Below are positions 1 through 37,928 of a stretch of DNA of 37,928 bases, piece by piece. Made by a program: the position numbers and the translations under genes. The stretch comes from Campylobacteraceae bacterium (lineage in GTDB: Bacteria > Campylobacterota > Campylobacteria > Campylobacterales > JALSKU01). Numbering within the stretch: the first letter of the stretch is position 1; each line of letters begins with the position of its first letter. The notes under the pieces are model-generated. The model worked only from the letters and a program-made list of their open reading frames with translations, ran no database searches and was not told the DNA's origin. The stretch lies in contig JALWUQ010000074.1 of NCBI GenBank assembly GCA_026993075.1, forward strand, positions 1 to 37,928. Direction: 5' to 3'.

Positions 1-126
1 GATAAGGAAAAGCCTCGTTTGGTTATGCATGCTTTTTTGGCTGCGGTTGAAAACTATAAAGATAGAAAAAATGGCTTCAAAAAAGGTGAAAAAATCAAGA
101 TAATCAGATCAGAGGAAAAAGATTGA
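1..126 (+). CDS. C-terminal fragment of an unidentified protein (truncated by window edge; ...LVMHAFLAAVENYKDRKNGFKKGEKIKIIRSEEKD*)
   Basis: Frame 1 open from base 1 to TGA at 124-126; stop overlaps TTG start of the next ORF (TTGA). Confidence 0.6.
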   Translation, partial: DKEKPRLVMHAFLAAVENYKDRKNGFKKGEKIKIIRSEEKD

Positions 127-419
127 ATATACTAATCCCAATAGATTCAAAAGAAAAAAGTACAGCAAATATAGCAAATTTAAGTAATGTAAAAGCTTGG
201 GCATTTATCTCTTTAAGTAATGGAAATATCGAGTATATTGATATATTTAAAACAAAGAATGATATTGAAAAATTGATTGATTTTGTAATCATAAAAAATA
301 AAGATGAAAATATCGAAGAATTTTTGGAAGAGGGTATTGAGGTGCTTGTCGCATCTTTTCAAAAAACTATTGAAGAGATTGTAGAAGCTTATATGTTTAG
401 AGAATTATATGAAATATGA
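123..419 (+). CDS. Small conserved-looking protein, possibly NifX/dinitrogenase Fe-Mo cofactor biosynthesis-like (weak)
   Basis: 98 aa ORF with TTG start; N-terminus MNILIPID resembles NifX/NafY-like small proteins; 4-nt overlaps with both neighbours suggest an operon. Confidence 0.55.
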   Translation: MNILIPIDSKEKSTANIANLSNVKAWAFISLSNGNIEYIDIFKTKNDIEKLIDFVIIKNKDENIEEFLEEGIEVLVASFQKTIEEIVEAYMFRELYEI

Positions 420-886
420 CACATATTGAAGAGTTATTTACTGTTATTCCTTTATATCCAGGACAAAATATCTGCCTAATACATGATAAACAAGTAGATA
501 TAAGCCCAAGTCTTATAAAATTTTGTATTGAAAATGAAATCAATTTATACGTAAAAGATATAGAAGGAGATTTGTTATCTTTAAGCCATTTTCCTTTTGT
601 TAAAGTTGAAAAGTTCAGCTTTAAAGATAAAAGATATAATCTTCATTCTATTTTATATGATTTTATATTTTTTTCTTACAGCTTGGAAGATAATCATGAC
701 ATATTAAAAAAAATTTACCGAGTTACAAATAATGCCGGAAATATTTTTATTTTTACTAAAAGTGATCCAGATGAGTTAATAAAACTTCTTGAGAAAATAA
801 ACTTTGTAGCTATAAATGAAATAGATACTTTTAAAAAGACCCATATCATCTCAGCCAAAAAAATGCATGGCTGGATGAAAGTTTAA
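416..886 (+). CDS. Hypothetical protein, possibly degenerate class I methyltransferase-like fold (weak)
   Basis: 156 aa ORF, ATGA overlap with upstream gene; central 'YDFIFFSYSLEDNHDILKKIYRVTNNAGNIFIF' resembles the C-terminal half of SAM methyltransferases, but no glycine-rich SAM motif seen. Confidence 0.55.
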   Translation: MTHIEELFTVIPLYPGQNICLIHDKQVDISPSLIKFCIENEINLYVKDIEGDLLSLSHFPFVKVEKFSFKDKRYNLHSILYDFIFFSYSLEDNHDILKKIYRVTNNAGNIFIFTKSDPDELIKLLEKINFVAINEIDTFKKTHIISAKKMHGWMKV

Positions 887-912
887 GAGACCACTGCACA
901 GTGGCCTCTTAA
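883..912. terminator. Bidirectional hairpin terminator between convergent genes
   Basis: TTAAGAG(A)CCACTG-CA-CAGTGG(C)CTCTTAA: 13 bp stem with one mismatch, located exactly between convergent stop codons. Confidence 0.75.
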
Positions 913-913
913 G

Positions 914-3481
914 TCAAGGTACGAAATGTAAAATCTCAGGTTCGCTGTAATTTGGTACATTATCATAAGTAAAAATACTATAATATTTCTCTTTATCAAG
1001 TGAGCCGAATGTATCATAAGTATAATCATCTTTTCCGCCGTATATCTTAACACCATCCATAAAGTTTTTGGGAGGATGAAAAGAGTTTCTGACAACATAA
1101 ACTCCGATGAAATCTTCATCTTTTGGGTTTTTCCATGATAATTTTATCCTCCCTTTGTCTATCTTGTTTGCAAGATTAGTTACTTTGGATACAGGTGTTT
1201 TTCTCCTATTTATGTATTCTATGATTAATTTTGGCTTTATACCCCACTTAACTATTCTGTTTTTTACATTACTTTGAGTTGAAGTTGGTTTTATGATGAT
1301 TTCAAGTCTTTTGCTGTTTGCATGGATATTTTCAAGTGATAATTTTGAGAGGGTGTCAAATATAAAATAATGTTTTTCTCTTTTTTTAAGATCAACATCT
1401 CTTATTTCATAACCAATATATTCTACTCTTTCTCTATTTTTTATATCTTCATAACTTAAAATAATATCATTATCCAAGAGTTCAAGATAAAAACTTATAC
1501 CTTTTGATTTTGTGTAAACTGTTTGATTGCTAAGTTCTATATATGCTCTTGTTATAACTGTCGTACATGAACTTGGAAGAGTTGAGAGATCATACTCTAA
1601 ATGCCCATAGATTTTATTGCCATCTTTATTGTATCCGCTTTCAAACTGGGATTTTTTAAGGTTTTGACTAATAGATTCGGCAATATTTGGTTCTATTTCT
1701 ATTTTTTGTGAAGGTATTGTGTATTTGATTTCGAGCATAGGACGGTAGTGAAGTCCACCTCCATAGTTTCCGTATCCTATATCAAACTGCATCATTTGAG
1801 AATCTTCGCCATAAGGCAGTGTTTTTGGTCCATCAACTCTAAAAACTGCTTTGTTTTTTATGAGTTCTTTTTGGAGCAAGGAGCATTGGTAAGAGGAAAA
1901 TTCCCAATAATTCCATATACCCTGAGTTAAAGACTGAGACTTGATAGCATCACCTATAACCTGGATACAAGGTGCATTTTCTACTTGAGCAAAATCAGCC
2001 ACATCATTTATGTCATCATTATCAAGCAAGCTCAAATTCCACTCACCAAATCTTTCTATTTTTGCCGCAACTCTGTTCATGGGATAAAGATGAAGTCTTG
2101 CTTTTTTTATGATGGCATTTTTTGGAATGGAACTTGTATCATAGCAAATAAGTGCGTTGCATATACCTTTTGTTTTGTTTATACCGACAAAAAGTGAATT
2201 ATTGCCAAAATGAGATCTATTTGTCTCATTCATATTTTCTCCGACATAGCCTGTCTCGTTTTTTAAGGCAAATAACATTTTTGAAAATTCATCTTTTTCC
2301 AAACCAGTTTTTACCTTTACAACAGGAGCAAAAGGAGATCGTAAATTTGTTTGTTTGTTTACCGCTCTTATGGTGTAGTAGTAAGTGGTGGCAGACTCTA
2401 ACTCAATGTCTTTAAAAGTGTGCTCTTTTGTTATGCCTACTATGTTTTGGATTTCGCAAGAGGCTTTATCTTTTGTATTTCTATAAATCTCAAAATAAAT
2501 ATCATTTCTTAATTCATAATCCCACCGGAGTTTTAAAAAAGTCTCTTCTACACATTGTATGGTAAAGTTATCAACTCTTTTAGGAGCTAATGAAGAGTAA
2601 TTGATAGTCTCTTTAAAAGCTTCTAAGAGTGCGGGAATGTTTTCATTGATACTGCTACTCATAACTTTCATATAATCTGGTATATTTTTAGTACCGACTT
2701 CTACAACGATAGCTTTGATGCCTTTTGAGTAATAGTACTCTCTACCGCTTCCGCTTATGAGTTTAGCAGGTGGTTTGCCTCTGTGTATACCATAGTTTCT
2801 ACCTGTTACTTTGTGTATTTTTTCACTCATATTAGCACATATTGTGTTAAGATCTGTTCCATCTATCTCTTGTTCGTGTCGAAATTTATGAGCTGGAAAA
2901 AATACATTTCCCTGCGAATGATAATCAAGTGCAATGGTTATATTATTATGAGTATCGACAAACTCTTTTATAGCTTTTGTCTCAGGTTCGCTAAATGCTT
3001 CTTCACCGCCATAAACATTTGAGCTCATTTGAGAAGTTTTAACAAAGCCTATGGAAAAATTTCTGTTTAAATCCACTCCATAAGAGCCGTCTTTGTTTTT
3101 CTTTCTGTTTTTTCTCCAAAATGAAAAGTGCTTTCTTGAATACTCAAATCCGTCAGGATTTAGGCAAGGTACCATATATAAAGTAGATCTTTTTAAATAC
3201 TCTTTTATTTGGGGATTTGTATCAAAATTATTTAAAATATATGTTATAAATTTTAAACATAGCTCATGTCCTATCCACTCTCTTGCATGTATGGTTCCTG
3301 TAAAAAGCAGTGCCGGTTTTGTACTCTCATTTTCTATATCAAACGATAAAGTTGCTAAAACAATATCTCTGTTTTCATGAGTTTTGCCTATGCTTTTTAC
3401 TTGTAAAATATCTGGAAATTTATCAGATAAATTTTTTAAAAGTTTTGTGCCTTCATCATAGGAAAGATATTGATTTTTCAA
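914..3481 (-). CDS. M14-family zinc carboxypeptidase with Fn3 and DNRLRE-like beta-sandwich modules and a C-terminal Fn3-like module; no signal peptide
   Basis: M14 motifs HAREWIGHE (Zn ligands), NPDG, DLNRNF, ALDYHSQGN (Zn His), VVEVG (catalytic Glu); 'NALICYDTSSIPKNAIIKKARLHLY' DNRLRE-like; Fn3-like 'TTYYYTIRAVN' and 'DEDFIGVYVVRN..'. Start codon is TTG with AAAGGAA upstream; the gene directly abuts the TAG of the upstream gene. Confidence 0.88.
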   Translation of the reverse strand: MKNQYLSYDEGTKLLKNLSDKFPDILQVKSIGKTHENRDIVLATLSFDIENESTKPALLFTGTIHAREWIGHELCLKFITYILNNFDTNPQIKEYLKRSTLYMVPCLNPDGFEYSRKHFSFWRKNRKKNKDGSYGVDLNRNFSIGFVKTSQMSSNVYGGEEAFSEPETKAIKEFVDTHNNITIALDYHSQGNVFFPAHKFRHEQEIDGTDLNTICANMSEKIHKVTGRNYGIHRGKPPAKLISGSGREYYYSKGIKAIVVEVGTKNIPDYMKVMSSSINENIPALLEAFKETINYSSLAPKRVDNFTIQCVEETFLKLRWDYELRNDIYFEIYRNTKDKASCEIQNIVGITKEHTFKDIELESATTYYYTIRAVNKQTNLRSPFAPVVKVKTGLEKDEFSKMLFALKNETGYVGENMNETNRSHFGNNSLFVGINKTKGICNALICYDTSSIPKNAIIKKARLHLYPMNRVAAKIERFGEWNLSLLDNDDINDVADFAQVENAPCIQVIGDAIKSQSLTQGIWNYWEFSSYQCSLLQKELIKNKAVFRVDGPKTLPYGEDSQMMQFDIGYGNYGGGLHYRPMLEIKYTIPSQKIEIEPNIAESISQNLKKSQFESGYNKDGNKIYGHLEYDLSTLPSSCTTVITRAYIELSNQTVYTKSKGISFYLELLDNDIILSYEDIKNRERVEYIGYEIRDVDLKKREKHYFIFDTLSKLSLENIHANSKRLEIIIKPTSTQSNVKNRIVKWGIKPKLIIEYINRRKTPVSKVTNLANKIDKGRIKLSWKNPKDEDFIGVYVVRNSFHPPKNFMDGVKIYGGKDDYTYDTFGSLDKEKYYSIFTYDNVPNYSEPEILHFVP

Positions 3482-4897
3482 CTATTTATTCCTTTTTTCT
3501 AAAAATTCATTCCATTTTTTCATAAGAGAATCAACAATACTTTTAGAAATACCTTTTATCTCAAGGAGCGCTTCAGGTTCAAACTGTAGAGTTTGCACTA
3601 TCTTTGAATGTTTCAAATCATTTAGTATAGCTTTTGCTTTTTTCTCTCCTATGCCTTTTACAGAAGTTAAGAATTTGTGTATCTCTTTATGGGTTAATCG
3701 TATCTTTTTAGATGCTTCATCTCCACTTGCAAAAGGAGTCTTTTCTCTTTTAAGATTTTTTACTTTCATAGACTTTATGCTCTTTAACGCAAATCTATCT
3801 TGAAAATTCCAAGTTTCACTCGGCCACTCTTCAAAAAGTTTTTTTCTCACATCAAACATTTGATATTTTTTATCAAGCTTATGAAGATATACTTTCTCTT
3901 TTCCAAAAGTTTTTTTCTTTTTCCCAAAATATGCTCCATCAAAACTTGGAGAATATTTTCCAAAATTTATATGTCTCATAGTTCTTAAAAGTGAACTGTC
4001 TATTTTGCCGAGTTCTTCCCAGTTAAACATAGGAATATGAGGTTTTCTCAAAGTTTTACTACTTAAACTCCACATCAAGTATTCTCCTATCCAGTCTCTT
4101 ACATAAGGAAATGCCGCAAACGCTGTCGCACATTCGAGTATCCTTACTTTGGAATCTTTGCCATAAGCAATATCGCATGCCCAGTATTCAGCTTTTGCTG
4201 CCTTGCTTGTCTTAACTGCTAAATCAAGAACAGATTTTGGAACATTTTGATAATCCATACTCCCGCCCTGAGAGGTATTTGTAAGCCATTCACCCTTAGG
4301 CGGTCTTCTCCAAAAAGCACATACAGGTTTGTGGCCTATTAGCATGACTCTGATATCAGCTTGCATTGGTATGAAATCCTGTATATACATAGGGTGATAT
4401 TTTTTCTTATCAAAAAGTTTTACAGCCTCTTTTTTACTGTCAACTTTATGTACGAAATAACCGCCATAGTTTGAAGGACCGTAGCTTCTTTTTATGATTT
4501 TTGGATATTTTGTTTTTTCTAAAAATTTATACCCCTTGCCTCTATCATAAAATATATGAGTTCTTGGGATTGGCAAGTGGTATTTCCATGCAAATCTTGT
4601 AACATTCTCTTTTGATTTATTGGAAAATTGAGTATCCAAAGAGGGGATAAATCTTACACCGGGCAATTCTCTTGCAATCTCTCTAAAAGTTTCATAAGCA
4701 GTTGCAGGGATATTGCCTATGAGTACATCAATCTTTTTCTTTTTAACTTCTTTTATAAATCTGTCTTTATCATTTTTCCAATGATAAGTCACACTCTCTA
4801 TCTTGTCAGGCCATCCTCTAAAGTTGGAATGGTCAAAAAACCTAAGTACATAATCCAAATACAAAAATCCGAGTTTTGGTAATTTTTTCTTACTCAT
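3482..4897 (-). CDS. ATP-grasp (RimK-like) ligase fused to a C-terminal tandem helix-hairpin-helix domain
   Basis: ATP-grasp segments 'YPKIIKRSYGPSNYGG', 'DIRVMLIGHKPVCAFWRRPPKGEWLTNTSQGGS', 'ACDIAYGKDSKVRILECATAF'; C-terminus 'VKGIGEKKAKAIL...EALLEIKGISKSIVDSL' resembles (HhH)2. Confidence 0.82.
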   Translation of the reverse strand: MSKKKLPKLGFLYLDYVLRFFDHSNFRGWPDKIESVTYHWKNDKDRFIKEVKKKKIDVLIGNIPATAYETFREIARELPGVRFIPSLDTQFSNKSKENVTRFAWKYHLPIPRTHIFYDRGKGYKFLEKTKYPKIIKRSYGPSNYGGYFVHKVDSKKEAVKLFDKKKYHPMYIQDFIPMQADIRVMLIGHKPVCAFWRRPPKGEWLTNTSQGGSMDYQNVPKSVLDLAVKTSKAAKAEYWACDIAYGKDSKVRILECATAFAAFPYVRDWIGEYLMWSLSSKTLRKPHIPMFNWEELGKIDSSLLRTMRHINFGKYSPSFDGAYFGKKKKTFGKEKVYLHKLDKKYQMFDVRKKLFEEWPSETWNFQDRFALKSIKSMKVKNLKREKTPFASGDEASKKIRLTHKEIHKFLTSVKGIGEKKAKAILNDLKHSKIVQTLQFEPEALLEIKGISKSIVDSLMKKWNEFLEKRNK

Positions 4898-5804
4898 TTG
4901 TTTCCTTTTGTTTTATTTTTCTATCTATCAGTTCGACTATTTTTTCTATCTTTTTATCATTAAAATCAAGTCCCATTTTTTCTTGCTCAGGGGTAGCAAA
5001 AGCTGGTATTCCATTTACTTCCAAGACTATATACTCTTCTTTTTTCTTATCATATATGATATCGACTCCTGCTATATCAAGTCCTGTTGCTTTAGTTGCA
5101 CTTATTGCCAAATCTATCAACTTATCATCTGCTTCTCTTAAAAATACAGTACCACCACTAGTTACATTTGTTCGCCAATCCCCATCTCCTGCTTTTCTAC
5201 CATAGCATGAGATAAATTTGCCATCTACTATATCGACTCTAAAATCGGTATTATCATATTCTATAAATCTCTCAAGATATAAAAATCTCAAATCCGCCTG
5301 GTTTAAAAAAGGCATAAGAACATCCAGCGTTGCCTCATTTTCTATCTTGGTAAGTCCAACTCCTCCCCAGCCGTCAACCGGTTTGTAAACCATCTTCTTC
5401 CACTCTCTTATAAACGCTTTTAAGTGTTTTTTGTCATCTCTATGGCAAAGTCTAAAATCAGTTGTAGGAATTGCGTTGTTTTTTAAAGTAAATGTTGTTT
5501 GAAATTTATCTTCAGTAAGCTCAAATGCTTCATAAGAGTTTATCATAGGAATAAGAGTATTTAAAATTTTGTACATATAAACTTGATATTGAGTTTGTTC
5601 ACCTGCGTTGTAGCTGAAAAATAGATCCAAATCATTAAGCAAAACATTGCCTATATAAATATTTTGACCAATAACTATAGCATCTCTCAAATTCAAATCA
5701 GTGATCGCATTTATATCTCTTTCTTTGAGTTTGGAAACAATTTTTTTTTCTACCTCTTTTCCGCCGCCGTTTTTATACATCCAGATACCGACAGTTCGCC
5801 TCAT
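4890..5804 (-). CDS. RimK-like ATP-grasp ligase (alpha-L-glutamate ligase type)
   Basis: 'MVYKPVDGWGGVGLTKI', 'DFRVDIVDGKFISCYGRKAGDGDWRTNVTSGGT', 'GVDIIYDKKKEEYIVLEVNGIPAF' ATP-grasp/RimK motifs with intact ExN; 8-nt overlap with the downstream ligase gene. Confidence 0.85.
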   Translation of the reverse strand: MRRTVGIWMYKNGGGKEVEKKIVSKLKERDINAITDLNLRDAIVIGQNIYIGNVLLNDLDLFFSYNAGEQTQYQVYMYKILNTLIPMINSYEAFELTEDKFQTTFTLKNNAIPTTDFRLCHRDDKKHLKAFIREWKKMVYKPVDGWGGVGLTKIENEATLDVLMPFLNQADLRFLYLERFIEYDNTDFRVDIVDGKFISCYGRKAGDGDWRTNVTSGGTVFLREADDKLIDLAISATKATGLDIAGVDIIYDKKKEEYIVLEVNGIPAFATPEQEKMGLDFNDKKIEKIVELIDRKIKQKETNE

Positions 5805-5833
5805 GATATAACTCCTAAGATCAGTTAATTATG

Positions 5834-5858
5834 AATTATACTGAAATTTAGTATAATT
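5834..5858. promoter_or_regulatory. Symmetrical divergent promoter/operator: AATTATACT-GAAATTT-AGTATAATT
   Basis: Exact 9-bp inverted repeat; each arm carries a TATAAT box (minus-strand 5835-5840, plus-strand 5852-5857) oriented outward toward the two divergent operons. Confidence 0.6.
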
Positions 5859-5892
5859 ATCAAAGCCAAATAGCTCAAGCAGGAGTGATAAT

Positions 5893-6990
5893 ATGAAATT
5901 TTTTAAAGAGTTAAAACAACTTGTGGAGATAAATTCTTATACCGAGAATAAAGTAGGAGTTGATAAAAATGGAGAAATTTATATAACAAAACTCATCCCT
6001 TTGGGGTTCGAATATAAAATATACAAAAGAGAAAATATAGGTAATCATTTACTTTTTACCTCACCAAAAAAAGAGGGTAAAAAATTGCTTCTTTTGGGTC
6101 ATATGGATACAGTTTTTCCAAAAGATATATTTGAAAAATATAGTGAAGATGAGACTTGGGTGTATGGACCTGGAGTTTGTGATATGAAAGGTGGTAATAT
6201 CGTAGCTATTGAAGCCCTTAGAAATATCTTTCATAAGTTTGGCAAGATTGAAAATATTGATTTTTTATTGGTAAGTGATGAAGAAGGGGGAAGTGACGAC
6301 TCTAAGTTTGTTACTTCCAAAGTGGCAAAAGAGTATGACTATGCACTTGTATATGAAGCTGCTGGGAAAAATATGGAAGTGGTAATTGCCAGAAAAGGTG
6401 CAGGGACTTTTTATGTAGATATAAAAGGCAAAGCAGCACATGCAGGCAACAACTATGCTTTGGGGGTTGATGCAAACTTAGAAGCAAGTTACAAACTTCA
6501 AGAGTTAGTGAAACTGACTGATACGAAAAAAGGTACAACTTTAAATGTGGGTAAGATAGAAGGAGGTGTTGGTGCAAACACTATATCTCCTCATGCAAAA
6601 ATGACTTTTGAGATAAGATACACAAATACAAATGAAAGAGATAGACTTGTAAAAGAGATCAACAAAATCATATCAACTTGTTATGTAAAAGGTACCAGAT
6701 CAACTCTTAGTGGTGGAATACAAAGAGATGTAATGCAACCGACTAAAGAGCAAAGTGAATTTTTAGAAAATATAGAAAAATTTATCACTAAAAAGCTACT
6801 TAAAGAAAAAAGAGGCGGAGTCAGTGATGCAAATATAGTAGCTTCCCAAAGGGTACCTGTACTTGATGGTTTTGGTCCTTTTGGAGATGGAGATCACACA
6901 AAAAAAGAAAGAGCATTAAAAAGCAGTTTCAAACAGAGGATAGAGCTTAGCACAAAGATTTTTGAAGGAGTATTAAAACACAAAATATAA
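5893..6990 (+). CDS. M20-family metallopeptidase, glutamate carboxypeptidase (CPG2)-like
   Basis: 'LLLLGHMDTVFPKD', 'GPGVCDMKGG', 'LLVSDEEGGSDDS', 'GKAAHAGNN', 'GDGDHT' M20 motifs; RBS AGGAG upstream. Confidence 0.9.
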   Translation: MKFFKELKQLVEINSYTENKVGVDKNGEIYITKLIPLGFEYKIYKRENIGNHLLFTSPKKEGKKLLLLGHMDTVFPKDIFEKYSEDETWVYGPGVCDMKGGNIVAIEALRNIFHKFGKIENIDFLLVSDEEGGSDDSKFVTSKVAKEYDYALVYEAAGKNMEVVIARKGAGTFYVDIKGKAAHAGNNYALGVDANLEASYKLQELVKLTDTKKGTTLNVGKIEGGVGANTISPHAKMTFEIRYTNTNERDRLVKEINKIISTCYVKGTRSTLSGGIQRDVMQPTKEQSEFLENIEKFITKKLLKEKRGGVSDANIVASQRVPVLDGFGPFGDGDHTKKERALKSSFKQRIELSTKIFEGVLKHKI

Positions 6991-7028
6991 AAATTTATCT
7001 TTATTGCTTATGATAGTTTTGGTCTAAT

Positions 7029-7751
7029 TTAACCGGTATTTTGTATGCTTTTTTCAAAAAACAAGTGGGTTAGATATATTACGAAAAAAACTTGAAAAAA
7101 GAGTCCTAAAATGGGTATTAGCGAGATTATATAAAATATCAAAGTAGTTGCTATGAAGCTTTTTTTCTCTTTTTGGGTTATGAGTGTATATCTTTTGTAA
7201 TTTTCTATGTTTGAGCCTATGTCTATAATCAAGAGGTTGTGAAAAAGGTAGTAAAAAGGTATATTAAATATAAAAAAGTTTACCCCCGGTACTATTAGAA
7301 GTGGGATTGCAACAAATATAAGAAATATAAAAATACTGACAGTTTTGACATATAACCATACAGATTTGCCAAAATCTATCTCTCCTCTTATAAAATTGGG
7401 ATAGTATTTTTTCTGTAAGGTTTTTACAATGTATGGTGTAAAAAAGCCTATGACAATAATAGCGATAATGACTGAAAAAAGCACTATCAAAATAGTACCG
7501 AAAAGATAAAAAAAAGTTATCAATACCCACTTTACAAGAGCTAAGGTAAATATGTAATTAACAATAGGATGGATGTCAGGATTAATATTTGTAAAGTTAT
7601 TGCCGTTTGAATTTAAGAAATTAATAAATTCACTGCCGCTATAGAGAAAAAAGCTTCCAAATACCAAAAAAGAGATTAAAAAAGGAAGAGTTGAAAGAAG
7701 TAAAAATTTTAGTGTAAAAAAATCTTCCAGACTCTTTTTTAGTGTGTTCAT
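7029..7751 (-). CDS. EI24 domain-containing inner-membrane protein
   Basis: 240 aa, multiple hydrophobic TM segments, EI24/CysZ-like layout; ATGA overlap with upstream gene. Confidence 0.7.
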   Translation of the reverse strand: MNTLKKSLEDFFTLKFLLLSTLPFLISFLVFGSFFLYSGSEFINFLNSNGNNFTNINPDIHPIVNYIFTLALVKWVLITFFYLFGTILIVLFSVIIAIIVIGFFTPYIVKTLQKKYYPNFIRGEIDFGKSVWLYVKTVSIFIFLIFVAIPLLIVPGVNFFIFNIPFYYLFHNLLIIDIGSNIENYKRYTLITQKEKKSFIATTLIFYIISLIPILGLFFQVFFVIYLTHLFFEKSIQNTG

Positions 7752-8455
7752 GCTATCTTTTGATATGCTTTTTCCAATTCTTTATATAATTGATTTGGAG
7801 TAATTTTTGGCTGTTCATTAATAATCTTATTCATAGTGATATTATCTTCGACATCACCCCATAATTTTTTATATGTTCCTTCTTTGTAACCGTTATCTTG
7901 TCTAAATTTATTTAGTACATTTTTTCCAACATAAACTTTATACAGTGAATATAAGTTTAAACCGCAGTTGTGAGCTACTGTAAAATACTCGCTTAAAATC
8001 ATCTCAAAAGGATTATTGTGTATCCCTGAGGTTATATGTATAATTCTTTCTACTTGATTGATGATTTCCATTTGATTTACATTTTTTATATTTTTTGGCT
8101 CTTTGCAAAATGTTTTAAAGCTTTTGTTATCCATAATATATGAGGTGATTTCATCAATTCCGCCTATTTTGTTATTGTGATAATATTCAAGCGCCAAACT
8201 CATAATAAAGTGCCAAATATCAATAACTTCTATCTGTATATTTTGCCAGTCAGGAGAGCCATTTATATTTTTCCAGTGTTTCCATGTGAAGCTGTCTATC
8301 AACTCGGTACACTCCATATAAATACATCTTTTCCAGCTGATTATACGGTCATATTTATTGTATCCGCTTTCCCATCCTTTTCCATTTGTATCATCATTTA
8401 ATGTTTGTTGCATTTCAAGCATAGTTTTTAGCATTTGTTCATTATTTAAGTTCAT
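7748..8455 (-). CDS. dut: Dimeric dUTP diphosphatase (Campylobacter-type)
   Basis: 'WKRCIYMECTELIDSFTWKHWK' and 'IEVIDIWHFIMSLALE' MazG-like/dimeric dUTPase helical motifs. Confidence 0.88.
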   Translation of the reverse strand: MNLNNEQMLKTMLEMQQTLNDDTNGKGWESGYNKYDRIISWKRCIYMECTELIDSFTWKHWKNINGSPDWQNIQIEVIDIWHFIMSLALEYYHNNKIGGIDEITSYIMDNKSFKTFCKEPKNIKNVNQMEIINQVERIIHITSGIHNNPFEMILSEYFTVAHNCGLNLYSLYKVYVGKNVLNKFRQDNGYKEGTYKKLWGDVEDNITMNKIINEQPKITPNQLYKELEKAYQKIA

Positions 8456-8498
8456 TATCGTGCCCCATTTTGAAATAAGAAATAATTATAGCATAATT

Positions 8499-8723
8499 TT
8501 ATTTATTGTTAACTTCCGACATACTGCATTTAGCTTCATATTTTTTATTTTTTATCTTTAAAAGAGACTCTTTTGTATAAGTAAGTATTTTTTTTTGATC
8601 AGCTATTGGCTCCATTAGTCTGTTTTTTTCTGTTAAAGGTATGGATTGATCTTCAACAATATTTAAAATATCTTTTTGTAATCTGTTATTATACTCATCG
8701 ATTTGTTTCAGTATTATTTCCAT
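8499..8723 (-). CDS. Small hypothetical coiled-coil-like protein
   Basis: ORF listed to 8759, but internal ATG at 8723 has a GAGGA RBS (AAGAGGATAACATG); 74 aa. Confidence 0.5.
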   Translation of the reverse strand: MEIILKQIDEYNNRLQKDILNIVEDQSIPLTEKNRLMEPIADQKKILTYTKESLLKIKNKKYEAKCSMSEVNNK

Positions 8724-8817
8724 GTTATCCTCTTTTTTATAATGACTAACCTTACGCACTAAAGCTATGAAAAGAAGAGCTTTTCGAGAAAAAAGTGCAT
8801 AAAATCAGATAATTATA

Positions 8818-9699
8818 CTATATTTTTACTTTTTTTCTTTGTATTATCAAGCCTAAAAATATAAAAATAAGTGCAATAATTGTTGAAGTTTCTATTTTTT
8901 CTCCGACGATAAAATGTATAAATATCAAAGATAAAAAAGGAGATAGAAATATCAAATTGGCTGTTTTGCTTGTGCTTTTGCTATATTTTAATGCTTTAAG
9001 CCATAATACATATGTTACTCCCATTTCAAAAAATCCCACATACGCAGATGACAATACAGCTTTTATGTTAAGTGGTTGAAAATGACTAAATGAAATAAAA
9101 TAAATAAGTATTAATATAACTCCGATTAAAAAGTTGCAAAACAGCCCTATAACAGGATCAACTTTTGATTTTGTATTAAATATCCAATAAAACGACCAAA
9201 GTATTGTACTAAAAAGTGCTAAAAAAACTCCATAACTATTTGAAAAATGAAGTGTAAAAATATTTCCTTTGGTTGCTATTATCAAAACTCCAAAATATGC
9301 AATAATACCTGCTAAAATGTCATAAACAGAAAGTTTATGTTTTAAAAAAATAACAGATAGGTATGAGAGAGTTAATGCCCATGTGTAATTTATGGACTGA
9401 GCTTCTTGAGCAGGAAGCAAGTTATAAGCTTTAAATAAAACAAGATAGTAAAGAAACGGATTTATAGCTCCGAGTACCAAAATAAGAATAAAATGTTCTT
9501 TTAGATAATTAAAAGCGATTTTTATCTTTTTTTTTACAAGTAACACGGTCGTTAAGAACAGAAGTGAAGTCAAAGATGAATATAAAAGAAGCTCAACAGG
9601 AGATAGCACTCTCAAAGATATTTTAAATGCAGTAGCAACTGTTGACCACAGTATCACGGCACTTAGAGCAAAGATATAAGAGAGTCTTTGGTTTTGCAT
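8818..9699 (-). CDS. EamA/DMT-superfamily transporter
   Basis: 293 aa, about 10 TM segments, EamA-like repeats ('YIFALSAVILWSTVATAFK', 'ALFSTILWSFYWIF'). Confidence 0.82.
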   Translation of the reverse strand: MQNQRLSYIFALSAVILWSTVATAFKISLRVLSPVELLLYSSLTSLLFLTTVLLVKKKIKIAFNYLKEHFILILVLGAINPFLYYLVLFKAYNLLPAQEAQSINYTWALTLSYLSVIFLKHKLSVYDILAGIIAYFGVLIIATKGNIFTLHFSNSYGVFLALFSTILWSFYWIFNTKSKVDPVIGLFCNFLIGVILILIYFISFSHFQPLNIKAVLSSAYVGFFEMGVTYVLWLKALKYSKSTSKTANLIFLSPFLSLIFIHFIVGEKIETSTIIALIFIFLGLIIQRKKVKI

Positions 9700-9799
9700 A
9701 AATTTAATATGATAGGTTGATTAGAGCGATGATGCTCAAATTGCATTTAAAAAATAAAAAAACAGGCATTAAAAATAAAATTATTCTTTTCATGGAAAG

Positions 9800-10114
9800 T
9801 TATATATCACATTTTGTTTTAAAATCCGGTATATCAAGTTCTAAAAATCCTATCTCTTTTAAAATATGTTGCCTAAATTCATCAAGTGGAGATCTTATAC
9901 TGTAGTATGCCCACCTTCCTTTTCTGCTAACTTTTAAAAAACCGGCTTCTTTTAAAATGTTAAGATGTCTTGAAATGCGAGATTGTATCATGCTAAATGA
10001 AGTCTGTATATCGCATACACAAATATTTTTATTTATATAGATAAATCTAAGTATTCTTATTCTTGTTTCATCATTGACGCTACTAATTGTTTTTAAAAAT
10101 GTATTCATTCGCAT
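9800..10114 (-). CDS. ArsR-family transcriptional regulator with CVCD metalloid-type motif
   Basis: 'NICVCDIQTSFSMIQSRISRHLNILKEAGFLKVSRKGRWAYYSI', wHTH closely resembling E. coli-type ArsR. Confidence 0.88.
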   Translation of the reverse strand: MRMNTFLKTISSVNDETRIRILRFIYINKNICVCDIQTSFSMIQSRISRHLNILKEAGFLKVSRKGRWAYYSIRSPLDEFRQHILKEIGFLELDIPDFKTKCDI

Positions 10115-10120
10115 AGCCTT

Positions 10121-10555
10121 TTAGATAAAATTAGTTACTGTGTTGATGATAGAATGTTTATCAAGTGCACCGGAAACTCTGTGAACTTCAGTTTTGTTTT
10201 TAAAGATTATGGTAGTGGGGATGCCTCTTATACCAAATCTTTGAGATAAATAAGGATATTCCTCGGTATTGACTTTTACAAATACCGCTTTAAGCGGAAA
10301 CTTTTTTGCCGCAGCTTCAAAGTTTGGTGCCATCATTTTACAAGGTCCGCACCACGGAGCCCAAAAATCAACTACAACAGGGATATCACTATTTTGTATA
10401 ATTTTATCAAAATCATTATCTCCAATAGAGATAGGATGAGTCTCTAAAAGAGATTTGCCACAATTTCCACAGTTTGCTTTTTTAATCTCTTTATTTTTAG
10501 GAATTGCATTTATCTTTTTGCAATATGGGCAAACAACTTTTATCTTATTATCCAT
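10121..10555 (-). CDS. trxC: Thioredoxin 2 (TrxC-like) with N-terminal zinc-binding motif
   Basis: WCGPC active site; N-terminal CPYC...CGNC. Confidence 0.88.
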   Translation of the reverse strand: MDNKIKVVCPYCKKINAIPKNKEIKKANCGNCGKSLLETHPISIGDNDFDKIIQNSDIPVVVDFWAPWCGPCKMMAPNFEAAAKKFPLKAVFVKVNTEEYPYLSQRFGIRGIPTTIIFKNKTEVHRVSGALDKHSIINTVTNFI

Positions 10556-10581
10556 TATAAACCTCCTAAATTGATTTTTAA

Positions 10582-11295
10582 TTATATCATATTTTTATTG
10601 GCAGAAGTATCTACGGATATGACTTTTTTATTTTTTATTTTCAGCACTCTATCACACAAAGGAAGCATCGATTCATCGTGAGTTACCATAACAACAGCAA
10701 CATTTTGATCTATTGCGATTTTTTTTAACATTTTTACAACATCTATTGATCTTGTTATATCAAGAGCGGCAGTCGGCTCATCTGCTAAAATAATTTCTGG
10801 TTTATTTGCTAAAGCTCTCGCTATCGCCACTCTTTGGTTTTGCCCGCCTGAGAGCGAAGAGGGCATCGCATAAGCTTTGCCGGCAATGTCAAAATAATCA
10901 AGAAGCTCCATTGCTGTTTCTTTTGATTCTTTTTTTGATTTTCCATTGGTTTGAGGAAGCAGGGTAACATTTTCTAAAACATTTAAAAATGGTATAAGAT
11001 AATGAGCTTGAAAAATGAAGCCTATTTTTTCTCTTCGTATTTTTCTTGTTTGTTTAGTCAGCCATTTATTTTCATAAACTTTTTCATCGCCTATGTAAAT
11101 TATACCGCTTGTAGGTGTTTCAACACACCCTATCATCATAAGAAGCGTAGTTTTTCCAGCCCCGCTAGGAGCTATAAGAGCAACAAGTTCACCTTTGTTT
11201 ATAGTAAACGATGCCCCGTCAATCACTGTTATTTCACTTTCACCTTTTCCGAATTTTTTTACAATATTTTCAATTTTTATACTCTGTTTGTTCAT
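10582..11295 (-). CDS. ABC transporter ATP-binding protein (MacB/DevA/LolD-like)
   Basis: Walker A APSGAGKTT, signature LSGGQNQR, Walker B IILADEPT. Confidence 0.93.
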   Translation of the reverse strand: MNKQSIKIENIVKKFGKGESEITVIDGASFTINKGELVALIAPSGAGKTTLLMMIGCVETPTSGIIYIGDEKVYENKWLTKQTRKIRREKIGFIFQAHYLIPFLNVLENVTLLPQTNGKSKKESKETAMELLDYFDIAGKAYAMPSSLSGGQNQRVAIARALANKPEIILADEPTAALDITRSIDVVKMLKKIAIDQNVAVVMVTHDESMLPLCDRVLKIKNKKVISVDTSANKNMI

Positions 11296-11296
11296 G

Positions 11297-12442
11297 CTAT
11301 CCTCCTATTGCCGAAGCAGGGTCTGCTTTTATGACCTTTCTGATAGCTACTAATGAAGCTAAAACAGATGCGATGATTATAACTATAAAAAGCCCCCATG
11401 CATCGGGAGTTTCCAAAACAACTCTCTTTGGAAATTTATTATAAATCAAATGAGCAAAAATATTTCCGAAAATAAAAGCTAAAACACCAAGAAGCATAGT
11501 TTCTTGAGCTATCATTTTAACTATCATATTGTTTGGGATACCTATAAGTTTCATTATAGCTATCTCTTTCATCTTCTCTAAAGTCATAGTGTATATGATA
11601 AGAGATATAATGATAGTGGAAACCACAACTAAAATAGCTGTAAACATGCCAATTTGTTTGGAAGCGGTTTTGATAACATTTTGGGTAAGTATAGCTGTTT
11701 GTTGTGCCTGGGTATATACACTTTTATGTTGATATTTTCTTATCTCATTCGCTATGATTTCTGGTGAGTAACCTGTTCTTATAGTTGCAACTATTGCATT
11801 TACCAAATGAGAATTTCTATTTACTATCCCTCTTAATCTATCATTTCTAATACGGTTGTTGGAGAATAAAAACTGTAACTCTTGAGCATCTTTTAAACTC
11901 ATATAAACAAGTGGCGAACCACCTGAGGCTACAGTACCGTGAGTTATGCCAACAACTTTAAACCTGTGCCTTCCAAGATGTATGTAATTATTTAGTTTAA
12001 AACCTGTTTTATCACTTACTACTATCTCATAATGATCTCTGCGTAAAGTTCTACCTGCTATAATCCTTGAAGGGTTTATAGGAGAAATGCTACCATAAGG
12101 ATCAAAACCGACAGCTGTAACTCTTATGGGTTTAGTAGCGGTGGGAAGTTGTATATTTTGAAAAGTCAAAGCCCCTGTTTTGTCTATGCCATTAACTGCA
12201 CGGATTATATCTTTTAAGTCTTCATGCACTCTTGAACTTTCTGCAAAAGGCCCTAAGGTATTTTGCTGGACTATCCACATATCAGCTCCTATATCATTGA
12301 TAAGCACTTTGGCATCTGATATCATCCCTCGATAGACTCCTATCATGATAAGCACAATTCCAAGCAACATTCCCACACCCATAGCGGTAACGATAAATTT
12401 ACCCAAAGTATGAGAAACATCTTTTTGAGCTAAATTTATCAT
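11297..12442 (-). CDS. ABC transporter permease (FtsX/MacB/DevC-like)
   Basis: N-terminal TM, large periplasmic domain, three C-terminal TMs; adjacent to ATPase. Confidence 0.88.
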   Translation of the reverse strand: MINLAQKDVSHTLGKFIVTAMGVGMLLGIVLIMIGVYRGMISDAKVLINDIGADMWIVQQNTLGPFAESSRVHEDLKDIIRAVNGIDKTGALTFQNIQLPTATKPIRVTAVGFDPYGSISPINPSRIIAGRTLRRDHYEIVVSDKTGFKLNNYIHLGRHRFKVVGITHGTVASGGSPLVYMSLKDAQELQFLFSNNRIRNDRLRGIVNRNSHLVNAIVATIRTGYSPEIIANEIRKYQHKSVYTQAQQTAILTQNVIKTASKQIGMFTAILVVVSTIIISLIIYTMTLEKMKEIAIMKLIGIPNNMIVKMIAQETMLLGVLAFIFGNIFAHLIYNKFPKRVVLETPDAWGLFIVIIIASVLASLVAIRKVIKADPASAIGG

Positions 12443-13584
12443 AAATGCAGACTCATACCCTCTTTAAGAGGTTTATTTTTTGGAGATGCAATTAGTAACT
12501 TAGTATTATCTTTGATGCCTGATATTCCGATATAGTTTTCGCCTCTTGCTATGATTTTTATACTTTGGAAGTGTGCTTTATTGTTTTTTACTATCCAAAT
12601 ACCGGGTTTTTCATCTTTATATACTATCAAGTTTGCAGGAACTCTCAATAGTTTTTTAAATTGTTTTGTAATTATGACAACCTGGGCTTGTTCATTTATG
12701 TAAAAAGGAATAGGCAGTTTATCAAAAGCAACATCCACTTCTCTTTCCAATGTTACAGGGTCGCTTTGGGCTACAATCCTTTTGACATAGCCTTTAAATT
12801 TTTTATTTTGTTTGGAGCGAAGTGTTATGATGGCTTTTTGCCCGACTTTTATATCTGTGCTTATTTTTTCATCAATATATGTTTTTATCCATACAGTTTT
12901 AGGATCAACTATTTCTAAAATTGTTTGATTAGGGAGTACGGCTTGATGCGTTTGTATATTTTTAGATATAACAAACCCATTAACCGGAGAATAGATTTTG
13001 TATCTTGATATTCTCGTTTGCAAAGAATCGACTGCTTTTTTGGCTATTTTGATCCCTATTTTCGCAGAATTTATACGGGCTTTTGTGACTTCTATTTGTG
13101 CTTTTATCTGTGATAAATCAGATTTTGCCTTATCGTATTCAGCTTTAGATACAAAAGATTGTTTTTTTAATTTATCATATCTTTTAAATGTGATAAGAGC
13201 AAGTGATTTTTGTGCTAAAAATACTTTGAGCTCTTTTTGTGATGCTATAAAGTCGGATTTTGCTTTATTGACCCCAAGCTTTGCCTCTTTTAAAAGTTCC
13301 GGAAGATTAACTTCATCCATTACCACCAAAAGGTCACCTTTTTTGACCCACCTTCCCTCATCAGTTAGTATGGACAATACCTTTGCACTAACTCCCGCAT
13401 TTATAGAGTATATATTTTTTGCACCTTCATTTCCTATACCAAATACCTTAACACTTATATTTCCTTTTTTAGGAAGAGTTGTTTTGTAAGTGATTTTAGG
13501 TATATAAATTTTATTATAAAATAAAAATCCACCAATGCCTATTATTGCTAAGATTACAAGATATTTTACTATTTTATTTATCAT
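12439..13584 (-). CDS. HlyD/MacA-like periplasmic adaptor subunit
   Basis: Lipoyl/beta-barrel pattern 'VSAKVLSILTDEGRWVKKGDLLVVMDEV', long coiled coil, ATGA overlap with permease. Confidence 0.88.
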   Translation of the reverse strand: MINKIVKYLVILAIIGIGGFLFYNKIYIPKITYKTTLPKKGNISVKVFGIGNEGAKNIYSINAGVSAKVLSILTDEGRWVKKGDLLVVMDEVNLPELLKEAKLGVNKAKSDFIASQKELKVFLAQKSLALITFKRYDKLKKQSFVSKAEYDKAKSDLSQIKAQIEVTKARINSAKIGIKIAKKAVDSLQTRISRYKIYSPVNGFVISKNIQTHQAVLPNQTILEIVDPKTVWIKTYIDEKISTDIKVGQKAIITLRSKQNKKFKGYVKRIVAQSDPVTLEREVDVAFDKLPIPFYINEQAQVVIITKQFKKLLRVPANLIVYKDEKPGIWIVKNNKAHFQSIKIIARGENYIGISGIKDNTKLLIASPKNKPLKEGMSLHL

Positions 13585-14837
13585 TAAAATTCCCCTTTTA
13601 AATATTTAAGTCTGGCTATTGCTATACTTTTTGCATAATAAGCTTCTAAAACCCCTAATTTTGAATTTAATATAACCGAGATGGCATCTAAAACTTCTAC
13701 ATAGGTTGCAAGTCCTACTTTGTATCTTCCTTCTATAACTTTTTTTGTTTCATTTGCGGAAAATAATTGTGCTTTTTTTGCCTTTATGGTTTTTTTGTAT
13801 TCTTTTATATCATTTAACAGACCGTCAATCTCATCTTTTAATTCTAAAATTTTTGAATTTTTTTGTTCTTTTGCCAACTCAAAAGCAAGTTGGGCTTTTT
13901 GCTCTTGTGCATTTAGTCTTCCACCACTATATAAAGGTATGCTAAGTGTTAAACCGATGAGTTTTGAGTCATAATTATTTAAAGTGCCAAGTCTATTGTA
14001 TGAAGCAATTAAATTAACAGAACCATACTTTGAAGCTTGAGATGATTTGTGAAGTAACTTGTTTTTTTGTATATTTTGCTCTTGTATTTTTATTTGATAA
14101 TTACTCTTTAGTATCTCTTTTTCTATATTCGGATTATACTTGAAATCTTGTTTAATGATATTTATTTGAAGCTTTACATCATTGGGTATTTTTTCTCCCA
14201 TATACAAAGATAGCGAGTCTTTAGCTTTTGTGAATGAAGTTTTGGCTATGGCTAAATTGTCTTTTGCTTGGTAAAAAGCAGACAAAAAACGACTCTCATC
14301 AGCTTTTGTTTTGAGCCCATGTCGTGCCATAGCTTTTGCTTGAAGATACAATGCTTGTTTTGATTCTAAGTCTTTTTCTCTAACTTTTATAGCCTCTTTT
14401 TGTACGACCATGAGCTCATAAAGAGATTTGACTTTGTATGCTAGTAAAATTTTTGCTTCTTTTAATGACAATTTTGATATATCTTCATCAAATTTAAATG
14501 CTTCAACCATGTACTTTGTCTTTTTAAAATCCCAAATTTTTTGTTTTAAAGATATTCCTACACTCCATCCGTTATCATTTATAGTTTTAAAATGATTATT
14601 TGATGTAATTGGATAAGTTTGAGTTATATTGTATCCTGCTTGGAGATTTATTTGAGGTAAATTATCGGCATTTGCAGATTGATAACTTTTTCGAGACTGT
14701 TTTATTTTAAGCATAAAACTTTTTATGTCTGGGTGATTTAAAAGAGTTTTTTTTATACTCTCTTTTATAGTCAGTGTATTTGCATAAAGAATTCCGTTTA
14801 TTAAAATTATTGCTATGATAAATATAACTTTTTTCAT
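13584..14837 (-). CDS. TolC-family outer membrane efflux protein
   Basis: N-terminal signal peptide, repeated coiled-coil TolC pattern ('LTLSIPLYSGGRLNAQEQKAQLAFE'). Confidence 0.88.
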   Translation of the reverse strand: MKKVIFIIAIILINGILYANTLTIKESIKKTLLNHPDIKSFMLKIKQSRKSYQSANADNLPQINLQAGYNITQTYPITSNNHFKTINDNGWSVGISLKQKIWDFKKTKYMVEAFKFDEDISKLSLKEAKILLAYKVKSLYELMVVQKEAIKVREKDLESKQALYLQAKAMARHGLKTKADESRFLSAFYQAKDNLAIAKTSFTKAKDSLSLYMGEKIPNDVKLQINIIKQDFKYNPNIEKEILKSNYQIKIQEQNIQKNKLLHKSSQASKYGSVNLIASYNRLGTLNNYDSKLIGLTLSIPLYSGGRLNAQEQKAQLAFELAKEQKNSKILELKDEIDGLLNDIKEYKKTIKAKKAQLFSANETKKVIEGRYKVGLATYVEVLDAISVILNSKLGVLEAYYAKSIAIARLKYLKGEF

Positions 14838-14916
14838 TATTTTCCTTGGGTTTATAGTAAATTTATGGCGTAATTATACACTATGTATGTTAGCTTATCG
14901 TTATTTTACTTCCTTG

Positions 14917-15987
14917 TTAAAATATCAAGATAAAACAATTTTCATTTTTATTGGAATTGACTTCTATCTTAATATTCATAGCATCGCAAAGTCTTTTGAC
15001 TATATCAAGCCCTATGCCGCTGCTGCCTTGAAGACTATAGTCTCTATTAAATACTTTACCTGTCTCTTTTATTTCAATTCCGCTATTTTCAATATATAAT
15101 CTATTTTTTTTCACATAGATTTTCACATATCCGTCTAAAGTGTTATACTTGCAGGCATTTGAGATGAGATTATGTAAAACTTGCTTAAGGGCATCTGTAT
15201 TTGTTTTTGCAAATAATGTATCACAATATAATTTAAAGTTTATATGAGGATAATTTGGTTGATGAAGTTGCAGAACATCCTTTACGACATTACAGATATT
15301 TACATAGGTTACTTGAAAAGTTTTTTTCTCTAAGAGAATTGTTAAATTCTCTCTAAGTTCTGAAATTGTTTCTATGCTTTTTTTCAATCTTTTTATTGCT
15401 TTTGTCTCTTTTGTGTGATGATTTTTTTCTAAAAGCTTTATATTTAGTTTCATAGCAGTTATAGGCGTATTTATATCATGTATCAAATCTTTTGCAAATT
15501 TGTCCAAAGTGTCTATGCTTTCTTCCAAAGGTTTTAATGCACTTTTTGCCAGATAGTAGCTGACGATAGCAAAAATAAGTAAAAGTAAAAGTTGAATTAG
15601 GATGATTTTTAATTTCAAATCAAAAAGTTTTTGCTCAAATCTTGTTTTTGATTTGTAAATTACAAGATATAAATACTTTTGTCTTGTGGGGATAAATTTT
15701 ATAAATTCATTTTTTGTTATTTTAAAATTTTTTATATCTATGTAAATTCCATTTTGTTTTATATAACTATGATGAAACATACTTTTAAATTTTTCTATAT
15801 TTTCACCTTTTTTTATTCGTCTTGCATACTCTATTAAAGAGAAATTCTCAGCCTTTAAAAGTTGTCCTTTTATCTCTTTAAAATAAAAAAAACCGGCAAT
15901 AAGTATTAAAATCGCAACACTTAAAAAGTATATTATAAAAAACTTCAAAAAAGCTGTTTTTTTATGATGAAGCAAGACGGTATCCAA
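14917..15987 (-). CDS. Two-component sensor histidine kinase
   Basis: Two TMs, H-box DLIHDINTPITAMK, N-box LISNACKYN, G-box GIGLDIVKRL; overlaps response regulator by 26 nt. Confidence 0.9.
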   Translation of the reverse strand: MDTVLLHHKKTAFLKFFIIYFLSVAILILIAGFFYFKEIKGQLLKAENFSLIEYARRIKKGENIEKFKSMFHHSYIKQNGIYIDIKNFKITKNEFIKFIPTRQKYLYLVIYKSKTRFEQKLFDLKLKIILIQLLLLLIFAIVSYYLAKSALKPLEESIDTLDKFAKDLIHDINTPITAMKLNIKLLEKNHHTKETKAIKRLKKSIETISELRENLTILLEKKTFQVTYVNICNVVKDVLQLHQPNYPHINFKLYCDTLFAKTNTDALKQVLHNLISNACKYNTLDGYVKIYVKKNRLYIENSGIEIKETGKVFNRDYSLQGSSGIGLDIVKRLCDAMNIKIEVNSNKNENCFILIF

Positions 15988-16615
15988 TACCTTTTATAGT
16001 TACTATGGGAAGCCCTATCTTTCGCAATTTGTTGATATGTACTCTTAACGCTCCACTACCTACATCTTTGTTGTAATATAGCTCATCAAAAATATATTCT
16101 TTACTTATCGTTTTATTCAAGTTCTTAAAAAAAAGTAGTGTCAATTTTAACTCATAAGGAGTCATCGCTATAAAGTTATTATCATAATAGAGTTCATTTT
16201 TATCTATTATAAAACAAAACTTATCTATCTTTATCTCATTGTCATAAGTGTTGTATTGCCTTTTTAAGATCGCTTTAATCCGTACAAGAAGTTCATCAAA
16301 ATCAAAAGGTTTTTTTATGTAATCATCAGCTCCGGATTTAAAGCCAAGAGATAAAGATGCTATATCGTCCAATGCCGTAAGGAAAATTGCAGGAGTTTCA
16401 TCACCACTTTCTCTTAAATTACGCAATAATTCAAAACCATTGATAAAAGGAACATTTACATCAAATAAGAACATATCAAATTTTTGTTCATAAGTTTTAT
16501 CGATCGCCTCTTCCCCGTCTTTTACATGAGTAATGGCAAAATTCTCACACTCCAATAATTCTATAAGAGATTCACTTAAAACTTTGTCATCTTCAAGTAG
16601 TAAAATCTTTGTCAT
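15962..16615 (-). CDS. OmpR-family response regulator
   Basis: Receiver 'LLEDDKVLSESL...FLFDVNVPFINGFELL...KKPFDFDELL', C-terminal winged helix. Confidence 0.92.
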   Translation of the reverse strand: MTKILLLEDDKVLSESLIELLECENFAITHVKDGEEAIDKTYEQKFDMFLFDVNVPFINGFELLRNLRESGDETPAIFLTALDDIASLSLGFKSGADDYIKKPFDFDELLVRIKAILKRQYNTYDNEIKIDKFCFIIDKNELYYDNNFIAMTPYELKLTLLFFKNLNKTISKEYIFDELYYNKDVGSGALRVHINKLRKIGLPIVTIKGIGYRLASS

Positions 16616-16626
16616 TTGCTTGCCTA

Positions 16627-16635
16627 TGGTATAAT
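16627..16635 (+). promoter_or_regulatory. Extended -10 promoter TGGTATAAT placed 6 nt before an ATG
   Basis: Sequence TATGGTATAATATCATCATG; predicted transcription start falls at about the A of ATG 16642. Confidence 0.5.
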
Positions 16636-16641
16636 ATCATC

Positions 16642-17319
16642 ATGTTATTATATCGAAAAAATTATTTGGAGTTTGATTATACTCATATAATCAAGCCGAA
16701 ACTAAAAAATATTTATATTCAAGTAAGTAAAAACGGTGAAGTAATTTTAAAAAGTTCGCCATATAGAAAAAACGAAGCCGTAAAATTATTGGAACAAAAA
16801 AAAGAGTGGGTTATAAAGAGTGTCGAAAAGGTAAAAAATAGAGTTTCAAAAGAAAATAGATATATAAATAAAGGCTCTATCTTTTATCTTGGTAAAAAAT
16901 ACCCACTCTTTTTTTATAAGCAAGATTGTAAAAAAACATATCTTTTGTTTGACAAAAAAGAGTTTAAATATTTTTATAAAGATACTTTTGCTGATTGTGA
17001 AAAAAGAGTTGAGGAATTTTATAAAAAAGAAGCAAAAAAGATTTTTAATGACAGGATAAAATTCTATAGTGATAAACTAAGTTTATACCCCAAGGAGATA
17101 AAGTTCAGAAAAACAAAAAGAAGACTCGGATGTTGCACGGGCGATAATACTCTTAGTTTTAACTATTTGTGCATTAAACTTGCATTAGAAGAGATTGACT
17201 ATATAATAGTACATGAGCTTTCTCACATAAAGCATAAAAATCACTCTAAAGAATTTTGGAAGCAAGTAGCAAAAGAGTTCCCTGACTTTAAAAAAATAAG
17301 AAGTTTCATTACTCTTTAG
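16642..17319 (+). CDS. YgjP/M48-like (DUF45) metallopeptidase
   Basis: 'IIVHELSHIKHKNHSKEFW' HExxH metallopeptidase motif of YgjP/SprT-like; ATG at 16642 preferred over upstream 16609. Confidence 0.82.
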   Translation: MLLYRKNYLEFDYTHIIKPKLKNIYIQVSKNGEVILKSSPYRKNEAVKLLEQKKEWVIKSVEKVKNRVSKENRYINKGSIFYLGKKYPLFFYKQDCKKTYLLFDKKEFKYFYKDTFADCEKRVEEFYKKEAKKIFNDRIKFYSDKLSLYPKEIKFRKTKRRLGCCTGDNTLSFNYLCIKLALEEIDYIIVHELSHIKHKNHSKEFWKQVAKEFPDFKKIRSFITL

Positions 17320-18700
17320 GAGTATTGTCCTCATCTTTTTTTAATTTTTTCTTTGAACCCCATCTTTCTCTTAATTTATTTAAAGTTACTGATTGTGTGC
17401 CAACTACTTTTGTATGTTCTATATCATGTCCAGTCGGTACTTCTAAGTATTGAGATTTTTTAAAAGCTAATATTTGAGAAGGATAGATACTTCTGTGTCC
17501 TGTTATAAGATAGGCTATGATGGATGATATGGCTGCATAGTGTGCGGTTTGTATGCCAAAAAGCTCCAGTGCCATTATAGTGGCTGCTATTGGTGTATTC
17601 GCAGCCCCTGCTACGATGCTTACAAGTCCAAGAGCTGCGAAAAACTGTACATTTCCGCCCAAGAGAGCACCTATGGTGTGTCCACTTGTTGAACCTATAA
17701 AAAATAGTGGGGTTATAACACCTCCGCTGCCTCCAAATCCTAAACTAAGACCTGTAAAAACTATTTTTAACAAGAAGTCATACCAATGTGTTCCTCCTCC
17801 TGTTGCATTATTGATACTATTTCCTATCTGTGCCATGCCAAGACCAAGATACTGATCTCCAAACATCAATGCAAGACCCACTAAAAAAAGACCACCTATT
17901 ATACTTTTTTGTATAAAATTTACAGGCAATTCTTCTTTTATAAACTTTCCTACACCATGAACAAAAGTTATGGTTAAGTCTGAGATAAGACCAAATAAAA
18001 TTCCTGCAATCACAACTTTTATAAAAAGTACTTCATTTAATCCATACTTTGGGAAAAAATCAAAATGAAAACTGATATATGGAGTTCCTATGGTTTCAGA
18101 AACTAAAAAAGAGGCGAAACCTGCTATGAAAGAGGGCAGGAGTACACTATATAAGATAGAACCTACGACTAAAACTTCTACCCCAAAAACTGCACCTGCT
18201 ATAGGAGTCCCAAAGACTGAGGCAAATCCTGCACTTATACCACATATTACTATAGCTTTTCTGTCTTCATTGCTAAATTTTAAAAAACCGGCTACTACTG
18301 AAGCGACTCCAGCACCTATTTGGGCACTTGGACCCTCTTTACCGACTGATCCTCCTGCGGCTATGGTTATGATAGTAGCTAAAATTTTGACAGGTATGAC
18401 CAATACATCGATTTTACCGCTTCTTTCATGAATAGCTTGAATAACTTTTTCTGTACCATGTCCTTCTGCATCCGGAGCAAATTTCATAACTAAATAAACA
18501 GAAATCAAAAGAGCTATAGGTAGGAAAAAGTAATAGTGAAACGGAAGTAAGCCTTGTCGATCTATAAAGTATTGTATAATTTTTAAAAAGATGGAAACAC
18601 CGGCACCAACAACTAAGCCTATAATAGTAGATAAAAAAAGCCATTTGGCTACACTAGCAAAAAGGGCTGTCTCTTCTGTAATTCTATTTCTTGAAAACAT
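17309..18700 (-). CDS. CLC-family chloride channel/transporter
   Basis: 'GGSVGKEGPSAQIGAG', 'GGSGGVITPLFFIGSTSG', 'GAANTPIAATIMALELFG'. Confidence 0.93.
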   Translation of the reverse strand: MFSRNRITEETALFASVAKWLFLSTIIGLVVGAGVSIFLKIIQYFIDRQGLLPFHYYFFLPIALLISVYLVMKFAPDAEGHGTEKVIQAIHERSGKIDVLVIPVKILATIITIAAGGSVGKEGPSAQIGAGVASVVAGFLKFSNEDRKAIVICGISAGFASVFGTPIAGAVFGVEVLVVGSILYSVLLPSFIAGFASFLVSETIGTPYISFHFDFFPKYGLNEVLFIKVVIAGILFGLISDLTITFVHGVGKFIKEELPVNFIQKSIIGGLFLVGLALMFGDQYLGLGMAQIGNSINNATGGGTHWYDFLLKIVFTGLSLGFGGSGGVITPLFFIGSTSGHTIGALLGGNVQFFAALGLVSIVAGAANTPIAATIMALELFGIQTAHYAAISSIIAYLITGHRSIYPSQILAFKKSQYLEVPTGHDIEHTKVVGTQSVTLNKLRERWGSKKKLKKDEDNTPKE

Positions 18701-18819
18701 ATAATACTCTTATAAAAATTTGTATGATTAACATTATGAGATTTTATCATCATAAAATTCTACAACTTTTTAGCTTAAAGATAAGAAGTATTGTCTGTTT
18801 TTACGGAAAATATTGGAGG

Positions 18820-18895
18820 TGGTGGCCAGAGACGGAATCGAACCGCCGACACGGTGATTTTCAGTCACCTGCTCTACCGACTGAGCTATCTAGCC
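18820..18895 (-). tRNA. tRNA-Phe (GAA)
   Basis: Reverse complement GGCTAGATAGCTCAGTCGGTAGAGCAGGTGACTGAAAATCACCGTGTCGGCGGTTCGATTCCGTCTCTGGCCACCA folds as cloverleaf; acceptor GGCTAGA/TCTGGCC; anticodon GAA; encoded CCA. Confidence 0.96.
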
Positions 18896-18935
18896 AATAA
18901 TTTTAGAGTGAAATTATATCTAAAAGTTTTGAAAA

Positions 18936-20150
18936 CTAACTTAAATCTGATACTAAACCTTTGAAAAGATTACCTCTTTCTTTGTATGATAAATATTCAT
19001 CAAGACTTGAAGCAGCGGGAGAAAGCAAAGCGACTTCATTTAGACATAATTTCTTATTTATCAAATTTACCGCATTTTGTAGGGTATCGCATTTGTAATA
19101 AGTTAAGTTGTATTTATTTGATAAATTTATGATTTTATCTTTATTGCTACCTGTTGCAAATACAGTTACATTATATTCTTTAAGCATAGCAAACAGCGGT
19201 GTTAAATCCGCTCCCTTGTCATCTCCTCCGATGATATGATATAGTTTTTTATCTTTATATTTTTTAATTGCCTGAAGGGTCGCGTGAACATTTGTTCCTT
19301 TTGAGTCATTTACCCAAAGTCTCCCTTTTTTATCCGTTATCTCTTCAAGCCTGTGAGAATCTATTTTAAATGAGTTTATCAAGGCATAATCACATTCGTC
19401 AAATAATATTTTACTGACTCCTAAAGCTAAAACAGCATCAAGTAAAAAAGGTTCGCTAAAGTTAATTTTTTTTATATCTATATCAAAATATTTTGCTAAA
19501 TCATTACTGTTTTTGTATGGTATTTTAAAACCGTTTGTAGGTTCATTCTTAAATTCATACGGAAGTAAAATGACTTCCCCCTCTTTCATAAGAGATAATG
19601 GTTTTAGTTTAGCTTGTTTGTAAGAGTCAAAACTCCCATGCCAGCTTATATGATCATCACTTAAAGGAAGAAGTACATAAATATCAGGTTTTGCCAAATT
19701 TGTATAATGAAGCGTGAATGAACTGGTTTCTAAAATATAAATAGATGCTTTTTTTTCTATTGATGACAGCGGTATGCCTACATTGCCCCCCATTTGTGCA
19801 TCTTTATTCTTAAATATGTATTGTAGCATTTTTGTTGTAGTTGTTTTTCCATTTGTCCCACTTATCCAAATGGATAGCAAAGAGTGAAGAGAAGGAAGAA
19901 AAAAATCATAATCACTTTGCAAATTTTTTGCTTTTTTTATGAGCGAATTGTATGGTGGAATTCCAGGGCTTGGTATCTCCATAATACTTTTATCAGGATT
20001 GAAAAATGATGCAGGGTATATGGTAAATTCATCCTTTTGAGTGATATTTATTACATTATCATCAAAAATTTTATAATTATCAAGTTTTTTTGCTATAGCT
20101 TGTGTAGTTTTTCCAAATCCAAATAAAGAAATATATCTCTCTTCCTTCAT
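18936..20150 (-). CDS. murD: UDP-N-acetylmuramoylalanine--D-glutamate ligase
   Basis: Mur ligase P-loop 'ISGTNGKTTTTKML', 'VNDSKGTN', 'LLSPAASSLDEYLSYKERGNLFK'. Confidence 0.93.
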   Translation of the reverse strand: MKEERYISLFGFGKTTQAIAKKLDNYKIFDDNVINITQKDEFTIYPASFFNPDKSIMEIPSPGIPPYNSLIKKAKNLQSDYDFFLPSLHSLLSIWISGTNGKTTTTKMLQYIFKNKDAQMGGNVGIPLSSIEKKASIYILETSSFTLHYTNLAKPDIYVLLPLSDDHISWHGSFDSYKQAKLKPLSLMKEGEVILLPYEFKNEPTNGFKIPYKNSNDLAKYFDIDIKKINFSEPFLLDAVLALGVSKILFDECDYALINSFKIDSHRLEEITDKKGRLWVNDSKGTNVHATLQAIKKYKDKKLYHIIGGDDKGADLTPLFAMLKEYNVTVFATGSNKDKIINLSNKYNLTYYKCDTLQNAVNLINKKLCLNEVALLSPAASSLDEYLSYKERGNLFKGLVSDLS

Positions 20151-20153
20151 TTT

Positions 20154-21218
20154 TTACCTTATTTTTATAGTGATTAGTGCAATTATATTTGCTATCATGG
20201 CAATTATCCAAAACCGCACTATTATCTTGCTCTCAGCCCATCCTTGTATCTCAAAATGATGATGAAGTGGAGCCATGCGAAATATCCTCTTTTTTCTAGT
20301 TTTAAAACTTCCCACTTGCAATATAACTGAGAGTGTTTCAAGAACGAAAATAAATCCTATGATGATAAGCAGTATTTCATTTTTTGAGATTATAGCCAAA
20401 TAGCCCATAAAAGCACCTATGCTAAGACTTCCGCTGTCTCCCATAAAAACTTCCGCAGGATGACAGTTGTACCACAAAAATCCTATTAAAGAACCTATAA
20501 AAGCTGAAACAATTATAGATACTTCTCCAATGCCTATGATTTTAGGAAGTAAGAAGTGTTCACTCAATATTGCATTACCGCTCATATAAACAAAAGTACC
20601 CAAACTTAAAAAGCTAAAAATTGATGGTACTGTTGCCAGCCCGTCTAAACCGTCAGTCAGATTTACAGCATTACTTGTAGAGATTATAACTATTGCCCAA
20701 AAAGGTATCGCAAAATACCCTATATTTAAAAGTGGGTATTTGTAAAAAGGTACAAATAAATTATGATCTACCCTTGTAACAAAGAAAATCAATGATGAAA
20801 TGATAAGAGCAAAAAAGATTTGTAATGCAAATTTTGTTTTTGGTTTTAATCCGGATTCATTGGTATGCCCTACTATTTTTGATATGTCATCTTTAGCTCC
20901 AATCAGTGAAAAAAGGAAAATTGTAAAAATACCTAAAATAACATAAATATTATAAAGTTTTGCACTGATTAAGGTTGCGATTAAAATAGAAATAGTAAAT
21001 ACTACTCCTCCCATAGTCGGTGTTCCACTCTTTTTTTTGTGAGCATCGGGAGCAAGTTTGAAAATAGGTTGGTTTACTTTTTTCCTGCTTGCCCATTTTA
21101 TAAAAACAGGCATTAAAAAAATCGTTATTAAAAAAGCGATAAAAAAAGCGATTCCAGATCTTAAAGTTATGTATTGAAATAAGTTAAAATGATAGGTCTC
21201 ATAAAACCAATAAAGCAT
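20154..21218 (-). CDS. mraY: Phospho-N-acetylmuramoyl-pentapeptide transferase
   Basis: '[12 protein letters not shown]', '[13 protein letters not shown]', '[15 protein letters not shown]', '[17 protein letters not shown]'. Confidence 0.97.
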
Positions 21219-21332
21219 GAAGAAATCCTTGATGGAATAATAAAATAAGGATAATTATAGTAAAATAACACTTTAACTCGGATTATATAAAACAATAGTA
21301 TTGATAGTTTTTATTGCTTAAAGGATTTTTAA

Positions 21333-22817
21333 ATGAATACTCAAAGAAAAAAAGTTGTATTGGTTATAACTGACGGGATAGGTTTTAATGACTCCTGTAA
21401 ACATAATGCTTTTTGCGATGCCGTTAAACCGACTTATAACTATCTTTTTAGGAGCGTGCCTCATTCTATGGTTAAAACTTCAGGGCTTGCGGTAGGACTT
21501 CCCGAGGGTCAAATGGGCAATAGTGAAGTGGGGCATATGAGCATAGGCAGTGGAAGAGTTTTGTATCAAAATTTAGTTAAAATCAATAAAGCCATAGAAG
21601 ATAAAAGTATAGAAAAAAATCCTCTTCTTAAAAATCTTTTGAAAAATAGTAATGATATCCATTTGATAGGTCTTATAAGTGATGGTGGAGTGCATTCTCA
21701 TATAAATCATACTATAGCTTTAGCCAAAATAGCAAAGCAAAACGGCAACAAAGTATATATTCACATGATAACTGACGGCAGGGATGTGGATCCCAAGTCC
21801 GCCACTACCAATTTATCACAAATTGAAGCTATATGTGATGATGATATTATCTTAGCTACTATAAGCGGGCGATACTATACAATGGATAGAGATAATAGAT
21901 GGGACAGAGTCGAAAAAGGCTACCGCGTTATAGTCGAGGCAATGCCAAAAACCAAAAAAACACCACAAGAGTATATACTTAATTCTTACAACGATAACAT
22001 AACCGATGAATTTATAGAACCAGTCGCCTTTGGAGATTATGAAGGTATAAAAGATAATGACGGAGTTTTGTTTACAAATTTTAGAAATGACAGAGCCAGA
22101 GAAATAAGTAAAGCAATCGGTCTAAAGGATTTTGATGAATTTAAAAGAAATAATTTAAATATAAATATCGTAACTATGACCGAATATGACAAATCATATC
22201 CTTTTCCTGTGCTTTTTGAGAGTGAAAAACTCAAAAATATTTTAGGTGAAGTTATCTCAAGTCACAATCTCACTCAGTTTCATACGGCAGAAACTGAAAA
22301 ATATGCCCATGTTACTTTTTTCTTTAACGGTGGAGTGGAAGAGCCATTTATAAATGAAACCAGAGTTTTAATACCAAGTCCAAAAATCTCTACTTATGAT
22401 TTGAAGCCCCAAATGAGTGCACCCCAAGTCGGCGAAGCAGTTGTAAAAGCTATAGGTGAAGAGTATGATTTTATAGTTGTAAACTTTGCCAATGGCGATA
22501 TGGTAGGACATACAGGAGTTTATGAAGCCGGTGTTAAGGCAGTCGAGAGTGTTGATTTGGAACTTGGAAATATTTTAAAAAAATCAAAAGAAAAAAATTA
22601 TTCAGTGATTATAGTAAGCGATCATGGCAATGTGGAGATGATGAAAGATAAAAATGGAAATATTCTAACAAATCATACAACTTTTGATGTTTTTTGCTTT
22701 GTTGTTGATAAAAATATAAAAAAGATAAAAAACGGAAGACTTAGCAATATAGCACCGACAGTTTTAAAACTAATGGGATTACAAATCCCAAAAGAGATGG
22801 ATGAAGCATTGTTTTAA
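21333..22817 (+). CDS. gpmI: 2,3-bisphosphoglycerate-independent phosphoglycerate mutase
   Basis: 'LVITDGIG', 'GQMGNSEVGHMSIGSGRVLYQNLVKIN', 'DGRDVDPKSA', 'VSDHGN'. Confidence 0.96.
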   Translation: MNTQRKKVVLVITDGIGFNDSCKHNAFCDAVKPTYNYLFRSVPHSMVKTSGLAVGLPEGQMGNSEVGHMSIGSGRVLYQNLVKINKAIEDKSIEKNPLLKNLLKNSNDIHLIGLISDGGVHSHINHTIALAKIAKQNGNKVYIHMITDGRDVDPKSATTNLSQIEAICDDDIILATISGRYYTMDRDNRWDRVEKGYRVIVEAMPKTKKTPQEYILNSYNDNITDEFIEPVAFGDYEGIKDNDGVLFTNFRNDRAREISKAIGLKDFDEFKRNNLNINIVTMTEYDKSYPFPVLFESEKLKNILGEVISSHNLTQFHTAETEKYAHVTFFFNGGVEEPFINETRVLIPSPKISTYDLKPQMSAPQVGEAVVKAIGEEYDFIVVNFANGDMVGHTGVYEAGVKAVESVDLELGNILKKSKEKNYSVIIVSDHGNVEMMKDKNGNILTNHTTFDVFCFVVDKNIKKIKNGRLSNIAPTVLKLMGLQIPKEMDEALF

Positions 22818-22854
22818 GACGATATCACTAAAATTAGAAATATAAAGGAGAATT

Positions 22855-23598
22855 ATGAAATTTAGTGGAAAAAATGTACTAATTACCGGAGCTAGTCGAG
22901 GTATCGGCAGGGAAATAGCCTTGGTTTTAGCAGGTTATGGGCTTAAGGTTTGGATAAATTACAGAAGTAATCCTGAACTTGCTGATTCTTTACAAGCAGA
23001 GATAGAAAAAGCAGGTGGCAATGCTGGTGTTATTGGTTTTGATATGACTGATGAAGAAGGGTTGAAAGAGGGTATTAAAACTATCATTCAAAGTGATGGA
23101 GAGATTTCTTATCTCGTAAACAATGCCGGTATTACTTTGGATAAACTTTCTATAAGAATGAAAACGCAAGAGTTTAAAAAAGTTTTAACGACCAATTTAA
23201 CCTCAGCTTTTGTCTCTTGCAGAGAAACACTTAAATTTATGAATAAAAAAAGATTTGGAGCTGTGGTTAATATCTCTTCGATTGTTGCAGAAACAGGCAA
23301 TATGGGACAGGTAAATTATAGTGCAAGCAAAGGAGGCATGATATCTATGACAAAGAGTTTTGCACTTGAAGGAGCTAGCAGAGGCATCAGATTTAACTGT
23401 GTTACTCCCGGTTTTATCTCTACTGATATGACAGAAAAACTAAGCGAGGAAGTCAAAAAGAGTTATACCGATAAAATTCCACTAAAGAGATTTGGAGATG
23501 CTAAAGATGTAGCCGAAGCTGTCGCCTTTTTACTTAGTGATCAAGCTTCATATATAACAGGAACTACACTAAGAGTAAATGGCGGAATGTTGATGTAG
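22855..23598 (+). CDS. fabG: 3-oxoacyl-ACP reductase
   Basis: SDR TGASRGIG, NNAG, YSASKGG; next to acpP/fabF. Confidence 0.95.
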   Translation: MKFSGKNVLITGASRGIGREIALVLAGYGLKVWINYRSNPELADSLQAEIEKAGGNAGVIGFDMTDEEGLKEGIKTIIQSDGEISYLVNNAGITLDKLSIRMKTQEFKKVLTTNLTSAFVSCRETLKFMNKKRFGAVVNISSIVAETGNMGQVNYSASKGGMISMTKSFALEGASRGIRFNCVTPGFISTDMTEKLSEEVKKSYTDKIPLKRFGDAKDVAEAVAFLLSDQASYITGTTLRVNGGMLM

Positions 23599-23659
23599 AC
23601 AGGTTGTATTTTAATGCTTTTTTTGATAGAATGTTGTAAATTTTTTAAAGGAGAATATA

Positions 23660-23890
23660 ATGGCATTAATAGATGAGGTTAAGGAAGTTGTTGTAGAACA
23701 GCTAAATGTAAACCCTGATGAAGTAAAAGAAGAGTCAAAATTTGTTGAAGATTTGGGTGCTGATTCACTTGATGTAGTAGAACTTGTTATGGCACTTGAA
23801 GAGAAATTTGATATAGAGATTCCTGATAGTGATGCCGAGTCTATTATGACTGTAGGCGATGCTATAAAATATATTGAAAATAATAAATAA
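23660..23890 (+). CDS. acpP: Acyl carrier protein
   Basis: '[27 protein letters not shown]'. Confidence 0.98.
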
Positions 23891-23902
23891 TAAATTTTAG
23901 TT

Positions 23903-23932
23903 GATATATTGGCAATTATTTGTCAATATATC
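23903..23932 (+). promoter_or_regulatory. Stable intergenic hairpin between acpP and fabF
   Basis: GATATATTGGCAA-TTAT-TTGTCAATATATC: 13-bp stem (one G-U) with 4-nt loop, no U-tract. Confidence 0.6.
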
Positions 23933-23962
23933 TAAAGTGTATAAAGAAATCAAGGGGTAATT

Positions 23963-25183
23963 TTGAAAAGAGTTGTGGTTACGGGTTTAGGGATGATAAA
24001 CTCTGTAGGTTTTGATAAAGAGAGTTCTTTTAAAGCTATAGTAGATGGGAAGTGTGGCATTAAAAGAATTAGTTTATTTGATACAGAAAAACATTCTGTT
24101 AAAATTGCCGGAGAAATTACTGACTTTGATCCCAAATTGGTAATGAATCCGAAAGATGTTAAAAAAGCAGACAGATTTATACAACTTGGTATCAAGGCTG
24201 CAAATGAAGCTATGGGAGATGCTAATTTTACTATATTTGAACATGAAAGGTTTGGAGTTAGTGCAGCTTCTGGAATCGGTGGATTAACCAATATAGAAAA
24301 AAATGCCATAATATGTAATCAAAGAGGTCCTAGAAGAATATCACCTTTTTTTATACCTTCGGCTTTAGTCAATATGTTAGGTGGTTTTGTATCAATCAAG
24401 CATAAATTAAAAGGTCCAAATCTATCTTCCGTTACTGCTTGTGCGGCTGGAACTCATGCTGTAAGCGAAGCAGCTAAGACTATTATGATTGGTGGTGCTG
24501 ATAGAATGCTTGTAGTTGGAGCTGAGGCTGCGATTTGCGAGATAGGTGTCGGTGGTTTTGCCGCTATGAAGGCACTCTCTACTAGAAATGATGATCCAGC
24601 TCATGCCTCAAGACCATTTGATAGAGATAGGGATGGTTTTGTTATAGGTGAGGGAGCTGGCTCTTTGGTTCTTGAGAGTTATGAAGCAGCCAAACAAAGA
24701 GGAGCTAAAATATATGGAGAACTTATAGGCTTTGGAGAAAGTGGTGATGCCAGCCATATAACAACTCCAGCAGCTGAGGGAGAAGGAGCTTACAGGGCTA
24801 TAAAAGCAGCCTTAAATATGGCAGGAGACCCAAAAGTAGACTATATAAATGCTCACGGAACAAGTACAAAATATAATGACTGGTACGAAACAATGGCTAT
24901 AAAAAAAGCTTTTAAAGATGATATACCTCTTATTAGTTCAACCAAAGGGCAAATCGGCCATTGCTTGGGGGCAGCGGGGGCAACTGAAGCTGTTATATCA
25001 CTGATGGCTATTAGAGATGGAGTTATTCCTCCTACAATTAACTATGAAAATAAAGATCCCGATTGCGATCTTAACTATGTACCAAATCATGCAATAAAAA
25101 AAGATTTAAGTATTGTTATGAGTAACTCTTTTGGGTTTGGTGGTACCAATGGTGTGCTTATATTTAAAAAGATAGACGGATAA
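23963..25183 (+). CDS. fabF: 3-oxoacyl-ACP synthase II
   Basis: '[10 protein letters not shown]' active Cys, '[11 protein letters not shown]', '[12 protein letters not shown]'; TTG start with AAGGGG RBS. Confidence 0.96.
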
Positions 25184-25187
25184 TATC

Positions 25188-26123
25188 GTGGCTACTTATT
25201 TGGATTTTGAAAATGCGATAAAGCAGATAGACAATGATATCACAAGTGCAAAGATAAAAAATGATATCGAAGCTGTTAAGATACTTGAGAAAGATTTGGA
25301 AAAAGAGACTGCTAAAACATATAAAAATCTAAGTGATTATCAAAAATTACAGCTTGCAAGACATCCGGACCGTCCTTATGCACTTGATTATGTTAGGATT
25401 TTATTAAAAGATTATTATGAAATCCATGGTGATAGAGCTTTTAAAGATGATTCTGCAATCGTTTGTTTTGTAGGATATATCGCGGGTGAAAAAGTTGTGG
25501 TGATAGGTGAACAAAAAGGAAGAGGCACAAAGTATAAGTTAAAAAGAAATTTTGGTATGCCAAATCCTGAGGGGTACAGAAAAGCTCTCAGGGTTGCTAA
25601 AATGGCAGAAAAATTTCATTTGCCGATTTTATTTTTGGTCGATACACCCGGAGCTTATCCCGGAATTGGGGCAGAAGAGAGGGGACAAAGTGAAGCGATA
25701 GCGAGAAACTTGCTTGAACTTAGTCGCTTAAATACTCCTAGTATTTCAGTAGTTATAGGAGAAGGTGGTAGCGGAGGAGCTTTGGCCATAGGAGTTAGCG
25801 ATAAGCTTGCTATGATGAAGTACTCTATTTTTTCAGTTATTTCACCAGAAGGTTGTGCTGCAATACTCTGGAATGACCCATCAAAACAAAAACAAGCTAC
25901 CAAAGCTATGAAGATAACAGCCGAAGATTTAAAAAATTTGAATTTGATTGATGATATTATTGATGAGCCTTTTAATGGAGCTCATCGTGATAAATATGCT
26001 GCGGCAGAGAACTTGGGTAATTATTTTTTAAATCAGATTAAAGAGTTACAAGCTATGAATAATGAGCAAAGAATGCAAAAAAGGTATGAAAAACTCATCA
26101 GTGTCGGCTCATACAAAGAGTAA
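25188..26123 (+). CDS. accA: Acetyl-CoA carboxylase carboxyltransferase subunit alpha
   Basis: '[15 protein letters not shown]', '[21 protein letters not shown]', '[10 protein letters not shown]'; GTG start. Confidence 0.96.
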
Positions 26124-26127
26124 TTTT

Positions 26128-27300
26128 TTATTTTAATTCATCAAAATTACCATCATAAGCTGCCATAAATAAATCTTCCAAATCTTTTGCTGTTATTTTT
26201 TTTGCATTTGTAAGAGTTGAGGGATCTTCAAAAGCAAGTTTACCTATTTTTTGCGTATTATCTTTTTTTATATTTGCATCTTTTAAAGAAGATGGAATTT
26301 CAAGCTCTTTTCTAAGTTTTAAAATATATTTTATAAAACTGTCAGTTGATGGTTTTTGAATATCTAAAAATTTACACAATGCTACCATTTTATCTTCAAT
26401 TACAGATTTATTTTGTTTTAGTGCATAAGGCAGGATTATCGAATTTGCAAGGCCATGAGGCATATTGTATAAACCTCCTAATTGGTGGGCAATAGAGTGA
26501 ACTGAGCCTAAGCCTTTTTGAAAAGCAGTAGCTCCCATCATAGCAGCTACTAACATATTTGCTCTTGCATTTGCATTTTTTGGCTCATTGAAGGCGAGTA
26601 TTAAATTTTCTTTTATCATTTTTATACCTTGTAAAGCAATACCTTCAGCCATAGGATGAAATAAAGGAGACAGATATGCTTCAATGCAGTGAACTAATGC
26701 ATCGATACCTGTCCATGCAGTTATATGTTTTGGTAAATTATATGTTAGATTGGGATCTAAAATGACGATTGATGGCAGCATTTGAGGATGAAATATTATC
26801 TTTTTAGCATGATTTTTACTATCTGTTATGACAGTAGCTCTTCCGACTTCTGAGCCGGTTCCTGCAGTTGTCGGAATTGCTATGGTTTTAGCCATATTTT
26901 TAGTATTTGCTTTTGTCCAATTATCTCCAATATCTTCAAAATCCCAAATACTTAAGTTTTGAGTAGACATAAAAGCTATGGTTTTCCCTGCATCAAGTGC
27001 TGAGCCTCCGCCAAAAGCTATAACTCCGTCATTACTATTTTCCAAAAAAACTTTTACTCCATTTTGTATATTTTTAGCTGTTGGATTTGGCTGTACATCA
27101 CTAAAAATGCTAAAAGGTATTTTATTGTCTTTTAAAGGTTTTAGCAAGTCATCCATAACAGGTAGTTTCACCAAGGCATTATCTGTTACTATAAGAGGAT
27201 TTTTTATATTAAGATTATCTAAGGCCAAAATTATATCATTTACTCTGTTGTGACCAAACCATACGGTTGTAGGATAGTTCCAATTTGTTGATTTTAACAT
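26128..27300 (-). CDS. Iron-containing (group III) alcohol dehydrogenase
   Basis: 'VIAFGGGSALDAGKTIA', 'IPTTAGTGSEVGRATVI', 'GSVHSIAHQLGGLYNMPHGLANSIILP'. Confidence 0.93.
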   Translation of the reverse strand: MLKSTNWNYPTTVWFGHNRVNDIILALDNLNIKNPLIVTDNALVKLPVMDDLLKPLKDNKIPFSIFSDVQPNPTAKNIQNGVKVFLENSNDGVIAFGGGSALDAGKTIAFMSTQNLSIWDFEDIGDNWTKANTKNMAKTIAIPTTAGTGSEVGRATVITDSKNHAKKIIFHPQMLPSIVILDPNLTYNLPKHITAWTGIDALVHCIEAYLSPLFHPMAEGIALQGIKMIKENLILAFNEPKNANARANMLVAAMMGATAFQKGLGSVHSIAHQLGGLYNMPHGLANSIILPYALKQNKSVIEDKMVALCKFLDIQKPSTDSFIKYILKLRKELEIPSSLKDANIKKDNTQKIGKLAFEDPSTLTNAKKITAKDLEDLFMAAYDGNFDELK

Positions 27301-28685
27301 TATATTTCCTTAAAATGAATAGATTTAACTCTAGTTACTTGGTCATATCCAAAAGTTGACAAAGAGACTCCTCTTCCTGTATCTTTAACTCCACTCCAAG
27401 CTAAAGCAGGGTCTAAATAATCGCATCTGTTCATATAAACAGTTCCGGTTTGGATATGTTTTGATAACTCTTTGGCGGTGTTTTTATCCACTGTCCATAT
27501 TGAAGCTGTAAGCCCATAATCACTATCATTCATAAGCTTAATTGCTTCTTTGTCATTTGAGACTTTCATGATACCTACAACAGGACCAAAACTCTCTTCA
27601 TTCATAACCGACATCGAATGGTCAACATCAACTAAAACAGTCGGAGCAAGATATGGTGTACCCTTTTTTGAAGCAGGGAAAAGCGACTCATCTACGAGTG
27701 ATTTTGCGCCTTTGTTTAAAGCTTCTTTGATTTGTTCTCTAACGAAATCACTTGCTTCAGTTTTTACCATAGGACCTATTGTAGTTGCTTTGTTAAGTGG
27801 ATTGCCGAGTTTATACTTTTTAGTTTCTGCTATAAATTTTTTTACAAATTCATCATATACTCGTTTATGAACATAAATCCTTTCAATCCCACAGCACGAT
27901 TGTCCTGAGTTAAAAAAGGAGCCCTCAACCAGGTTTGCAACACTATAATCTATATCAGCATCTTCTCTTACATAAGCGGGATCTTTTCCTCCAAGCTCCA
28001 ATCCACAGGGAATGAATTTATTTTGAATAGCCTTTTGAACTTCATATCCACCCTTAACCGAACCTGTAAAAAATACCCCATCTACTCTTTTATCTCCAAG
28101 CAGATATGAAGCATCGCTATGGGTTAGATATATATGAGAAAATACTCCCTCAGGAAGTCCCGATTCATCAAAAGCCTCTTGATATCTTTTTGCAACTAAA
28201 GGAGTTTGAATGGAGTGTCTTAGTATAACGGCATTTCCTGCTAAAATAGCCGGAACTATAACATTTATGGAAGTTAAAAAAGGATAATTCCAAGGACTTA
28301 AAACTGCTATAACCCCAAGAGGCTCTTTTTCTATGTATCTCTCAAAACCCTGTTTTTGTTCCGGATAAAACGGTTCTAATGATTTTTCAGCGATTTGTAG
28401 CATATACTCAGCTCTTTCTTTAAAGCCATTTAACTCAAATCCACTTTGAGAGATAGGTCTTCCCATCTGGTATGAGAGTTCTTTTGCAATTTCATCTTTT
28501 TTTGAGAAAAGAATATCTATAAACTTTTGGACATACTCTTTTCTTTTTGATATTTTAGTATTTTGCCACTGTTTTTGAGCTTTCGTTGCTATTTTCAAAG
28601 CTTCATCAATATCTTCTATGCTGTTGTAATCTTCTTCAAGATAAACTGAGTTATCAACTGGAGTTATTGTTTTAAATGAAGACAT
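27300..28685 (-). CDS. Aldehyde dehydrogenase family protein
   Basis: 'SPWNYPFLTSINVIVPAILAGNAV', 'LELGGKDPAYV', 'FFNSGQSCCGIERIYV'; TAATG overlap with ADH. Confidence 0.93.
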   Translation of the reverse strand: MSSFKTITPVDNSVYLEEDYNSIEDIDEALKIATKAQKQWQNTKISKRKEYVQKFIDILFSKKDEIAKELSYQMGRPISQSGFELNGFKERAEYMLQIAEKSLEPFYPEQKQGFERYIEKEPLGVIAVLSPWNYPFLTSINVIVPAILAGNAVILRHSIQTPLVAKRYQEAFDESGLPEGVFSHIYLTHSDASYLLGDKRVDGVFFTGSVKGGYEVQKAIQNKFIPCGLELGGKDPAYVREDADIDYSVANLVEGSFFNSGQSCCGIERIYVHKRVYDEFVKKFIAETKKYKLGNPLNKATTIGPMVKTEASDFVREQIKEALNKGAKSLVDESLFPASKKGTPYLAPTVLVDVDHSMSVMNEESFGPVVGIMKVSNDKEAIKLMNDSDYGLTASIWTVDKNTAKELSKHIQTGTVYMNRCDYLDPALAWSGVKDTGRGVSLSTFGYDQVTRVKSIHFKEI

Positions 28686-28710
28686 AATATATCCCTTTTT
28701 ATTTTAATTT

Positions 28711-30102
28711 TTATATTATCTCAAAATATCTATTTAATTGCCAGTTTGTTACCGCTTTTTGTTGCTCATTTGCTTCCCACTCTCTTGTCATTGCATAATG
28801 ATTTACAAAAATATCGCCAAAAAGTTCTCTTGCGACCTTAGAATTTTTGAATTTTTGAGCCGCTAAATCTAGAGTTTTTGGAAAATGATAATTCTCGAAC
28901 ATATTTGTTTCATAAGCATTACCTTTTATAGGTTCGGTTGGCTCTATTTTATGCCTAATCCCCCAAAGACCACTCCCAACTGCGGCACTAAGGGCAATGT
29001 AGGGATTGATATCTGCTGCACTTACTCTGTATTCTACCCTTTGCGATTTTGGATTGCCTGTTATTGCTCTTAATGCACAAGTTCTATTGTCAACTCCCCA
29101 GGTAGCTTGAGTAGGAGCCCAAAATCCAGGGACTAACCTGGTAAAAGAGTTGCAAGTTGGAGCTATCATACAAAGAAGTTCAGGCATCAACTTTTGTTGT
29201 CCTGCGATAAACCATCTCATGGCATCGGAAATATTATCTATTTTATCTTTATCAAAAAAAATTGATTCTTTTTTTTCATTGTAAGCAGAGATATGCAAGT
29301 GGCCTGATTGTCCCGGATATTTGTTGGAATATTTTGCCATAAATGTTGCCATAAGCTCTTTTTGTTGAGCAAAAACTTTTGTAAAAGTTTTAAAAAGTAT
29401 AGCTTTATCTGCAGCTTTTAAAAGTTCATCATAAAAAAGAGCAGCTTCTATAACTCCAGGGCCGGTTTCTGTGTGTATGCCTTCAATACTCATATCCATT
29501 TTATCACAAAGTTGTGTCAAACCATGATAAAAATCAGAATGGACACTGTTTCTTAAAAGTGAATATCCAAACATTCCAGGAGTAAAATTTTCTAAGTTTT
29601 TATAGTTTTTTTCTCGGACTGATTGGGGTGTTTCATTAAACATAAAAAATTCAAATTCAGCTGATGCATTAAAAGTGATTCCCATCTCTTTACCATAGCG
29701 AATAACTCTTTTGAGTAAAGACCTCGGACATACATCTTTGTGCTTTCCGCCTTTTTCAAAATCAAGTAAAAAAAGTATGCTGTTTTTTTCAAGAGGCAAT
29801 TCTCTGCAAGTTGATAGATCAATATATCCTAAAGCATCGGGATAAGCACTTTTCCATCCTGTTATTGAATCTTTTTCATATAGTTTGTCACTACTGTCCC
29901 AGCCAAAAATAACATCACAAAAACCAATGCCATTATGTAAAGCAGAAATAAACTTTTCTTTATTTATATATTTTCCCCGCAATATCCCGTCTATATCAGT
30001 AGCTGCGATTTTTATATCGGTTATATTTCTTTGCTCTACAAGCTTGATGGCATCATCAATACTTTTTACATCAGAAGCTTTTAGCATTTTGGCATTACTC
30101 AT
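28711..30102 (-). CDS. Glutamine synthetase-family protein (GlnA-like, PuuA/GlnA3/GlnA4-type gamma-glutamylamine synthetase candidate)
   Basis: 'ATDIDGILRGKYI', 'FNASAEFEFFMF', 'GPGVIEAAL', 'GQSGHLHISAY', 'RLVPGFWAPTQATWGVDNRTCALR', 'RVEYRVSAADINPYIALSAAV'. Start at ATG 30102 (AAGGAT RBS) preferred to 30129. Confidence 0.88.
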   Translation of the reverse strand: MSNAKMLKASDVKSIDDAIKLVEQRNITDIKIAATDIDGILRGKYINKEKFISALHNGIGFCDVIFGWDSSDKLYEKDSITGWKSAYPDALGYIDLSTCRELPLEKNSILFLLDFEKGGKHKDVCPRSLLKRVIRYGKEMGITFNASAEFEFFMFNETPQSVREKNYKNLENFTPGMFGYSLLRNSVHSDFYHGLTQLCDKMDMSIEGIHTETGPGVIEAALFYDELLKAADKAILFKTFTKVFAQQKELMATFMAKYSNKYPGQSGHLHISAYNEKKESIFFDKDKIDNISDAMRWFIAGQQKLMPELLCMIAPTCNSFTRLVPGFWAPTQATWGVDNRTCALRAITGNPKSQRVEYRVSAADINPYIALSAAVGSGLWGIRHKIEPTEPIKGNAYETNMFENYHFPKTLDLAAQKFKNSKVARELFGDIFVNHYAMTREWEANEQQKAVTNWQLNRYFEII

Positions 30103-30216
30103 TATTATCCTTTTATCAAATACAGTCAATATTATAACTTAAATTTTTTAGAGATACCCTAAAATAATAAAAAGTTTAAAATTGTAAGCAAGAGCGTTTA
30201 TTGAGATTTTAAAGAT

Positions 30217-30240
30217 GAGCCGATGTGGTATCATCAGCTC
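30217..30240 (-). terminator. Putative terminator hairpin downstream of petC
   Basis: GAGC(C)GATG-TGGTAT-CATC(A)GCTC: 8 bp plus one mismatch; poor U-tract. Confidence 0.45.
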
Positions 30241-30248
30241 GTAAAATT

Positions 30249-31175
30249 TTAATGCAACTCTTTCCAGAGTTTTGCTTTCCAAAGATAGGCAAATAGTGTA
30301 AATATGATCAAATAACCTATAATTTTTGGTATTAGCGTTTCTCTTTGTACTTTTTTCTTATCTCCTACTTTTTCAAAGTATTTTATTACCTGTTCGGTGC
30401 TTTGCTTTGTAAGTCCCACTCTTGGCATTGAAGTATTTGGTAACAATACTTGTGGATCATTTATAAAATCTTTTAAGAACTCTTTATTTTTAGCTCTTAT
30501 TATGATGGAAAGATCAGGAGGAAGGGCGCCTAAATACTTTTTCAAGTTATCTTGATATTTGGAGACTTTTACTGCGTATTCAAGTTTTTGTGTTTGTGTT
30601 TTAAATTTTGGAAGCATTCCCAAAGATGACCATTTGTCATATTTCATATTGTGGCATCTTCCGCAAGCTGCTTCAAATACTTTTTTGTTGCCAAGTCTTT
30701 TTGGTGATATTGATTTAAGATAGGCTACTATATCAGATACTTCCTGCTCTTTATTTCCGCCTGTACCAAAGAATTTTGGCATTGGGAAAGGGTGTTGTTT
30801 TGAGAATTTCATTTGATTTAACATTGTGTGGGAAGGATTTAGTATAAAATGTTTTAAAAATTTAGCATTATACAGATATCCTGCATCACTAAGATCAGGT
30901 GGAGCTATGCCAAATGATGCTGATGCATTTTCTTTAGACATAGGAGATGGCAAATTTGCTGCTTTTATTCCATGACACCCAGTACATCCCGCGTTTACTA
31001 TCAGTAGCTTACCTTTTGAAGGATCACCTTTATAATTGATTGGCTTTAAATCATTATAAGTAAAAGTTGCCGGTGCTACATGCTTTTCCATTTTAGAAAG
31101 CGCATAAGGCTCTACTCCCCAATATACAAGAAGAGAGAAAAATACAAGTACAATTAATATTTTAAATTCTCTCAT
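30249..31175 (-). CDS. petC: Cytochrome c1-type subunit of bc1 complex (diheme, two CxxCH)
   Basis: 'NAGCTGCHG' and 'AACGRCHN' heme motifs; C-terminal TM; start ATG 31175 (GGAGGTGTAAGATG), overlapping petB stop. Confidence 0.9.
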   Translation of the reverse strand: MREFKILIVLVFFSLLVYWGVEPYALSKMEKHVAPATFTYNDLKPINYKGDPSKGKLLIVNAGCTGCHGIKAANLPSPMSKENASASFGIAPPDLSDAGYLYNAKFLKHFILNPSHTMLNQMKFSKQHPFPMPKFFGTGGNKEQEVSDIVAYLKSISPKRLGNKKVFEAACGRCHNMKYDKWSSLGMLPKFKTQTQKLEYAVKVSKYQDNLKKYLGALPPDLSIIIRAKNKEFLKDFINDPQVLLPNTSMPRVGLTKQSTEQVIKYFEKVGDKKKVQRETLIPKIIGYLIIFTLFAYLWKAKLWKELH

Positions 31176-32455
31176 CTTACACCTCCTAATCTTTTTCTTT
31201 CTCTTATCGTAACTATAGGTAACATTATAAATAACAGTATAAAAAATCCAATATCCGGTATAAAACCAAACCAATGGGTTATGTCAGTTTTGCCTATAAA
31301 ATAGATACCGTTTGGCGGAACTTTACCAAATATTGTCAAAGCAACCATATCCAAAAGCATTAGCCAAAACCAAATTTTAAAGCCAGTGCTTCTTTTGTGA
31401 GCAGGGGCTACTACAGGACTTCTATCAAGCCATGGAAGGATTAAAAATACACCATTTGCAATGGCAAATCCAATAAGTCCTAATGTAAACGGTTTTATAC
31501 CTGCGATATCAAAAAAGAAGCCTCTTAATATTTCATAACTCCATAAAAAATACCATTCCGGATAGATATGAGTAGGAGTTTTCATATAATCTGCCGGTAT
31601 GAAATTTATAGGATCCATCGCAAATTCATAATGAAAGCCTACAAGGTAAAAATAAAATATTAAAAATACACCCACTACAAATAAATCTTTACTTATAAAT
31701 ATAGGCCAAAAAGGTATAACTTTTGATTCTTTCTTTTTTCCATCTTTGTATTTTTGTGCTTCTTCGTCAAAATCAAAATCTTCTCCGTCTTGATTGTTTA
31801 CATGGGGAATTCTTAATGAATAAAAATGAAGTCCTATAAGAGCCATTATGATAACAGGTAACAAGACGACATGGAGCATAAAAAATCTTGTTAAAGTAGG
31901 GTCTGAAACAAAGAAATTTCCTCTAATCCAAATAACCAAATCAGGACCTATAAGAGGAATGGCTCCAAATATGCTTGTGATAACTTGTGCAGCCCAATAA
32001 CTCATCTGTCCCCAAGGAAGCATATATCCACTAAAACCAGCAGCCGAAAAAGTCATAAATAAAAGCATTCCGCTAAGCCAAATAAGCTCTCTCCCTTTTT
32101 TGTATGATCCATAGTAGATGGCTGTAAACATATGTATATAAATAATAAGAAATACAACCGAAGCCGCTACTGCGTGCATTTGTCTCCAGAGCCATCCATA
32201 ATGAACTTCCTGCATTATTGTATAATTGACACTATCAAATGCTAACTTTGTATCCGGTTTATAATACATCAGTAAAAACAATCCTGTTATAAACAGTATC
32301 GCAAACATTGTCATCAAAATTACACCCATCGCCCATAAAAAATTGATATTCTTTGGTACCCAGTATTCGGTCATTAGGACTTTATCAAGTTTTTTAATCG
32401 CAAGTCGTTGGTCTATCCAATCAGCAATACTTTCTGCTTTTCTTATTTCTGCCAT
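31172..32455 (-). CDS. petB: Cytochrome b subunit of bc1 complex
   Basis: 'YGWLWRQMHAVAASVVFLIIYIHMF', 'SGYMLPWGQMSYWAAQVITSI', 'PEWYFLWSYEILR'; start at MAEIRKAES preferred. Confidence 0.95.
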   Translation of the reverse strand: MAEIRKAESIADWIDQRLAIKKLDKVLMTEYWVPKNINFLWAMGVILMTMFAILFITGLFLLMYYKPDTKLAFDSVNYTIMQEVHYGWLWRQMHAVAASVVFLIIYIHMFTAIYYGSYKKGRELIWLSGMLLFMTFSAAGFSGYMLPWGQMSYWAAQVITSIFGAIPLIGPDLVIWIRGNFFVSDPTLTRFFMLHVVLLPVIIMALIGLHFYSLRIPHVNNQDGEDFDFDEEAQKYKDGKKKESKVIPFWPIFISKDLFVVGVFLIFYFYLVGFHYEFAMDPINFIPADYMKTPTHIYPEWYFLWSYEILRGFFFDIAGIKPFTLGLIGFAIANGVFLILPWLDRSPVVAPAHKRSTGFKIWFWLMLLDMVALTIFGKVPPNGIYFIGKTDITHWFGFIPDIGFFILLFIMLPIVTIRERKRLGGVR

Positions 32456-32459
32456 TTGG

Positions 32460-32987
32460 CTATCCTTTGTATATATTTGTAGGGTTTTTACTGACAAGTT
32501 TTTTAAATTGTGCTCCATCTTCACCAAGAACCATTTTTGTTCCTGTTATTTTGTATGGTGGTATATCAAATGGTCTTGGAGGTGGACCGTAGATATTTAC
32601 TCCACAGTCATTATACTCTCCTCCGTGACATGCACAATGGAACATATTTTTTTTTGGCTCCCATGCTGGAATACATCCTAAATGGGTGCAAAGACCAACA
32701 ACAACCAAAAAATCTTCTTTACCTGCTTTTGTGTCTCTGTTCTTGCATTTTTTAAACTTTGTATGATCTTTTCTTAATATAAATATTGGTTTGCCTCTCC
32801 AGACAACAGTTTTAAATTCTCCTGGAGTTATAGTTGAGAGATCAACTGTTGTATAACCGGCCGCCATTACACTAGGTATCGGCTCCCAAGTAGACTTCAT
32901 AGCTCCCAAAGCAAGTACTCCCCCAATAGCAGCTACACTTCCAAATGCCAAACCTAAAAAATCTCTTCTACTTTTTTCTATGGACAT
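32460..32987 (-). CDS. petA: Rieske iron-sulfur subunit of bc1 complex
   Basis: 'CTHLGC...CACHGGEY' cluster ligands; Tat-like RRDFLG N-terminus; ATG at 32987 preferred. Confidence 0.94.
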   Translation of the reverse strand: MSIEKSRRDFLGLAFGSVAAIGGVLALGAMKSTWEPIPSVMAAGYTTVDLSTITPGEFKTVVWRGKPIFILRKDHTKFKKCKNRDTKAGKEDFLVVVGLCTHLGCIPAWEPKKNMFHCACHGGEYNDCGVNIYGPPPRPFDIPPYKITGTKMVLGEDGAQFKKLVSKNPTNIYKG

Positions 32988-33073
32988 GTCCTTCCTTTTA
33001 CTGTATTGCAAGATATAATATAGCCCTTAAAGTTAGATTATATAATGAAATTACTGAGAAATTCTTTAATATA

Positions 33074-33718
33074 TTAAGCGTTGAATAACTTTTTAATGAG
33101 AGCTTTTTTGTTTGTTTGAAGTATATAAATCTTATCAAAAATATCTTTATAATACGGTAGTGTAGTTTTAGAAAACTTTTTATAATTATTTTTTATATTT
33201 ATGCACCATGTAAAATCTATATTTCTTTGATTTAAGAGGTTTATTGATAGCAATGTATCATTTATGCAACCAAGTTTACCTGAAGTTACAAGTAATGTTT
33301 TAGCTTGAAAAAAATCAATAAAATCAACCATAAAGAAATCTTTTTCAACCGGAACTAGTAATCCTCCTGCTCCTTCGATAAAAACAATATCACAAACTTT
33401 TGAAATTTTTTGAAATGCCTTTTTGATTTTATAAAAATCTATACTATAGTCGGTTTTTGCGACTATCGGTGCGGCAGGAAGCTTGAAAGTAACCGGTACC
33501 ACATCATCTAATGAGATATTTTTAAAATCCGGATTTAGTTTTTGAGATAATTTTAAAAGCTTTTTGCCGTCATTTGGAGTATTGCTGACACCTGTTTCTA
33601 TAGGTTTTAATGCCCCAACCCTAAATCCTTGTTTTGCAAAGGCTTTAAGCAATACAAGTGTTGTGTAAGTTTTTCCAACATTTGTATTGGTAGCGGTTAC
33701 AAACAAAGTATGGCTCAT
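33074..33718 (-). CDS. bioD: Dethiobiotin synthetase
   Basis: 'FVTATNTNVGKTYTT', 'LKPIETGV', 'FIEGAGGLLVPV'. Confidence 0.94.
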   Translation of the reverse strand: MSHTLFVTATNTNVGKTYTTLVLLKAFAKQGFRVGALKPIETGVSNTPNDGKKLLKLSQKLNPDFKNISLDDVVPVTFKLPAAPIVAKTDYSIDFYKIKKAFQKISKVCDIVFIEGAGGLLVPVEKDFFMVDFIDFFQAKTLLVTSGKLGCINDTLLSINLLNQRNIDFTWCINIKNNYKKFSKTTLPYYKDIFDKIYILQTNKKALIKKLFNA

Positions 33719-34656
33719 AGATATTCTTTCATAAGTTCAGCCATCTGCTCCACTTTTTTAGCATATCCGTATTCATTATCCTGCCAAAGCAATAATTGCA
33801 GGAAATCATCTTGCACTAAATGGATAGAGTTTTCATCTATTATTGAAGAGTATCCAATGCCTTTTACATCCGTAGAAACCATAAAATTCTTACTTATTTT
33901 TACTATATTTTTATTTATATTCTCATTCAATATTTTTTTGATATGCGAGAGTTTTGATTTTTGTGATATTTTTATATGCAAATCTATCAAAACTCCGTTT
34001 CCTACTGGTATTCTTATGCTGTTTGCACTTAACTTGTCTTTTAAATGAGGTAAAAAGTATACAGATGCATTTGCTACATTGCTAGAAAGCGGTATTATAT
34101 TTTGTGTGGCAGATCTGCTTCTTCTTATGTCTGTATTTTTATTGTCTAAGAGATTTTGTTCGCTTGTATAGCTGTGGATAGTAGTTATATTACACTTTTG
34201 GATACCTACATACTTATCAATAACACTTAGTATCGGCACGACACAGTTAGCAGTGCAGCTACAGCTTGAAATAATATTTTCATTATTGTATTTTTTTTCA
34301 TTAAATCCCATTATAAACATGGGCAATTCATTTGAATATGTTGAAAGAATAATTTTTTTTGCACCATTTTCAAGATGATATTTTAATTCATCCTCTTTTG
34401 TGTATATACCACTACATTCAAAAAGAATGTCAACTCCACTCCAGTCTAATTTTTTTATATCTGCACAAGAAGTCATCTTTATGGTATTTCTTTTTTTAAA
34501 ATTGCCATATATACTGTCATGTTTTAAAAGATAATCCATCATATAAATATCGTAAATATCATTTATTGCAATGAGTTCAAAATGTTTATTTTGTAAGATA
34601 ATTCTGGCTAAAATCCTTCCAATCCTACCAAAACCGTTGATTGCAACTTTTATCAT
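33715..34656 (-). CDS. Glyceraldehyde-3-phosphate dehydrogenase family protein (divergent)
   Basis: 'INGFGRIGRI', 'CSCTANC' catalytic Cys, 'TIHSYTSEQ', 'RRSRSATQNIIP', 'WQDNEYGYA'; ATGA overlap with bioD. Confidence 0.9.
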   Translation of the reverse strand: MIKVAINGFGRIGRILARIILQNKHFELIAINDIYDIYMMDYLLKHDSIYGNFKKRNTIKMTSCADIKKLDWSGVDILFECSGIYTKEDELKYHLENGAKKIILSTYSNELPMFIMGFNEKKYNNENIISSCSCTANCVVPILSVIDKYVGIQKCNITTIHSYTSEQNLLDNKNTDIRRSRSATQNIIPLSSNVANASVYFLPHLKDKLSANSIRIPVGNGVLIDLHIKISQKSKLSHIKKILNENINKNIVKISKNFMVSTDVKGIGYSSIIDENSIHLVQDDFLQLLLWQDNEYGYAKKVEQMAELMKEYL

Positions 34657-34670
34657 AATATATCTGCTCT

Positions 34671-35786
34671 TTAATTTTTTTTGGGAAAAATATTATGTGT
34701 ATAAAATAATTTTCCACTCAAAATACCAGGTATTGTTTTCATAAAAACTATAACCCAGAAAATTATCAGCTGAACAGTAAATAAAAATCCTGCTATTTTA
34801 AATATTTCATAATGGTTTAAATGCCATAATTGAAGTGTAACAGCAGCAAAGACTCCAATAGGAAAGGTAAAAGCCCACCACCCCATACTAAATGGTAAAC
34901 CCTCTTTAAAATACTTTAAAGTCATAAGCCAGGATATTGCATACCACCAAAAACAATATGCCCATATAAGTAATCCGGTGATATAACTGAGTTTATATAA
35001 AAAATTGCCCATCAAACCGGAAAAAACTATTTTTGCTGATTCCCCAAGAAGAAGTATTCCCAATGAAGCTATGCTAAGAGAACCAAGACTTAGCCAACTA
35101 GTGGCAGCCATAGTTTTATCAGGCAATTTGTGACTTGTAAGCCTTAAGATAAATATAGCAAGTATTGAAAATACCAGAGGTGTTGTAAGCATCCATAACA
35201 GATAATTTATAGTAAGAAATAAAGAAGCATTGTCTCCTGTAAAATGTTTTGAGAGTACGCCTACTGCAAGTGCAGCTGCTCCGGGAGGAACTATCGGCAT
35301 CAACCAAAGAGCAGTCATGCTTTCAAGTGAATGTCTATCTTTAGTTGTAAACATGAAAAATGGAACTGCCAAGGCAACTATTATGGCCAATATCACATCA
35401 ATAATCCATAAAGAAAACGATACTTCAAAAGGTGAAAAGCCTAAAAATGGAACTTTAAATGTTAAAAAACCTTCTGAAACGGACACAAGAGCGATAGGAA
35501 TGGCGCCTAAAAACATAGATTGCACAGGGTGAATCAATATATTTTTTATTGTACTTGTAAACAAAATAATTCTTGATAAAAATAAAATAGAAAATAATAC
35601 AAAAAAGATAGAATCCATAATCCAGAAAATTTTAGATATCTCATGTTGATATATAAATAAATTTTTATGTATATTGTTTATTACTACAAATACTATACCA
35701 GTTCCCATATTTAAGGTAAACCAATCAGGAGTAAAATTTTTTATAACCTCTGATAATTTTATTTGATAAAAGGATTTTCTTATCAT
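34671..35786 (-). CDS. TDT/SLAC1-family transporter (TehA/Ssu1/Mae1-like)
   Basis: 'FTPDWFTLNMGTGIVFVVI', about 10 TM helices typical of the TDT family. Confidence 0.85.
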   Translation of the reverse strand: MIRKSFYQIKLSEVIKNFTPDWFTLNMGTGIVFVVINNIHKNLFIYQHEISKIFWIMDSIFFVLFSILFLSRIILFTSTIKNILIHPVQSMFLGAIPIALVSVSEGFLTFKVPFLGFSPFEVSFSLWIIDVILAIIVALAVPFFMFTTKDRHSLESMTALWLMPIVPPGAAALAVGVLSKHFTGDNASLFLTINYLLWMLTTPLVFSILAIFILRLTSHKLPDKTMAATSWLSLGSLSIASLGILLLGESAKIVFSGLMGNFLYKLSYITGLLIWAYCFWWYAISWLMTLKYFKEGLPFSMGWWAFTFPIGVFAAVTLQLWHLNHYEIFKIAGFLFTVQLIIFWVIVFMKTIPGILSGKLFYTHNIFPKKN

Positions 35787-35873
35787 AATATACCTCTAAA
35801 TAATATTTGATAAAACATAAATTGGTTTACAGTACCAAAAGTTTGTGTATAATTTATAGTATTATTGCAGAAA

Positions 35874-35906
35874 AATAGTAAAAGAGCAAGAGCCTCTTTT
35901 ACTATT
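35874..35906 (-). terminator. Rho-independent terminator of the DUF465 gene
   Basis: Perfect 13-bp stem AATAGTAAAAGAG/CTCTTTTACTATT with 7-nt loop; minus strand continues in TTT after the stem. Confidence 0.85.
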
Positions 35907-36126
35907 TTAATTTATTTTTATATTCAATTATTGCAGCGTAAGCCTCATCTTTTAGAAGCAACTTTTCCTTTTTGAGTTTATCGAGCTCAAATTCACTGAT
36001 ATGATCTCTACCTTCCTCGGCTTCTACAATTTTTTTATCAAGCTCGTTATGTCTTTCAAAAATTTTTGCAAAGTGGGCATTTTCAGACTTTAGTTTACTT
36101 ACGATATCTCTATATTCATGTAGCAT
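35902..36126 (-). CDS. YdcH/DUF465-family small protein
   Basis: 74 aa 'YRDIVSKLKSENAHFAKIFERHNELDKKI...LDKLKKEKLLLKDE'. Confidence 0.88.
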   Translation of the reverse strand: MLHEYRDIVSKLKSENAHFAKIFERHNELDKKIVEAEEGRDHISEFELDKLKKEKLLLKDEAYAAIIEYKNKLK

Positions 36127-36204
36127 TTATTCTCCTCTTAGATTTTTAATATTATATCTTTATTATGATTAAGCAATGATTATAAAATATTTTCGCAAGA
36201 AGTC

Positions 36205-37392
36205 TTAAGTTCTATAATCAGCATTTATTTTTACATATTCATAACTTAAATCACAACCAAATGCAGTATAAGAACTTGAGCCTTTGTCTAAATCACAAGT
36301 TATTTTAAAACTGTCTTGTTGCATGACTTTTAAAGCTTGTTTTTCAATATTTTCATCCATTTTATTTGATCCTTTTGAAAAAACGGTTACATTGTCATAT
36401 TTTATAGTCAGTTTTTCTTCTTCTGCATCTATACCGCTAGCACCAATAGTAGAAGCTATCCTTCCCCAGTTTGGGTCTTCTCCAAAAAGTGCTGTTTTTA
36501 CCAAAAGTGAATTGCTAAGCAAGGTTGCTGCTTTTTTGGCCTCCTTTTTTGTAGCTGCATTTAGTATTTCAAAGGCTACTACTTTATTGGAGCCTTCTGC
36601 ATCTTTTAAGATTTGTAAGCTAAGCTCTTTAGTTAGAGTGTTTAAAACTGTTTTAAATGCTTCTTTGTCATAAGCCTTACTTTTGGCATTTGACAGTAGC
36701 ATAACTGTATCATTTGTAGAAGTATCACCATCTACGCTTATAGTATCAAATGATGATTTGACTGATTGCTGTAAAAGTTCATCCATATCTTTTTTTGGAA
36801 TTTCTGCATCTGTTATTATAAAACACAGCATTGTGGCCATTGCAGGATTTATCATACCCGCACCCTTGCAAATAGCAGCTATATAAAAATCTTTGCCATC
36901 AGGCAGTATGACTTTAAAGCATAATTCTTTTTTAAAAGTATCAGTTGTCATAATGGCTTTGGCTGCTGAATTACTATCTATGGAGTTAAAATCAAATTTT
37001 TTAAATGCACTTATTATTTTTTCTTTTGGTAATCTATAACCTATAACACCAGTTGAGCTCATTATAGGGTTTTGTATAGTTGGTATATTTTCTTTAAGTT
37101 TATCTATTATTGTATCGATATCTTTTATCCCTTTTTCTCCGGTCATTGCATTGGCATTTTTTGAATTCATAAGTATAAAATTTGTTTTGAAAGCTTTTGG
37201 GTATCTTTTAAAGTGTTTGATTGGGGCTGCTTGAAAGTTATTGGTTGTAAAAACTGCACTGATATCGCATATCCCATCGGATCTTATAAAGGCCAAGTCA
37301 TTGTCTTTTGCTTTTAAACCTGCATTTATACCTTGCGAATAAAATCCTCTGACATTATCAATACCATTTTTTAAAGAAAGTATAGTAAACAT
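36205..37392 (-). CDS. argJ: Bifunctional glutamate N-acetyltransferase/amino-acid N-acetyltransferase
   Basis: 'KAIMTTDTFKKE' autocleavage region, 'KGAGMINPAMATMLCFI', 'DGDTSTND', 'GEDPNWGRI'. Confidence 0.95.
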   Translation of the reverse strand: MFTILSLKNGIDNVRGFYSQGINAGLKAKDNDLAFIRSDGICDISAVFTTNNFQAAPIKHFKRYPKAFKTNFILMNSKNANAMTGEKGIKDIDTIIDKLKENIPTIQNPIMSSTGVIGYRLPKEKIISAFKKFDFNSIDSNSAAKAIMTTDTFKKELCFKVILPDGKDFYIAAICKGAGMINPAMATMLCFIITDAEIPKKDMDELLQQSVKSSFDTISVDGDTSTNDTVMLLSNAKSKAYDKEAFKTVLNTLTKELSLQILKDAEGSNKVVAFEILNAATKKEAKKAATLLSNSLLVKTALFGEDPNWGRIASTIGASGIDAEEEKLTIKYDNVTVFSKGSNKMDENIEKQALKVMQQDSFKITCDLDKGSSSYTAFGCDLSYEYVKINADYRT

Positions 37393-37464
37393 TATCTTTA
37401 CTCCTTAAGTTAAACAATAACTTTTCGCTAAGATTTTTATGTATTTTTTAAGATATTTGATGAC

Positions 37465-37511
37465 CAAAGAGTATCTTGAGTTTTAAAACTGTACTCAAGA
37501 TGACCTCTTTG
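37465..37511 (-). other. Long interrupted hairpin between rpmB and argJ
   Basis: CAAAGAG-T-ATCTTGAGT ... ACTCAAGAT-GAC-CTCTTTG; 7+9 bp stems, no U-tract. Confidence 0.5.
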
Positions 37512-37530
37512 CCAAAATTGTTGATTGATT

Positions 37531-37719
37531 TTAAGAATTTTTTTTCATTGTTCTAAGAGTTGAAGCTGCTACTTTTATTTTTTTTCTAGTACCATCTTCC
37601 AATGTAATTCTTACTGTTCTTAGATTTGGTAAAAATCTTCTTTTTGTTTTATTGTGGGCATGACTTACATTGTTTCCAACTGCAGGTCCTTTGCCGCTAA
37701 CTGCACATCTTCTTGCCAT
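37531..37719 (-). CDS. rpmB: 50S ribosomal protein L28
   Basis: '[33 protein letters not shown]'; ATG at 37719 preferred over the ORF-track extension. Confidence 0.97.
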
Positions 37720-37928
37720 TTGAAATTCCTTAAAAGTTTTTGGCAATTATATTGAAAAATAACAAAAATATTGCTTAAAGAGACTACTGCACAATATAAA
37801 CACCCATAAAAGTCTAGTTTTAGGTGAGATTTGTGATATAAATTTTGAAGGACTAACTAAAGTTAATTCAAAAAATTTATCTTACAAAGATTGCCTAAAA
37901 ATAGACTTCCCTTTGGGTATCAACAGGT

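Follow-up and report, generated by a model that had tools for sequence, protein, structure and literature searches.

What do two ATP-grasp ligases and two metallohydrolases do side by side in a bacterial genome? The four genes lie in a 37,928-nt stretch of DNA from a Campylobacteraceae bacterium (hereafter the window), and the original prediction had read them as a candidate undescribed module of enzymes that make and break peptide or isopeptide bonds. Our analysis indicates that they very likely constitute one undescribed system for the reversible attachment of amino acids. The ORF coordinates agree with the layout that had been proposed, in which M20 is divergent from AG1-AG2-M14 on the minus strand (Table 1). 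The latter three form a transcription unit with an overlap of 8 nt between AG1 and AG2 and a gap of 0 nt between AG2 and M14, and 88 nt separate AG1 from M20. Pfam searches recovered all the expected families, RimK-type ATP-grasp, M14 and M20, together with a helix-hairpin-helix (HhH) region on AG2. A sigma-70-like promoter (TTGATA-17-TATAAT, 11 of 12 consensus positions; 5863-5835, minus strand) lies upstream of AG1, and promoter-like matches across the region are no commoner than in shuffled sequences. RBS-like AGGAG/GGAG motifs precede both divergent starts (AG1 and M20) as consensus matches only, and no Rfam RNA elements were found near the locus.

Table 1. Features of the four-gene locus, in window coordinates.
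Feature	Position	Strand	Description
M14 carboxypeptidase	914-3481	-	855 aa; TTG start; Pfam Peptidase_M14 6e-59
AG2, ATP-grasp with C-terminal HhH	3482-4897	-	471 aa; Pfam RimK 4.5e-12 and HHH_5 4e-6
AG1, RimK-type ATP-grasp ligase	4890-5804	-	304 aa; Pfam RimK 3.5e-22
Divergent intergenic region	5805-5892	.	88 nt; sigma-70-like promoter and RBS-like motifs, consensus match only
M20 metallohydrolase, carboxypeptidase G2 type	5893-6990	+	365 aa; Pfam M20 and M20_dimer, ~1e-19

Whole-genome searches with each of the four proteins in 100 Campylobacterales genomes revealed a nearly all-or-none pattern: the complete set is present in 32 genomes and none of the four genes in 63. The five partial genomes hold M20 only (G004, G008 and G043), M20 and AG1 only (G001), or M20 and M14 plus a piece of AG2 where a contig ends (G009). 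Pairwise co-occurrence gave Fisher p-values of 1e-21 to 1e-25 over these 100 genomes, which are not phylogenetically independent. In four genomes (G018, G058, G070 and G082), all four genes reside on separate contigs, mostly well inside them, and co-occurrence is therefore independent of linkage. Moreover, AG2 lies elsewhere on the same chromosome in G023, and M14 on another contig in G033. The set is thus kept even where it is unlinked, suggesting that selection holds it together; these genomes argue more strongly for a unit than the Fisher p-values do.

Gene order is conserved as well. All four genes occur in the order M20, AG1, AG2, M14 in 74 of 120 campylobacterotal loci; M20 is divergent in 47 of the 120 loci laid out and co-directional in 27. 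Where all four genes are full-length, they are strictly adjacent in 59 of 64 loci. This arrangement is far beyond chance, and the neighbourhood conservation across Campylobacterota that had been put forward as a check on the module is strongly positive. Beyond housekeeping neighbours, no fifth gene recurs among ORFs of at least 60 aa in the 120 loci. The most frequent neighbour is a dUTPase gene, seen in three families.

AG2 is found in 111 of 400 Campylobacterales genomes (about 28% of sampled species) and in 35 of 87 genera; its conservation is housekeeping-like but its distribution is patchy. Among 80 relatives retained out of 366, named contigs belong to Sulfurimonas, Sulfurovum, Arcobacter, Sulfurospirillum and uncultured Campylobacterota. 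Outside the phylum, the complete divergon is present in the gammaproteobacterium Photobacterium sp. DA100, where AG1 and AG2, and likewise AG2 and M14, overlap by 4 nt. Its AG2 shares up to 73% identity with campylobacterotal AG2, whereas campylobacterotal copies fall to 63% among themselves. The Photobacterium case therefore points to horizontal transfer of the module as a unit, which is the simplest explanation. A viral origin was also considered and rejected, AG2 relatives being absent from IMG/VR viral contigs and phage records. The four genes are conserved together, appear to have moved together and occur together even where they are unlinked. This supports well the proposal of a single module of writer and eraser type, and the genes do not each belong to a characterised pathway.

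AG1 scores above the Pfam RimK cut-off, and all 69 homologues compared keep its metal triad (D248/E262/N264). Its top NCBIfam model is MptN, the tetrahydromethanopterin:glutamate ligase (6.9e-43; 146.8 bits against a cut-off of 350). AG1 belongs to the RimK/LysX/MptN clade, and AG1 and AG2 both belong to the RimK/LysX clade of amino-acid ligases. The RimK/LysX-like core of AG2 (approximately residues 1-330) is extremely conserved, at about 65-75% identity. In an alignment of 104 AG2 sequences, the ExN metal motif reads LECATAF, with the Asn ligand replaced in all of them; the window copy, which also scores above the Pfam RimK cut-off, keeps D242 and E255 and has A257 in place of Asn. Since the third metal ligand is lost, AG2 may be catalytically unusual, perhaps acting as a pseudo-ligase or in a regulatory role. 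The AlphaFold model of AG2 is of low confidence (pLDDT 57), too weak for judging the active site; its Foldseek neighbours are ArgX/LysX, PsnB and RimK, with ArgX nearest. The C-terminal HhH region is variable, being short in the window and longer in families f4, f9 and parts of f6 and f20. It is missing from the 381-aa AG2 of family f23, and is therefore dispensable.

The M14 protein combines a catalytic domain of the carboxypeptidase A type (residues 1-300) with an fn3 domain, two beta domains (DNRLRE-like, with a match just under the cut-off) and a second fn3-like domain. Its AlphaFold model has an overall pLDDT of 82, and the nearest folds are CPT, CPB, CPA and CPO. The residues that define an M14 peptidase (H65, E68, H188, N139-R140 and E261) are invariant in 54 sequences; R126 and R247 are invariant too. 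R247 aligns with Ile255 of CPA4, that is, with CPA position 255, although its spacing to the catalytic Glu is one residue shorter than in CPA4, which makes the register provisional. The position of CPA Tyr248 is occupied by Lys, Thr or Asn in M14 homologues. In CPO, Arg255 confers specificity for acidic C-terminal residues, and FA-Glu-Glu is cleaved by an Arg255 enzyme (PMC9925722). Arg247 of M14 would thus fit the removal of residues added by RimK-like ligases. The window M14 has no signal peptide and none of 81 homologues has a hydrophobic leader, and so M14 is probably cytoplasmic despite its extracellular-looking domains.

The top PDB match of the M20 protein is carboxypeptidase G2 (CPG2; 1e-39). 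The two-zinc site and catalytic Glu (H70, D97, E130/E131, E155 and H335) align with those of CPG2 and are conserved, as are the residues aligned to CPG2 Arg324, His229 and Asn275, so that the carboxylate-binding Arg is kept. CPG2 Lys208, which we take to be part of the glutamate pocket, aligns with a conserved Glu, E162. This substitution argues against a glutamate-specific hydrolase, and the label "glutamate carboxypeptidase" is therefore unjustified for M20. The original prediction is well supported as to one undescribed module, and its acidic theme is strengthened by Arg247 of M14 in alignment with CPA position 255, but for its claim that M20 removes C-terminal glutamate there is no support.

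Taken together, we propose that the four enzymes run a self-contained cycle in the cytoplasm, in which amide bonds to amino acids, probably acidic ones, are formed and cleaved again; we give this model an even chance of being correct. AG1, and AG2 with or after it, would use ATP to ligate amino acids onto a carboxyl group, as RimK, LysX and MptN do, glutamate being the leading candidate. M14 would then trim the C-terminal acidic residue through its Arg247 specificity pocket, and M20 would split the leftover dipeptide-like bond, so that residues would be attached in two steps and taken off in two. We infer the ligation chemistry, the acidic specificity, the order of these steps and their reversibility; M14 and M20 could instead be maturation or salvage enzymes. 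Because no substrate gene is linked to the module and the module appears to have moved as a unit, the ligases would act either on a small compound or peptide that is assembled from common metabolites or on a protein that is common in cells.

Could the four genes be mere neighbours that share a place without joint function? M20 occurs alone in three genomes and is thus separable from the others, but the all-or-none pattern holds across families, in unlinked genomes and in another phylum, which makes coincidence barely credible. Nor is the module likely to serve biosynthesis on a LysW-like amino-group carrier, with AG1 as LysX/ArgX and M20 as LysK. AG1 and M20 do share broad families with LysX and LysK, and ArgX is the nearest neighbour of the low-confidence AG2 model; however, LysW was detected in none of the 100 genomes while positive controls were, and scores fall far below the equivalog cut-offs (LysX, 94.6 against 275.6; LysK, 46.5 against 363), leaving this explanation highly improbable. 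The choice of acceptor is less clear-cut. AG1 and AG2 may build a di- or tripeptide (an osmolyte, a storage compound or a thiol-like compound) that M14 and M20 recycle, as the hydrolase of the NAGGN (N-acetylglutaminylglutamine amide) operon is thought to recycle its peptide. M20 enzymes typically act on dipeptides, the locus is self-contained and moved as a unit into an unrelated host, and the housekeeping-like yet patchy conservation of AG2 would also suit such a product. On the other hand, large M14 binding domains seem excessive for a dipeptide, and nothing links the module directly to osmolytes. Ectoine synthase occurs in 6 of the 100 genomes, 2 of them module-positive, and thus shows no complementarity with the module. 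The NAGGN ligase model (TIGR03103) matched none of the 100 genomes at E<=1e-60, where the control was equally silent, and AG1 reaches 25.6 bits against its cut-off of 569, so that the NAGGN explanation has no support. We regard a small-metabolite acceptor as a tentative possibility, slightly favoured over a protein tail because the module brings no substrate gene along with it.

Alternatively, much as in RimK/S6 or tubulin glutamylation, the ligases may extend a cellular protein with acidic residues, at its C-terminus or on side chains, with M14 as a deglutamylase and M20 finishing the released oligopeptides. The RimK type of the ligases and the alignment of M14 Arg247 with position 255 are consistent with this, and polyglutamylation of RpsF and its removal by RimK/RimB provide a precedent (PMC11957791). 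The HhH region of most AG2, of nucleic-acid-binding type, and the large fn3/DNRLRE-like binding region of M14 argue for a macromolecular acceptor. Against it, the HhH is dispensable, as family f23 illustrates, and no target protein gene is linked to the module in the 120 loci. Ribosomal protein S6 was rejected as the target, since its C-terminal tails do not follow module presence: no difference was found between 20 module-positive and 20 module-negative genomes, the tail in G068 (positive) is identical to that in G042 (negative), and the tail in G074 (positive) is non-acidic. The EF-P gene adjoins AG2 in Sulfurimonas and precedes M20 in some Sulfurovum contigs. EF-P was likewise rejected as a target: it is not among the neighbours recurring across families in the 120 loci, and EpmA offers no contrast, as EpmA (TIGR00462) had no match over the cut-off in the 100 genomes and its best matches, in frames of approximately 500 aa, were taken as LysRS. 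Protein tailing appears rather unlikely. More specifically, an undescribed bacterial system of reversible amino-acid tailing is doubtful, in which two ATP-grasp writers and two metallopeptidase erasers, able to cross phyla as a unit, would dynamically modify a widespread protein; the HhH region of AG2 hints that such a protein might be associated with nucleic acids.

Whichever acceptor applies, retention of all or none of the genes even when they are scattered implies strong selection for the full set, and deleting genes of the module should therefore have clear biochemical consequences. The discovery would be a new peptide metabolite in free-living Campylobacterota in the one case and, in the other, a new reversible protein modification with a defined set of writers and erasers. 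Furthermore, AG2, whose ligase core departs from the usual metal motif, is an enzymological question of its own. No description of the four genes together was found in the literature that could be searched; an earlier mention is possible, for which the 2009 amidoligase survey of Iyer et al. would be the likeliest place.

The enzyme families, and related pairs of writers and erasers, are already known, and what is new is the combination of the four genes. Among such pairs are tubulin TTL/CCP and LysX/LysK. TTL ligases are writers of the ATP-grasp fold and CCPs are M14 erasers with a basic specificity residue, but both are eukaryotic and of other subfamilies, the M14 of the module being closer to CPA, CPB, CPO and CPT, and no target resembling tubulin was found for the module. 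LysX/ArgX-LysW-LysK resembles the module in ligation by an ATP-grasp enzyme and release by an M20 enzyme, whereas the module has an extra ligase and M14, lacks LysW and misses the equivalog cut-offs. The NAGGN osmolyte operon is also self-contained and pairs an ATP-grasp peptide ligase with a peptidase; the module is without its GNAT/ATP-grasp fusion, asparagine-synthase-like gene and M42 hydrolase. MptN is matched by AG1 over nearly its full length, but at less than half the curated cut-off; its cofactor, tetrahydromethanopterin, is archaeal, and the three partner genes of the module are not known to accompany it. In comparison with the graspetide systems (MvdC/MvdD and PsnB), whose clusters include an adjacent precursor peptide, the module ligases score far below the MvdC/MvdD cut-offs, and no neighbouring ORF of at least 60 aa recurs. 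RimABK, which polyglutamylates S6 (RpsF), shares with the module a RimK-type writer, a proteolytic eraser and an acidic theme. However, the RimB eraser is a retropepsin-like aspartic protease (PMC11957791), whereas the erasers at the module locus are M14 and M20 metalloenzymes. The module also has two ligases, which score 55.2 (AG1) and 16.8 (AG2) against a cut-off of 331 bits for the RimK S6--glutamate ligase model NF007764. Finally, human carboxypeptidase O carries Arg at the position-255 equivalent and is specific for acidic C-terminal residues (PMC9925722); it is secreted and single-domain, whereas the M14 of the module, at approximately 25% identity, is probably cytoplasmic and bears approximately 550 aa of extra domains.

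Across the 64 loci with four full-length genes, pairwise distances for AG2 (the RimK-type ATP-grasp ligase with an HhH region), the M14 carboxypeptidase and the CPG2-like M20 peptidase were concordant (r=0.74-0.85), whereas those for the other ATP-grasp ligase, AG1, correlated poorly with AG2 (r=0.38). This discrepancy suggests that AG1 has been swapped between lineages or is evolving differently from AG2, M14 and M20.

In genome G079, which is devoid of AG1, M14 and M20, AG2 survives as a decayed remnant interrupted by five in-frame stops, indicating that the module was lost as a set. The four module genes are scattered across the genome in families f11 and f23, and the f23 AG2 (381 aa) has lost its HhH tail. 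Genome G048 carries a complete module together with two additional M14 copies (46-47% identity), which lie on short contig stretches.

Among the 120 campylobacterotal loci compared for gene order, the dUTPase gene was the most recurrent neighbour, lying at most two genes from the module in three families. The 98-aa and 156-aa ORFs were present in the window's genus, in two of the loci compared; neither had an above-cut-off match in Pfam or NCBIfam.

Locations of module-associated features
Feature	Location	Remark
EF-P gene adjoining AG2 or M20-AG1-AG2	L025 7336-9418; L110 242-2254; L088, L091, L097	Sulfurimonas and Sulfurovum
AG2 remnant	L052 (G079:C1:157068-157475)	
Extra M14 copies	G048:C17:2-2278; G048:C18:2-2278	
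Dispersed-module loci	L038, L039, L040, L056-L059, L219-L222	f23 and f11
EI24-family membrane protein, dUTPase	window 7029-8455	after M20
Overlapping pair of short ORFs (98 aa, 156 aa)	window 123-886	end beside M14

In Sulfurimonas, AG2 has been relocated beside the elongation factor P (EF-P) gene, in the order EF-P, AG2, dnaE, and in some Sulfurovum contigs EF-P immediately precedes M20-AG1-AG2. An EF-P gene also shares the stretch that holds the AG2 remnant. The adjacency of EF-P to module genes in Sulfurimonas and Sulfurovum may be chance synteny, or it may point to a translation-related target.

Follow-up and report, generated by a model that had tools for sequence, protein, structure and literature searches.

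A known bacterial ATP-grasp enzyme that adds glutamate reversibly is RimK, which acts on ribosomal protein S6 together with RimB. The tubulin TTLL glutamylases and CCP deglutamylases pair an ATP-grasp-fold writer with an acid-specific M14 eraser in the cytosol. RimK, MptN, LysX and ArgX, which are the closest relatives of both ligases described here, add glutamate or aminoadipate to carboxylates. The balance between ligase and protease in the RimK system has been described as a paradigm common to tubulin as well (PMC11957791).

The window analysed here, a 37,928-nucleotide contig of a Campylobacteraceae bacterium (JALWUQ010000074.1, assembly GCA_026993075.1), encodes two RimK-fold ligases, grasp1 and grasp2, together with an M14 and an M20 metallopeptidase (Table 1). 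It resembles RimABK, the S6 polyglutamylation system, in having a RimK-fold ligase, for which RimB is the cognate protease in RimABK. It differs in that there are two ligases, one of them with a helix-hairpin-helix (HhH) tail and the motif ECATAF, and in that the putative erasers are M14 and M20 metallopeptidases, in place of the aspartic protease RimB. The alpha-carboxylate amino-acid ligases LysX, ArgX and MptN have the same fold, and among solved structures and curated families they are the closest to both module ligases, but no LysW-type carrier protein was seen with the module, and grasp1 has an extra conserved segment in addition to the HhH tail. With the TTLL/CCP cycle the module shares an ATP-grasp-fold writer and a predicted cytosolic, acid-specific M14 eraser (PMC11957791), although its M14 is of the CPA/CPB/CPT type and not CCP, and the system is bacterial and has no tubulin. 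Gene content, co-occurrence, conserved active-site residues and the HhH fold are established directly here. Tentatively, we read grasp1 as one half of a RimK-type ligase pair whose module would write and erase glutamate, or another acidic amino acid, inside the cell; the tail of grasp1 would serve for docking.

Table 1. Features of the module and their positions in the window
Feature	Position	Strand	Remarks
M14 zinc carboxypeptidase, 855 aa; C-terminal part fn3 and DNRLRE-like	914..3481	-	directly downstream of grasp1
Arg247 of M14, at position 255 of carboxypeptidase A in the alignment	2741..2743	-	CPA4 alignment
grasp1, ATP-grasp protein of RimK fold ending in (HhH)2	3482..4897	-	intact ORF, ATG start, 471 aa
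grasp1 (HhH)2 domain, residues 403-470	3488..3691	-	first hairpin KGIGEKK, second EIKGISKS
grasp1 variable, mostly disordered linker, residues 326-402	3692..3922	-	low pLDDT; low identity
grasp1 conserved extension behind the ATP-grasp core, residues 286-325	3923..4042	-	PxFNWEELGK...LRTxRHIxFGxYxPSxDGAYF
grasp1 ECATAF, residues 255-260	4118..4135	-	near-invariant substitute for the usual E-x-N metal-binding motif
grasp1 RimK/ATP-grasp core, residues 105-250	4148..4585	-	Pfam RimK E 4.5e-12; ATP-site residues kept; Foldseek
grasp2, ATP-grasp ligase of canonical RimK/MptN-like type, 304 aa	4890..5804	-	upstream of grasp1, 8-bp overlap
M20 peptidase	5893..6990	+	divergent from ligase operon; carboxypeptidase G2 is the closest solved relative

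A conserved module of four genes

grasp1 belongs to a conserved module of four genes, M20, grasp2, grasp1 and M14, an apparently undescribed set found in marine bacteria. This context, missed by the first-pass annotation, is far more informative about function than the tail. The same four genes were present, amid changing neighbours, in most sampled loci of Sulfurovum, other Campylobacterota and Vibrionaceae, many of these loci coming from MAGs, and in most module loci M20 kept its place next to grasp2/grasp1. Among 397 sampled Campylobacterota genomes, grasp1 was found in 53, grasp2 in 53 and M14 in 54, with all three in 51; each was spread across 26 of the 68 genera. Pairwise Fisher tests gave p values of 1e-59 to 1e-61 without correction for kinship, and as the genomes are not independent samples these values overstate the strength of the association. 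A cleaner test is provided by the Sulfurimonas-type genomes, in which grasp1 lies 720-1430 kb from grasp2-M14 and yet co-occurs with them.

There were exceptions: G225 lacked grasp2, G388 lacked grasp1, G007 lacked both grasp1 and M14, and G263 carried M14 alone. No grasp2 was found in several Sulfurimonas MAGs with grasp1 linked to efp (elongation factor P), some MAGs being incomplete. G045 retained only a fragment of grasp1 with stops, and neither partner, and in Sulfurimonas indica (L083/G411) grasp1 was truncated and grasp2 absent. Both look like joint decay of the module genes.

Outside Campylobacterota, grasp1 was detected in 28 of 151 sampled genomes of Vibrionaceae, the family of Veronia, and in 0 of 320 from the remaining Gammaproteobacteria. 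The Vibrionaceae genes formed one group on the grasp1 tree (a quick build with SH-aLRT support only and a midpoint root), which is compatible with transfer between the phyla in either direction. Veronia nyctiphanis (L079/G404) carried the module ligases in two copies, and at one of its loci grasp1 and M14 were each broken into two ORFs, probably by frameshifts. The genome that contains the window is 1.9 Mb in size, and its closest grasp1 loci are in Campylobacterota MAGs. An Epsilonproteobacterial-type dUTPase (NF049964; window 7748-8455) and a tRNA-Phe gene (window 18820-18895) fit a Campylobacterota chromosome.

In the sampled module loci, no conserved gene of at least 60 aa was seen in the island beyond the four; at lengths from about 60-70 aa upwards, the island showed no conserved candidate for a graspetide-type precursor peptide gene beside an ATP-grasp gene. 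PADLOC models gave 0 matches for all four module proteins, and anti-phage defence was rejected on this basis. Phage cargo was rejected because the module was absent from the phage records and viral contigs searched, and a mobile plasmid because the sole match in the plasmid collection was a 2.1-Mb Photobacterium replicon typed as non-mobilizable. A literature search, in which subscription journals were mostly uncovered, returned no pairing of ATP-grasp with helix-hairpin-helix in the sense found here.

The ATP-grasp core of grasp1

The RimK-like ATP-grasp core claimed for grasp1 in the first-pass annotation was confirmed by Pfam RimK and by structure prediction. PF08443 exceeded its curated cut-off in both grasp1 and grasp2, and TIGR00768 remained under its cut-off for both (73.4 and 124.3 vs 143.4 bits). 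An AF2 model built with 38 orthologues had a RimK fold over approximately residues 1-280; the linker was poorly ordered and the helical tail formed a separate unit. The best Foldseek matches of the fold were ArgX, LysX and RimK, and identity to LysX/ArgX/MptN-type relatives was about 15-22% in the structural alignments. Median identity of 86 orthologues to the window grasp1 was 73-86% over residues 1-325, 41% in the linker and 35% in the HhH region. The extension at residues 286-325, with a median identity of 73% over the 86 orthologues and with invariant columns, lies outside the RimK/LysX match.

In the alignment of orthologues, K136, D181, R183, N207, D242 and E255 were invariant or nearly so. 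ECATAF was exact in 86 of 87 orthologues and read ECASAF in the remaining one, so that ECA was present in all 87; the corresponding E-x-N motif of grasp2 was EVN in 65 of 65 sequences. Because the metal-binding Asn is absent from grasp1, its catalysis may differ or be missing. Conceivably, grasp1 has no ligase activity and serves grasp2 as a nucleotide-binding regulatory or scaffold subunit, with all catalysis left to grasp2. The uniform replacement of E-x-N by E-C-A next to an intact motif in the paralogue is consistent with such a role, as is the strict co-occurrence with grasp2. However, the rest of the ATP site is invariant or almost invariant, few parts of the protein are as well conserved as the pocket motif ECATAFAAFPY-RDW, unlike in a decaying pseudoenzyme, and grasp1 is encoded far from grasp2 in Sulfurimonas; we regard a purely regulatory grasp1 as distinctly improbable. 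The near-invariant ATP-site residues point to a specialised enzyme or a nucleotide-binding subunit and not to a decaying one, and to judge from the alignments grasp1 is a specialised paralogue of grasp2 with a putatively altered metal site.

Partner enzymes and the predicted reaction

grasp2 matched Pfam RimK (3.5e-22) and, below the equivalog cut-off, NCBIfam MptN (6.9e-43); its solved relatives in the PDB were ArgX and RimK. The M14 protein matched Pfam M14 at 6.1e-59, and DNRLRE at 32.5 bits was just below the cut-off of 34. Its TTG start abuts the grasp1 stop at window position 3481, which suggests translational coupling. A pattern search found the zinc-binding and catalytic motifs HxRE, LNRN, DYHS and E[VI]G[TS] together in 58 of 60 homologues, and no signal-like N-terminus was seen in any of the 60; M14 is therefore predicted to share a compartment with the ligases.

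The specificity position of M14 (residue 255 in CPA numbering) was Arg in 59 of the 60 homologues and Lys in one. The sole Lys bearer was a lone M14 without either ligase (L142/G263). As a 61-residue M14 query gave no match in the PDB, the assignment of Arg255 rests on the CPA4 alignment and motif counting. In vertebrate M14 enzymes, namely carboxypeptidase O (CPO), Arg255 determines specificity for acidic C-termini (PMC9925722). The module M14 has the catalytic motifs and the basic residue 255 of a CPO-like, predicted acid-specific enzyme, and differs from CPO in being bacterial, cytosolic by sequence and extended by a long C-terminal beta-rich part. Where CPA has Tyr248 the residue was not conserved, and the fn3/DNRLRE-like part belongs to a kind often seen in surface proteins and usually extracellular. 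A cytosolic M14 from Burkholderia had been predicted to bind glutamate, yet its cleavage of a glutamyl substrate was poor (PMC3940198), so predictions of deglutamylation from the pocket may fail.

The best solved match of M20 was carboxypeptidase G2 (CPG2; 8.5e-27), an enzyme that releases glutamate. In the alignment of the two, by our reading with an offset of 22, CPG2 residues N275, R288 and R324 were matched and Lys208 had no aligned counterpart; we take all four to be functionally relevant in CPG2. A literature search on CPG2 K208/R324 found no paper.

Two ligases of a clade that adds glutamate or aminoadipate, an M14 predicted to be acid-specific and a CPG2-like M20, all in one compartment, suggest addition and removal of glutamate or another acidic residue; RimK/RimB and tubulin TTLL/CCP are precedents for such pairs (PMC11957791). 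In our tentative scheme grasp2, a canonical alpha-carboxylate amino-acid ligase, and grasp1 would activate the carboxylate of an acceptor with ATP and then add acidic residues, with glutamate as the presumed donor and a macromolecule as the presumed acceptor. The cytosolic M14, with Arg in its S1' pocket, and M20 would act in opposition, removing the added residues or recycling products. The HhH tail of grasp1 would dock on nucleic acid or a partner protein and so bring the ligase to its acceptor or complex, a role that would be helpful and not strictly required. The scheme draws on the retention of the island of four amid many different genomic surroundings in both Campylobacterota and Vibrionaceae, on the near-perfect co-occurrence of grasp1, grasp2 and M14 with their apparent joint decay, on the putative Arg255 of an M14 without signal peptide, on CPG2 as the best solved match of M20 and on the glutamate or aminoadipate additions made by relatives of the ligases. 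Against it count the lack of a fifth conserved gene in the island, the metal-binding Asn missing from grasp1, the unmatched CPG2 Lys208 in M20, the unconserved Tyr248 position and usually extracellular type of C-terminal part in M14, and the Burkholderia precedent (PMC3940198).

The acceptor could instead be a cofactor or other small molecule, whether folate-like, a peptide solute or a secondary metabolite, with the ligases building a glutamyl or other acidic tail that the peptidases trim or recycle, and the HhH domain making a protein contact only, for example with grasp2. MptN, the best-scoring family for grasp2 albeit under its cut-off, is a cofactor glutamate ligase, and CPG2, closest to M20, hydrolyses folate. 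HhH-fold domains bind proteins too, as do the NusA repeats that were among the Foldseek matches of the tail, and the carriers named in the sequence records are largely from lineages known in marine and vent habitats. Yet in the sampled loci the island is not accompanied by any other cofactor-pathway gene, and class A tails, described below, keep the GhG-x-K-K signature of nucleic-acid binders in their hairpins. A small-molecule acceptor is thus a possible, on balance unlikely, reading.

If the write/erase module for glutamate is real, it would be a second reversible glutamate system beside RimK/RimB, comprising acid-specific metallopeptidases and two ligases, one with an HhH tail, and its retention as a unit in two phyla would make reversible peptide tagging more frequent in bacteria than is known. 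It yields compact testable predictions: the specificity of M14, mass shifts of 129 Da and binding by the tail. We think it quite unlikely that the module is a bacterial counterpart of the eukaryotic TTLL/CCP polyglutamylation cycle, in which an HhH-tethered ATP-grasp writer and an acid-specific M14 eraser would reversibly glutamylate a nucleoid- or ribosome-associated protein of marine Campylobacterota and Vibrionaceae.

The helix-hairpin-helix tail

GhG-x-K-K hairpins are typical of contacts with the phosphate backbone. The tandem helix-hairpin-helix noticed at the C-terminus in the first-pass annotation was borne out by several methods. Pfam HHH_5 matched grasp1 residues 409-462 with 27.6 bits (cut-off 27), and a profile of 30 orthologous C-termini matched the HhH repeats of topoisomerase V at 1.3e-8, followed by XPF, RuvA and UvrC with weak E-values. 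AF2 folded residues 395-471 alone into five helices (mean pLDDT 87.7). Foldseek placed RuvA domain II first (TM 0.65-0.77, rmsd about 1.5 Å, probability 1.00), the E-values being only 0.09-1 for this very small domain, and then Hef/XPF, the NusA C-terminal repeats and Rad51 N-terminal domains. The tail thus contains two helix-hairpin-helix units in a five-helix fold. It is a true (HhH)2 as proposed, with its nearest relatives of the RuvA/TopoV type and not, as the supposed UvrC/XPF-type spacing implied, UvrC. It shares the fold and the GIGxKK hairpin with RuvA domain II and topoisomerase V, and differs from them in being joined to a peptide ligase through a disordered linker and in its divergent second hairpin. 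Many dozens of orthologues from two phyla, some of them in complete genomes, carry the same fusion, and an annotation or assembly artefact was rejected for this reason.

Tails fell into four classes: A, (HhH)2 as in the window; B, ComEA-like HHH_3; C, a degenerate single unit without GhG; and D, none (L139 and L064). In the first hairpin of class A tails, GhG-x-K-K, G21 was invariant and G23, K25 and K26 were each present in at least 90%. Classes B and C grouped within one Campylobacterota clade on the tree. Class A occurs in both Campylobacterota and Vibrionaceae, so the (HhH)2 tail is probably ancestral. At L139 (G417) the four-gene module is complete and grasp1 stops after 362 aa without an HhH tail; with all three partner genes present, the tail can evidently be lost from the module. 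By these comparisons an HhH-like tail is nearly always retained, and its detailed surface is not. The linker, described at first as basic, has a net charge of +10 in the window, is mildly positive in many Sulfurimonas and lies at roughly -5 to -10 in most other orthologues; the basic character is peculiar to the window's own genus, and an essential basic linker was rejected because the charge is not conserved.

The earlier suggestion was that the HhH domain brings the ligase to DNA, tRNA or the ribosome, there to modify a protein bound to nucleic acid. A true (HhH)2 fold nearest to RuvA, TopoV and XPF, the GIGxKK hairpin conserved in class A, and a tail that is probably ancestral and in one clade replaced by a ComEA-like HHH_3 rather than lost outright all agree with it, as does the position of grasp1 in Sulfurimonas, next to efp, which encodes a translation factor. 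But the linker charge is unconserved, class C tails lack GhG, two genes lack HhH altogether, one of them inside an otherwise intact module, and the efp adjacency is essentially one vertical event with a few loose ones. Nucleic-acid binding by class A tails is plausible from their hairpins; it cannot be essential where GhG or the whole tail is missing. Modification localised to nucleic acid is, to our mind, rather unlikely, and the tail best fits a docking element.

In Sulfurimonas-type genomes grasp1 lies 11-103 bp downstream of efp, apart from the other module genes (loci L024, L026, L027, L029, L030, L032, L034, L036, L038, L044, L064 and L083; genomes G017, G326, G136 and G350). EF-P is encoded in all 56 genomes that carry the module or part of it. 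EF-P as the target was set aside as a lead, because the adjacency is mainly confined to one genus and this ATP-grasp clade acts on acceptor carboxylates. efp was also found near module genes in L021, L022, L039 and G388.
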